Shown here: piece by piece, positions 1-64,000 of the stretch
How the letters are laid out: each line of letters starts with the position of its first letter
Numbering within the stretch: position 1 is the first letter of the stretch
Assembly: GCA_022821385.1 (NCBI GenBank)
Contig: JAJEDR010000057.1
Coordinates: 1 to 64,000, forward strand
DNA length: 64,000 nt
Direction of reading: 5' to 3'
Source: Rhodothermales bacterium
Lineage (GTDB): Bacteria; Bacteroidota; Rhodothermia; Rhodothermales; Bin80
The notes under the pieces: model-generated
The model's database searches: none
The model's input: only the letters and a program-made list of their open reading frames with translations
Told to the model about the DNA's origin: nothing
Program-made: the position numbers and the translations under genes

Positions 1-102
1 AAAGACAACTACCTGATCGCGGCCGGATACCCCGAATTACGTCAGAAAATCCCCTGGCTTGACAACAAAACCCTCCGGGTACAGTTCTCCAAAAGACCAT
101 AA
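1..102 (+). CDS. C-terminal end of an unidentified protein (truncated by window start)
   Basis: Frame 1 is open from base 1 to a TAA at 100-102: KDNYLIAAGYPELRQKIPWLDNKTLRVQFSKRP. No family recognised. Confidence 0.5.
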   Translation, partial: KDNYLIAAGYPELRQKIPWLDNKTLRVQFSKRP

Positions 103-701
103 TTCTCACATGAGAGAATGACCGCGGAAATTCAGGCTAGCCCCGAGGGCGCGGAGCAATCACCGATGGTATCGGGAAACGTTTACCGATTATCCAGTGA
201 ATCGAAGGGCCCTGATACCGGGCACGTACTGACACTTGAATGGTCGCGCGCACTTGCCGGCGCGAAATGGAGATCAAGTGGGAAATACTTGCTATTGTGT
301 TATGGAACTCCTCCCACGATTTTTTCGCGAAGTGGGCTTCAATTTTAGCAATCACCGCCGCCATGAAGCCATCACATTTGGAAACCTAGATGGCAATGAG
401 ATCTGCTTTCAAGACCTTGCCAATGCAGTACGGATCATCAATCTTGTTCTGTGAGAGCCGGAGGGTTAGATTCTCTCCTGGTACGTGGAAGCCTTTTTTG
501 CCATTTGGATACCGGCAATTTTTTAACCAGTAACTACTTGGATACTATGGTCAATAGAGCTTTTTCAAATGATCCCAAGAAGTGTAATTCCCGTAATGCG
601 CCTTGCACTTGATAATGCAAGGGTGCGCGGCGTTGCTGGTGGTGACGGTACCACCAACTAAGTCTGATGCGCAGTGGAGCTGTTGGTTGCGAGGATGCGG
701 T

Positions 702-3380
702 TTAGATCCCTCGAAATCCCCGATTACGTTCCGCACGTGGTTGCTGGAAACGCAGAAATTCCGCCAAGCGACCGCTCTTTACGTGTAAATTAAACCCCCA
801 TGACTGATAAGCTCCAAATGGAATCCAACGGAAAGACATATTCCAACACTCGAATTCTTTTGATAAGTTGAGCGTCGTAGTTACGATTTGTTTTCGCTCA
901 ACATCATAGCCTGTTTGACCTCGAACACGCCAGGTTGGGGTAAGACTGAAGTTGAAACCCGTATTTACGGTAGCCGAACGGCGAAGGACCAATTGCGGTC
1001 GAGTAATTTGATAGACAAAACTCAGGTTCAACGACCAATTTTCGAAACCGCCAGCCCCGCTGGTCTGAGAAAATTGATTGTTTACGCCCATTCCGAACGG
1101 GGGACCCGAACTACCAAACTGGGGCATTGTCGAGGTGCCCGTTGGCATGTCTTCTGTACGAGTTCGCGTGCGTCCACGCAATTGCATACTCCCGCGTACA
1201 CTCAGTTGCGTCAGTCGGGCAATAGCCAGATCACGAAGTGAGAAGACATACTCGTTCACCATGCGACGACCATCAGGACTGAGTTTGTAGGGTGAGAATG
1301 TAGAGCTGAAGTTTATGCTGAACTGGCCTAGAATATTGGTGCGGGCGCTTATGCGTATGGGAGACAATCTAAGCGAATCTGCCGCAAGGTTATAACTACT
1401 AGATGCGTTCAGAGTGAAGAGCCGAAGAACACGACTCTGATCGGATCCGGTTGAGTCTATGCTAACCCGTTTGGTCTCAAATGTATTGTCAATCCCAAAA
1501 TTTATCGCTTTCTGGGTTCCACCCTGTACGCCCGTAACAATGCTATAGCGGCGCGGGGTTAGCCCTGTTGCCAATGTATCAACGACAGGCAGGCCGGCTT
1601 CATCCAGTAAAGGACGTGTATACCCCCAGGTATCTCCAGCAAAGTCAGGTCGATACGAAAACCCGACACGCGGTCGCACCGTGTGCCTTAATCCTTGGTA
1701 CTGCCCAAGTTTGACAGGAAAAAGCCCGTAAATCGTTGTGTTCGCTGAGGCCCCTGTATTGAACTGCCTCAAGGCGAAAAATCCTTGTTCCGTTGTTCTT
1801 TCGGTTGAACCGTCCGCCAAAAGTGTTTGGCGCTCAGAAGTTATGAACCAGTCTTCGGTATAATTCGCGTTTGGTGAAAAATTCAGACGAACCTGTCCTA
1901 ATAAAGGTATCTGGCGTATTGCAAACGGAGCAGAGATAGGTATGCGGTGGGTGGCAGCAAATCGAATACGACCATCACTCCTACCAGTGGCAGACTGGTA
2001 TTTCTCTCCGTCAAGTAGCGCCTCGTACCATGAATAATCAACCGGTTGCCCGTCGGCCAGAGTGTCGCCGTTTGCGATCAACTCCTCGTCCGAGATTGGT
2101 CGAAATTCATACCTGTTGTTGATGCGCGACGATACACTGTACTGGAGTCGCTCATACCAGCGCTGATCCTGCCCGCTGCTGTTTTCGCGCTTGAACGGGG
2201 CACTGGTTCCTTGAGAGAAAGAAAATTGTGGCAGAGACAAGTCGACGCTGCCCGTGGATATCACCTGTTGCTGTCGCATGCTCAAGGAGATGGATCTGCT
2301 CCCCCTGAATGTGCGATTGAATTGGATAGAGGAACCAATAGATTGTCTGACATTATCGTCGTACTGGTACGAAACTGTGCGCAAGTAGGTACTAGAGGTG
2401 AGATTTACGTTTGCACTCAGGCGAGACTTTGGCGAGAAGGTCTGGTTATGGGTCCACCGGAAGCTCAGGTTGTTTCGCTTGACCAAATCTGGATCATCAC
2501 GCTCACCACTTCGCTCGTGAAGGAAATCCACGTTCAAGTTGCCGCTGAAACGATCACGGCGGTTGTAACGAAAAGCCGGGTTGACCTGCCAGCTTCCCTT
2601 TGTCCACAGGCCAAGTCGGACTTGTGCATCCATATGATCATTCATGGCAAAATACCATCCCCAGTTGCGCAGGAAAAAACCTCGCTCATCTTCGCCATAT
2701 TCGGGGGCCAGTAGTCCACTTCTGCGCCCCTCCTGGTAGGGCAGAAAGCCAAAGGGAAGCCACACGGGAGTCGGGATATTGAAAATGAAGAGTTGAATGG
2801 GGCCGGTATAGACCCATTTCTGATCAACGACCTTCATTCTGCGGGCCCTGAGTGAATAAGAAGGGGTCTCATCCGGTCCGCAATTGCAGGTAGTGTAGAG
2901 ACCGTCCTTGATAAAGATCGTACTGTCCTCCCTGACTTTTGCTATTCCGGCCTGTATAAAGCCCTCTTCAAACTGCGTTCTTGCTTCCGTTACACGTCCA
3001 CGTCGGGTAGCGAGATTGTAAGCCAGTCGTGATCCAGTCAACGTTTCAGTCCCCTCGGAAAATACGGGTGCGCCCACGAGGCCCGAATCTGTGGCAAGCC
3101 CCTGAGCGATAAGCTCGTCTTGGTCCAGGAGTAAGCTAATGGAGTGGGCACTGAGCTGAATGCCCTCGTAGGATACCCTAGCGTTACCGGTGAGTGTGCC
3201 AAGATCTCCCGCCCCTGAGTCAAAGTGCAATACCAGGGAGTCTCGGGCGCTGAATTCTATCGGAGAAGTAAGCGAATTAGTTTCCTGTGCCCAGGTAATC
3301 TGGGGAAAAAGCAGAAAACCAACAGCGACAAAGCAGAATAATTGTCTTAAAACGACTTCACCGTTTGCGGTTATAGTCAT
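702..3380 (-). CDS. lptD: LPS-assembly outer membrane protein LptD/OstA-like
   Basis: Long ORF with an N-terminal signal, an OstA-like segment (LVLHFDSGAGDLGTLTGNARVSYEGIQLSAHSISLLLDQDELIAQG) and a long beta-rich C-terminal region. The start is placed at MTITANGEV rather than the upstream ORF Met, which would overlap the ROK gene more. Confidence 0.8.
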   Translation of the reverse strand: MTITANGEVVLRQLFCFVAVGFLLFPQITWAQETNSLTSPIEFSARDSLVLHFDSGAGDLGTLTGNARVSYEGIQLSAHSISLLLDQDELIAQGLATDSGLVGAPVFSEGTETLTGSRLAYNLATRRGRVTEARTQFEEGFIQAGIAKVREDSTIFIKDGLYTTCNCGPDETPSYSLRARRMKVVDQKWVYTGPIQLFIFNIPTPVWLPFGFLPYQEGRRSGLLAPEYGEDERGFFLRNWGWYFAMNDHMDAQVRLGLWTKGSWQVNPAFRYNRRDRFSGNLNVDFLHERSGERDDPDLVKRNNLSFRWTHNQTFSPKSRLSANVNLTSSTYLRTVSYQYDDNVRQSIGSSIQFNRTFRGSRSISLSMRQQQVISTGSVDLSLPQFSFSQGTSAPFKRENSSGQDQRWYERLQYSVSSRINNRYEFRPISDEELIANGDTLADGQPVDYSWYEALLDGEKYQSATGRSDGRIRFAATHRIPISAPFAIRQIPLLGQVRLNFSPNANYTEDWFITSERQTLLADGSTERTTEQGFFALRQFNTGASANTTIYGLFPVKLGQYQGLRHTVRPRVGFSYRPDFAGDTWGYTRPLLDEAGLPVVDTLATGLTPRRYSIVTGVQGGTQKAINFGIDNTFETKRVSIDSTGSDQSRVLRLFTLNASSSYNLAADSLRLSPIRISARTNILGQFSINFSSTFSPYKLSPDGRRMVNEYVFSLRDLAIARLTQLSVRGSMQLRGRTRTRTEDMPTGTSTMPQFGSSGPPFGMGVNNQFSQTSGAGGFENWSLNLSFVYQITRPQLVLRRSATVNTGFNFSLTPTWRVRGQTGYDVERKQIVTTTLNLSKEFECWNMSFRWIPFGAYQSWGFNLHVKSGRLAEFLRFQQPRAERNRGFRGI

Positions 3381-4323
3381 CAATCTGATCGAATACAAGA
3401 CTGGCAGCACCAAGCATACCGGCCTCGTTTCCGAGCGTTTCCTGAATAACGACAACGCTTTCACGCATGCCGGGTTTTATGTATGACTCAATAACCTCTC
3501 GTACCGGCGTCAATAACAGGTCACCTGCATTGGAAACCCCACCGCCTATAACGATAGTACGTATGTCAAGCAGGTTAATAACGCCCCCCAATACGCAGCC
3601 CAGCTTCTGGCCGGCCCACCTAAGGATTTCTGTGGCACCGGGGTCCCCATTCATAGCTGCTCCTGCGATTGTAGCGGGTGTGAGATTCGACAGTCCCGGA
3701 GCTGTATACAATGAACTTTTGGGATATTTTATCAGGAACTCGCGGGCATGGCCGGTCAGGAATCGCTGGCCAAGGTATGCTTCAATAGCTCCATTGACGC
3801 CGGTCATATCCGGTGGGCCGTCATAATTAATGGACATATGGCCAATTTCTCCGGCGGCCCCGGTTTCACCTCGAAAGATTCGATTATTGAACACTATGGC
3901 ACCACCGACGCCCGTACCGAGCGTGACCATGATAAAATGGTTATAGTTTCGTGCGGCCCCGTAGTGTCCAGATCCGAGGGCTGCCGCGTTAGCATCATTC
4001 TCAACAAATATATTCAGGCGACTACCTAACCGTTTTTTTAGAACTGATCTCAGGTTAACAATACCCCATCCGGGCATATTTGGTGGATGAATTAACGACT
4101 TTCTGTCGAGGTCAATTGTCCCGGGAGCACCGATACCAATGCCTAGTACACGATTTCTGCGTTTTAGAAATGGTTTAACGGCCAGGGATATTTGATCTAG
4201 TACATGTTCTTTGCCTTCTTCGGCTTCGGTAGGGACTGAATTAGTGTTAACCAGGCCGAATGTCTTATGGACCAAAGCGGCTTTGATATTGGTACCTCCC
4301 AGGTCAATGCCAATCGCGTGCAT
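3358..4323 (-). CDS. ROK family sugar kinase (glucokinase-like)
   Basis: IGIDLGGTNIKAALV ATP-binding motif, GIGIGAPG, VENDANAAALGS, and GTGVGGAIVFNNRIFRGETGAAGEIGHM. Confidence 0.9.
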   Translation of the reverse strand: MHAIGIDLGGTNIKAALVHKTFGLVNTNSVPTEAEEGKEHVLDQISLAVKPFLKRRNRVLGIGIGAPGTIDLDRKSLIHPPNMPGWGIVNLRSVLKKRLGSRLNIFVENDANAAALGSGHYGAARNYNHFIMVTLGTGVGGAIVFNNRIFRGETGAAGEIGHMSINYDGPPDMTGVNGAIEAYLGQRFLTGHAREFLIKYPKSSLYTAPGLSNLTPATIAGAAMNGDPGATEILRWAGQKLGCVLGGVINLLDIRTIVIGGGVSNAGDLLLTPVREVIESYIKPGMRESVVVIQETLGNEAGMLGAASLVFDQIDDYNRKR

Positions 4324-4328
4324 ATTGA

Positions 4329-4637
4329 TTACTCCTCAATTCGATAAACAGTTTCTCCATCACGTCGCATACCATATTGCTCTCTCGCGATTTTTTCGAT
4401 CGCCTCATCGCTTGGCGGGTTTTCAAGCATTGACTGGAGCTCAGCTATTTCGCTTCTCAACTGGATATTCTCCTCTACCAACTTCTCATATTCCCGCTGC
4501 CACTCCGACCTCCGGACCAGGCTGTAACTATCGAACCAGGTGAACCAGAGCAATCCCGCAAACATCAGACCGATAAGCAACAGACGCGTAAGGCGTCTGC
4601 CCATTGAAATTTGCTGTGGTGTTGCCGTTGACGCCAT
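4329..4637 (-). CDS. Septum formation initiator family protein (FtsB/DivIC-like)
   Basis: 102 aa, one TM followed by a coiled coil and EKIAREQYGMRRDGETVYRI, typical of FtsB/DivIC. Located next to eno, a common arrangement. Confidence 0.8.
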   Translation of the reverse strand: MASTATPQQISMGRRLTRLLLIGLMFAGLLWFTWFDSYSLVRRSEWQREYEKLVEENIQLRSEIAELQSMLENPPSDEAIEKIAREQYGMRRDGETVYRIEE

Positions 4638-4649
4638 GCACGGTTCCCG

Positions 4650-5981
<1,332 letters not shown>

Positions 5982-6103
5982 TTACAACGGCGCGCCAAAA
6001 TACGTTGGTCGCCGCGAATGATAAAGTGAGGCAATGGATTATTGCGTTGCTTGCGTGATTCCACAGGTTCCTCCTACAACGGAGACCGCGTCTACAGGAA
6101 TGT

Positions 6104-7381
6104 TTAACGACGTTGCCGGACTCTAGTTGTACCACTGATAGTCATGCCCCGACAAGTATAACTCACCTGCGTACTTTCACCTACATTCCAGCGCTCAACG
6201 TAGAAAATATCCTCGGCGTTAGGGTAGGCTGTAGCCATTCGGTTAACGCCGTCCTGATCACCAATACGAGAATATTCATCTGCAATCAACCAGAACACTG
6301 CTGCCTGCTCGCGGTCGGCCACGCCACAACTGGCAACGGCTGTAGAATAAAGATTAGGAATAGCCACACGGGCCTGCTGGAATTCTGGATCAGCCTCTAT
6401 GGCTAACCTGTAGTGGTCGCGTGCCTCCCGGAAGTTTTCCATATCCTGATACGCTAAACCGACATTGTAATAATCCTGGGCAACGATCTCTATCTCTGGC
6501 AGGGCCTGCATCTGTCCGAAGAGTTCAATGGCGCGTTCGTTGTCACCATCTTCGACGTACATACGGGTTAACAGACGCAATGTAGCAGCAGAAGGCTTCA
6601 TGCTAAGAACCTTGTCTGCAAGCCCCAGCATTTCCTCGCGATAAGCCTCCTGCTGGTACAATCCAAAAAGTTGCGTAACCAGTTCAGCGTTATCGGGATC
6701 CGCTTCGTACTGCTCCTCTAGGAAGGCAATTTGTTCATCCGGGGGAATCACGGAGAAATACTTGTGGATCAGGCCCTCAATACTCTCTTCGCCTCCCCGC
6801 TTGTCTCTGAGTTCACGCAGGAAATCAAGTGCTCCTGCGATATCTTGCCCCTGATACATGTCCTGGACAATAACATCAAGGTAGTAGGGGTCAATACGCA
6901 GCGGATCCATTTCATAAGCGCTTCGGTATGATGCGATCATTTCGGACCGAAGATCAGCGAGTACATCAAGGTTAGATTGGATGAAACGTCCCTTATTGCG
7001 GGTCCAAATGAAGGGGTCAAATTCTATATCCAGTTGGGAGAGAACGGGGATCACCCGGTCGAACTGCACAAGTGCAGAATCAAGCCACACACGTTTATTT
7101 ACGGGGTCCTCTTCCTCATTGGCAAGTCCCTGAAAAGTTTCTATGGCACGCCTAAAGTTCACATCCGAGGTGCGCCGATAGCCGATGGGGGCGTTATAAA
7201 GGAGCCAAACCAAGTTAGGGAAAGCGTCACGGTAGTTTTGATTCTTGAAGTTCTCGTAGTAGAGCGTGTAATGGAGTCTAACCTCTGCATCATCCACGGT
7301 GGTCTGCGCCGAAACCGTAGATGCCAATGGGACTGAGATGACAATGAATAGTGCCAGCAGGCAAGTGTGGATGCGGTACAT
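6104..7381 (-). CDS. Secreted tetratricopeptide repeat protein
   Basis: Signal peptide (MYRIHTCLLALFIVISVPLASTVSAQ) and TPR-like repeats (YYNVGLAYQDMENFREARDHYRLAIEADPEF). Confidence 0.75.
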   Translation of the reverse strand: MYRIHTCLLALFIVISVPLASTVSAQTTVDDAEVRLHYTLYYENFKNQNYRDAFPNLVWLLYNAPIGYRRTSDVNFRRAIETFQGLANEEEDPVNKRVWLDSALVQFDRVIPVLSQLDIEFDPFIWTRNKGRFIQSNLDVLADLRSEMIASYRSAYEMDPLRIDPYYLDVIVQDMYQGQDIAGALDFLRELRDKRGGEESIEGLIHKYFSVIPPDEQIAFLEEQYEADPDNAELVTQLFGLYQQEAYREEMLGLADKVLSMKPSAATLRLLTRMYVEDGDNERAIELFGQMQALPEIEIVAQDYYNVGLAYQDMENFREARDHYRLAIEADPEFQQARVAIPNLYSTAVASCGVADREQAAVFWLIADEYSRIGDQDGVNRMATAYPNAEDIFYVERWNVGESTQVSYTCRGMTISGTTRVRQRR

Positions 7382-7435
7382 GGGATCTGAGTTTCCTAAC
7401 TGTGAAATTTAAGCAAGAACATGACAACAAATGAC

Positions 7436-8710
7436 TTATCCGAGCCTTCGTTTGACGAACCAGCGCTCACCGACATTCAAGGTGGCTGATACACCGATAA
7501 ACCGGTCGCGGATCAGGTTTTGATTTGTAGACCCGCGCGTACCAACTTCAAAGGTAATATCAACCCTGGTACCAAAAAATAATGTAGGCAGACCAATTCC
7601 GCCTGTGACTGCTTTAACAGCAATATCCGTACCGCGGACGGGACTTATATAAAGGTTGTCCCGGTAGAAACCGATACGATAGGCTATCCGGCGCAGGTAA
7701 GATGCCTGCATTGCGGCTCCTGCAGGGATAAACTCTACGCCTCCTCCGTAACGTGTACGGTCACGCAAATTGCTAGGCTTGAACCCCGTGAAGTAAAGGG
7801 TATTGGAAGCAGAGGACCAAGGTTCATGCCGGACTTCTGCGCTCAATAGCCAGCGATTCTGAAATCGGAGGGATAATCCACCGCGTGTTCGGATGGGGAC
7901 CCTAACGTTTCCTCTGACTGTTGCCCCCAGTGTATCGAGATCCAGGCTTTCTCCAAGGGTTAACACCTGGGTTCCTTTCAGTGTAACCGGCAAGGTTCCA
8001 CCGGCAGCAATTGAGATCTCGTATTCTTCGCCACTAAAGGACAGTGCTATGCCAGCAGACGAGGTTAATCCAGATAGGCGGGAGCTGCGTACTAGCCTGG
8101 TATCGAGGAGATCAGCGGAGTCAAATGTAGTACGTCGTTCGTCTTCGGCAATCCCAAATATGAGATCAGCAGATGCACCGATCGATGCCCATCGAGTTAA
8201 TCTCATTCCGAGACCGATCCTTGCCTGATGCAGCCCGCCGGAGCCTTCATGATGAATCTGGTACGGCAGTTCACCCTCCACGCCGGCGTCCAAGGTTTCT
8301 GTGGTTGATACTTCGTAATTGATTCGGCTGTAAGGTTCGTAGGAGGCTCCCAAACCCAGTCGCGTAGACAGGAGGGGCACTCCGATCTGGAGTGCATTGA
8401 AGTTTCCATGGATCAGTCGCTCAGCCCGTCCACCGGCATCCTGGGCATGCAATCGATTGAACTGCGCACCGGCGGCAACACGCACCAGCGTCTGACGGCT
8501 CCACGTTGCAGGATTGCTGAAGTTCATGTAGTCGTATGAGAAGAGTCCTACCCCCGCACCGCCGAGAGCTTGGGCCTGACTGGAAGCGAACGATGTGAGT
8601 TCTCCAATCCCATACCGCGAATAAAACGAACCATCATCCTGTCCCTGACCCTGAACGCTAGTTGCCAGAATCAGTGCTGCCAGGATAGCACATGAACTGA
8701 ATTTTCTCAT
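7436..8710 (-). CDS. Putative outer membrane beta-barrel protein
   Basis: Signal peptide, FYSRYGIGELTSFASSQAQALGGAGVGLFSYDYMNFSNPATWS (common in Bacteroidota OM proteins) and alternating beta-strand pattern. Its ATG overlaps the upstream gene stop by 4 nt. Confidence 0.65.
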   Translation of the reverse strand: MRKFSSCAILAALILATSVQGQGQDDGSFYSRYGIGELTSFASSQAQALGGAGVGLFSYDYMNFSNPATWSRQTLVRVAAGAQFNRLHAQDAGGRAERLIHGNFNALQIGVPLLSTRLGLGASYEPYSRINYEVSTTETLDAGVEGELPYQIHHEGSGGLHQARIGLGMRLTRWASIGASADLIFGIAEDERRTTFDSADLLDTRLVRSSRLSGLTSSAGIALSFSGEEYEISIAAGGTLPVTLKGTQVLTLGESLDLDTLGATVRGNVRVPIRTRGGLSLRFQNRWLLSAEVRHEPWSSASNTLYFTGFKPSNLRDRTRYGGGVEFIPAGAAMQASYLRRIAYRIGFYRDNLYISPVRGTDIAVKAVTGGIGLPTLFFGTRVDITFEVGTRGSTNQNLIRDRFIGVSATLNVGERWFVKRRLG

Positions 8711-9870
8711 GATTTCCCAGAGGAGACTAGCCGGCCGTCAAAAATAACTTGTGACGAAATGAAAGTTGCACGTGGAGACAGATCTCCGGCCTTCATGCCG
8801 TACAAGAGAACCGTGTTCAAGCCATTGTTAATCACGGGTGCACGCAATTCCAGGTAATCGTACTCCAGGTTTCCCAAAAAAACGCTTTGGAAGAAAACGC
8901 TGAGGTCTTGTCCAGAAAAGCGGTATTTGCCTTCACCGCTTAGGCTGGCTTCGCCAACCAAGATTGCAGGCGCATCCTGATCAGATGTCACTGCAACCAG
9001 CTGCAGCCTGTGTAGGAGTGGACGCACGAAGTTTGAAGGCGTGTTCTGACTGGCAATCGTGTCGGCACTGAAAGTGAGTACTGCACCGTTGATGGACCGG
9101 TCTGTGAAGAAGGCCTTTAGGTCAAAGTCAAGTGCGATTGCGGGACCTGTACCATCCTGGAACAGGACGAGTTCATCCGGGGGATCGGGTTCCGTCTTTC
9201 GGTCAAACTTTGTATATGTACTGCTTACCGTAAATGTCGTAGGTCCAGCTGTTGACGTTGCCACAAGTGTCGTGGACGCGGAATTGAATCCGGCTACCTG
9301 TCCGCTCCCGTTATCGATGAAAGCGAATCCGTAAAAATCTGATCCAAAATTATCACTTCGAAGTAGGTTTTCGTTTGCATCAATCCAAGAGGTCGGGAGA
9401 TCAATCGTGATGAGTGTGTCCCGCGTTGTTACGTTAACGTTGATGATCTCAGGGCCGAATGTCAAGGCAGTGTTGGCTTTTAGTCCACTCTGATCCCATT
9501 CAGCAAGAACTTGGTGCAGCGAAAACTCGAGCACGCCTGTGGTATCTCCAAAATCATAATCGCGCACAAGTCTCAATTGAACTGCACTTATGGCGTCTGA
9601 TGGGGCTCCAGAAAACTCCCCTGCAAAATCCAAAAAACCGGACGCCTCAACTTGGCCGGTTAATGGATCGTCAGCAGCTCCCACAAGCACACGGGGTGCA
9701 GCCCCTGTAATGTCAACGAGCGACGATGGAGAAAACGACGTTGATGGAACAGATTTGGTATTGAGATTTACGCTTTCACCTAGCAAATCCAGCCCTACAT
9801 CGGAGGTCGGATCGGTACAAGCCGCCAAAACGAGCAGCGAAAACAAGAGATAACAGCAAATTGGGCGCAT
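8707..9870 (-). CDS. Putative lipoprotein, DUF4270-like
   Basis: Lipobox (LFSLLVLAACTDP) and a Bacteroidota-type surface lipoprotein layout. Start placed at MRPICCYLL. Confidence 0.5.
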   Translation of the reverse strand: MRPICCYLLFSLLVLAACTDPTSDVGLDLLGESVNLNTKSVPSTSFSPSSLVDITGAAPRVLVGAADDPLTGQVEASGFLDFAGEFSGAPSDAISAVQLRLVRDYDFGDTTGVLEFSLHQVLAEWDQSGLKANTALTFGPEIINVNVTTRDTLITIDLPTSWIDANENLLRSDNFGSDFYGFAFIDNGSGQVAGFNSASTTLVATSTAGPTTFTVSSTYTKFDRKTEPDPPDELVLFQDGTGPAIALDFDLKAFFTDRSINGAVLTFSADTIASQNTPSNFVRPLLHRLQLVAVTSDQDAPAILVGEASLSGEGKYRFSGQDLSVFFQSVFLGNLEYDYLELRAPVINNGLNTVLLYGMKAGDLSPRATFISSQVIFDGRLVSSGKS

Positions 9871-9982
9871 AAGCAATCGGCGTGGGCATTTGAAGAATAT
9901 GCCCAAGAACGCGGCGGCCGCACGAATTGGTACAGAGCGCGACCGAGAACCTGCAACTTTGGAGAGAACGCGGATGTTCCCC

Positions 9983-10759
9983 TTATACAGGTTCCATTCT
10001 CAGCAGGCTCTCGTACAGATTGCCCGCCTGTGCGATCATTTGCTCGGTCTCATCACTGAACTGCACGCATGATCTGGATTTCTTCTCCAGAGACGGGGGA
10101 TACGCAACTGAGTCGGAGAATTGCTTACCCAGATCGGTCATACTCTTGCCAGAAAGGTCTCCGTTGAGGGAGAGCCTCATATTTTTCACCAGTTTCTGTG
10201 AAACTGTTGCATTGGCCTCAATATCATCTGGGGTATATACAGTCCTTGCAGACTCAAACAGTGGATCGTTTTTATACTCGGTGGTTACCACTAGGGGTAC
10301 AAAACCACTGATCCATCCGAGTGCATGAACGACATCTGGCTGCCACTGCATTTTGCGCACGATCTCCAGAACTGACCGTGCAAAAAAGAGCGCACGAGTG
10401 GCATTATCCTCAAAAACGTTCCCCAGTTTGTCCTGGTGCAAACCTTTTCTTTTGAAGAAATTTTTGTTGTCTATGAAATAAACCTGTCGCCGCGTTCCAG
10501 GGATTGCCGTTACTTTGACGGTCAGTGTCTCCGTTGTGCGTCCCATGTGCACTTTTGTGCGACGGAGACGAATAACCTCGTGCAGGCCGTTCCTACGCTC
10601 GCTTATTGTGCCGTAGCGAGGCATCATAATCCTGGTTTCGAAATTACCGAGTGCTTGGAGTCCTTCGGGTATGCATCTGGTCAGGGTCCCGACATCGCTT
10701 TCATTGGTAAATGGATGAACTTCGCCAGTGACGAATAAGGCTTTGATTGGTTGATCCAT
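9983..10759 (-). CDS. Short glycogen/starch synthase (GT5 N-terminal catalytic domain)
   Basis: IKALFVTGEVHPFTNESDVGTLTRCIPEGLQALGNFETRIMMPRYG and WQPDVVHALGWISGFVPLVV. The ~260-aa GT5-N-only form occurs in Bacteroidota-like genomes. Confidence 0.75.
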   Translation of the reverse strand: MDQPIKALFVTGEVHPFTNESDVGTLTRCIPEGLQALGNFETRIMMPRYGTISERRNGLHEVIRLRRTKVHMGRTTETLTVKVTAIPGTRRQVYFIDNKNFFKRKGLHQDKLGNVFEDNATRALFFARSVLEIVRKMQWQPDVVHALGWISGFVPLVVTTEYKNDPLFESARTVYTPDDIEANATVSQKLVKNMRLSLNGDLSGKSMTDLGKQFSDSVAYPPSLEKKSRSCVQFSDETEQMIAQAGNLYESLLRMEPV

Positions 10760-11064
10760 AGATGCTTCGGTAGGCTTATCCTCTTAAATTCCCGTCCACA
10801 TTATCAGCTGCAAAGACACGCAGTCGCACCAATTGGGAAAGAGAGACGTCGCTATATGTAAGTGTTATGTTATATGTCACAGCAGGCCGTTGGGCAAGAT
10901 ACGAAAAAAGCGCTTACCATCAAAATATGAGAGACGCCGTGATAGGGTGTTTATAACAGATCGTATAGTGTTGGTCCGAAAATTGTCAAAGTGATTGGAG
11001 CAGGTTGGACAGGACGGGGTTAAATCCCCTTTGTGAATGAAGTCGCTCACTTATCTCTAATTTC

Positions 11065-12945
11065 ATGTCGATTTCTGCAGGTTCATCTCGTGAACACATG
11101 CCTGTGCACATTTTTGAAGATGCCGCTTCCGTTGCATATGAGGTAGCGCATCACATTGGTGCACTCGTCAGAGATCGGACTGCTCGAGGATTGAATACAG
11201 TTCTGGGGCTCCCTACCGGTACCACGCCCCTAGATGTATATAAGGAGCTGATCCGGATGCACAGAGAGGAAGGCCTGGATTTTTCCAAGGTGATAACTTT
11301 CGCACTGTCTGAGTATTACCCGATTGAGCCGGACCGCTTGCAGAGTTACCATCGCTTTCTGCGGGAGAACCTTCTGGATCACATCAACGCGCCTGAAGAT
11401 CAGGCCCACTCGCTACTTGGCAACTTGCCCTCAAGCGAAGTAGACAGTTGGTGCAGGTCATATGAAGAGACCATCCGGGCTGCCGGAGGCTTAGATCTTG
11501 TGCTGCTTCGCATTGGTCGCAGTGGGCATATTGGCTTCAATGAGCCCGGGAGCTCCCGTAGTGACCGGACGCGAAAAGTAATCCTGGATTCGATCACTCG
11601 AAAGGACGCAGCTAGCCATTTCTTTGGCGATGAATACGTGCCCCGACAGGGACTAACGGTCGGAGTAGGTACAATATTGGATTCCAAAGAGATCATCTTG
11701 ATGGCGGCAGGCGAGGGTAAAGCACGTATTGTTCGCCGCGCAGTGGAAGAGCCGGTAAATGAGGAGGTGACCGCCTCATACTTACAGGAGCATTCCAGAA
11801 GTGCTGTGTATCTGGATCGCGCGGCAGCCGGTGCGCTTACCCGGGAACGAACGCCGTGGTTGGTCTATGACGTAGAGTGGGATATTCCGATGGCTAAGCG
11901 CGCAATTATCTGGTTATCGGAGCGCGTAAACAAAGCCATACTCCAGCTGGAAGAGGCGGATTTTCAGAATAACCGGCTACACAGTTTGGTCTATGCATAT
12001 CCTGAAATTGACGAATTATGTCTGCGCGTATTTGATGATTTGCGACGCAGGATTCATTACCGTAACCAGCTCCCTGCCGGTGAGCGTGTTATTCTTTTCA
12101 GTCCACATCCGGATGATGACGTGATCTCTATGGGAGGCATGCTTGACAAGTTGGTCCGGAACCGGAATGAAGTCATTGTCGCGTACATGACGAATGGTTC
12201 AGTTGCGGTATTTGATACGGATGTGTCACGTTATCTGGGTTTTGCAGAGATGTGTCTGGATCAACTAGGCATAACGGGTAAGGCGGCAGAGAATTTCCGT
12301 ATTCGCCGAAAGGAATTGCTGGAGTTTCTGGAGAACAAGAGTTCCGGGACGGTAGATCTTCCCGCGGTGCAGCATATCAAAGCCGCCATTCGCTATGCGG
12401 AGGCGGTTGCCGGGATTGAAGTGATGGGACTGAGCCGGGAGCATGCACGATTCATTGATCTGCCGTTCTACCAGACCGGCCGCATTAAGAAAAAACAGGT
12501 TGGCGATGAAGATGAACGAATTATACTGGATCTAATGAAAGAGCAGACGCCAGCCCACATATTTGTAGCTGGAGATTTATCTGACCCGCATGGCACCCAC
12601 CGAATGTGCTACTTTGCGATACAGCGGGCGCTGAAGCGCTATAATCAGGAACGAGGGGGGCAGGGGCCTAAGGTTTGGCTATATCGTGGCGCGTGGCAAG
12701 AGTGGGAAATACACCAGGCCGACGTCTTTACACCAATCTCAAGAGCGGAAATGGCCCGCAAGATAGAGGCCATTTTCAAGCACGAAAGCCAGAAGGATCG
12801 AGCAATGTTTCCCGGAGCTTACGATGATCGAGAGTTCTGGCAGCGGGCCCAAGACCGAAACACAGGGACGGCAGAGGCGCTTAATCGACTCGGATTACCC
12901 GAATTCTACGCCGCTGAGGCATTTGTCACCGGCTACACGCTGTAG
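11065..12945 (+). CDS. nagB: Glucosamine-6-phosphate deaminase fused to a PIG-L family deacetylase domain
   Basis: NagB motifs (LGLPTGTTPLDVYKEL, LVLLRIGRSGHIGFNEPGS) followed by PIG-L motifs (RVILFSPHPDDDVISMGGML, GDLSDPHGTHRMC). Confidence 0.92.
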   Translation: MSISAGSSREHMPVHIFEDAASVAYEVAHHIGALVRDRTARGLNTVLGLPTGTTPLDVYKELIRMHREEGLDFSKVITFALSEYYPIEPDRLQSYHRFLRENLLDHINAPEDQAHSLLGNLPSSEVDSWCRSYEETIRAAGGLDLVLLRIGRSGHIGFNEPGSSRSDRTRKVILDSITRKDAASHFFGDEYVPRQGLTVGVGTILDSKEIILMAAGEGKARIVRRAVEEPVNEEVTASYLQEHSRSAVYLDRAAAGALTRERTPWLVYDVEWDIPMAKRAIIWLSERVNKAILQLEEADFQNNRLHSLVYAYPEIDELCLRVFDDLRRRIHYRNQLPAGERVILFSPHPDDDVISMGGMLDKLVRNRNEVIVAYMTNGSVAVFDTDVSRYLGFAEMCLDQLGITGKAAENFRIRRKELLEFLENKSSGTVDLPAVQHIKAAIRYAEAVAGIEVMGLSREHARFIDLPFYQTGRIKKKQVGDEDERIILDLMKEQTPAHIFVAGDLSDPHGTHRMCYFAIQRALKRYNQERGGQGPKVWLYRGAWQEWEIHQADVFTPISRAEMARKIEAIFKHESQKDRAMFPGAYDDREFWQRAQDRNTGTAEALNRLGLPEFYAAEAFVTGYTL

Positions 12946-13170
12946 AATATCAGGCTTTTAAGCAGGCAGCACGGACCTTATCCGTCTTGCCATTGACGGG
13001 GGCCAGAACATTAATCCCGGGGATATCTGGATTTTACGGCATGTAATGCACGCCTGGCATACTATTCAGAAACAGGTTCAGTAGCAGAAGACGGTCGCAA
13101 ATGAAAGCGGGTTGAGCCGTTCCTGAAATCGTGTCATTGAGGCAGCTGCTTCCGTTTGCTTTCACTAGTC
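12929..13170. pseudogene. Decayed tandem duplicate of the nagB-3'/msrA-3' region
   Basis: TTCAGAAACAGGTTCAGTAGCAGAAGACGGTCGCAAATGAAAGCGGGTTGAGCC and CCTGAAATCGTGTCATTGAGGCAGCTGCTTC match the msrA 3' part at ~13700-13880 (CTGAAACAAGTTCAGTAACAGAGATGGTTACAAATGACAGTGGGTTAAGCC; CCTGAAATCGTGTCAGTGAGGCCGCTGCTTC), with an internal deletion. Confidence 0.7.
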
Positions 13171-13267
13171 CGAGACCCAATGGACATCCATTTAGCGGTA
13201 TGTCTGGCCTTTGCACTGTTGTGTTACACTACCCTGCCATAGGCACGACCACGCATTGCAGGGAGAA

Positions 13268-13501
13268 TCAACTTCCCGACTCATGGGGCTTTGACTCGCA
13301 GTGCAACTCGCCGTCTACCATTGAACAGGCGGTGCAGGACGTCCGAGTGACAGAGCACGAAACAGTCCCCCGGCATTTTATACCATCGCTGGACTCACAG
13401 TAGGCCCTACCTTCTCCCAGCCGGGGGGATACCGAAGTCAGTGTACACGCGCCCAGGCAGGTTAGGACCAGTGCGAAACCAAAACAAAGGAGATATCTCA
13501 T
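13268..13501 (-). CDS. Small cysteine-rich putative lipoprotein
   Basis: MRYLLCFGFALVLTCLGACTLTS has a lipobox-like signal, followed by several Cys residues. Short and unsupported by known homology. Confidence 0.4.
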   Translation of the reverse strand: MRYLLCFGFALVLTCLGACTLTSVSPRLGEGRAYCESSDGIKCRGTVSCSVTRTSCTACSMVDGELHCESKPHESGS

Positions 13502-13728
13502 AGGGTTGCTCATCAATTCTACGAGCCACAATATACGGTACTCCTGGCTGGTGAGGCAATCGTAACCGGCGATACGGTGTAGAAACTGAGACTAATAAGC
13601 AGGCAGCGCGACCTTCCCCAGAGCTACCCTTAGGAGGCTCAAAACATCAAGCCCGGAGATACCGGGATATTCTGCACGTAATACGCTTCATGCATACTAC
13701 TCTGAAACAAGTTCAGTAACAGAGATGG

Positions 13729-14193
13729 TTACAAATGACAGTGGGTTAAGCCACGCTTTTCCAGGTATCGCTGATGATATTCTTCTGCGCGATAGAAGGT
13801 GCATGCCGGTTTAATTTCCGTTACAATAGGGCGTGCAAGCTGTGCCTGAAATCGTGTCAGTGAGGCCGCTGCTTCTGTCTTCTGTGATTCGGAGTGATAG
13901 AAAATAACAGATCTGTACTGGGTGCCCACATCTGGACCCTGGCGGTTTAGTGTGGTCGGGTTATGGTTATTCCAGAATATATCCAGAAGTTGTGCATAGG
14001 TGACGCGGACCGGATCAAATGTTATGCTCACGACCTCAGCGTGTCCCGTCTGCTTTGAACAGACCTCACGGTAGGTTGGGTTTTTTGTCTGCCCTCCTGA
14101 GTAACCCACAGCAGTTTCGATTACCCCCGAGGTTTGCCGAAATACCTCTTCTACGCCCCAGAAACAGCCTGCACCAAATGTTGCCTTTTCCAT
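13729..14193 (-). CDS. msrA: Peptide-methionine (S)-S-oxide reductase
   Basis: MEKATFGAGCFWGVEEVFRQTSGVIETAVGYSGG, GHAEVVSITFDP, FWNNHNPTTLNRQGPDVGTQYRSVIFYHS, EEYHQRYL. Confidence 0.97.
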   Translation of the reverse strand: MEKATFGAGCFWGVEEVFRQTSGVIETAVGYSGGQTKNPTYREVCSKQTGHAEVVSITFDPVRVTYAQLLDIFWNNHNPTTLNRQGPDVGTQYRSVIFYHSESQKTEAAASLTRFQAQLARPIVTEIKPACTFYRAEEYHQRYLEKRGLTHCHL

Positions 14194-14309
14194 GGATAAA
14201 GATGCTTGAGGACGCTTTGCTACGCTCCGAGCAAGATTTAGGTTCTATGCAAAAAAATCACTAACTTGGGTTGCTAACTGGTAGTCACACGTAACGAATA
14301 GTTTTAAAC

Positions 14310-15071
14310 ATGTATAAGGCAATAACAGTTTTGTTTCTCTTGGGGGTAATTGTGCTTCCTGTCCGTGCACAGACTGGCGTTGGTGCTTCTGCGCCAGAAG
14401 GTGCAATGGTCCTTTTTGATGGAACCCGTGAATCCCTTGATGAAAACTGGACTTACTGGGAAGGTCCCCGTTTCGCGGCTGAATTACCCATAAAGTGGGA
14501 GATTGTCGATGATCCCATAGATGAAGGGACAGTCGTAAGCAGTAAGGATCCCTCGGCGGCAGGTGGGCTTTATGGCGCGGCAGACATTGTAACCAAGAAG
14601 AAATTTCGGGATTTCAGGATGCATGTAGAATTCCTGATAACCGAGACGGGGGGGAACAGTGGTGTTTACCTTCAGAATCGCTACGAAATCCAGGTACTTG
14701 ATGGTGATTCAACCGAGCATGGCATGGCGGCGGTGATTAATGAGAAAGCGTCCCAGTATTGGCCATACAATGGTACCGGACAGTGGAATTCCTATGATGC
14801 AGTGTTTCGTGCTGCGCGCTTTGAGGACGGTGAGCGTACAGAGCGGGCTATGGTCACGCTCTACTTCAATGGAGTGAAGGTGCACGAGAATGTGCCGATT
14901 GAGAAGGTATGGGGTGGTCCAAATTCGGGTATTGATGGAGGCAATGATGAGGGCCGTGGCATCACAGATGTGCCGGGCGGACTAAAGTTGCAGGCGGAAG
15001 GTCACGATGTGCGTTATCGCAATATTTGGATGCAGGAGATAGATCTCGTTGAACCAGACACGGATTTCTGA
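14310..15071 (+). CDS. DUF1080 (3-keto-disaccharide hydrolase-like) secreted protein
   Basis: Signal peptide and FLITETGGNSGVYLQNRYEIQVLDG, typical of the DUF1080 LamG-like fold. Confidence 0.8.
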   Translation: MYKAITVLFLLGVIVLPVRAQTGVGASAPEGAMVLFDGTRESLDENWTYWEGPRFAAELPIKWEIVDDPIDEGTVVSSKDPSAAGGLYGAADIVTKKKFRDFRMHVEFLITETGGNSGVYLQNRYEIQVLDGDSTEHGMAAVINEKASQYWPYNGTGQWNSYDAVFRAARFEDGERTERAMVTLYFNGVKVHENVPIEKVWGGPNSGIDGGNDEGRGITDVPGGLKLQAEGHDVRYRNIWMQEIDLVEPDTDF

Positions 15072-15464
15072 TTTCGGGGAACCACATAGCCGGGATTTCT
15101 GCACTTCGTGTGCTGTCGGCGGCGCGTTGATAGCGTCGTGTAGTCAGTTCTCGCACAGTTGAGAGCTGTGCTCTGGGGCGTATACTTGTCGACTGGTTTG
15201 GGATGCAGGAGCTTGTTTCTAGCTTGAGTTCTTCCTACAGCCTTGCAGGATTGATTCGACGAGATAGTTCATGGGACAACCGTAGCAACACATTAAATGT
15301 TGCTGGTCGGTCTAGGTGAAGGATGCCTGTGCATCTTCCTGTTCGGCTAGCACACGTCGGGCAGCGGGAGTAGCGATACACAAGGGACGGAAGCTCGTTG
15401 CTGACACAACCGCGGAACCATGTGGGGACAGCGTCAGTAACCATGGCGAGGATTACGGCATAGC

Positions 15465-18400
15465 TTGGTAATGGTGCTTTGGGGCCATAGGACACTGGGC
15501 CCGCTGCTTCTGACACTTGTCACCGCGGGCTGTTTGCGGGACGCAAGTCCGGTGGTGGACTACAATTACGATGTCCAGCCTATTCTGGCGGACAACTGCT
15601 ATGCCTGCCATGGCCCGGACCCGGAAAGCCGTGAAGCGGAATTGAGTCTTCACACGGAAGCCGGACTGTATGCTTCGTTGCGTGACGATACAACGCGACA
15701 TGTCATCGTGCCGGGCAACCCGGGTGCCAGCGAGTTCGTGCGCCGCATCACCGATAAGCGTCCTCAGGAGCGCATGCCGCCGCCAGAGGCCCAGCACGCT
15801 CTCACCGATTCCGAAATCCAAACACTTACCCGTTGGGTAGCCCAAGGCGCGGAATGGAAGCCTCACTGGTCGCTCATCCCTCAAAAGCTGCCGGATTTGC
15901 CCAGAGTGCGCCAGCGAAAGTGGGTGCAAAACGAAATTGATCACTTTATTTTGGCGCGGCTGGAGAGAGATGGGCTTGAACCTGCCGAAGAAGCGGATCG
16001 GCGCACCTTGATACGTCGGCTGCATCTGGATCTAACGGGATTGCCGCCATCGGTGGAGGATGTGCGTGCGTTCGTGGCTGATAGCCGGCCAGATGCATAT
16101 GAGCACTTGGTGGATCGAATCCTGGCATCACCACACTTTGGCGAACGAATGGCCGTACACTGGTTGGATTTGGCGCGTTACGCGGATACGAACGGCTATT
16201 CGATCGACGGTGGCCGGCATATGTGGCTCTGGCGGGACTGGGTCATTCATGCCTTCAATATCAACAAGCCTTTCGACGAATTCGTGATCGAACAGCTTGC
16301 CGGCGACTTGCTGCCGGATGCTACCGATGCGCAACACATGGCCACAGGGTTTCACCGGAATCACATGATTACGCACGAGGGCGGTACGATTCCAGAAGAA
16401 AATCTGGTCAACTATGTGGCTGACCGCGTCAAGACCACCGGCGAGGTCTTTCTCGGGCTCACATTTGCCTGCGCGCAGTGTCACGATCACAAATATGATC
16501 CAATCACTCAGCGTGATTACTATCGCCTTTTTGCTTTCTTCAACAGCGTGCCTGAGCGTGGACTGGACGGAGACGGCGGTGTAAATTCTGTACCGCGACT
16601 CGAAACCTTAAGTCCCCTCGCGACGGAAGCTGAAATCGAACAAGTAAAGGCCGACCTGGCAATGCTGCGTGCCGAGACCGGCCGAGCCGATTCAACTCAG
16701 GGCAATTGGGAAGAGCGCGAGCGATCCTTGCTCAATTTGCGTGGCCAGAACTTACAATTGCATCCGTTGCAAGCCACCAAAGTGACTACGCCCAATTCGG
16801 GATATACGGGTGAAGTGCAGCCCGACGGATCGGTGCGTATTGACGAGCCCGCATACTTTGCGGCCTACAATGTTTCGCTTCTTAATGTGGCTGAAGATCT
16901 GGATGCTGCAATCACCGGGCTGCGTGTGGTCTTTTACCCGCACGACGTTTCCGGCGCGCTGGGACACGGTGACGGCGATCTGCCTGAGTCTTTCGTCGTA
17001 ACGAGCGTTCACGTGCGTGCCGGCGCACTACCGGCTGACCAGGTGGATTTTCACAGTACGCTTGGATTGGCTCGTGTGACAGCATCGCATATTCATCCAG
17101 ACTATGCCGCGGAAAACGTGCTTGACGACCGGCGACACAATGGCTGGTCACCCCATCCGGCGCGAGGCGCACCAGCTCATCTAACGCTCACGTTTGACGA
17201 GCCGCTTGATGTGAGGGAAGCATCGTATTTTACGGTAATGCTGAACTTTGGCGCCGGTAATCGGCAGGTAGCGAAGCATTTCCGAGTGCTGGCCATGGAG
17301 GGCATTGACGACGGCACTACGCTGCCTTCGGAAGTGCAGCACGCGCTGGTTAATGGTAGCGGGGATTCGGACCTTTTGCGTCAGGTATTCTATGAGCGAG
17401 CAGAAGAGGCTGCGCCACTGCGCCACGCTATTGCCAATCTCGAAGAGCGGCTGCGCGTTCTCACGGAGCCGCATCCCACGATGGTCATGGCGGTAACTGA
17501 TGTCCCGCGTCCGACGCGCATCCTGTACCGCGGCCAATATGACCAGCCCATCGATTCTGTATCGCCCGGCGTGCCATCTTGGTTGCCGCCTATGCAGGAA
17601 GATGCCACACGATTGGATTTGGCTGAATGGCTGATGCATCCATCACACCCGCTGACGGCCCGTGTTACAGTTAATCGATTCTGGCAAATGCTGTTTGGAC
17701 GCGGACTCGTCACTACAGCAGCAGATTTTGGTGCACGTGGTTCCTTGCCGACGCACCCCGCGCTGCTGGACTGGTTGGCCGCTACGTTTGTCGAGACCGG
17801 ATTTGATACAAAGGCGCTCCTCAAGACCATGGTCATGAGCGCTACGTACCGGCAATCGAGCCGAGCCACGCCGGATCTGTTGACGCGAGATCCGCAGAAT
17901 GCCCTTTTGGCCCGCGGTCCGCGTTTCCGGCTGCAGGCCGAGTTCATTCGCGATCAAGCCTTGGCTGTAAGTGGGTTGTTGGTACGCCGACTGGGCGGTC
18001 CCAGTGTTCGTCCCTACCAGCCCACCGGGCTTTGGAAGGAAGTCAGCCACTACGGGAGCACACCCGCTACGGCCCAGACGTTCGTCCAGGATCATGGTGA
18101 AAAGCTGTACCGCCGCAGTCTGTACACTTACTGGAAACGGACGGCGCCCCCGCCCGGCATGATGGTATTCGATGCTCCAACGCGCGAGGTATGTACGGTG
18201 CAGCGCGAAAACACGAACACACCTTTGCAGGCCCTGGTATTGCTTAATGATCCGCAATTTGTAGAGGCCAGTAGAGCTTTTGCAGCTCGACTCCTCAGCA
18301 CTGTGCCGGAGACGGAACGGGTTGTGTATGCCTTTGAGGCGGTGACGGGCCGCGAGCCTGACAGAGAAGACCGGCAGCGCCTGGAAATCCGCTTGGCAGA

Positions 18401-18560
18401 AGAGATGCGTGTGTTTGAGGCCGATCCTGCTCGCGCTCGTGCCATCTTGAGTGTCGGCGCATCGTCTCCAGCGTTATCGGCGGATTTGCCCACTCATGCA
18501 GCTTGGACAGTAGTGGCAAGCTTGCTTTTCAATCTCAGCGAAACCATCACCCGCAACTGA
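15465..18560 (+). CDS. PSD1 / DUF1549-DUF1553 cytochrome-c-containing protein
   Basis: [22 protein letters not shown] (CXXCH), [81 protein letters not shown]. Confidence 0.9.
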
Positions 18561-19993
18561 TGAACCCGCTACTCGCCTACGAGCGCACTATTACACGTCG
18601 CACGTTCCTTGGGCAGTCTGCTCGCGGAATTGGCCGTATGGGCCTCGCCGCACTTCTTTTTCCGGATTTGACCAAGCGTTCATCAGGACCGCATTTTGCC
18701 CCGAAGGCGCGTCGCATCATTTATCTCTTCCAGTCTGGAGGGCCGTCTCACGTGGACCTGTTTGATTACAAGCCGCGGCAACGCGATCTGCACGCGACAG
18801 AACTACCCAATTCCGTCCGTGGAGACCAGCGAGTCACCGGCATGACGGTTAATCAGGCTTCCTTTCCAGTTGTTGCGCCAAACTGGCCTATGCGGCGGTG
18901 CGGCAAACACGGAACATGGATCAGTGACCTCTTGCCGCATACGCAGACTATTGCCGATGACATTTGCATCGTCAAGTCGATGGTAACTGAGGCCATAAAT
19001 CATGATCCGGCCATTACCTTCATAAACACCGGATCACAGCAAATCGGCCATGCGAGCCTCGGAGCCTGGCTCAGTTACGGACTCGGCAGCGAAAACGAGA
19101 ATCTGCCTGCGTACGTCGTGCTCCTTTCACAGGGATCAGGCAAAAATCCAGGGCAACCGATTTTTGCGCGACTTTGGGGCAGCGGGTACCTGCCCAGCAG
19201 GCATCAGGGCGTGCTGCTTAGGCCTGGAGTCAATCCGGTCCTGTATTTGAAGGATCCGCCGGGCATCACGCGCGGGCAGCGTCGAAGGATGCTGGATGAC
19301 TTGGCGGCCATGAATCAAAAGAAAGCTGAAGATGTCGGGAGCCCGGAAACACTGGCACGGATTTCGGCCTATGAAATGGCCTACCGTATGCAGACGGCCG
19401 TCCCCGATCTAACGGATTTTTCGGACGAGCCGGAAGAGGTCTTTGATCTCTACGGGCCGCAATCAAGGCGCGCCGGCAGTTACGCAGCCAATTGCTTATT
19501 GGCGCGGCGAATGATAGAACGGGGGGTGCGGTTTGTGCAGCTTTTTCATCGCGGGTGGGACCAGCACATTGCGCTTCAGAAGCAGTTGCCATCGCAGTGT
19601 CTTGATGTAGACCAGGCTTCTGCTGCACTGGTCAAGGATTTGAAGCGGCGCGGACTGCTGGAAGAGACCCTTGTGGTCTGGGGCGGGGAGTTCGGACGTA
19701 CGATCTACAGCCAAGGCGCGCTCGGTCATCCCAGCAGCGGGCGCGACCATCACGGCCGCTGCTTTTCGCTGTGGATGGCAGGCGGCGGCATTCGCCCGGG
19801 ATTTGAGTATGGGCTCACCGACGATTATTCTTACAACGTACTCGAGAATCCCGTGCATATTCGCGATCTAAACGCTACGCTGCTGCACCAGTTGGGTATT
19901 GATCACAATCGCCTTACGGTGAAGTTTCGGGGGCTGGATCACAAGCTCACAGGTGTAGAAGAGGCTCATGTGGTACGCGATATATTGCTTTGA
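18560..19993 (+). CDS. DUF1501 domain-containing Tat-secreted protein
   Basis: [23 protein letters not shown] Tat-like signal; [66 protein letters not shown] overlaps the preceding TGA. Confidence 0.92.
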
Positions 19994-20447
19994 ACTACAG
20001 TGTCGCACTTGATTGAGTCGGAATCCATCGCGTCCGTATTCATCTCGTTTGCGCGACCAGAGTCAGCAAACCCGCACTGCAGGCAGGTTCAAAGAAACAG
20101 ATTTTCCGGGTACAACATCAGGCAATCGGATAGCATCCAAGAAACCGACTTAAGTCGAGTTGTGATTGCTTAGATGCGATGGCTGCGTTATGCGTTACTC
20201 AGCCAGAGTTGAGTAGAACGGATTGCGGCAGAGCAATCCACACACTGCCATGATGTTATTCAGATGTCTTAGTAGAGTCCTGCAAAGGCATCGAGCACCA
20301 AAGCAGGATCCTCAAGCCAGAGCTGCCAGTTGGCTCTGCACCTATCGCTCACGTATGGTGTGTGCTGTTTTCCGGTAGTGTCCCTCCGTTTGACACGCGA
20401 GCTGACCACTGACTTATGCAGCCAGAGGATTAATGCTTTCGAGTATG

Positions 20448-21689
20448 CTACGCGTTGAGCTCGTACACGGCAACCGTGGGCACGCCATCTTTTCTTTCAA
20501 TGGCATAAATACGTCCGCCGCGTACGGCCTTGAGTCTCGCGTCAAACGGGAGTGTCACTTTACCAACAACGCGGGAATCCATGTCCAGTACGATCCACTC
20601 GACTTTTGTAGAATCCTGAGTTGCGCTAAGCTTGAGCCACACGCGATTATTGTCATCCACCAGTAGCTCCTCGTAAGCGGGTTTCGTTGTGTGTAGCCCT
20701 CGCTCACTGAACTTTGCCCTCGTTTCCGGGCCAAAGTACGACAGCAAATTCTCCATTTCGGCATCTGAGATCGGAATCGGGTCATGCGTCATCGAAATGT
20801 GTTGTTCCTCAGAGTCGTTAACCGACCTCACTGCAATGTTTATGGAATCATTCCAGCCGGAGAACAGCATGCCATCCGATCCAAGACCCCAATTCATGCT
20901 GCGCCTAAAAGGAATGGGGTCGGGGAATGGAATTTTTTGCGGCATCACCTGGAATTCTCTTAGTGATACAACGGCCTCAAAACCCGGGCCCGTAGCTACA
21001 ACTGGCCCGTAGCTGCCATCCAGATTCACCATTCGTATCACATCATTCGTTTCGCGGTGCGCAGTTACCAATAATCTCGAGGGCACCAACATCAATTGAA
21101 GAACATAACCATCCTTAACCACGCCAAGAATGCCGAAATTCTCTACGCGATTGTCCGCATCGACGGGATACGGTGGCATCGAAATACTTCGCACAAATTC
21201 GAATCTGTCCGGCTCATATATAGACAGATGTCTCCTCCGACTATCAAAAACATATACAGAATCTGCAGGGCCAGTAAGCATACCGCCGAATCGTGGATCC
21301 GAATATTCTCCAGGACCTTCGCCTACTGCGCCGACGTCAGCCAAGTATGAACCATTTGAATCGAACGCGCGAATAACGGTCGGCGTGAGTTCTTCGGTGA
21401 AGATTTGCCCGCGGCTATTAACAACAATGTTCTCGATATCGGCGAACAATACAGTATCCCCAGCCGCTTCGTCACCGATGCGAACTACTTCCTCTATGGG
21501 CAAAGTAGCTGGCGAACCGCTTCCAGATGTACCACTTTGCATCTGGGGCTGATTATTGGAGCAAGAACTGGCTACCGCGGCGCATAACAGAATCAAACTG
21601 CTCAATCCATGCAGGCTCTTCTGGCCGATTTTGTCGATCGTGCCTGGGCAATTCCGAGCGATCCGTGGATAAAGCCGTGCTCTAGTCAT
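20448..21689 (-). CDS. 6-bladed beta-propeller lipoprotein (copy A)
   Basis: Lipobox (LILLCAAVASSCSNN) and repeated propeller-type segments (IRAFDSNGSYLADVGAVGEGPGEYSDP). Start set by alignment to the paralogue at 22287-23537. Confidence 0.75.
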   Translation of the reverse strand: MTRARLYPRIARNCPGTIDKIGQKSLHGLSSLILLCAAVASSCSNNQPQMQSGTSGSGSPATLPIEEVVRIGDEAAGDTVLFADIENIVVNSRGQIFTEELTPTVIRAFDSNGSYLADVGAVGEGPGEYSDPRFGGMLTGPADSVYVFDSRRRHLSIYEPDRFEFVRSISMPPYPVDADNRVENFGILGVVKDGYVLQLMLVPSRLLVTAHRETNDVIRMVNLDGSYGPVVATGPGFEAVVSLREFQVMPQKIPFPDPIPFRRSMNWGLGSDGMLFSGWNDSINIAVRSVNDSEEQHISMTHDPIPISDAEMENLLSYFGPETRAKFSERGLHTTKPAYEELLVDDNNRVWLKLSATQDSTKVEWIVLDMDSRVVGKVTLPFDARLKAVRGGRIYAIERKDGVPTVAVYELNA

Positions 21690-22286
21690 TAATGATAGAT
21701 GAGTTAAGTTGGGGAATGATAATCTTGAGTTGAAGTTGTTGTTCCCATCGAGGCAAATGGCAAAACCAGATGCTACCTTACTCCATGCTATCCTCATTCA
21801 CTAGATCTTCGTCTCAGGCTCAACTCTCTTTATTTGGGGATGGACGCCCACACACGTACCTGTGATCTGGGTCTAGCGTAGTCACCAAGATTGCTTAGCG
21901 AGAGTCAGCGCCCCCACACTGTAAGGTGGATGCGAAGTAGTTGATCTTCCGGGTTCAATATCAAGCAATCGGACAACATCCAAGAAACCGACTCGAGTTG
22001 GACTGCGACTGCATTGACGTGATGGGTGCCTTTTGCGTCACTCTACCAGAGTAGAGCGGGTTTCCGGCAGTGCGATTCATACGCTGCTGAAATGTTAATC
22101 AGTAGTCTCAACAGAGCCATGCAAAGGCACCGCGGGCCAAAGCATGATCCCCCATGCCAGGGGCCAATTGGCTCTGCACTTATCTGCCAATGTGCGGTTT
22201 GGGACGTTTCCCGGTGACCACCCTCCGGTCGAAGAGCGTGCTGGACACCGACTTACTCAACCAAAGGTCCGACGCCTTCAGGCACT

Positions 22287-23537
22287 TTATACGTTGAGCT
22301 CGTAAACAGCAACCGTAGGCACGCCATCTTTTGTCTCAACGGCATAGATTCGTCCGCCGCGAATGGCCCTGAGGCTGGTGCCAAACGGGAACATCACTTT
22401 ACCAACTACGCGGGAATCCATATCCAACACGATCCACTCCACGTCTGTAGAATCCTGAGCTGCGCTGGGCTCGAGCCATACGCGATTATTGTCATCCACC
22501 AGTAGCCTCCTGTAAGCAGGCTTCGTTGTGTGCAGGCCTCGCTCTCTGAACTTAGCCCTCATTTCGGGGCCATAGGGCGACAGCCAGTCCTCGATATCGG
22601 TGTCTGAGACGGGAATTGGATCATGCGTCGCCGAAATATTCTTTTCCTCGGGGCCATAGATCGACATCACGGCAATGTTTATGGAGTCATTCCAGCCGGA
22701 GAACAGTATTCCATCCGATCCAAGCTCCCACTTCGTGCTGCGTCCAAAAGGAATGCCGGCCGGCAATAGAAACTTTTGGCCGACCTCGAAAATCGTTAAC
22801 GTTGTAGATTCTACGACGGCCTCATAGCTTCTTTGGCCCGCGGCTATAACTGGTCCATAGCTGCCACTCAGATTCACCATTCGTACTACGTCAATCGTTT
22901 CGCGGTGCGCGGTTACCAACATATTTGAGCGTGCCAAATTCAATTGTACAACGTATCCTTCCTTTACCACACCCAGTATGCGGAAATTCTCTCTATGATA
23001 GCCCTCCTCAACGGGATACGGGGGAATTGTAACATTTCGCACAAACTCGAACTTGTCCGGCCCATAAGTAAGCAGATGTCTCCCCCAGGTATGATACACG
23101 TACACAGAGTCCGCCGGGCCAGTAAGCACACCGCCGGATAGTTCATCCGGGTATTCTCCGGGGCCTTGGCCGACTGCGCCTACGTCAGCCAGGTACGCAC
23201 CATCAGAATCGAACGCGCGAATAGCGGCCGGCTCGGGCTCTTCGATGAACATTTGCCCGCGGCTATTGACAGCAATGTTCCCGATTGACGCGAAGAATAT
23301 AGTATCACCGGCCGCTTCGTCACCAATGCGAACAACTTCTTCTACGGACAATGTAGCCGGTAGACTTCTTCCAGAAAAACCGCTTTGCACATGGGATTGA
23401 TTATCGGAACAGGCACTGATTGCGGCGGCGAATAATAGAATCAAACTACTCAAGCCATGAGCATTCTTGTAGCCAATTCTATCGGTTGGGGCCTGGCGTG
23501 TCCGATCAATCTGTGGAAAACGTCGATGTCTAGACAA
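22287..23537 (-). CDS. 6-bladed beta-propeller lipoprotein (copy B, paralogue of the previous gene)
   Basis: Collinear with copy A over its whole length (for example IRAFDSDGAYLADVGAVGQGPGEYPDE; RLLVDDNNRVWLEPSAAQDSTDVEWIVLDMDSRVVGKV). Confidence 0.78.
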   Translation of the reverse strand: MSRHRRFPQIDRTRQAPTDRIGYKNAHGLSSLILLFAAAISACSDNQSHVQSGFSGRSLPATLSVEEVVRIGDEAAGDTIFFASIGNIAVNSRGQMFIEEPEPAAIRAFDSDGAYLADVGAVGQGPGEYPDELSGGVLTGPADSVYVYHTWGRHLLTYGPDKFEFVRNVTIPPYPVEEGYHRENFRILGVVKEGYVVQLNLARSNMLVTAHRETIDVVRMVNLSGSYGPVIAAGQRSYEAVVESTTLTIFEVGQKFLLPAGIPFGRSTKWELGSDGILFSGWNDSINIAVMSIYGPEEKNISATHDPIPVSDTDIEDWLSPYGPEMRAKFRERGLHTTKPAYRRLLVDDNNRVWLEPSAAQDSTDVEWIVLDMDSRVVGKVMFPFGTSLRAIRGGRIYAVETKDGVPTVAVYELNV

Positions 23538-23724
23538 TTAGTTAATGGATTGGTTAGCTGGGGAGTGATACACTTGAGATGATATTGTTGCTCCTATCTG
23601 GGTCCAATGGAATAAAACGGGCGCTATTATGCGCTCGTAGCCATATTCATTCACTGGCATAGTAAGACTTTCCGTGACTGGGAAGAGCCGGAGAGGCGCT
23701 TTGTTTTTCAGAACTTGGTCTGTA

Positions 23725-25752
23725 TCATGAACGAACGTTAACTGTCGTGGTGAGCCGCTCGGCGACAATTTCTGCAATATCCTTCACATCCGGGCCGTCT
23801 TCTGTTTTTGCTGCAGCATCGCGAAGCATGGTCAGACAGAATGGACACGCAGTAGCTACGGTGTCGGCGCCCGTAGCCGTTGCCTCAGCATAGCGCGTAT
23901 CATTGATTCTTGGCACTGGTTCATCCATCCACATTTGTGCACCTCCGGCGCCACAGCAAAATGATTGTTTTCTGTTGCGCGGCATTTCTGTTATGACTGC
24001 CCCGGACTCTTTGAGAGCTGATCGAGGAGCCTCAGTGATATCGTTCTGCCGTCCCAGATAACAAGGATCGTGCAAGGTGACATTTTCTTCAAAGGCATCG
24101 GTCGGCAGGCGTCCGTTTTCAGCGAGTTCTGACAGAAGCTCTGTGTGATGGATCACGGTGAAATGTCCGCCCAGGGCAGGATACTCGTTGCCGAGAGTGT
24201 GCAGGCAATGAGGACACGTGGTCATTATACGGGGTGGATTCACTGAATTCAGCGTTGCAATATTGGTTGAGGCGAGTTCTGAAAACAGATACTCGTTGCC
24301 ACTTCTTCGTGCTGAGTCTCCAGTACAGCATTCCTTACTACCCAGAACAGAGAAACGAACGCCAGCGGCTTCAAGTATGCGCACCAGCGCACGGGCTGTT
24401 TCCTGGGCTCGTTGGTCATATGAAGGGGCGCATCCTAGCCACCATAAAATTTCGGCGTCAGGTTGCTGTTCAACAGTTGGAACGGTCAGACCATCAGCCC
24501 ACTTCAGTCGGTCTCCAGCCCCCATATTCCATGGATTGCCGTTACGCTCCATGCCCTGGTAAACTGATTCCAGTGCCTCCGGGTACTGATCTTCCATAAG
24601 GACCAATCCACGTCGAATATCCAAGATATCAAGCATCGGAGCGTTCGCCACAGGGCATATCGCTGTACATGCTCCGCAGGCGGTACATGCCCACACAGCA
24701 GACTCAGTGATGGCATATTCGGTAAGCATGGCATCTGGTGGTTTTCCGGAAGCCAGATCATGCAGGTTTTCGTTGATGAAGTAGCGCTTGTTGATTTCGA
24801 GGGCTGCGGGCGACAATTCCTTACCCGTTTCGTATGCCGGGCAGACATCTTGGCAGCGATTACACATAATGCAGGCGAATGCGTCAGCGATACCCGATTG
24901 CGGAAGTTGTTCAAGCTTTAACGCCCCAAAGACTTCAATATTTTCATTCTCAAAATCAATCGGGTCAAGTGCACCGGGCGATTTTCGTTCTATCTGTGTG
25001 GCAAAGTTGAAGCCCGACATAATAAAATGCACATGCTTCGTGTACGGGAAATAGGGGGCGAAGGCCAATATCAATCCCAACGCTACCCACCAGCATAAGT
25101 GATGCCAGATCGTTAGTGTGTCTGTCCCCAGTCCTGCCCAGATTGGAGTAATTGCAGAAGCAATGGGTTGCCAGGGATCAGGAGCGTGCAGTTGAATAGC
25201 GACGGATTCACCAAGCAACCGGAAGCCCACATGGCACAAAATAAATATGCCGACGATCAGAGAATCACGCGATACCGTTTGGTTGAGGAAGGGGAGTCGA
25301 GATTTCTTGATACGGAGGACATTTTCCCGCTGTGAGAGAACCTGACGTCCAGGAAACATAAAGCGTCGCAGCAGGAGCAAAACCATGGCCAGCAATACTG
25401 CACCGCTGGCAAGATCAACCGCAAGGCGGTAGCTCTGGTTTATCCAGTCTGGAAATAGAACAGGTTCGGAAACATAACCACGGATCACATCAACGACATT
25501 GACCAAGAGGTATAGTACGAATCCCCAGGCGAGTGCTGCATGTATGGCACCGGTAATGCGGCGTGTACCCCAGATGGGACGCATTACAATCCATGTGCAG
25601 AGCGCACGAATCGTACGTCGCCAGTCTGTTGAAAGAGAGGGCGCCTGGCCCTGACGTATGGTTCGGAACATGGCGGAAAAGCCCAAACCGGTGCCGTATG
25701 CAGTGAAGATCACCGCAAGGGCAAAGAGTGCTTTTTCCGTCAGGGTCAACAT
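23725..25752 (-). CDS. Membrane (Fe-S)-binding oxidoreductase, heterodisulfide reductase-like (CCG domains)
   Basis: N-terminal TM helices, two 4Fe-4S motifs (CIMCNRCQDVCP, CTACGACTAICP), CCG-type segments (GSKECCTGD; NRKQSFCCGAGGAQMWMDE). Confidence 0.9.
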   Translation of the reverse strand: MLTLTEKALFALAVIFTAYGTGLGFSAMFRTIRQGQAPSLSTDWRRTIRALCTWIVMRPIWGTRRITGAIHAALAWGFVLYLLVNVVDVIRGYVSEPVLFPDWINQSYRLAVDLASGAVLLAMVLLLLRRFMFPGRQVLSQRENVLRIKKSRLPFLNQTVSRDSLIVGIFILCHVGFRLLGESVAIQLHAPDPWQPIASAITPIWAGLGTDTLTIWHHLCWWVALGLILAFAPYFPYTKHVHFIMSGFNFATQIERKSPGALDPIDFENENIEVFGALKLEQLPQSGIADAFACIMCNRCQDVCPAYETGKELSPAALEINKRYFINENLHDLASGKPPDAMLTEYAITESAVWACTACGACTAICPVANAPMLDILDIRRGLVLMEDQYPEALESVYQGMERNGNPWNMGAGDRLKWADGLTVPTVEQQPDAEILWWLGCAPSYDQRAQETARALVRILEAAGVRFSVLGSKECCTGDSARRSGNEYLFSELASTNIATLNSVNPPRIMTTCPHCLHTLGNEYPALGGHFTVIHHTELLSELAENGRLPTDAFEENVTLHDPCYLGRQNDITEAPRSALKESGAVITEMPRNRKQSFCCGAGGAQMWMDEPVPRINDTRYAEATATGADTVATACPFCLTMLRDAAAKTEDGPDVKDIAEIVAERLTTTVNVRS

Positions 25753-25761
25753 GGACCCGGG

Positions 25762-27018
25762 CTAATCCAATGTATAGGATGCTGGATCAATATCTCTATG
25801 AGCCCGCTCCATAATGGCTTGGTTGGCAGTAATTGCAACCGCGGCAGCTTCCAGTCCACGTTCCCAGTTGGCCGCGGGTGGATATGGACCAAAGGCGTGG
25901 TTGTCCATGAATTCCTGCAGTGCGTACCAGAGTGGTGTCTCTACGTTTGGATCGTCCTCGGTGGGGTCTACGTTCTGGGCGTCTAACTGGGTTGCATTTG
26001 CAAGGAGCGCGATCCCTGTTTCCTTATAGAACCGGTCCGTTCGCGCGTACACTTCCCAACCAAGCATTAGAGCATCGACCTCCTTGAACATCCAAGCCTT
26101 GCCCCGATCGCGAAATACAATAGTGCTATCGGAGCCATAGTAGGCCTCATAGGCGTCATCAAAGGAGCTGGCTAGGGTTGCATCAAATATCATATGCAAG
26201 CCACTGGGGAATTCAAAAATGGCCTGAATCGTATCTGGAACCTCCCGACCGTCATCCCAGGCCATAATCTGGCCAAAACCGTGAACGGAAGTAGGCAGTT
26301 CTCCGAGCACCCAGTATGCTACGTCCATCTGGAGTAATGCGGCTTCACCAATCAATCCAGTAGTTACGGCTGGATCCAGACGCCAGTTGAGTTCGCGTAC
26401 GCGGTCGGCGTTAGGAGACGCCCGTCGCCAACTTTCCTTGGCGTGCCACTGTCCTCGCGCCATGGCAGGCTTACCAATGGCACCACTGCGCATAAACTGA
26501 AATACCGAACGGTGCTGAGGGTTAGAGCGGTAAGTCTGCCCAACCTGAAAAATTTGCCCGGTTGCATTGCGCGCAGCGCGTGCAATCGCTTTGGCATCGT
26601 CAATGGAAGATGCTATAGGAGCTTCACAGTACACATTCTTGCCCGCTTGCAGTGCGTCAAGTACGATATCGCGATGCAGGTGTGTAGGTGTTGCAACAAT
26701 AATGGCTTGAATATCCGGGTTGTCCAAGACCTCACGGTAATCTTCGTGTCGAGTTGCCTCAGGCGCATCCCGTTGTGCACGGCGCAGCATCGGGGCATAC
26801 GTGTCACAAATAGCTGCAACCTGGGCGCCGGGTACGCGAGCAAGTGTGGCTGTAATTTCACGTCCCTGAGGACCATACCCGATAATTCCGCAGCGAACGT
26901 CGTTACGATTGCCGGGCCATGATCTTGTTTTGATGTTGGCTGCGCGAACTAGGCCTGCTCCGCTGAGTGCTGCACTGCCCATCAGGAAAGCCCGTCTGCT
27001 GACTGTGTGCTTGGTCAT
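25762..27018 (-). CDS. Gfo/Idh/MocA family oxidoreductase with Tat signal
   Basis: SRRAFLMGSAALSGAGL, VRCGIIGYGPQGREITATL, ATPTHLHRDIVLDALQAGKNVYCEAPIA. Confidence 0.9.
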   Translation of the reverse strand: MTKHTVSRRAFLMGSAALSGAGLVRAANIKTRSWPGNRNDVRCGIIGYGPQGREITATLARVPGAQVAAICDTYAPMLRRAQRDAPEATRHEDYREVLDNPDIQAIIVATPTHLHRDIVLDALQAGKNVYCEAPIASSIDDAKAIARAARNATGQIFQVGQTYRSNPQHRSVFQFMRSGAIGKPAMARGQWHAKESWRRASPNADRVRELNWRLDPAVTTGLIGEAALLQMDVAYWVLGELPTSVHGFGQIMAWDDGREVPDTIQAIFEFPSGLHMIFDATLASSFDDAYEAYYGSDSTIVFRDRGKAWMFKEVDALMLGWEVYARTDRFYKETGIALLANATQLDAQNVDPTEDDPNVETPLWYALQEFMDNHAFGPYPPAANWERGLEAAAVAITANQAIMERAHRDIDPASYTLD

Positions 27019-27965
27019 TACTGATTGGTTGGGTTTGTTAAGTCAAATTCCAAGGAAACAAGATCTGTCACACCTGTATCGTGGTATGCACACAATGTAC
27101 GCATACCTTGAAATTTTTGTTGAATCTGTTTGCTTTCTGTCCGTCTCATAGCGAGTAATGCGGTGGAAATCGCATCACAGATCGTTGCAGAAGAATGTGC
27201 AACCGCGGACAAGGCTGCACCTTGAACGGGATAGCCTTTCCGGGGGTCAATCACATGTCCCCATGCCTTACCATCTTTTTGGAATGCTTTACCCTTGGGG
27301 GCCGAGACTGCCAAGGCTTCATCCCGGATTGATGTCGAAGTCAGCATTCGCGAGTCGTCCTGCGGATCGGATATGCCTATTGGCCAACCGTCTTCATTGT
27401 GGGGGGGTGTTCCGATGGCCATCATAGTACTTGTCCCTCCGTGTAACAGTGCGGAAGATATGCCACACTCCCGCAAAAACATTCCGGCTTCTTCTATGGC
27501 AAATCCTTTTCCGATCGCGCCAAGATCCAGCGCCATACCTGGTTGCGTGAAGGCGACAGTTCGTTCTCCATCGTCTAACACGACCTTGTCCATCCCCGTT
27601 TTAGTCAAGGCTTCTTTTCTCGCATGCTCATCGGGCCACGTGCCCCGACCGCGAACAAATCCCCAACAACGCATGAGCGGGCCCACGGTCACATCAAAAG
27701 CACCATGCGTCTCGTCATGGATGTCCGCGGCCTTTCTGAGAAGCGAGTAAAGCCCGGGAGTTACCCGTACGGGTTCCTTTGAAGCGTTGGCGTTTACTTG
27801 GCTGATTTCACTGGTTGGGTCATAGAAACTCAGTTGTTGTTCCAGCCGTTTTATCTCTGCTAGAGCCTCTTCCCCTGCTCCGCGCAACATGATCGCATCG
27901 TCCCCATGGAGCAGGAGTTCAAACCGCGTAGCCATGGCATTTAGTGCCATTCGAACGGTTTGCAT
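27018..27965 (-). CDS. apbE: FAD:protein FMN transferase (ApbE family)
   Basis: MALNAMATRFELLL, HGAFDVTVGPLMRCWGF, LDLGAIGKGFAIEEA, HVIDPRKGYPVQG. Confidence 0.9.
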   Translation of the reverse strand: MQTVRMALNAMATRFELLLHGDDAIMLRGAGEEALAEIKRLEQQLSFYDPTSEISQVNANASKEPVRVTPGLYSLLRKAADIHDETHGAFDVTVGPLMRCWGFVRGRGTWPDEHARKEALTKTGMDKVVLDDGERTVAFTQPGMALDLGAIGKGFAIEEAGMFLRECGISSALLHGGTSTMMAIGTPPHNEDGWPIGISDPQDDSRMLTSTSIRDEALAVSAPKGKAFQKDGKAWGHVIDPRKGYPVQGAALSAVAHSSATICDAISTALLAMRRTESKQIQQKFQGMRTLCAYHDTGVTDLVSLEFDLTNPTNQ

Positions 27966-28045
27966 GGCAACCTCCGGACTGAAAATAAGCAGAGGGAGGA
28001 AGATAGATAGCCTATCGTCCTCCCATGTCCTTCAGCTTATTTGCC

Positions 28046-29440
28046 TCAATGAGTTTCCGTGGCGTATGTGATTGGCTCTACCTTCTTGCCGCTGCCGGTA
28101 TGCAAGGAGCGATCTTCTTCATTGAAGTAGAGCATCTCGCCCATACGCTCACTCATTTCTGCCATTGAGATGATCGTCTGTGCGCGGATGGCAACATCAA
28201 TGTTTCCATTCGTCTGGCCATCGTCACGAATCGCCGTGAAGAAATCATGAATATGAGCAGGAACATCTGCGCCTGGCAGGAGGTTGTCCATCTGCTCACC
28301 GTCCACCAAATCAGCAAAAGGACGCTCTGGGCGAAGCTCTAGACTCTCACCACTGAAGTACAGCGTTCCTTCATTGCCCCGGATAACCTGTCCGAGCCCC
28401 TGTTCATTAACACTGCTGCCAGTAATGACCATACACAAGCCGCTCGGGAATTCGGTCAGGAGTTGGCAGTTGTCCGTTACATCGCGGTCTTCTGCTCCTA
28501 GTATTGAATCACCAATTACCTTGTTGCCAACGGAGCATACACGCTTCGGAAATTCGGGAGCACCTGTTGCGATCAGGAGCGGGTGAATCCGGTGTGCCAA
28601 AAGATCTCCTAGAATCCCTGCACAGTACGGGTAGTACTTACGCCAGCGATGATAGTGTTGCGCGTTGAAGTCACGGGCAGACACCGGTCCAAGCCATTTT
28701 TCCCAGTTAATCGTTTTTCCGGGCTCCAGCTCCGGCTCCAGTCGATAATAATTCCATTCGCCGATGGGTGTATTGCGGCAATAGGAATCTTGTGCGAGCA
28801 CCAGCGGGCCGATGCGGCCTGCACGAATTAACTCGGCAGCTGCATGCCATTTGCCCTGTGTACAGAATTGTGATCCGACCTGGAACTTCTTTCCAGTTTC
28901 CTTGACCTTGTCGTAAATCTGGAACCCCTCATGGAAATAGCGGGTCATTGGCTTTTCGCAATAGACATGCTTTCCGGCGTCTAGTGCATCCACAGCGATC
29001 TGTGTGTGCCAGTGGTCAACTGTACCAATGAATATGGCATCAATGTCCGGGTTATCCAGGATAGCCCGATAGTCTTCATGGACCTCAACTGCCGCTTCAC
29101 GGCCAGCCTCCTGGCGGGCGGCTTCCAGTGCTGCGTGAGCTTGATCACGACGTTTGGAGAACAGGTCACAGGCCGCTGCACCAGCAGCATTAAGCTGTAC
29201 GTTATGTCGGGGCCTGCCGTTGTTGGTTGGGTTGGTAACGTTGAGGAGGTGTGCATTAAATCCCTGTCCGCCTACACCAATAAACCCGCATACGACGGTG
29301 TCATTGGCTCCCAGTACTGCTCCGGTTGCTGGTGCTTTTGCATGTCCGGTCTTTGCACCATGTATGCCAGCCATGATCGCGGCAGTGCCGGCAGCAGATT
29401 TTTTGAGAAAGTCGCGACGGGAGTTTTGCTTGTTTAGCAT
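28046..29440 (-). CDS. Gfo/Idh/MocA family oxidoreductase with Tat signal
   Basis: MLNKQNSRRDFLKKSAAGTAAIMAG, GFIGVGGQGFNAHLL, TVDHWHTQIAVDALDAGKHVYCEKPMTR. Start moved to the Tat signal Met. Confidence 0.92.
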   Translation of the reverse strand: MLNKQNSRRDFLKKSAAGTAAIMAGIHGAKTGHAKAPATGAVLGANDTVVCGFIGVGGQGFNAHLLNVTNPTNNGRPRHNVQLNAAGAAACDLFSKRRDQAHAALEAARQEAGREAAVEVHEDYRAILDNPDIDAIFIGTVDHWHTQIAVDALDAGKHVYCEKPMTRYFHEGFQIYDKVKETGKKFQVGSQFCTQGKWHAAAELIRAGRIGPLVLAQDSYCRNTPIGEWNYYRLEPELEPGKTINWEKWLGPVSARDFNAQHYHRWRKYYPYCAGILGDLLAHRIHPLLIATGAPEFPKRVCSVGNKVIGDSILGAEDRDVTDNCQLLTEFPSGLCMVITGSSVNEQGLGQVIRGNEGTLYFSGESLELRPERPFADLVDGEQMDNLLPGADVPAHIHDFFTAIRDDGQTNGNIDVAIRAQTIISMAEMSERMGEMLYFNEEDRSLHTGSGKKVEPITYATETH

Positions 29441-29783
29441 TAGTCTGAATGATTGAGTTGTGAGCAACAAGTACGGAAGCGTTTCCGAAGGCGCTTGAAC
29501 CGCTGTTATTGGAACAAGCAACCCCGCAATATAAGGAAAACAACGAAATACGGCAACAAGTCCGATTATTAGGTACACTGCACATATCGCATAAGATTCA
29601 GGGCAGGGTGCGGGTTTTGTCAAGCAATAATTTGAGTTTCGACGGGCCGACTGCCTTGATACTTGATTACTATCTGGTATTCGGCCGGACGAAGCAGTGT
29701 GTTTTTGATCGCTGTTGCTCGGTCTGTTGAAACTTTTGAACTATTTTGACCTAAAATCCATACCACCAAGCCATTTTGTTGTT

Positions 29784-30377
29784 ATGCCTTCATTAAAATT
29801 CAAGCTACTCCTGCACGTATTTGTTCTGGTTCTCGTACTTGTCGCACCGGTATATGCGCAGACTACGGAATACGTAGTTGCTCCGGAAAGTGAAATGTAT
29901 GTGGATGGCACGTCAAATCAGACACCGGAATGGCGCGTCTATGCCACACAGATTGATGGTATGTTGAGTATGAATGAGGAAGGGCGTGTTGACTCCGTCC
30001 GTTTGGTGATACCTTCCAAGATGATGAAAAGCAGAAAAAGTCCCATCATGGACCGTGGTATGCATGGAGCACTCAAGGCCGATCAGCATGCAGAGATCGT
30101 GTATGAACTCGTGTCAGTATCTGATTTCACGATGACGGGAGACGACACGTTCACGCTCAATTCGACCGGTAATCTTACCATTGCGGAGGTAACCAAAGAA
30201 ATCGTGATTTCGATTGAGGGGACTACACAGGAAGATGGTCGTGTTCATTTCAGCGGGAGTCATGCGCTTTTGATGAGTGATTACGATCTCAAGCCTCCCT
30301 CCCTGATGTTTGGCGCGTATCGGACGGGGGATGAGCTAACAGTCACATTTGAGCTTATTGCCGCTCCCGCGGAATGA
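29784..30377 (+). CDS. YceI family protein
   Basis: Signal peptide, DGTSNQTPEWRVYATQIDGM, ALKADQHAEIVYELVSV, GNLTIAEVTKEIVISIEG. Confidence 0.8.
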   Translation: MPSLKFKLLLHVFVLVLVLVAPVYAQTTEYVVAPESEMYVDGTSNQTPEWRVYATQIDGMLSMNEEGRVDSVRLVIPSKMMKSRKSPIMDRGMHGALKADQHAEIVYELVSVSDFTMTGDDTFTLNSTGNLTIAEVTKEIVISIEGTTQEDGRVHFSGSHALLMSDYDLKPPSLMFGAYRTGDELTVTFELIAAPAE

Positions 30378-30802
30378 GTTCGGCTGTTCCACAAGCCTCG
30401 CCAAAGTGTGATGTTCCAAGTGAAGTTCCGTTCTGAGAATGGCTGATAAGGCTGCTCGAGAGCCCGAAAGCGAATAAAGTTCACTTCAATCAACGCAGTT
30501 GGCTTCGGATACAGGTTTGCGCACAGCAATTGGATCACTTAAGAACTATTTCATATACTTCGAGAGCGAATCGGCGTATACATCAGGTTAGCAATGGCTT
30601 GGCCACGCAAATCTAATGCAATCCGTTCATTCCGTGGGGAACATAGTATATAGACGAACCAACCCGCGTACGGAGAGCGGCCTCCCAAAATGTGGATGTG
30701 AAACACTGAGAGATCAGATTTTTTGATATGCTGACGTGAAAGTAGATAACTGAATCACCGATCAACTGGGAACCGTTAAACACTGAACTGGTCCAACCCA
30801 TC

Positions 30803-31114
30803 ATGTCAGAAGAAATTAACCCCAACTACACGGGCACATTCACACGGGCTTCTATGCTGCTTCGCAAGAAGAAGCTCACTGCTGATGAAGCAAATGAACT
30901 CACTGAACTCTTTGAAAACATGGCCTCTGCGAACATAATTGCCCAATTCGGCGCCAAGCTGGATAGCATGAATGCTAAACTGGATGCCAAACTGGATGGT
31001 CAGTCAGCCGCCTTGGATGCTAAACTGGATGCTATGAACACGAAATACAATGTGCTCATCTGGGCTATTGGTTTTGCGACGGCAATACTTTCGGCTGCCA
31101 TTTTCTTTACCTGA
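30803..31114 (+). CDS. Small coiled-coil, C-terminal single-TM protein (full-length copy of an array)
   Basis: 103 aa with repeated LDxxxAKLDA heptads and a C-terminal hydrophobic helix (VLIWAIGFATAILSAAIFFT). Confidence 0.65.
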   Translation: MSEEINPNYTGTFTRASMLLRKKKLTADEANELTELFENMASANIIAQFGAKLDSMNAKLDAKLDGQSAALDAKLDAMNTKYNVLIWAIGFATAILSAAIFFT

Positions 31115-31297
31115 CCTGCCTCGGAGTTGCAAAAACGTGTCAGAGCACCTCGGGATTGCGTCTGGACGGTACTATTTCCCCCATTCAGACGAGAGGAGTT
31201 GAGTTATCTTGGTGTGCATATACAGATGCGTACATAACGGAAGAGACTTGATCACCGATAAAATCATGAATCTCTGGACGCTGAACTCTTTGAAAAC

Positions 31298-31459
31298 ATG
31301 GCCTCTGCGAACATAATTGCCCAATTCGGCGCCAAGCTGGATAACATGAATGTCGCCTTGAACGCTAAACTGGATGCTATGAACACGAAATACAATGTGC
31401 TCATCTGGGCTATTGGTTTCGCGACGGCAATCCTTTCGGCTGCCATTTTCTTCACCTGA
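31298..31459 (+). CDS. Truncated copy 2 of the coiled-coil/TM gene (53 aa; possibly a pseudogene)
   Basis: ATGGCCTCTGCGAACATAATTGCC to TGA; encodes MASANIIAQFGAKLDNMNVALNAKLDAMNTKYNVLIWAIGFATAILSAAIFFT. Too short for the supplied ORF track. Confidence 0.5.
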   Translation: MASANIIAQFGAKLDNMNVALNAKLDAMNTKYNVLIWAIGFATAILSAAIFFT

Positions 31460-31640
31460 TCCGCCTCAGAGTTTTATAAAACATGTCAGAGCACCTCTGG
31501 ATTGCGTCTAGACGGTAACACTCCCCCATTCAAACGAGAGGTGTTGAGTCATCTTGGTGTATATATAGATGTGTACATGACGGTAGAGAGTTGATCACCG
31601 ATCAGATTAGGAATCTCTGGGCACTGAGCTCTTTGAAAAC

Positions 31641-31847
31641 ATGGCCTCGGCAAACTTGATTGCCCAATTCGGCGCTAAGCTGGATAACATGAATGCCGCC
31701 TTGAGCGCTATACTGGAAGCTAAACTGGATGCTCAGTCAGCCGCACTGGAGGCTAAGCTGGATGCTATGAACATGAAATTAATTGTGCTGATCTGGGAAA
31801 TTGGTTTCGCGACGGCAATCCTTTCGGCTGCAATTTTCTTAACCTGA
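31641..31847 (+). CDS. Truncated copy 3 of the coiled-coil/TM gene (68 aa; possibly a pseudogene)
   Basis: Translation aligns with copy 1 from MASAN to the C-terminal TM helix. Confidence 0.5.
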   Translation: MASANLIAQFGAKLDNMNAALSAILEAKLDAQSAALEAKLDAMNMKLIVLIWEIGFATAILSAAIFLT

Positions 31848-31986
31848 CCTGCCAGGGATTTTTACAAAACGCGTCGAGATACACCGTGATTGCGTCTACT
31901 GTCTGATGAATTTGATCACTATGGATTTCTGCACGTGGGGAAGCCTGTCAATTGCTGTTCAGAACGTGTTTGTCTGAGATCAACTT

Positions 31987-34900
31987 TCATGCTTCCAGCA
32001 GCTTCAGAATTCTGGGGGCGTCCTCAGGAGTAAGCTCATCCAGCTGCAGGCATTTCCATCCCTCCCGCTCACACTCTGAGTGATCTTCCCAGCACTCGCT
32101 ATAGAAGAGTGCTACCTTTTGACTGGGCCACGCCACTTCGGCAGTCGTCAGGATTTGATTCTTGAAATCGGTGACATCAAAACCTATCTCAGGCGCCGGA
32201 GCCTCCTTGTCGGCCAAGCGGCGAAGAATCGGCTGGTATGACTCCCCGGAAGATTCGCCAAGGGCGATTCTCCATGCGTGAGGCATAACGGGAAGGGGTT
32301 CCCCAATACTCAGGAGATCGTAATATTCACGGTCACGGAGTCCCGAAGCGCAGAAGAATCCAGTCTGAGGATCAAGAAACTGAAACAGATTCATTGCGCG
32401 AAGGAACCCATTCCACACAGGTTTGAATGACGGCTCCGAATATGCGCTGTCGTCGAGATAGACGAAAGCCCGGAGCATTGTCGGGTCAACCGATCCATTA
32501 TTTACAAGATTGACAGCTACGCAACCCCTGTGCGGTTCATGTTCATTACATGTCCAGAATGCTCCGGTATTAGAGTTTGGCCGCAGAAAGTGGTCATCCA
32601 TGAACCAGTCAGGGACACTGCTCCTCAGGCTTTCCGGGGAACTGATTTCCGTTACATTGAGCACACCATGACAGTAGGCTAACGCCCGCCATTTTTCCGG
32701 ATCGGGGTCCGTCAGATACGCTTTTAGAAGATCAAAACTGCCCTTGGATCGTGCACGTTTCTGTAATTCCAGTCCACCCGGTTCTAACTCAAGATTTCGG
32801 ATGAAATTATCGAAGTGGGTAAACGAATTTCGCCGGGAATCAAGTGGAAAGAAATCGGTAATTTCTCCGGTGTTTTCCATCTGCAGGTCATCCCAGGTCA
32901 GAGACCAGACATGATAGCGTCCAGACATGAGGATCGCCATTCGTTTCAGCGTATCGTCGGCCAACCGGTCCTGGTGGTACGCGAAGCCATCCATGAAGAC
33001 AGCAATAGGGAGGCAGTTGGCTTCCTGATCTGGGGTGAGCAGAAAATCAGGCCTGGATGTTTTTTTCACACCGACAGACTCATTCAAGGAAACCTGACAT
33101 TCGATGTCCCATGTCCGCGGTCCAATTTTGAGTTGGTAAAACCTGTTCGTGCCATGGTGCTGTGTGACTCGGCTTGCCAGCTTCCATTCGTTGAGATGGC
33201 TCAGGAATGCTGCTTCCAGCGTACTTTCGACGAGCCTGTGGACATCAATATCCTCAATGCTCCTAATTTCCTCCAGTCCCTCTCCCTTGTCTACGATGTC
33301 TTCCAGAATATTGATGGCGGTTAGTCTGGAAATCGCTCCCCGAGTGAACGAATTACGGTACGCAAACAGACACTTGTAGCATCCGTCCTTCGTTTTGTCA
33401 TGTTGGCAGTCACACTTTTGCAATTTCTTCAGTGCAGGTTCAAGAATGTCCTGAATGAGCGCCTTGTCTGTAAGCAGATCTTTCAGATATCCTGTGCCGC
33501 CGGGCACCGTATCATAAAGGTAGATGAACGTGCGTCGAACCTGCTCATTAGGTATCGGGGCATCCTGAATGATGGTCTGAAGGTGATTCACCTGCCCCTG
33601 ATAGTGTATTTTTAGACCCATTAAAAGGGCTGCACAGAATGACTCGGCATGTTGTCTGATTCCTGTGTGCTCGGCTATAGGTAAGAGGATGCGGATGGAC
33701 TCAGATTCAAATTCGTGATACAGAGACAGGGCAATCCGCGGATCCTCATCCTTGCCCCGATACCTGCAGTAATATTCGTGGTCGGACTGTTTTCCATCTG
33801 GCAATTTAGCTTTGCCGCAAGCAGTACAAATATCAAAGCCCCCTATGGCCTCTTCCTTTCCGGCAGTGAAGATCGGAGGAGCATCAGGGGATTTCTGGCC
33901 ATGGTTGACGAATGTGAATCGCGTACGATGAATGAACTCAAATCCAAACGGCACGTCGGCGTGCCTGGACTGATAAGAAATTTTCACATCCTGTTCTTCA
34001 AATTTCGCGTGAGTATAGACAATAAACGGTTCACGTTGCCGCTCTTCATGGCGGTCATCAATGCGGCTGTCACGTTCAAAGGAAGTAGATCTGACTTCGG
34101 AAAGACGGACCATTTTCAGAACCTGTCCGACATCCCCCCATGAGTCACATTGACACTTGGGACATCTTCGGGTGACTTCTTCTGAGTCCAGTTCATACCA
34201 GGAACAGTCAGGACAGAATCGCCATGGCTGTACGTCATCATTGTCAAACCGTATCCCGCTGATGCGCACCTTCTTCCCATTCGCATAGAAATAATTTCCA
34301 GGTGCGAACTCCCGTATAGCCTGATGGCCGGGTCGGTCAAACGTTTCGGTTATGGGGGATACGGTCTCTTTGTTTCTGTCCGGCAGTACCGTTGAGAACA
34401 ACTGAGCGCCGCTTTGTGGGAAGGCGTAGTTCGGGAGGATGCCTTCATCCGAGAGAAAATTAAACACACTGGTCTCACCGATACTGTATCGCATGTGCCT
34501 AAGTCCCCTCAGGTGATCCTTCAGATTTTTGCGCTCAGTTTCATAGTTCTCATCTCTCGGTTTATCGTCAAGCGCAATGATTCTCCGTTGGAGACGTCGA
34601 ATGCGATTATTGAGTTGTTTCCGGCTTTCATATTTCTTCTGGAGTGCATTGAGCACAATTTGGCGAAGCTGTGCGTGTGATGTCCCCTGCGGACTGAAGA
34701 AGTGAGTTGCGGACTGGAGTATGTTCAAATCTTTCAGATTCGGAAACAACTCCTGAAAACCCTTGGCCAGTTTCCCCGAATGTGTGTCCACATAGCCGAG
34801 CCAGTTGAAGGGAAATCTTTTTGTATCACCATCTATTAATGCACCGAGAACGTTTCGTAATTGGTTGGGAACATCGGCCTGCTTCGTGTGGGCAACCCAC

Positions 34901-37900
34901 ATATCCATACTGTAGGCTGCCATTTGGCGCTGCAGTACCGCGGGTGCTTTCAAAAATACACCGGGTACCTGCACTTCGTCGCTGATCATTTTGCCAGGAT
35001 CAGCAAAGAAATAAAGATCGTGAGGCTTGTTCGTTGCTACCGTGAACCCAAACGAATTCCCATTTTTTCGGCCGGCCCGCCCGATTCTCTGGACATAATT
35101 AGCCTGTGCGGGGGGAACACTGCACAGAAATACAGTGGACAGATCTCCAATATCAATCCCGAGTTCCAGTGTTGGAGTACAGGAGACGATGTTTGGATCC
35201 CACGGACGTTGATCATCTCGCATAAACGTCTTTTCAACGTTCTCCCGGTCCTCGGGAGTCAGAAGTGCAGTATGCTCTTTGGGAACGAACCGACGTACAT
35301 CCCCAGATCTATAGAGTGCTTTGTAGTAATCAATTTCGCGGTCATCTATCAACTGGAATTGTCCTGTGCACCGGTGCATCAGGCAGGGCATACCCTGCCA
35401 GATTTCTTCATCTTGTTTAGGGATACTGACCTCGTAGTGGCACGTTGCGCAGGTCAAGGGACGTACTTGTGTCGTGACTTTGAGTGCGTCCGGCTCAATC
35501 CCCCAGACCGAGTACCGATTGGCCGTGTACTGTTTCAGAAGATCAGAGGGAGCAGCGTTAACAATTTCCCTGAGCGCAGCCTCAAACCCTGAGGGAGTCA
35601 TTTGACCTTCAAGAAAGCACTTATGGGCCCATCCCTGAACCCATGAGTTACTCCTAGATCCTGTCAGAGGGAGGAAATTTTGTGCTGCTCCAGAGGACAA
35701 AAACCCATGATACGGACCATTGGGCTTATATCGGGGCATCCAGGACAAGTGTTTCTCGGTGATACAGCGTTTGTTTCTACCAAGACTTCGGATATACTCA
35801 TCAAAGAATTTGTCGTGCACAATTCCACCGCAAGTTCGCAGGCGATAAATGAGACCCGCTAAAAACTGTTTGAATGCCGGCTGATCAACATCTTGGAGGC
35901 CCTCATACCTTGCTTTTATGTCGGGCAGCGCCCGCTCAATCCAGTCATCTAATAAGTCCTGATCCAGTGATACTGCAGCGGAGAGCGTCTTTTCCAGAGT
36001 TCTCCCGCGCCGGGCACGGAGTCCAAGGTTTAAATAGACTTCCCATTTCAGGCGTTTTGCCACCATGGATGGCAATTGAGACCCTTTCGGCAGATCTCCT
36101 TTTTTGACTAAGGTCTCATAGTCATCCATCCAGATCATGTTTGGAGCAATGAAGGTGCCCACAAAATCTTCACGCCCCAGTTTCTTGAGTTGCGATTGCA
36201 CGAGTCCGTCCGCAATCGTTCTGATGCCCCGATCTCCACCAACTGTTTCCAGGTATTGCAGGAGTGCGGTTCGAACACTAAATGTGTAAGTACGCGCTTC
36301 AAAGTAGCCTGCACGATGGGCGGCATCCTGAACTGAGTCGGAGAAGGTCAGGACTTTCCTATCATCATTGTATCGGGATGCAAATGTCTGACCCAGCGCA
36401 GCGGACAAAAGGGTGATTCCCCCAGCCCCGAAAATGCCGGGCTGATTTGATTCGCCGCAATGCGGGCATTCAGGTTTACCACGCCTCCGGTCTATTTTCA
36501 GGGAGGGAACATGAACCTTGATCAACGTTCCTCCATTCTCGCATTCATCGCATCGAACTGTGCGTGGACTAAAGATCTTGAGGCATTCCTGGCAGAGCCG
36601 CCCTTGCTCCGTAAGTGATGAATCCGCATAAGGGTAAATGACTTTCAGTTTGGCTTCCGATTTACGACCGAAGTACGTACCATAGATCTGGTCCAGGTCT
36701 GAGATTAATGGGTCATCGTCTGCAACGTGGGCTGCCATCCACCCTGCTGTTCCACACTTGATGCACGAGGCCAATGGTAGATGATGGGGCGGGGTTTGTC
36801 CAGCTAGATCAGAGTCCCAGACCAGTCTAGGATTCTCTTCAACGGAAACGACCATTCGCTTCAGTTCACGCATCCAGAACTGGACTCGTAATTCAAGTAG
36901 AGGTCTGGGTTTATGCAGATCCTTCGGATCAAGCGCGTAACTGATCAAGGACAGAAGGCTTTCCAGCAGTTGGGGCCTATCTACGATTCTCTGCGTTCCT
37001 GATCCGACTGGGAGAGCCAGTTTCTCATATTCGGACTCACTTGCCAAGGCTTTTTGAGCAACAACCCGGATCAGATTTTGAAATGCCACATGTTCTCGGA
37101 GTTTTGCCCCGAGTTCTTTTCTCCATTCATCCGTAGCGAGTCCATCTATGGAGATCTCGTCTCCAAACCAAGCCTTGTATTGCGTTTGGATATAGCCCGC
37201 AATGGAATCGAATTGATCTGGAGTAGATAGTTCCCGAGTATCTGGAAAGTGAATCCATGTGCTCGGCGACTCCATCAGAAAATCGCGCGGATCCAGACGT
37301 GCTTCGGTAATCAACGCATCGTCATCGAATTCTGTATCAAAGATCTTCTCAGCGTAGTCAAGCAACTTATCGCTGGAGCCGCTCCCAAGTGTTGCAGACG
37401 TTCCAATCGGACACAGATCCTTGGCTTGGAGGCGTGCTTTAAGTCTCCGTAGCAGGCAGGCAAGGTCCGTTCCCTGTGCGCCGTCAAAGACATGGAGTTC
37501 ATCCACCACAATGTAGCGCAAAGTGCAGGCACGGTTCCTCTCCCAAAGTCTTGCATCGTTCGGCCGGATCAGAAGGTAATCCAGCATCTTGTAGTTTGTC
37601 AGCAGCAGGTCCGGTGGAGATTCGCGTAGCTTGTGCCGGTTAGAAATAATGTTTGACTCGGTCATCCGGCCTCTTGGGGTCGCTCCCCCGATGTAGAGAC
37701 CAGCTGTGATTTTTTCTTTCAGGCTGGGATTGTTGCAAATGATTTCCGCTAGCCGTTTGGCCTGATCTGTAGCGAGCGCGTTCATCGGATAGATCAGGAT
37801 CGCTTTTATCCCGGGTTCATCGGCAACCTGTCGGCAATAATCCAGGATTGGATAGAGAAATGCTTCGGTCTTTCCCGAACCTGTACCGGTTGCTATAATG

Positions 37901-38175
37901 GTAGGCTTCGGTGGATTTGCAGTTAAGCGCTCAAATGCGCGTTCCTGGTGCAGATATGGATTAAAGCCCAAGGGAATGTCTGGGAAGGGCTCGCCGGTGT
38001 TTAAGCCTTTTTCAAACGGGAGCTGGAATGACAGATAGTTTCCCTGGAAGGCTTCTCCACCGTAAATGAATTCCCGGACGGCCCGTGCAAGGGACGGGGT
38101 CGAAATCCTGTAGCGTGTCTGTAGGAAGTCTTCGATAGTTTTACGGACTTCCCGTGCGACGATGGAAGGGATCAT
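31987..38175 (-). CDS. Giant DEAD/DEAH-box helicase with DUF1998 and candidate C-terminal PD-(D/E)XK/Vsr-like domain (DISARM DrmA/B-like or Druantia DruE-like)
   Basis: Walker A (IATGTGSGKTEAFLYPIL), VDELHVFDGAQGTDLACLLRRL, QRIGRAGRKNG, zinc-ribbon clusters, DUF1998-like region (CDCQHDKTKDGCYKCLFAYRN), then RPDFLL...IAVFMDGFAYHQD...KRMAIL. Confidence 0.85.
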   Translation of the reverse strand: MIPSIVAREVRKTIEDFLQTRYRISTPSLARAVREFIYGGEAFQGNYLSFQLPFEKGLNTGEPFPDIPLGFNPYLHQERAFERLTANPPKPTIIATGTGSGKTEAFLYPILDYCRQVADEPGIKAILIYPMNALATDQAKRLAEIICNNPSLKEKITAGLYIGGATPRGRMTESNIISNRHKLRESPPDLLLTNYKMLDYLLIRPNDARLWERNRACTLRYIVVDELHVFDGAQGTDLACLLRRLKARLQAKDLCPIGTSATLGSGSSDKLLDYAEKIFDTEFDDDALITEARLDPRDFLMESPSTWIHFPDTRELSTPDQFDSIAGYIQTQYKAWFGDEISIDGLATDEWRKELGAKLREHVAFQNLIRVVAQKALASESEYEKLALPVGSGTQRIVDRPQLLESLLSLISYALDPKDLHKPRPLLELRVQFWMRELKRMVVSVEENPRLVWDSDLAGQTPPHHLPLASCIKCGTAGWMAAHVADDDPLISDLDQIYGTYFGRKSEAKLKVIYPYADSSLTEQGRLCQECLKIFSPRTVRCDECENGGTLIKVHVPSLKIDRRRGKPECPHCGESNQPGIFGAGGITLLSAALGQTFASRYNDDRKVLTFSDSVQDAAHRAGYFEARTYTFSVRTALLQYLETVGGDRGIRTIADGLVQSQLKKLGREDFVGTFIAPNMIWMDDYETLVKKGDLPKGSQLPSMVAKRLKWEVYLNLGLRARRGRTLEKTLSAAVSLDQDLLDDWIERALPDIKARYEGLQDVDQPAFKQFLAGLIYRLRTCGGIVHDKFFDEYIRSLGRNKRCITEKHLSWMPRYKPNGPYHGFLSSGAAQNFLPLTGSRSNSWVQGWAHKCFLEGQMTPSGFEAALREIVNAAPSDLLKQYTANRYSVWGIEPDALKVTTQVRPLTCATCHYEVSIPKQDEEIWQGMPCLMHRCTGQFQLIDDREIDYYKALYRSGDVRRFVPKEHTALLTPEDRENVEKTFMRDDQRPWDPNIVSCTPTLELGIDIGDLSTVFLCSVPPAQANYVQRIGRAGRKNGNSFGFTVATNKPHDLYFFADPGKMISDEVQVPGVFLKAPAVLQRQMAAYSMDMWVAHTKQADVPNQLRNVLGALIDGDTKRFPFNWLGYVDTHSGKLAKGFQELFPNLKDLNILQSATHFFSPQGTSHAQLRQIVLNALQKKYESRKQLNNRIRRLQRRIIALDDKPRDENYETERKNLKDHLRGLRHMRYSIGETSVFNFLSDEGILPNYAFPQSGAQLFSTVLPDRNKETVSPITETFDRPGHQAIREFAPGNYFYANGKKVRISGIRFDNDDVQPWRFCPDCSWYELDSEEVTRRCPKCQCDSWGDVGQVLKMVRLSEVRSTSFERDSRIDDRHEERQREPFIVYTHAKFEEQDVKISYQSRHADVPFGFEFIHRTRFTFVNHGQKSPDAPPIFTAGKEEAIGGFDICTACGKAKLPDGKQSDHEYYCRYRGKDEDPRIALSLYHEFESESIRILLPIAEHTGIRQHAESFCAALLMGLKIHYQGQVNHLQTIIQDAPIPNEQVRRTFIYLYDTVPGGTGYLKDLLTDKALIQDILEPALKKLQKCDCQHDKTKDGCYKCLFAYRNSFTRGAISRLTAINILEDIVDKGEGLEEIRSIEDIDVHRLVESTLEAAFLSHLNEWKLASRVTQHHGTNRFYQLKIGPRTWDIECQVSLNESVGVKKTSRPDFLLTPDQEANCLPIAVFMDGFAYHQDRLADDTLKRMAILMSGRYHVWSLTWDDLQMENTGEITDFFPLDSRRNSFTHFDNFIRNLELEPGGLELQKRARSKGSFDLLKAYLTDPDPEKWRALAYCHGVLNVTEISSPESLRSSVPDWFMDDHFLRPNSNTGAFWTCNEHEPHRGCVAVNLVNNGSVDPTMLRAFVYLDDSAYSEPSFKPVWNGFLRAMNLFQFLDPQTGFFCASGLRDREYYDLLSIGEPLPVMPHAWRIALGESSGESYQPILRRLADKEAPAPEIGFDVTDFKNQILTTAEVAWPSQKVALFYSECWEDHSECEREGWKCLQLDELTPEDAPRILKLLEA

Positions 38176-41100
38176 AGTTTATTCTCCGCTTTGGCTTGTT
38201 CAAAAAAGGCCCATGCTTCACGATAGTCTTCTTCGCGGTCGCACTTGTCAAAAGGAGCGTGAAACTCTATAGTTCGCTCCACCGGACCACCGGGGAGCGT
38301 GTCATCCATAAAGGTGTAGGTGACAATTCCTTCTTTGAGGTCCTTGATATCGTTCCAGCCTAGCGCGATGTTGGTTTTGGACCCTGTGGGCGTATGGAGG
38401 CCGAATGTGGCTTTCTTGTTGGTTTGTTTTCGGCGGACGGGGCTCTCTCCATTTTTCTTTGAGAATACAATACGTCCCTTGGTATCATACCAGGTATCGT
38501 TCTCATAGGACTGAAGTCTGAAGAACTGGATCCGGTAAAGGGTCAGGAGTTCTTCCAGCGTTAGTCCGAGATCCAGTGCGTGTAGCACATCGATTTCCAG
38601 GAGAGCCTGCCTACGCGCGTAATCGGTGCGGAGCGGGCTGTCCCAGGACCAGGGAGCTTGCAATCCGTCAAACCAATCTGGATTCAGCCGGGAATCATGC
38701 TTGGACCAGGAGAGAGGTTCTTTGCGGAGCGTCCTCCAGATTGAACTGTAGTCGGTGCTAAGGCAGGAAAGTCCCAGGACGCGCGCGGTAGCTGTTGGTG
38801 ACGCTGGGGTGAGTGGAAGTGCAGCAAAAAAGTCTAGTCGGAAATTTGGTCTTCCCCCGATTTTTGTCGCAGCATCTGTAACGATGGAGAGGAGTGTGTA
38901 AAGTGCATTGACTAGATCATTACTCTGCAGTATAGCCACGGAAACAATGGCATCAATGTGACCTACACCCGGCGGTATCAGGGCTGGAAGTAGCGTGCGA
39001 TCCATACCAAGGTTAAGCATTTTCCGAATCGCCACCCGGAATTCCTCAGTCATGAGCGTCCCCCATGGCGTCTCCGGTGTGCGTTGGATAAATACGCATT
39101 CACTGCAGGCGGCCACATAATTCGTTCGTGGAAGGTAGGTCTCGGGGAGGGCGGTCAGATCTAGCCTTGAATAATCTCCCTTGGATTTGCATTCTGCATT
39201 TGGCGTCTGGAAAAAGGGAGTGCCAGCAAAAATGTGCGGCCCGGATAGGATCCACTCTTTTGTGTCTTCTGCAAAGCGCACCTTACGCCGGATCGTTCCA
39301 TCCTTTTCGCCCCCGGCCTCTTCCCACATTCGCGTGAACTTGAAAGCATCTCCTAGGTCCCGCATCCGCCTGGGCACGCGAGCCAGTTTGCGTAGGGCGC
39401 TTGCCAACTGCCGAGCATGAACCAGAGGCAGCCGCGCCTGTAGGGGCGTGGTACCCGGCGCATCATAGAGGGCGGCATACGTTCTGAGGTTTTCCTCTGT
39501 GGTCGGAATCACCCGGTCCCGGTGCTCCGTCAATTCCCATTTGTTGTCTTTGGTCTTGATGCCGGGCACCGGCCCAAGCCCGTCGTGCTTCAGTGACTTG
39601 ATCGCGGTCAGCGAAGAGTACAGGTTGGCCATGGAAACAAAATTAACCTCTTCCCTCCGCTGCCCATAGATGTTGATGCTGAATTTCACGACTGGGGGAA
39701 CTCCTTCAAACAAACCCAGCACATTTTCAAACTGCAATCGCGAGCGCAGCCTTGGATAAAGCGCTTCCCGCAGCTCCTGCCCCCTGGCTTCATCGTAGAC
39801 CGAATCCGGGTGCAGAAGTCCTACCGCACCGGTACTGATTTTCCACGAAGCACACAGGAATGCCTTGTAGAGGTTCGTTTGCAGTCCTTTCAAGAGAGGA
39901 TAATTCTGCGCTGCATTCAGGAACGCCAGTTGTCCTCCCACGGCTTCATAGGCCCGGATATAATGCTTCCGGTGTCTCGGCTTGTCCAGCCATACGCCCC
40001 GCAGCTCCGATGTCTTGGACGCGCTCAGTTTCCTCGTCACAAAGCGGGGCTCCCTATCTCCAATCACATATTTCTCAACAAAATTCGGTCTTCGCCAGGG
40101 TGGATTACCCAGCACAACATCAAACCCTCCCTTCTCCTTGAATTGATCCGCATACTCCAGCTCCCAGTGATGAAACCGGTACTGCTTTGCAACTTCCTGC
40201 ACTAATCTGAGTCGCGGCTGACGTTCGATCAGAGAGTTCAGATCAACGAACCCCAGCAAATCCCGCTTCGTGTCATCTGGAGGGGCATAGAGATAATAAC
40301 TCTCCACCTCTTCCTTGCCGGCAAGCAGTTGAGAGAGATCACTCAGATATTCTGCCCGCGTAGGCAAAAGACGAGACTGATCCACCGGCCAGTACCAGAG
40401 AGCACACCAGTAATCCATTACCAGCTTCAGCCGCTGGTATGCACTCGCATTTCCGTGCTTCGGATTCAGAATCCGTTCCTGGGCTTTTTCCTTATCCCGG
40501 GTAGACGAGCGGACTGCCTTTGCATCGGATGACTCAGGATAAACATTGAAAGTGTCCGTGGTCTCTGCTCCCAGCCGGATCAGATCCCGCACATGCTCCT
40601 GCCAGAGGCGGTCAATCACAGAAGAGAACCGCAATAATTGGTTGATTTCCGACTCGAGATGTTTTGCGGTAAAGTGTCTGCGCCATTCGGTGATGTGCTT
40701 CAATTCATCTCTTGCCATTTGCCGTACCACCTTGTGTTTGTACTGGGCCATCCCGGCATCCCCGACTAGAAAATGATAGATCGCGTCCTGTGGTCGATTC
40801 CGCGAAAGGGGTAAGTCTTCCGGCACCTGATTCCACCACTTCCCCTGTGCAAGTTCTTTTTTCTTGTAGACCCGCCGCCAGGCCCCGACCAGAGAGTTGC
40901 CACATTTGAGTTGATCCCCGAACCAGGGCACAAATCCGCCCGGGATCAGTGTGTTGAGCCAGAGAGAGATTCCACCCAGTTCCACCGCCACCGGATTCAG
41001 GTCCACACCGTATACATTGTTGTCGGCAAGGTACATTTTTACACGCTGCAACTCCGCGTTCCAGCGCTCTGTATTCAGCACCTCGCCCAACTCCCGCGCC

Positions 41101-42858
41101 TTCTGTGTCAGATAGGCTTCGGCCAACTGGGATACCGCTTCGTTCAGGAACGCCGCCGATCCCATGGCCGGCTCACATACCGTGATCCACAGAATCTCAT
41201 CGGCCGATTTATCTGCGATTACCTCTTTGAGTGCGAACTCTGTAACACATTTGGTCAGGCTCTCTGGCGTGTAATAGGATGCCGATTCTTCCCTGGCACG
41301 CCCGGTAAGACGGTAGATGAATTTACCCTTGGGATGCTCGCGCAGTGTTCCATCCGAATTGGTTACCCGCTCATCCAGGTCTTTGTAATGCGTCTCCAGC
41401 GCTTCGCGATTGACAAAATAGGCTGGATCCAGCATGTTAGGGGAGGATTTGGCTTCGCGTACTTCATAGAGATGTTCCTGTGCAATAAATCCCCGGTAAC
41501 TCAGGAGCGCCTCGTAGACCGATCCCAGGTGGTTCACACTCAAATGGCGATACGAAATTCTTCCAGGGCCCCGCCACCTCTTTTTTTGTTTTTTGTGAAA
41601 GTCCTCATGGCCCAGGGACATCAACTTGATGATCCTCTGCCAGCTTCGATTGCGCACCGTGATGGAGTTCAGGAGCGGTGTTTTGTCTGGATCAAACAGG
41701 TCGCATTCCAGTGGAGAGATTTCGAACGAGCGTACGCCTCCCTGCAAAATCTCCTGCTGCACGCCGGGCTTATCATTGCATCCTTGGTAGACGAGCTCAA
41801 AGAGCATCTTGACCGACTCATGAAAAAAGCTTCCTTCTGCGCTCCCGTTCTCACGCAGGCAGACCATCTCTAGATCCCGCAGTTTTTCCAGACTGTACCC
41901 GTTGCGGTACACTGTCGCATCCATCGGCAGGTATCCAAGGTCCTTCCGTGCTTCCACGTTAAAGAGAAAAAGCAGCCGGTACATGTAGTACAGGCATTCC
42001 AAGGTCAAGCGTTCCGCCAGATCCGTGTCATTTGCAATGGGCCGCCCTCTTCGTTTCCGATCTGACAGATACTCATTCCCTAGAATCTCAATTGATTCCC
42101 GAAGTGCGTACTTGAGACTTCCGGATACGCCGGTGGCATGCTGGATGGCGTGCTCCTGCAGCTCTTCCTGGTAGGAGCGGCCTGCGTCCGGGCACAGCGC
42201 CGGCTTGTAGAGCAGCATCGTGACTAGCTTCCAGGTGTCAATCTTCGGCAACTGGTTGTAGAGCTCTTCCCAGTTGAAGCGCAGCATGCGCCCGGCTCCC
42301 CACTTATCTCGTTCCAGGAGGATCCATGTCTGGAGTCCGGTGAGCAGGATCCATCGTGGCGGGGCATCAATGAAGAACCCCTTGTCAATCAGGCGCTGAA
42401 ACGACTCACTATCAGGATCCGCATCATGGGGCACACGGGCTAGAAATTGCCCCCCCAATTTTCTCAAGGTCCACCGCCTCCACCACCCACAGGTAAGGCG
42501 TGTTGAATGATTCAAACTGTCCAAGTACCGGCAGATGGAGGTTCCGATCCACCTCAACGTGACCCAGACTCCTCCTGTAGCCCAGAATCTGAAGCAGTCT
42601 GGATACAAACCTCCGCTGGATCAGGACCCGCTCTTCTGCACCTGCAGCAGCAAACTGTTTGCCTGCCTTCAAATATTCTGCGACCTGTCTCTTGAGTTCA
42701 ATCCACGGGCGGAGATCAGGATCTCCTAGTGTTTTCTCAAACGCGTTGGCTTTCCACTTCTTCTCAAACTCCTTTACTTTCTCCGGCAACATCGCATGCC
42801 AGTAGTGATCAGGATAGAACTCGTTCTGATTGACTAGCCCCGTGTAATCAAATTCCAT
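38172..42858 (-). CDS. Eco57I/PglX-like class I DNA (adenine) methyltransferase, DISARM DrmMI-like; frame interrupted at a G7 tract
   Basis: ORFs 42424-42858 (N-term) and 38172-42608 (rest) join in frame if one G is removed at 42450-42456. Motifs: EPAMGSAAFLNEAVSQLAEAYL, VYGVDLNPVAVELGGISLWLNTL, VVLGNPPWRRP. The corrected product is ~1561 aa. Confidence 0.85.
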
Positions 42859-45757
42859 GAGTTGCCAGGATTACTGCAGCAATGTGTACGTAGGGATCTT
42901 TTTCCATGGTCATTGAATTTTTGATCCAATTTTGGAATTCATCAAATTTGTCACCGACTTGATCTAACTCTTTCTGTTTGCGGCCAAGCTCCATGTGCTC
43001 TATCCCTTTGCCGGGTTGGTATCGATTTTCAATATGGGCTTCCTGACGCTCTTTAAGCTCTCTGAGACTCGCCAGGTGTTGGTTCAGCGTGGCATCCAGA
43101 CTGGTCTTGAATCTGCCTTGATCGTAAAGGGCATATTCTTTCGCTTTCGTCACAGCCTGGGGCACGCGTTTCTGTGCTATATCCAACAGATTAGAGGCCT
43201 GCCCTTTGTTGGGGAGACGACTGGATCGGAGTTTATGGTAGATATCAGATTCCTCGAAAAGACTGACTTCAAAGCCTCCCCCGGCATTCCCTGTCACAAG
43301 GTACCACCGCTGAAATATTGTCACACCTTTCTGGTTGGGCCAGAGAACGGTGATCAAATACGAAAACGTTCCGGGGAGCATGCCGGAAAGCCAGATGGCA
43401 GGGGCTTCCAGACGATTGAAAGACATCCGGATCTTGTCTGTCATCCATTCCATGAATGGATGGACAGGCCACAGGAATTGCAATTCAGGCCAGGTATTGT
43501 CCTGGGCGCGGCATTTTCGGATGGACTCCTTCATAGCCTGTGGATTTGATGAGAATACAAAGCGACTATCTTTTGGGCGAACAGAGATAGGTAACTGATT
43601 TACCACACTCTTCAGAGCGGTGCGCCCCTGCTCATTTTGAGGGACCACGACAATACGCTGTTTCTCGTCTGTGTAGGAAACACTCAGTTTGGCATCAATT
43701 CGTTTGGCCCAATTTCCTTGGATATGATTCAGGGCGGCCTTAGCGTAGGCATAATCCGTTTCAAACAGTGAAGACAAGTCTTCTGTGACATCGCCAGTAG
43801 CCGCAGTCGGACGTGTAGAATTCAAAAGGGCAGCTAAGGGATCAAGCTGCGGGTTCTCCTCCTGTTCACGGCTTCGGGCAGTGATGTAATGCTCTGCTTC
43901 TTCAACGGATAGTCCTAGCTCAATCGCTTGTCCCATTAGGTTTTCCTCTTCCTCGATCTGAAAAACACGCATCAGCATAGCTGGGTCACCAAGGTTCTCC
44001 TCCGCCTGCTTTTCTTTTTCGATCAACAGTTCCAACACCCGTGCATCCCCTTTGAATTTCTCATTCTCGCTTTCGGTTATGAGATAGAAAATTTGCGGCC
44101 TGCGTTCCTGGCCATAGCGGTCAATGCGGCCGTTCCGCTGCTGGAATCGCATCAGGGACCACGGGATGTCAAAATGAATCAGCCGTCTGCAGTGATAATG
44201 CAGGTTGATCCCCTCCGACCCTACATCCGTGGAGATGAGAAGGCGCACCGGAGACTGGTCCTGCCCGAACTCGTCAACGATTTTTTGCTGTTCCACATCC
44301 GAAAGGGATCCATGCAATTCACGAATCGCATCGTCTGCAAGTCCCAGATCACGGGTCAGGTTCTCCTTCAGGAACGTCAGTGTGGCAATCCGCTCTGTGA
44401 AGATCACCAGACGGTCGTGTGCATCGCTGCCCGTCCAGTTGAGTTCGCTGAGTATTTTCAGGAGTAGCTGGTATTTGGAGAATTCTCGGGCACTGACTTT
44501 TTGCAGCGCACCCTGCATCGCATACCAGGGTAATAGATCGTCTTCTCCCGTTCCTTCCTTTTCAAGTTTCTTGATGCGGTTCTGCACTGACTCCAGGCAT
44601 GCAGCAGGAGAGGAGAGAACTGCTTTCTCCATCGTAGTGCGCAGAAGCCAGCCGTCTCCCGTTCTCCGTGATAGCTGTTCGTGACGCGTATCAGCGATAA
44701 TGCAGAATACCTCTTCCTCCTCGGGGAAGGCGACTGCCCGCTTTAGCTTAACCTCACGATCCAGTAATATCGCCTGGTCGCGGATATCCTTCTTGAATCG
44801 GCGGACGAGGAGATTTTTTCCGTCCAGATCATCCTTGGTGTAATTCTTTTCATCCGCAATCACGGTCGGATCAAGCATGTTAATCAGACTGGCAAAGCTT
44901 TCCGCCTGTCCATCGTGAGGCGTTGCGCTCAGCATAACGAGCGCATCGCAACGCGAAGCGAGAATGTCTGCAAGTCGATGTCTGAGTGAAACCCGTTGGT
45001 TTTTCTTTTTTGCCACATTCTGCACTTCGTCAATAACGACGATATCCCAGTATGAATTCTCCAGAAACGGTCTCCAGGTCGTTGCATTCTTGAGCGTGTC
45101 AATCGAAATAATTGCACGATCAAAATGATGAAATGGATTGTGTCCCGCGGGTAGCTGCTCCCTCACGCGATGGATACCCGTCGAGTCCAGGCGCACCAGT
45201 GGGATCGAAAATCTGCTCCATAGTTCCTTCTGAAACTGTGTTAGCATACTTGCCAGCGAAACCACCAGAATACGCTTTCCCTGTCCCCGCCGGATCAGTT
45301 CTGCGATGAGGATGCCGGCCTCAAGCGTTTTCCCGAGCCCCGTGCCATCGGCAATCAGAATACGAGGTCTTGGCTGCTTCAGGGCCAGGAGCGCGGGTTC
45401 ACGCTGATAGAAAAGCTCATCCATAGCCCCGCGATGTCCCAGATAGAGCTTATCGTCAGGCGGAGGTGTCGTTCTTAACAGACTTTCAATATGCAACCGC
45501 GCTGCGAGATAGTTAGGGGATTTGTCATGTACCAGTTTGGTCTCATTCGGGTTGACCTCAGTGATTTTCTTCTCTTTTCCCTGGAGAAACTGCCACTGAA
45601 TATCTCGGACGAGCGGAGTGAGTCCAGTTACTTGGATTATGTAGTCATTATTACGGGTTCGTTTGGTGCCTCGCACGACCCACTCCTGGTCACGAATGAA
45701 CAGGCGCGCTCCCGGAGCAGGTACATGGGGAATGCGCCCTTTTTTAGTTTTGGGCAT
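42848..45757 (-). CDS. SNF2-family helicase, DISARM DrmD-like
   Basis: IADGTGLGKTLEAGILIAELIRRGQGKRILVVS, VVIDEVQNVAKK, LVMLSATPHDG, STDVGSEGINLHYHCRRLIHFDIPWSLMRFQQRNGRIDRYGQ. Confidence 0.88.
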   Translation of the reverse strand: MPKTKKGRIPHVPAPGARLFIRDQEWVVRGTKRTRNNDYIIQVTGLTPLVRDIQWQFLQGKEKKITEVNPNETKLVHDKSPNYLAARLHIESLLRTTPPPDDKLYLGHRGAMDELFYQREPALLALKQPRPRILIADGTGLGKTLEAGILIAELIRRGQGKRILVVSLASMLTQFQKELWSRFSIPLVRLDSTGIHRVREQLPAGHNPFHHFDRAIISIDTLKNATTWRPFLENSYWDIVVIDEVQNVAKKKNQRVSLRHRLADILASRCDALVMLSATPHDGQAESFASLINMLDPTVIADEKNYTKDDLDGKNLLVRRFKKDIRDQAILLDREVKLKRAVAFPEEEEVFCIIADTRHEQLSRRTGDGWLLRTTMEKAVLSSPAACLESVQNRIKKLEKEGTGEDDLLPWYAMQGALQKVSAREFSKYQLLLKILSELNWTGSDAHDRLVIFTERIATLTFLKENLTRDLGLADDAIRELHGSLSDVEQQKIVDEFGQDQSPVRLLISTDVGSEGINLHYHCRRLIHFDIPWSLMRFQQRNGRIDRYGQERRPQIFYLITESENEKFKGDARVLELLIEKEKQAEENLGDPAMLMRVFQIEEEENLMGQAIELGLSVEEAEHYITARSREQEENPQLDPLAALLNSTRPTAATGDVTEDLSSLFETDYAYAKAALNHIQGNWAKRIDAKLSVSYTDEKQRIVVVPQNEQGRTALKSVVNQLPISVRPKDSRFVFSSNPQAMKESIRKCRAQDNTWPELQFLWPVHPFMEWMTDKIRMSFNRLEAPAIWLSGMLPGTFSYLITVLWPNQKGVTIFQRWYLVTGNAGGGFEVSLFEESDIYHKLRSSRLPNKGQASNLLDIAQKRVPQAVTKAKEYALYDQGRFKTSLDATLNQHLASLRELKERQEAHIENRYQPGKGIEHMELGRKQKELDQVGDKFDEFQNWIKNSMTMEKDPYVHIAAVILATHGI

Positions 45758-46981
45758 GAATACGGATGAAAATCTTGGGCTTCATTGGCTTATGTATTGG
45801 GGAGCGAGATGAGGTGGCTTAAGCTAATGCAATCAAGCCGCAATTTATTAATTCAGTTGGAATTCGTGACTTTGGTCTAAAATGCCCCCCGTTATCCAAT
45901 GAGTTGTGTGCGGTACCCCATACAGGGCAAGGTCCGTACGGGCATTTCCTGATGCCGCTTCACCAGCGGGAATTGATTTGACCTTCAATGAATACCTGAT
46001 CGGAAAATTGATAGATCACACACGCCACTATTATTCCTTGAGCAGCGCGACATAATCACCGTTGTTGCAAGTGCCCAGCGATTGCTCAAGATAAGCGGGC
46101 GTACAAATCTGTGATTTTTTCCCTCACGAGTTATTTTGCACAGCGTTTGCCATCGAGGTGTTCTCGGGTGTATATATACTGGGCATGAAGTCATCGACGG
46201 GTGAGAGTGTATGATCAAACAATAGAGTTGCGACATCCTCAATGAGGATCTATGTCTTACAGACATTAGCGGAATTAAAGTTTACTTAAACGTTACTGAC
46301 ATCGCGCCGCGCAACTAAAAGCATCTTGAATAACAAAAGCGAGCAACACGCCTTCTAACCGTGATGCTACTTCCTTATTGGGTAGGTCTCCAACAGTAGC
46401 TGCGTGCCTCTCCTAAACGAGTTAGTCACGTACAGGGCAGGATCCCACCGCTGCCTGTCCGCTTCCGCCTGACGCCTCCACCCATGGACTTGTTACAGCA
46501 GTACCAATCGCTTGCGGGCGATTGTGGCGCGCTCGACGCTAGGGCCAGCCAAGTAGTTGGCCACGTCAACGGGCGTGGTGCCAACTGGGGTTCTCCTCGG
46601 GAAAGCTTCTAAAGCGCGGATGTGTATGGCGTGTATCCGGCATGTTTCGGCGGCGCGCGGCCTCTATGACATCCTGCTTCACGAGAGCCTGCAACTTCTC
46701 CGGAGAGGAAACTGGCGCGATGGCCGATTCAGTACCCGAGTTCATGGCAAACCCATGTACGGAGGCGGGTTTTGCGGGGGGCTTTAAAAATCCCTGAAGT
46801 ACAATTAACGGGAATATTCCAAGAGCGAAAACGATGCTGTTTCCAAGGTATGCCAAGCCCGACGCAGCTGTTGTAACTTGCGAAATAGCAATTGCCCCGA
46901 GGGCGCGGTATTCTGGAACGTCGAGAGTTTAAAGAAGGCAGATGCCTGAAATTCCTTCCTCCGTGCACAGAACCCCGCCTA

Positions 46982-47446
46982 CTAGAAGTTCACAGAAGCA
47001 AAGATGACCATCAGGGCAAGTCCTATAACAAATAGGATTCCTCCAACACTGTTTAGCCATGGAATAATAGTTTGCCAACAGTTAGTGGGCTGAAACCACT
47101 CAGCATCCTGATCCTGCCCCATAAGGGAGTTATGCATCGCCGTCGTATCTAGCTTATCAATGTCTTTGCGCGCGGATTGTGCCGCAGCGAAATAGGACAG
47201 CCCCACACATAGGATCGTACCTGTTAGCGTTACCCACGCTAAAATCAACAGCCCCTTGCCAATAACGTTTTGAGTCTCAGCTAAATCTGGTAGCACGGTC
47301 AAAGAAGCCGCGAGGGCTCCACCCGACAGCATCAATAGAACCCTGTCATAGTGCGTCGCACTCTTAAGCCTGAAATCTTCTAAATGTTTCCGATGGCTTG
47401 TATAAGTAGAGGCTGCAATGGCAGGGCGCTGATGTGACTCCTGCAT
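46982..47446 (-). CDS. Small membrane protein with two predicted TM pairs (4-TM)
   Basis: Hydrophobic helices at RVLLMLSGGALAASLTVL, GLLILAWVTLTGTILCVGLSYFAA and SVGGILFVIGLALMVIFASVNF. Family not recognised. Confidence 0.65.
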   Translation of the reverse strand: MQESHQRPAIAASTYTSHRKHLEDFRLKSATHYDRVLLMLSGGALAASLTVLPDLAETQNVIGKGLLILAWVTLTGTILCVGLSYFAAAQSARKDIDKLDTTAMHNSLMGQDQDAEWFQPTNCWQTIIPWLNSVGGILFVIGLALMVIFASVNF

Positions 47447-47623
47447 TTAGCCCTTCCGCGGTGGAGGCTTGGGGTTTCGAGAAGTAGGCTTTGATTGCTG
47501 CGACTTAATGGGCGGGGGGCGCTCAGGGGGCCTGGCAGATTTCCCTGCTCTTCGGGATTCCTCCCTCCCATGCGCATCCTTATTTGCGGGTGTATGCAGT
47601 GAAAAAGTGTATTGTCTTCCCAT
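47447..47623 (-). CDS. Small basic, proline-rich protein translationally abutting the 4-TM protein
   Basis: MGRQYTFSLHTPANKDAHGREESRRAGKSARPPERPPPIKSQQSKPTSRNPKPPPRKG. Its TAA stop is immediately followed by the ATG of 46982-47446. Confidence 0.5.
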   Translation of the reverse strand: MGRQYTFSLHTPANKDAHGREESRRAGKSARPPERPPPIKSQQSKPTSRNPKPPPRKG

Positions 47624-48577
47624 CGTTGCTACCCTCTCGGGCTGGTTTAATTGTAACCGTACGACAAAAAAGTGCAACGGAGATATGCGGATTATGTTCC
47701 CGGCTACTGGATTAAAATGTTATCCTTGTGGCTGACTTTGTCCCCTGATGACATTACGGAAAGACCGGTGACGAGACAGATGTCGGCGAGCTCAGAAAAC
47801 ATCAATTTGCGGTCAGTAGTCATAGTTCGTGCGTGCGCAATCAGCGGACAGTACCCCTGCACCCTCATGCACTTTGTCGAAATAGCAGTCACGACAAACG
47901 GATTTTCCAAGACAGGTAACGGGAGATCTCTGCCCCCTTGGTTTCATGTGCGGTCAAATGGCCCTTTTAGTCCGGCAGTGATGCTAGCGGTTTACGAATA
48001 GATGCTTCTCTGCACTAGATTCGGTGCAGAGGCCACAGAAGGTTTTCATGTGCGTGCTTCTGCTGGCAGGCCGTGAGTGACGGACGGCGGTGCAGGATGC
48101 CACAAGGCACACTGTGGCTCATGAAACCGGGTGCAGGGCACGGGGCCAAACCGGTTGATTGGAAGCCAAAGATGTCTACACTGCTCCATGCCGGCCCTCT
48201 GTAGGCCCCTAACATGGCGCTCAGGTAGCCTTCGTTGTCGTCACATTGCCTAGGAGCAATTTACACGACCTGAGAGGCTGATGGATATTTGCCGAAGATC
48301 ACGGGGCAAAAAGCGGGAAGTTGGGACGCTTTGTCTGAACTTGCCGCGGAAGGAATGACGCCTCCGAATCACGGCCATGGGGAAGGTGGCCCGTTCCCCG
48401 GAGAACCCTGTCCCAGCCGCGGTTGCGCGCTGCGGAATGAGCCCAGACGAATTCCACTTGGCCTCTCTCTTAATCCAATCTTAACCGTCGCTGACCTCAA
48501 CATACAACGACGTCAATCGATATAGTCGCTCTTATAACTATGTCTTTGGTTGACCGGCGGACAGGAATCCTCGCATT

Positions 48578-49390
48578 GTGCGTTTTCGGATCTTCCTTCA
48601 TTGCTCCGCGTTGCGTGCTTCAAATTGCCACCATAGCGTATATATTGTCGTGGAAACGCTCAAATACGGTCTGGCACAAAGGAAAAAGCTGGGGGACCTT
48701 CTCTGTGAGCTCAGTGAGTTCCGGGCTTGTTCTTCGTATGATGATCAGTGGGTAGCTGACGAGTTCATGATGGGCGTCAGCGAATTCGTCGTTCAATTCC
48801 AATTATTAGCTGCTCCTATCCTCTCCGACGAGGCTGTAGAACGGTTGAACGCTATTAACGTGGACGAGGGAACCCTCGGAGCCGCAAGAAAGGCCCATGC
48901 GGAACTCAATGCCTTTATTCCCATTGTTAAGGATGCCCTCACCTCCTTCGAGAATCGTCTCATGCAGCCTCCTAACCCCGATCTGCCGGACGAAATACGA
49001 ATTGATTACGAGGAGGCCAGGGCCATCTTGGAGCAGTCTCCCCGTGGTGCTGCTGCTTTACTTCGCCTGTGTGTTCAGAAACTCTGCGTCCATCTAGGCG
49101 GAAAAGGAAAGAATTTGAACGATGATATAGGAACACTAGTCAGGAAAGGATTGCCTGGACGCATACAAAAAGCACTGGATATAGTCCGCGTCATAGGTAA
49201 CAACGCTGTTCATCCAGGCAATTTCGATCTTGAAGACGACTCAGAGACTGCCAAGGCGCTATTTCATTTGCTGAACCTGATTGCTGACGAAATGCTTACC
49301 CAGCCACGGAAGATAGGAGAACTGTATGAAACACTACCGAAAACCAGCAAAGATGCTATTAATAGACGTGACCAGAAGCTTCCTTTCTGA
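48578..49390 (+). CDS. DUF4145-containing (HEPN-like) protein
   Basis: [32 protein letters not shown] and [14 protein letters not shown] (R-x(n)-H HEPN-like signature). The true start may be internal (Met at ~48767). Confidence 0.7.
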
Positions 49391-49900
49391 ATCCTAGCAA
49401 TGTCAGCATTTTTTCCAAAGGTTTCAGTGATTTCATTTTATGCTTGATGGGATCCGACTCCGCCGGGATCAATGACCGCAATCCCTTTGAAGCGAATTAT
49501 TCTATGACCTATTGATCCAGTATCTGTATCTCGTCCTCCCCCAGTATCTTAAACGCGATGCCAAGCTGAATTCAATTTTGGAGGAATTGATGAAGTTGAA
49601 AGTTGGAGGCACAACCGCCGATTATTGACTGGGTGCAAGAGTGCCTTTCCGAGAACACTAGTGCATTGAGCTTGTGTCAAGCATCGTGTGACCGCGGGTA
49701 ACTCCCTGGGAGTCACCCTGTATCTTATGACCACCTGATGCTTACTTGACTATACTATCTGGCGGACGACTGGTTTGACTCGAATCCCGCTGGAGTTCGC
49801 ATCCAAGTGATTCAGCATCTGTGGACAGACTGCCCCAGATAGTTATTGAAAACTATACCGAGAATTTTAATCTGTTTGTATGTGCTGCCAGCTAATGTAG

Positions 49901-52900
49901 TTACTCCCGGATCGGCGGTGCACCAGTTGCTTCAAGTGCACTGGTAAGTGCCGGGATCATGTCCTGTTCAAAGGCAGCCAGAGCAGCTTCCAGTTCTTCA
50001 AGCTGCGCGCTTCCAGTTTCTAGTGATTGCCTGTGCAGTTCAGTTGGTCCGTAAGTCGTGCGTAGGCCGCTCTGCCCAACTGAGAGTCTAGACATCACGG
50101 AAGGTGCATTACGCTCACCTGCTGCACCTTTTGCCCTGTAGCCGCTCAGATCCAGCTGGATGTTCAGGAGGGTTGTGCGTGCAGCATGCAACTCCGTGGT
50201 CAAATCGGCTGAAGGATTCGGGGCACGCAAGTGTGCAGTTTGCATGGCGTCCACCAAATCAATGTGATCTGTAAGTGATCCTGACAGGAGGCTGACACGC
50301 TGCATGAGCGAAGCAGCCCTGGTTCTGTACTCGGCGATCTCACTGGGGGTACTACCGGCAAGAGCAGGGGTACGTAGCAGTTCAACCTGAAATGTAACGG
50401 GAGCGGACAGGACAGATTCCACACCATCACTGACGCGTACCAGCGTGGCAGTATAGCTGCCCGGGGTAGCGAGATAGCCGCCTTGGCCAAATCCTCCACC
50501 GGAGGAACCCGGTGTGATTACGGCGGAAGAAGGGTATCTCAGATTCCAGGTGACCCGGTGCATGCCCTTTGAGGCGCTTCCGGCAACCCGCCCGGCAACC
50601 TGTCCAGATTCATCACGAACAATCACGTAGACTTTATCGGCAACCTCGTTGCGTTCGGCTTCGAGTGCATCCCATCCTGGGAAGGGGATGTCATTTTCAC
50701 CGGCCTCTTTCTCCCTTTCTTTACGGGCTTGTTTAAGTGTTGTCGGGCTTTCGCGGAGGTAATAGGTGAATGTTGCTCCGAAGGGTGGATTGGGAGCGGC
50801 AAAGTAGTCTGTGCCCTGCGATCCTCCCGCAACATCGCGCTCCACATATAGCTTGGCAGTACGTGGTGTAAACAGGTGTGCCTCATTGGAGAGCAACTCT
50901 GCACTGACATCACGAAGCGGGGTATAGTCATCGAGCACAAAGAACCCACGGCCAAAGGAGGCCCCTACAACATCGTTCTCCCGTCGTTGGATCGTAATGT
51001 CACGGAATGAGATCGTCGCATCAGACGCAACTTTGATCCATTCCATCCCACCATCAACGGTAAAGTATATTCCGAATTCAGTGGCGGTGAAGAGCAGATT
51101 CGGGTTAACATGGTCCTGCACAATACGCCAAATGAGTGTTCGATCAGGTAGATTTCCGGTGATTGAAGTCCAGGAATGCCCGCGGTCATTGCTCTTGACC
51201 AAATAAGGAGATAAATCCCCGAACTTATGGTTGTCCAGTGCCGCATAGACGACGTCAACGTTGTGGAGGTCTGCGTAAAGGTTGTTAACAAACGCGGTTG
51301 CCGGAATACCATCAATGCTGCCGACTTCCATCGTTCGCCATGTTTCGCCGTCGTCTTCAGTAACCTGGATCAGTCCATCGTCGGTTCCTGCATACAGTAG
51401 ACCGGCTTGAAGCGGGGATTCCGCGAGAGACGTAATTGTGTTGTAAACCGACATGGCGTTGAAGTCCCATGGGTTATCGTAGCTCTGTACACGCCCCATG
51501 ATGGGAAGAGAGATACGCTCCTGGTCACGAGTCAAGTCCCCAGAGATAGCAGTCCAGCTGTCGCCCCGGTTCATTGATTTCCAGACACGGTAGGATGCAA
51601 AGTAGAGCGTGGTTGGAGAGTGTGGACTCACAACAATCGGTGCATCCCAGTTGTAGCGTTCAAATTTTTCACCGGGCCCGGCCTGGGGTTGTATCAAGGT
51701 TTGCTCTCCCGTGATGAGATCCACGCGATTTATACGCCCCTGCTGTGCCTCAGCATAGATGATATCCGGGTTTCCAGGTTCGGTGGCGGATTGATGACCG
51801 TCCGCACCTAGTGTCTTGAACCAGTCAGCATTGCGTATGCCGTGGCGATTATCTGTGCGGGATGGTCCACCGTGCGAACCGTTGTCCTGTGTACCGCCAA
51901 ATATGCGATAGAATGGTTCTGAATCGTCAACTGCAACCTTGTAGTATTGGGTGATCGGCAGGTTGCTGATAAAACGCCAGGATTCCGTGCCGTCAAAGGT
52001 CTCAAAAAGTCCGCCGTCCGTGCCCATGAGGATGTAGTCTGGATCATCCGCACGGAATGCAATTGCATGGTTATCTGAGTGCTTATCACTTTCACTCATG
52101 CGATAAAACGTACGACCATGATCATGGGATACTTGTGTGCGCACATCCATGAGATAGATGGTTCCTTCTCTGTGTGGTGAGGCATAGAGTTCCTGATAGT
52201 AGTGGGGACCGGTTGCACCGCTTACCGTATCAGACATTTTTTTCCAGGATGCTCCACGATCACTGGACATAAAGATTCCACCTGTTGTTAGATCAAGCTC
52301 AATTGCCGCATAAATGATGTCAGGGTTTTGGGGTGATATTGCGAGTCCAATCTTGCCCAGATTTGAATTGGGTATACCACGCGTCAGAGCTGTCCAGGTA
52401 AGTCCTCCATCAGTGCTTTTGTGCAGTCCACTACCCGGGCCGCCTCCCATGTAAGCAGCCACGTTGCGGTGACGCTGCCATGTAGCTGCATAGAGTACGG
52501 CGGGATCACGTGGATCAATCACTACATCAGTTACCCCTACCCATTCATCGTCTCCCAACGTTCGCTCCCATGAATCGCCGCCGTCAACGCTCATGTAGAG
52601 TCCACGCTCACCGCCGCTATTCCACAGTGGGCCCTGTGCGGCTACCCAGATCACATCGCTATTGTCAGGATGAACAATGATACGGGAGATGTGCTCGGAC
52701 TCTTTGAGTCCCATATTCTTCCATGTCTTTCCTCCGTCGTCACTGCGGTAAATGCCATCACCGTAGGCTACATGGCGTCCACCTACATTTTCACCAGTGC
52801 CGACCCAAACCGTGTGGGGGTTACGGGGGTCAAGCGTTAGTGCCCCAATTGAGTAGGAAGCCTGGCCGTCAAACAGGGACTCCCATGTCGTGCCGGCATT

Positions 52901-53128
52901 GATGGTCTTCCATACGCCTCCGCTTCCTACAGCGACGTACCACACGTTATCATCGTCGGGGTGCATTGCGATGTCCGCAAGGCGTCCAGAAGTGAAGGCG
53001 GGGCCCACATTGCGTAGCTTCAGAGCCGAAAAATTGGTCTCACTGATCAAGTTATCCTGTGCTGACGCAGGCAATGCGATTAACAGCACAAGGGCCGTGA
53101 GTACACGAAGGGCGTAAGTCATTTTCAT
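49901..53128 (-). CDS. VPS10/sortilin-like BNR-repeat (exo-alpha-sialidase-like) secreted protein
   Basis: Repeated S-x-D-x-G-x-x-W motifs (SDDGGKTWKNMG, SVDGGDSWERT, STDGGLTWTAL, SSDRGASWKKM). Signal peptide MKMTYALRVLTALVLLIALPASAQ sets the start. Confidence 0.88.
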   Translation of the reverse strand: MKMTYALRVLTALVLLIALPASAQDNLISETNFSALKLRNVGPAFTSGRLADIAMHPDDDNVWYVAVGSGGVWKTINAGTTWESLFDGQASYSIGALTLDPRNPHTVWVGTGENVGGRHVAYGDGIYRSDDGGKTWKNMGLKESEHISRIIVHPDNSDVIWVAAQGPLWNSGGERGLYMSVDGGDSWERTLGDDEWVGVTDVVIDPRDPAVLYAATWQRHRNVAAYMGGGPGSGLHKSTDGGLTWTALTRGIPNSNLGKIGLAISPQNPDIIYAAIELDLTTGGIFMSSDRGASWKKMSDTVSGATGPHYYQELYASPHREGTIYLMDVRTQVSHDHGRTFYRMSESDKHSDNHAIAFRADDPDYILMGTDGGLFETFDGTESWRFISNLPITQYYKVAVDDSEPFYRIFGGTQDNGSHGGPSRTDNRHGIRNADWFKTLGADGHQSATEPGNPDIIYAEAQQGRINRVDLITGEQTLIQPQAGPGEKFERYNWDAPIVVSPHSPTTLYFASYRVWKSMNRGDSWTAISGDLTRDQERISLPIMGRVQSYDNPWDFNAMSVYNTITSLAESPLQAGLLYAGTDDGLIQVTEDDGETWRTMEVGSIDGIPATAFVNNLYADLHNVDVVYAALDNHKFGDLSPYLVKSNDRGHSWTSITGNLPDRTLIWRIVQDHVNPNLLFTATEFGIYFTVDGGMEWIKVASDATISFRDITIQRRENDVVGASFGRGFFVLDDYTPLRDVSAELLSNEAHLFTPRTAKLYVERDVAGGSQGTDYFAAPNPPFGATFTYYLRESPTTLKQARKEREKEAGENDIPFPGWDALEAERNEVADKVYVIVRDESGQVAGRVAGSASKGMHRVTWNLRYPSSAVITPGSSGGGFGQGGYLATPGSYTATLVRVSDGVESVLSAPVTFQVELLRTPALAGSTPSEIAEYRTRAASLMQRVSLLSGSLTDHIDLVDAMQTAHLRAPNPSADLTTELHAARTTLLNIQLDLSGYRAKGAAGERNAPSVMSRLSVGQSGLRTTYGPTELHRQSLETGSAQLEELEAALAAFEQDMIPALTSALEATGAPPIRE

Positions 53129-53448
53129 AGATTCGGTTTGCGTAAATCCCATTAAAGATAGGTCATATCCTTGTATCTGAACGTGATTGTGTGCGGATGA
53201 AAGATATGTCGGTTTGGGATTAATCCGATTGATCTGACGAGAATGCCTGACCACAAGTATATGATTAACGGATAAGTAACATTGTGGGACAGCAGTTTGA
53301 AATTAGTGCCTTTTAAAGGATACTTAGGCGAAGACGCGGAACCCCCAAGCTAATACTTTCCTCAAGGAAAAAAATGTTTAGTTGGCGCTCAAACCCAATA
53401 GCAGCTTCTTGATGGTCTTACGTCTCCCCGCAATTTCACAGAGCTCAG

Positions 53449-54234
53449 TCAAATGCACGGGTTGCGCCAATCGAGGTACTGTAGGCCTGGCCCCGGCGGT
53501 GGAGGGGGCTTCGTGTAATGGCAGACTCGGCAGTAGTAGTGCAGTATATCCTTGCCACTCCGGTTCATGGGAAAGCCCGCGTATACATCCCTGTCACACT
53601 TGGGACATGCTTTTCCGTATTCCAACTCGGATTCGCCAATATGGTAAGCGCAGGCCTCGCATTGCCAAGCGGGGCCGTATCCATCGGTATCATATCCTAC
53701 AAAGGTGCCGTCGCGCCCACAGTAAGGACAGGTTTTTATTTCTCCATCAATGTAGTTGATGACATCTACACTATTGGCCAAATCCGTTTCCGGTAAATCG
53801 GAGGCCTTACCTGTGGCGGGACGTTGTTCCAGTTTATCCGCGATCGCCTCCGCGAGGTCTATGGATTTGTACTCAGCGGCCCTTAGATAGAATAAATCCT
53901 CCGGGAGACCCGGGACCTCGGTGCCATCAAAACGAACGGGAAGAATATATTCGCGGTGTTCTTTAATCATGCGACACAAGGCATGTTGCCTTTCGTGGCG
54001 GGGCCATGCCTTATTGACATATTCTTTCGAAATGAACATCACGACATACTCGGATTGCTGCGCAAATATGAAATCGAAATGTTCAACCAAGCTCCTTCCC
54101 CACAGCTTGACTTCTTCAAAACGGTCATAGAAAACAGAGATTCCGCGAGCTTGGAGATGCATAGCCACATCCTCAACATAGTCCCGCTGCTCACCGGCGA
54201 AGGTCAAGGCTACTTGGTATTCGTGGTTATTCAT
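53449..54234 (-). CDS. TIR-domain protein with C-terminal zinc ribbons
   Basis: YQVALTFAGEQRDYVEDVAMHLQARGISVFYDRFEEVKLWGRSLVEHFDFIFAQQSEYVVMFISKEYVNKAWPRHERQHAL is TIR-like; C-terminal CPYCGRDG...CEACAYHIG...CPKCDRD...YCRVCHY. Confidence 0.88.
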   Translation of the reverse strand: MNNHEYQVALTFAGEQRDYVEDVAMHLQARGISVFYDRFEEVKLWGRSLVEHFDFIFAQQSEYVVMFISKEYVNKAWPRHERQHALCRMIKEHREYILPVRFDGTEVPGLPEDLFYLRAAEYKSIDLAEAIADKLEQRPATGKASDLPETDLANSVDVINYIDGEIKTCPYCGRDGTFVGYDTDGYGPAWQCEACAYHIGESELEYGKACPKCDRDVYAGFPMNRSGKDILHYYCRVCHYTKPPPPPGPGLQYLDWRNPCI

Positions 54235-54475
54235 CAGTTAGAGGACTTCACCTTGTAGTAATTGTATTCGATGGGAATGAGTGATAGTTCATCAAGAATA
54301 ACCAGACATCTACGAGCGGAACTACGGGACGAGGGAGGATACTTGTATATATATCGTTTGAATCCGGCCTTAAGCCTCCTGTACATTTGGACTTTGCTTG
54401 CACGGAAAGTAGTGGATCTTGCCCAACCTGGAAGAGAACATTAAGCATCCATCACTTTGCCTGGAAAGCCAAACA

Positions 54476-56167
54476 TTAACAGGTTAATTCCCAGTTTTCC
54501 TCAAGCACATCTAAAAGCTTCTTTTGCCTATTGGCTAAGTGCTCCGGCGTCCATTCAGAACTGTGGAGTACTTGAGTAGTCAGCGCATATGATGAAACGC
54601 CGCCGTTGCCGGAGAAATAAACGTTTTTCTTTCTTTCGAAATCATAATTCTGTGCTCTGGAATTTCTTCGACGATTGAGCGGGACAAGATTGGCAAGTTT
54701 ATGAACCCAATCCTTCCTAGATTGCTCATCCGGCCAGACCGACTCCCACTCACTGTCTGGAGCCACGGTTTGAGGCAGTACGTGTTCTATGGTCAAAATG
54801 TTCGGATCATAGGATGCGGCACCGTCGGAAAGAAAGGTGTCTAGCCGCAGAATAAGATAATTCCGTCGTCTAGGCATAAGTTCATAAATATCCCCTCTCA
54901 AAGCGGCCCGCATTCTTTCTTTTTCCTCATCGGTTAGCTCCACAGCTTGCACGGGCAACTCAAAATTGTGCTTTCTCTCTATAGCTTTGATAACCTCACT
55001 ATAGCGTTCGATACGTTTGTTAACATACAAGGCACATATGTGCATATAGGCCGCCAGTCTTTCTAACCTTCTGAAGAACCAAGCAACATATTCGGGATTG
55101 TTTCTGTTTTCTGATAAAAACAAAATGGCGGCAGGAATCCAGTCCGAGTTGTCTATCCGATTTAACCATCGAAGATAAGTATTGACTTCTTCCGAATGGG
55201 ATGTCGCCGCATAGTTACGATTCCAAACGGTTGCCAAGGCACCTGAAAATGGTTCCAATACTTTACTTATCAATTCCTTCGGTTTTCCTACTTTGCTCAG
55301 AACATGAGCCCTAAACTCTTCGAGCAAGGATCTTTTCGCCTTTTCCTTCGCATATATCATCCTCACGTAGGAGAACAGATCGTTAAAACCGCTTCGATCA
55401 AGTTCGACTTCCATATCTTCCCAGCGCTGACTGTATTCCTCCCTTTCTTCTCCGGTGCTCAGTTGTCCGATGATTTTAGCCTTGATGATATCGGTCGGCT
55501 GAAGGTCCAGACCTCTGCTGTTCATGACGGAAAAAACGCGGAACGCCGACTGCTGGCTAGGCGTCGATACGACAACCAGAAAACAGCGCTGCAATAGAAA
55601 CTTAGTAAATTCTGTTGTTCGCTGGAGATCGTTTCTCAGATGCTTCAATTTATCCTGCAGGTAAAGCTTGCTAATTTTCTGGATATTTATTTGCGCCTCG
55701 TTATCAAGACTTTTTTCATCCAAGTCTAGCAGATCATCAAAATTCAATCCTTGAACATACTTGAGAAAAAATTCTTGGTCCCGGTCCCTGAGAGTCAAGC
55801 GCGGCTTGGGTTTTAGTCCCGCGAATTCATTACCAGGTTCCTTTATGTATTGACACAACATGTTCCGTTGTTCCCCTTCAAATATTGAAGCCAAAGCGGA
55901 TATGAGAATGGTCAAAGTGGTTAATCTCTGCTGACCATCTATTACCTCCGAGTTAGGTTGGGATTCCTGCTTAATAAGAACTATGCTGCCAAGGAAATAT
56001 CCTTCCTCGGATTCAGACTTGTAAAAGCCAAAAAGGTCGTCAAAAAGCTCCAACGCCTGATCTACTGTCCACGAATATGGACGCTGGTAACGGGGAATCT
56101 TGTATTCAAAATCAGAACTGAATATTTTCGCCAATTTGTATTCAGCACCGCTAATTAATTTGCTCAT
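54476..56167 (-). CDS. DUF262-DUF1524 (GmrSD/type IV restriction-like) nuclease
   Basis: IPRYQRPYSWTVDQALELFDDL, EVIDGQQRLTTLTILI (DUF262), ILTIEHVLPQTVAPDSEWESVW...HKLANLVPLNRRRNSRAQNYDFERKK (DUF1524 HNH). Confidence 0.92.
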   Translation of the reverse strand: MSKLISGAEYKLAKIFSSDFEYKIPRYQRPYSWTVDQALELFDDLFGFYKSESEEGYFLGSIVLIKQESQPNSEVIDGQQRLTTLTILISALASIFEGEQRNMLCQYIKEPGNEFAGLKPKPRLTLRDRDQEFFLKYVQGLNFDDLLDLDEKSLDNEAQINIQKISKLYLQDKLKHLRNDLQRTTEFTKFLLQRCFLVVVSTPSQQSAFRVFSVMNSRGLDLQPTDIIKAKIIGQLSTGEEREEYSQRWEDMEVELDRSGFNDLFSYVRMIYAKEKAKRSLLEEFRAHVLSKVGKPKELISKVLEPFSGALATVWNRNYAATSHSEEVNTYLRWLNRIDNSDWIPAAILFLSENRNNPEYVAWFFRRLERLAAYMHICALYVNKRIERYSEVIKAIERKHNFELPVQAVELTDEEKERMRAALRGDIYELMPRRRNYLILRLDTFLSDGAASYDPNILTIEHVLPQTVAPDSEWESVWPDEQSRKDWVHKLANLVPLNRRRNSRAQNYDFERKKNVYFSGNGGVSSYALTTQVLHSSEWTPEHLANRQKKLLDVLEENWELTC

Positions 56168-56479
56168 TGTTGCTCCCTTTCAGGTCACGCTGAAAAAGCT
56201 AAGACTCCCAAATATAGCCTATGTTGTGAAAATTTTTTGTGCGAATTCCGAAATCAGAATAGAGACTCACACAAGGCTAAACCCGACTCTATCAATTTTT
56301 TCCTGTGTGTACCCAGTGTCAAAAACCAGATAAACAAAAGCTTCTTTGCCCGGCCGCGTATTCCGATCGGGCTGGACCTCATGGTCGGAATATGCAGACA
56401 GTCCTAAACGATCCGCAAGGGATAATCTAGAAGCGGTATGAATGGGCAAATTGCGACCTAGGCGTGAATACCTCACAGG

Positions 56480-56900
56480 GGATTACTCTAGTGCACAGCA
56501 TACCACGTAAGGCACATGTACGTACGGTAATGACTTGGCTACAATGAATTAAGCTGTGCAAGGGATGGAGGTAGGCCCTCCAATCGCTGAACGGGTGGGG
56601 GAAGTAAACCACCCGCAGCTCCGGCAATTAAGAGGCGTCGCGGTGAGCGAGTAGGGAAAGGCTGGCGTAGGAACCTGTCAGGTGTTCATCGTAGAGTCGA
56701 ATGAGAATGAATCACGGAAGACGTGTCGAAAAGAGTTATATGACGGTCAAAACCGGCGTAGTATATTAATCAAAGGACGAGGTCGGCGGGCGCCTGTTTA
56801 CTGGCCAACCGGCCTTCGGCATTTACAAGACGGGATTGCAGTCTGACCCCTGTATGGAACATAGGAACCTGTCGGAGTGATTTTACCATTTCGTTTCAGT
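56480..56900. other. Candidate structured non-coding element, possibly a group II intron 5' region remnant
   Basis: ORF-poor tract with hairpin-capable segments (GGGTGG...CCACCC; GAACCTGTCAGGTGTTC; CCGGCCTTCGG) and intron-like text (GTGAGCGAGTAGGGAAAGGCTGGCGTAGGAACCTGTC...GACGGGATTGCAGTCTGACCCCTGTATGGAACATAGGAACCTGTCGG). No reverse transcriptase nearby. Confidence 0.35.
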
Positions 56901-56927
56901 TTGTAGTACGGAGTAAGCCTGCGGCTA

Positions 56928-57740
56928 TTAAAGGCGTCGATGGTGGAGGCAGGGCAGGCGTTCGCGCAGTTGGTCCTGGTAAGTGAAGTTCATGTCACTG
57001 CTGATTACACACGCTCGGTCTGGAGCTTGTGCGAGAATCTGTCCCCAGGGATCAATGATGACGGAGTGCCCAAAGCTTTCACGCCCGGCATTGTGACGAC
57101 CAAACTGGGCAGGAGCAATCACGTAGGCAAGATTCTCAATTGCACGAGCCCGCAACAGTTCCAGCCAGTGATACGCTCCGGTCCTCCATGTGAAGGCCGA
57201 GGGTACAAAGAGAACCCGTGCACCGCGTTTCACCAGCACCCGATAAAGTTCTGGAAAGCGCAGATCGTAACAGATACTGAGTCCCATAGTGGCCCCGAAT
57301 GCATTGAAGGTGACGGGATCTTTCCCCGCTGCGATGTATCTGGATTCTACAAATGAATGAGCGTCGTCTAATTGGATGTCGAACAAATGAATTTTATCAT
57401 AGCGTGCGATAATTAGGCCTTCGGGTCCAAAAACCAGGCATGTGTTGGTAACCCTGTCATTGGCCGCAAGCGGAACAGTACCCCCCACGATGTAGATAGA
57501 GTTTACGCGAGCCAATTCCCGCAGCAATTGCACTGCAGGTCCGTCTTCGAGATTTTCGAGGGCGTGGATCTTATTGCCCTCTCGATCCAGGTATGAAAAG
57601 TTCTCGGGAAGAGCCACTAGTTGTGAGCCGAGTTGCACAGCGTTCTCAATCAACAGCTTTGCCTGTTTCAGGTTGGCGTCAATGTCCTGGCTTGAGCAGA
57701 GTTGGATAGCCGCTACGTGTACGGTGTGTGGATTGATCAT
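56928..57740 (-). CDS. Carbon-nitrogen hydrolase (nitrilase superfamily, Nit1-like)
   Basis: VHVAAIQLCSSQDIDANL, LVALPENFSYLDREGNK, RYDKIHLFDIQL, MGLSICYDLRFPELYRVLVKRGARVLFVPSAF. Confidence 0.93.
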   Translation of the reverse strand: MINPHTVHVAAIQLCSSQDIDANLKQAKLLIENAVQLGSQLVALPENFSYLDREGNKIHALENLEDGPAVQLLRELARVNSIYIVGGTVPLAANDRVTNTCLVFGPEGLIIARYDKIHLFDIQLDDAHSFVESRYIAAGKDPVTFNAFGATMGLSICYDLRFPELYRVLVKRGARVLFVPSAFTWRTGAYHWLELLRARAIENLAYVIAPAQFGRHNAGRESFGHSVIIDPWGQILAQAPDRACVISSDMNFTYQDQLRERLPCLHHRRL

Positions 57741-57803
57741 CGGATAAAAGGGGAATTAGTAGCGTATCATACGACATATCTAACCAGATGCCTCCTAAAA
57801 TTG

Positions 57804-58676
57804 ATGCGCACTCTAATTACAGCATTATTCGCCGTTCTTTGCCTGTTTGGCTGCAATATGGAGCAGGAGTCCGCCTATAACGGCTCTGAATCCAATAGGC
57901 TCACTGCTGGGGCAGAGGCACGGCTCTCGGCCACGGAAGGGGGGCAGATGGTACTCCGCGCAATTGAGGCACATGGGGGATTGGAGGCCTGGCACAATGC
58001 GGAGACCAGTTCCTATATCTGGGGTTTCGCGGGAGGTATGCGGTCCAGTTTGGTAGCCCACAACCGCACTCGACAGATATATCACGATATTTTGGCCTTC
58101 GCAGATGAAGAAGTGCAAGGCCGTGTTCAAATGGCCTGGGATGGTTCAGAGGCCTGGGTTTATCCAGATTCGCTGATGAATTCGGTGAATCCGAGATTTA
58201 TGGCAACGACAGGGTACTACTTTCAATCCATTCCATTTGTCCTGGCAGATTCGGGGCTTCATTACGAGGCACTTGCTCCGGCGCTTCTGGATAGTGTAGA
58301 GCATCAGATAGTACGGGTAACATTCGGGGACGGCATAGGTGATGCATATGGTGATCACTACACGCTTTACATTCACCCGGAAACGTATATGGTGAGTGCC
58401 CTCCGATACCGATCAACCTTTGGTCGAGGGCGCCCTACCATTGACGAGAATATGCGGGAAACTCTACTGTACTACAAAGATTACGTGACGGTTGACGGCT
58501 TGATTACCCCGACTCAGTTTGAAGGCTACGGATTTTCCGAGGGTACCCGGGGAGACCAGTACTATAGTGCAGAATCCAGTGAACACTCTTTTTCTGCGCC
58601 TTTTGATGCGACCCGTCTGGTAATGCCTGATGGGGGGCGCGTCCAACCACCGCCACCAGCAGCCAGCGAGCAGTAG
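57804..58676 (+). CDS. Hypothetical lipoprotein
   Basis: MRTLITALFAVLCLFGCNMEQ lipobox signal; remainder unrecognised. Confidence 0.6.
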   Translation: MRTLITALFAVLCLFGCNMEQESAYNGSESNRLTAGAEARLSATEGGQMVLRAIEAHGGLEAWHNAETSSYIWGFAGGMRSSLVAHNRTRQIYHDILAFADEEVQGRVQMAWDGSEAWVYPDSLMNSVNPRFMATTGYYFQSIPFVLADSGLHYEALAPALLDSVEHQIVRVTFGDGIGDAYGDHYTLYIHPETYMVSALRYRSTFGRGRPTIDENMRETLLYYKDYVTVDGLITPTQFEGYGFSEGTRGDQYYSAESSEHSFSAPFDATRLVMPDGGRVQPPPPAASEQ

Positions 58677-58711
58677 CTGTATAGGCTCCTCAGGACGGGA
58701 ATATGAAACAA

Positions 58712-58752
58712 TAGAGGTAGTGATCACATGACTGTTCTCATGTGACCTCTAG
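58712..58752 (+). terminator. Inverted repeat, possible terminator
   Basis: AGAGGTAGTGATCACATGA-CTGTTC-TCATGTGACCTCT just after the stop of 57804-58676. No strong U-tract directly after. Confidence 0.4.
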
Positions 58753-59025
58753 CGGGGCAGGTTGTTTTTGTTCAATGCTGTTCGGAATGGGAGTGGCCTA
58801 GCCATTCCGAATGCTGCCAAGTCCGATTGTAGAGAGGGTGTTGTTCTCCTGGTATACTTGTACCGCTCGTAGTAGTCGGGGCACCCATGTAGGGTACTGC
58901 ACATGTTTGGGATGCGGTCATTACGAACAATGGTTCATATAGAGTCTGCCGAATAATATTTCTAAGGAATTACTAACTTCAATATAGTGTGTTAACTTAA
59001 CGGGGCATCAACCAATCTTTGAATC

Positions 59026-60531
59026 ATGGCAGGAATAGGACAAATCAACAGGCGTGAATTTATCGCCACCACTAGCGGGGCTGCCGCGGCAGCAGCTGTA
59101 TTACCTCGGCGGGTTCTTGGAGGACCCGGGCGTGTTGCGCCCAGCGACAGAATAAATGTCGCACTAATCGGTTCTGGTACACAGGCTTTGCGCCAACTTA
59201 TGAGCGACTGGCTACCAAGAGAAGACCTGAATCTGGTTGCAGTGTGTGATCCCAATACAGATTCAGATGATTATCGTGACTGGAGCCCGCATGGTCTGCG
59301 TAATTCAGTTCGGAGATTCCTGAATAAGCCCAACTGGGGATCTGAGACAGGTATTCGGGCTGGTCTCATGGCGGGCAAGGAAATGATAGAGGGCTACTAT
59401 GCGAACGAGCGTGAGCAGGGCGACTGGAACGGACTGAAGCTCTACGCGGATTACAGGGAAATGCTGGCTGAATCGGAGGGCATTGATGCTGTGATTGATA
59501 TGACGCCAGAGCACCTTCATGGTGTGGTAAACATTGCAGGCATGAAGGCAGGCAAAGCAGTGATTTCTCACAAAGTTCTGGCCAACACGCTGCATGAGGT
59601 ACATCATACAGTTCGAGCGGCCAAAGAAACCGGTGTGACCACGCATTTAATGGCCTGGAATAACGATCCAGCTCTGTATCAGCTGTGGGAATGGCTTGAT
59701 CAGGGTATCATCGGCAAAGTGAAGGAGGTTCATAACTGGTCGAATCGTCCGGTCTGGCCTCAAGGTTGGATGGAAAATCCTAAGGAAGCAATGTCGATTC
59801 CTGAAGGATTGGACTGGAGTCTGTGGCTGGGTTGTGTACCGGACAGGCCATACCACATAGACTATACACACGCGTTGTTCCGGGGGTGGTTTGAGTTTGG
59901 TAGCGGTTGCTTGGGGGATATGGGGCAGTACAGTCTGTGGCGGACGTACCGAATGTTGAACCCCGGTCCCGTCGTCAGTGTTCAGGCAAATGCCGCTACA
60001 GGGGCAGTTATTGTGGGGAACCAAAGCCAGTGGCGTCGCTCAGAAGTGGCATTCCCATCAGCAAGTACAGTGCATTTTGAGCATAAGGATCTGGACATCT
60101 TCTGGTATGATGGTGGCATGAAGCCGCGTGTGCCGGAGGGCCTACTGGCACCAGGCGAGCGTCTCCCACGTGAAGGCGTACTGTACGTCGGAGAGTACGG
60201 CACGATCATGGGCAATAATTTTCTTGCGACTGATTTCCGCCTTTTGCCTGAGAGCCGAATGACGGCCCTACAAGGATCTATGCCTGCTGCTCGACCGGCA
60301 GAAGAGGTCAAGGATTCGGTAGACGAGTATGTGGAGGCTATCCGTGAAGGCAAGCAGAGCCGAGGCAGCTTCATTAACATCGCAGACTTGGCCGAGGCGA
60401 CCTGCTTAGCCACGATTGCTTTGCGCACCGGCGAGCACATTAGTTGGGATGCTGAAAACATGAAGGTAACCAGTGAGAATGTTCCTCACGCGCTCATGAC
60501 ACGTGATTATCGTGACGGCTGGGCGGTTTAG
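59026..60531 (+). CDS. Gfo/Idh/MocA family oxidoreductase with Tat signal
   Basis: INRREFIATTSGAAAAAAVLPRR, INVALIGSGTQALRQLM, DMTPEHLHGVVNIAGMKAGKAVISHKVLA. Confidence 0.92.
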   Translation: MAGIGQINRREFIATTSGAAAAAAVLPRRVLGGPGRVAPSDRINVALIGSGTQALRQLMSDWLPREDLNLVAVCDPNTDSDDYRDWSPHGLRNSVRRFLNKPNWGSETGIRAGLMAGKEMIEGYYANEREQGDWNGLKLYADYREMLAESEGIDAVIDMTPEHLHGVVNIAGMKAGKAVISHKVLANTLHEVHHTVRAAKETGVTTHLMAWNNDPALYQLWEWLDQGIIGKVKEVHNWSNRPVWPQGWMENPKEAMSIPEGLDWSLWLGCVPDRPYHIDYTHALFRGWFEFGSGCLGDMGQYSLWRTYRMLNPGPVVSVQANAATGAVIVGNQSQWRRSEVAFPSASTVHFEHKDLDIFWYDGGMKPRVPEGLLAPGERLPREGVLYVGEYGTIMGNNFLATDFRLLPESRMTALQGSMPAARPAEEVKDSVDEYVEAIREGKQSRGSFINIADLAEATCLATIALRTGEHISWDAENMKVTSENVPHALMTRDYRDGWAV

Positions 60532-60784
60532 GCATGATTCACCCACCCGGGCTGCCTGCAGTTATGCTGGATTTTGATTGGGCGGAGATGTCTTTACGGC
60601 GCGGCAGAGACGTGGTCCCAACTAGGGATGTTCCTGTGGAGAGGTAGTCTTTAGTTGTCAGCCCCTGAGGATATACTCATTCGATGGATATGTTTTCGGG
60701 TCAATGAGTAATAGCCTCCCTATAATCGCGTCTCCTTAAAGGATTGTGCAGTGCGGTCTTGTACATCATTTTTTTGGTCTTCTA

Positions 60785-61114
60785 ATGGAATCTGGTAAAC
60801 TTAAAACGTTGAGTAGGATTGGCAAGGTGTTCTATTTTGTGGGTTACGTAATCATGATGTTTTCTGTTTTGGTCGTGCTGTACAGCGTAGTGCAAGGGAG
60901 TGGTTGGGCGATGCTTATTGGTCTGGTTACCCCTCTATTTTACGGAGCGCTGATTATGGCAGGTGGCTTGCTTTTTCAGTGGCTTCCCGAAGTGTCAGAG
61001 ACCTTGACGAAGATTCTGAATAACATCGAGAGATTGAACGAGGGTTTGGGGAAGTTGGCGCAACCACCAGGGGGTGATGCGTCGGTGAGAGAATCGGATG
61101 GCGAAGACAACTAG
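60785..61114 (+). CDS. Small two-TM protein, copy A
   Basis: 109 aa; MESGKLKTLSRIGKVFYFVGYVIMMFS...FYGALIMAGGLLFQWLPEVSETLTKILNNIERLNEGLGKLAQ. Start set by comparison with copy B. Confidence 0.6.
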   Translation: MESGKLKTLSRIGKVFYFVGYVIMMFSVLVVLYSVVQGSGWAMLIGLVTPLFYGALIMAGGLLFQWLPEVSETLTKILNNIERLNEGLGKLAQPPGGDASVRESDGEDN

Positions 61115-61543
61115 TAGATGATCTGTCGAATTTCCATTCTGGCTGACGCTGGGTGTGATCAACTATTGGACTAAGTTGGTCAAGTGCAAACCGACTTTTT
61201 TCGGAGTTTCTTGACCTGGCGGACTCGGACTGTAGTCACGGCTCGCCATTTGAATTGGTTCATCCAAGGAATGCTCCTGCTTCATAACAGTCATCTACGC
61301 GGTCTAATCTATCAAAGGGGCATGGAACGCAGCGTATGTCCCTGCGGCCCGCCGAGTAGCGTATCATCCGGGTACGAGTACATCGCTCTAGGTTAAGGTC
61401 TTGAATCGTTCTATAAACTGAAACAGCACAATTCTGACAAAATTCAACAGGCTTGTGTGACAGTCTTTGGAAAATGTCATATTCTTGTAGAAAGGCGGAT
61501 GGTAGGAAAAGTTCAGCCGTTCATCATTTTTTTGATCTTCTTC

Positions 61544-61873
61544 ATGGAATCTGGTAAGCTTAAAACGTTAAATACGATTGGCAAGGTGTTCTATTCTGTG
61601 GGTTACACACTCCTAATATTATCCGGCTTGGCCGCGCTGTATGTCATAGTGATACTGAGGGGAAGTTCGATGCTTGCTGTGCTGGTCCCCATTCTATTTT
61701 ACGGAGCGCTGATTATGGCAGGTGGCTTGCTTTTTCAGTGGCTTCCGCAGGTGTCAGAGACCTTGACGAAAATTCTGAATAACATCGAGAGATTGAATAA
61801 GGCGGTGGAAAAGTTGGCACAACAACCTGAGGGTGATGCGTCGGTGAGAGAGCCGGATGGCGAAGACATCTAG
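61544..61873 (+). CDS. Small two-TM protein, copy B
   Basis: 109 aa, the same length as copy A; MESGKLKTLNTIGKVFYSVGYTLLILS...FYGALIMAGGLLFQWLPQVSETLTKILNNIERLNKAVEKLAQ. Confidence 0.6.
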   Translation: MESGKLKTLNTIGKVFYSVGYTLLILSGLAALYVIVILRGSSMLAVLVPILFYGALIMAGGLLFQWLPQVSETLTKILNNIERLNKAVEKLAQQPEGDASVREPDGEDI

Positions 61874-62339
61874 TAGATTATCTGTTGGATTCCTCATTCT
61901 GTTTGAGACCGGGCGTAATCAGCTCTTGGACTAAGTTGGTCAAGTGCAAACCGACCTTTTTTCGGAGTTTCTCTCCTGTCGGACTTGGATTGCTACGAAG
62001 ACTCGCCATTTGCTTTGACCCTTCTGAGAAATACTCATGCTTCGTGACGGTCATCATCGCTGTCTTATTTATCAAAGGGAGCATAGTATGCAACGTATGT
62101 CCCTGCGGCCTACGAGTAGCGTGTCATCCAGGTACGCGTAGATTGCTCTAGGTAAGGTCTTTGAATCGTCCCATCCGAGCACGAGTTTGGTTTACGCGCG
62201 TCTCGGAGTATGCAGATTGAATGCAATACGTTTTTCCTCCTAGTATGGGATCGCGGAACCAGTCATGATTGGCCAGTGGTTGGCTTTGAATCAAACTAAC
62301 CTGGGGGACGATCACGCAGCAAACGTAAGATTGCGCTAT

Positions 62340-62580
62340 TGTCTGTCGTTCGGGAGGAGAGCACGTCGTGAGTGTCTGCGCAAAACTCGTTCTGGTTGAT
62401 CTGACCTGTATTATCAAATCCAGAACTCCACTCCGACAGTATCACCGCATACGAAAACATTTCCCGCCCCTTGCGTCTCCTCTCGGGAGGCCGAAGCGCA
62501 TCCACGCAATCTTGAAATCCCACTACAATGTCGAACTTCCGATTGGGCAATTTCCGGGTTTCGGTTCGCCATAATTGCGG
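62340..62580 (-). pseudogene. Relic of a DrmD 3'-end / DISARM-like methyltransferase 5'-end junction
   Basis: GFDNTGQINQNEF versus intact MTase N-term EFDYTGLVNQNEF. Upstream KFDIVVGFQDCVDAL...AVILS versus DrmD C-term KFDEFQNWIKNSM...AAVILAT. Same order and strand. Confidence 0.6.
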
Positions 62581-62759
62581 TAAAAATGGACGACATGGGT
62601 GCTTCGAGGGTGACATTCGCCTAGTTGACCTATAATCCAGTGCCTCGCTGCAGTTTATCAAGAGGGCATGTGACAATTTGTCACGATTCTGTGGAGTGGA
62701 ATACTTTTGGTTCATTAAATCTCCAAACACAACATTGACAAAAAAGGCGGATCAACACA

Positions 62760-64000
62760 ATGAACTTAAACAGTTACACCGTTAAAGCACGTGAGATTGT
62801 CCAGAAGGCGCTGGAAATCGCTGCAGGGAAAAACCACCAGGGATTGGATCCAGCGCACTTGCTGAAGGCGTTTTTGCTGGATCCCAACAGCATTGGCGTA
62901 ACGATCATGCAGCGACTTGGTACAGACTTGCAGGGTCTGCAAACCGAGGTGGATCAATTGCTTGAAAAATTGCCGGTGGTCACAGGATCATCGGTTGAAG
63001 GTGGCTATCTGACAAGCGAAGCCAAGCGCACTTTTGACAAAGCACTTGAGGAATCCCAGGCACTAAAGGATGAGTTTGTGAGCAGTGAGCATTTGCTCAT
63101 TGCCTTGGCTGCGGTCAGTGGGCCTGTAAGTCAAGCACTGACACGTCGCGGCGTGACCAAAAAGGCAATCCTCGGTGTACTCAAGGACGTTCGCGGCAAT
63201 CGGCGCGTCACCGATCAGCACGCTGAAGATCGCTATCGTGCACTGGAACGTTTTACCCGTAATCTAAACGAATTGGCCTCCACAGGAAAGATTGATCCAG
63301 TGATAGGGCGTGATGAAGAGATTCGACGGGTGTTGCAGATTCTTTCACGACGGAGAAAAAACAATCCGGTACTTATCGGAGAAGCAGGTGTGGGTAAAAC
63401 TGCGATTGCGGAGGGTATCGCAATTCGGATCGTGCAAGGGGATGTACCCGAAGGTCTAAAGTCCAGACGGCTGCACGCGCTTGATATGGGAGCTTTGATT
63501 GCAGGTGCCAAGTATCGGGGAGAATTTGAGGACCGATTGAAGGCCGTGGTCAAGGAGGTCACGGATGCAGATGGAGAAATTCTACTCTTCATTGACGAAA
63601 TCCACACTCTAGTGGGAGCCGGAGCTGCTGAAGGTGCAATGGATGCCGCCAACATTCTCAAGCCAGCCCTGGCAAGGGGCGATCTCCGTGCTATTGGTGC
63701 AACAACACTGGATGAATATCGAAAGTATTTCGAGAAAGACAAAGCACTGGAGCGGAGGTTTCAGACAGTCTTGGTGAGCGAGCCTGATCTGGATGATGCA
63801 ATTTCAATTCTCCGGGGTATCCGTGAACGTTACGAAGTGCACCACGGAGTGCGCATTACCGATGCAGCAATCGTTGCTGCCGCCCAATTGAGCAATCGAT
63901 ATATCGGGGATCGGCACTTACCGGACAAGGCGATTGATCTGGTTGATGAAGCTATGGCTCGCCTGCGGACTGAGATCGACTCACTTCCCGAGGAACTGGA
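62760..64000 (+). CDS. clpB: ATP-dependent chaperone ClpB (3' truncated by window end)
   Basis: [100 protein letters not shown]. Confidence 0.97.

Follow-up and report, generated by a model that had tools for sequence, protein, structure and literature searches.

In the 64,000-nucleotide stretch of a Rhodothermales genome analyzed here (GCA_022821385.1, contig JAJEDR010000057.1, positions 1 to 64,000; hereafter the window), a methyltransferase gene changes reading frame exactly at a tract of seven G. Judged by its genes and their order, the locus is ARMADA, a DISARM-related array, with the Type II composition armA–armB–armC, and the broken gene is armB. Phase variation at this G7 site, with armB caught in the off phase, is the reading that we tentatively adopt, at a little short of an even chance. 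Comparison with three congeners, in which armB carries longer tracts at another site, makes phase variation of armB in this genus very probable.

Gene Content of the Locus and the Frame Break in armB

ARMADA was first described in 2025 and comprises, in its Type II form, an SNF2 helicase (ArmA), a PglX-like methyltransferase (ArmB), a YprA-like helicase (ArmC), and a GajB-like helicase (ArmD), the last being a UvrD helicase with a RelE-like domain that is encoded 3′ of armC (PMC12458937). In the window, the gene of a BrxHII/RapA-like SNF2 helicase, homologous in most loci, lies 5′ of armB (Table 1). The methyltransferase is PglX-like and contains both a SAM motif and NPPW in its continuous reading; as sequenced, it is frameshifted before both. 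ArmC finds its best PADLOC match in DruE1 (6e-110; DrmA, 1.8e-18) and shares 34% identity with its YprA-like counterpart in the E. coli locus. The armA/armB/armC trio recurs at most of 80 relatives from bacteria and archaea, and E. coli JL05 carries a matching operon followed by a UvrD-like gene. The locus shares with DISARM class 1 a DrmD-like SNF2 helicase and a PglX/DrmMI-like methyltransferase; in contrast to that class, it has one fused DruE-like helicase instead of separate DrmA and DrmB proteins, and its operon lacks DrmC. Neither a PLD nuclease nor a separate DUF1998 protein was found among the scanned neighbors in the test for the drmA, drmB, and drmC set of DISARM class 1. Membership in DISARM was rejected for want of separate DrmA/DrmB and of DrmC, and the preliminary label "DISARM-like" gives way to ARMADA, which the gene content and order match.

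Several other observations concern the surroundings of such loci. A TIR-domain protein (53449–54234) and a GmrSD-type restriction enzyme (54476–56167) are encoded near the operon, forming a defense island. Fragments resembling the C-terminal part of armB and containing stops are found in the window (62108–62236) and on another contig of the same genome (G000 contig C12:50196–50400). In E. coli JL05 (L230), ARMADA adjoins a Druantia III-like pair and Zorya II, and both genes of the Druantia-like pair as well as zorA2 are annotated as frameshifted.

Table 1. Features of the ARMADA operon in the window
Feature	Position	Strand	Description
armA	42848..45757	(-)	SNF2/RapA-like helicase, 969 aa, intact; DrmD/BrxH/RapA-like matches; end overlaps armB start
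armB, N-terminal part	42424..42858	(-)	144-aa product as sequenced; N-terminus NEFYPDHYW conserved in relatives
G7 mononucleotide tract, frame break	42450..42456	(-)	armB codons ~135–137 of 1561; frame analysis
armB, remainder in downstream frame	38172..42449	(-)	listed ORF starts at 42608; SAM motif and NPPW inside
armC	31987..38175	(-)	YprA/DruE-like DEAD helicase with MZB (DUF1998) domain, 2062 aa, intact; ATG overlaps armB stop
armD remnant	31899..31990	(-)	ATG and ~25 codons, 4-nt deletion, TGG->TGA, then unrelated sequence

The open reading frame at 38172–42608 (1478 aa) and that at 42424–42858, both on the minus strand, are one nucleotide out of register. The point at which the register is lost coincides with the G7 tract, which reads as C7 on the plus strand (...AGAAATTGCCCCCCCAATTTTCTC...). 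The preliminary description had located the break there, had assigned both frames to a single methyltransferase gene, and had foreseen a continuous enzyme of ~1561 aa from six G and a stop after 144 aa from seven; sequence and frame analysis confirm each of these points. As sequenced, the short product consists of 136 authentic residues and eight out-of-frame residues, the latter beginning just past the tract (...VVEAVDLEKIGGAISSPCAP, then stop). With six G, armB reads through 1561 codons without interruption (...LEKIGGQFLARVPHDADPDSE...), and the SAM motif EPAMGS and the catalytic NPPW fall at residues 562 and 918, respectively. Both motifs lie downstream of the break, so ArmB as sequenced is without its enzyme core. 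The tract sits inside the reading frame and early in the gene (codon ~135 of 1561), and its length equals the lower bound of a tract switch, at least seven G/C.

In the mechanism that we propose, slipped-strand replication would alter the length of the G tract at armB codon ~135. With seven G, the frame would be lost and translation would stop after 144 aa, before reaching either the SAM-binding motif or NPPW; a tract of six (or nine) G would yield the 1561-aa ArmB and an active defense. The early stop would probably also lower translation of armC through lost coupling, because the armC start lies on the armB stop (an ATGA overlap) and termination 4 kb upstream should reduce initiation there. 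In the E. coli system, deletion of armB abolished protection, and the accessible text of that report mentions no harm to the cells from the deletion (PMC12458937). An off armB is thus expected to mean no defense and, by analogy, may not be toxic to the cell itself. The earlier concern that loss of the methylase beside intact helicases would be risky does not necessarily apply, at least as far as the accessible account of the E. coli deletion goes.

Slippage of the ribosome or of transcription on G7 might instead bypass the break and yield some full-length ArmB. The frame would be regained through a +1 ribosomal slip or the loss of one G from the mRNA, and downstream the frame is conserved. However, after the common −1 slip translation would run into a stop a few codons on, which makes simple recoding unlikely and led us to reject a −1 frameshift; moreover, unlike known programmed sites, neither the tract nor its surroundings are conserved in congeners. 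We regard bypass as very improbable.

Loss of armD and the State of the Remaining Genes

Whereas armD is intact in four congeners (G001, G002, G005, and G008), the window lacks the armD of ARMADA Type II. After ~25 armD codons, the remnant passes into unrelated repeated sequence, and no other armD was found in the genome, where the best match is 24% identical (E 5e-4). The place at which armD would be expected (30378–31890) is occupied by about three degenerate copies of a short open reading frame with coiled-coil and membrane-like character (...NIIAQFGAKLDSMNAKLDAKLD...).

The loss of armD bears directly on how the break in armB is read. A homopolymer hot-spot frameshift may recently have disabled armB, one way, in an outgoing operon that was already without armD, the tract having no role in switching; this is a substantial possibility, though one that we place clearly below even. 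The armD remnant, with its 4-nt deletion and nonsense codon and the rest of the gene gone, fits such a course, and other ARMADA copies in the family are damaged by other kinds of lesion. In G009, armB is cut near codon 1463 by IS66-like transposase sequence (L036:13970–14884, L222:1–440); in G008, armC changes frame near codon 1776, near a T6 run (L220:12840–12870); and in G015, armD has two frame changes, one of them at an A8 run (L224:1940–2690). In addition, all four genes are needed in E. coli ARMADA (PMC12458937), yet armD is dead here. With two lesions in the operon, in armD and in armB, the switch reading is weakened for the window copy, and one-way inactivation is kept as a close rival.

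The condition of the other three genes argues the other way. Departures from residues with a conservation of at least 95% outside the genus were counted in the window and in congeners. In armA, the window departs at 11 of 186 such positions (congeners, 8–16); in armB, at 25 of 281 (congeners, 24–29); and in armC, at 10 of 246 (congeners, 7–14). Because the window genes do not exceed those of congeners in such departures, the 1425 codons downstream of the break appear to have been under constraint until very recently, and a long-dead pseudogene was rejected. Apart from the tract, the ~13.4 kb of armA–armB–armC contain no lesion, whereas the ~100 nt of the armD remnant contain three, so the three-gene unit was apparently kept under selection after armD had died. 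On this timing, which draws on small numbers in the remnant, the frameshift at G7 would be much younger than the loss of armD, or reversible, or not real. ArmA, ArmB, and ArmC may work together without ArmD.

G/C Tracts in the Window Genome, in armB of Relatives, and across the Genus

Tracts of exactly seven G number 66 in the window genome, and 56 of them are flanked by at least 30 aa to either side within an open frame no shorter than 150 aa. Frame calls from codon usage, with the exceptions then inspected, show 55 of these 56 in frame and a broken gene at the armB tract only. Apparent breaks in an adenylate kinase (L123) and in a gluconate-dehydrogenase-like subunit (L120) were rejected as being really gene starts or ends. 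Among 59 open reading frames with G7 tracts, a single methyltransferase was found, armB itself. That the one broken G7 of the genome lies in the one methyltransferase among its G7 genes favors a switch and speaks against one-way loss. These counts also bear on a consensus indel, from sequencing error or a strain chimera, at a homopolymer of a metagenome assembly, in which case the real gene would have G6 and be intact. Such errors do fall at homopolymers, the assembly is in 96 contigs, and the downstream frame of armB is fully conserved; but the 55 in-frame tracts point to a low error rate at G7. An indel error at the armB tract, though possible, would have to be an uncommon event, and we consider this explanation unlikely.

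Longer tracts in the same genome do interrupt genes of restriction-modification systems, which is in line with switching. In a type I HsdS, a frame-breaking C12/G12 tract separates the two specificity halves (L149:4011–4022; G000 contig C56:53010–53021), and this subunit is, from its sequence, a candidate for phase variation. The NgoAV system is said to be switched by a G tract in hsdS. A G11 tract just past the start codon puts a DNA methylase (N6_N4_Mtase and HNH) out of frame (L146; G000 contig C48:55826–55836), and C10 would restore the frame. A G16 tract also lies near a contig end, close to where an open frame begins on the other strand (L145; G000 contig C37:23548–23563).

The armB gene was aligned across its length with 80 full-length armB loci from elsewhere. 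A frame change was found in one of the 80, the congener G002 (L038/L217), at another G/C tract; two further relatives (L048 and L077) have one in-frame stop each. At the site of the window's tract, G tracts are absent in all congeners, and in that stretch a run of seven is found only in two distant relatives, L061 (G7) and L109 (C7), both in frame. A G/C run of at least seven arises somewhere in armB in 44% of synonymous shuffles (P = 0.44), and the window G7 is not retained among relatives beyond chance. The absence of the tract from congeners and its expectation by chance weigh against a switch and are consistent with one-way loss. So short a tract, at the bottom of the phase-variable range, likewise weighs against a switch. 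The lower cutoff in phasome surveys is seven G/C, and tracts of this length may mutate too slowly for efficient switching (PMC6321876). A second tract allele was sought in viral contigs through the tract flanks, at any tract length, and none was found there.

Near armB codon ~47, three congeners share a homologous tract of the form TA-C8..10-(G)-A-T6, which is absent from the window armB. The tract is C10 and in frame in G001, C9 and in frame in G006, and C8 and out of frame in G002, where the armB frame downstream of the break is otherwise intact and armD is intact as well. Tract length thus shifts the armB frame in both settings, with G7 off and G6 continuous in the window and C8 off and C9 or C10 on in the congeners; these comparisons are between single genomes per species, with heuristic frame calls and with tract lengths that are a consensus of metagenome assemblies, and two of the congener loci (L037 and L038) have similar sample codes and are perhaps not fully independent in processing. 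By synonymous shuffling, runs as long as those of the congeners have probabilities of 0.013, 0.027, and 0.034, and the G001 tract is one of only two tracts of at least ten G in that genome. Since such runs are unlikely by chance, phase variation of armB in the genus is very probable, although the window tract is not special as a run. Elsewhere, an armB relative from Clostridia (L084) contains an A16 run at codon ~1235, possibly also a switch.

Tracts of at least ten G are present in all 10 genomes of the genus, with up to ~20 in each; a few of these tracts, situated in odd G-rich stretches of G007 and G008, were excluded from the protein survey. The 95 open reading frames that touch tracts of at least nine G include 10 matches to Type_ISP_C, 10 to N6_N4_Mtase, 9 to N6_Mtase, 7 to Eco57I, and 3 to Methylase_S (the classes overlap), as against ~1 methyltransferase match among 59 flanking open reading frames used as a control. 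Type ISP, type III-like, and type I enzymes recur among the tract-bearing methylases, and the other large class consists of surface-protein domains (fn3, cadherin, and Ig-like).

The preliminary proposal of a phase-variable ON/OFF switch therefore stands in part. In its favor are the location of the break exactly at the tract, the intact and conserved frame downstream, the C8–C10 tracts of the congeners' armB in on and off states, the harmlessness of the other G7 tracts in long frames, and the frequency of poly-G in restriction-modification methylases of the genus. The window tract itself, being short, not conserved, and expected by chance in an operon that has lost armD, fits the proposal less well, and reversible switching by G7 may be supposed rather than read from the tract.

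Implications and Comparison with Known Systems

The named relatives derive from metagenome assemblies, several with sample codes that resemble those of sponge projects, and the bacterium is probably sponge-associated. A broader reading is that ARMADA is under phase variation in this genus, with armB having repeatedly gained contingency tracts within a wide poly-G repertoire of type ISP, type III-like, and type I enzymes; we consider it nearly as probable as not. In that reading, the armB tracts would be the codon ~47 poly-C of three species and the codon ~135 G7 of the window species, and populations would be mixtures of defended and undefended cells. If armB switches, the bet-hedging known from Pgl and restriction-modification systems extends to ARMADA, which is widespread (487 of 5426 searched E. 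coli genomes, ~9%, have an armB relative). An uncultured symbiont genus would then be a heavy poly-G switcher in its phage defenses, and tract lengths in metagenome reads could serve as a record of phage pressure and of horizontal gene flow. Persistence of ArmABC as a three-gene unit after the loss of ArmD would, in addition, bear on the role of ArmD.

Similar to the ARMADA described by Bell et al. (2025, PMC12458937), the locus has armA, armB with NPPW, and armC with MZB in identical order, and armD of the congeners is located directly 3′ of armC. It differs in that armD is only a remnant and armB is frameshifted at G7; the wording of that paper contains neither "phase varia" nor "frameshift". 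The Pgl system of Streptomyces coelicolor likewise includes a PglX-type defense methyltransferase that is switched by the length of a G tract within the gene, pglX being on with G8 and off with G7 (PMC4365076), and the earlier statement that such switching is established is borne out by this example. Pgl consists of PglW/X/Y/Z without an SNF2 or YprA helicase, and its switching was measured, whereas the window is known from sequence alone. Phase-variable genes of restriction-modification systems are also represented, in the accessible parts of the respective reports, by the methyltransferase gene of a Type IIG enzyme of Campylobacter jejuni (PMC4889913) and by NgoAV of Neisseria gonorrhoeae (PMC9577141). 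Both of these stand outside an ARMADA-like array, and allele switching is documented for them there.
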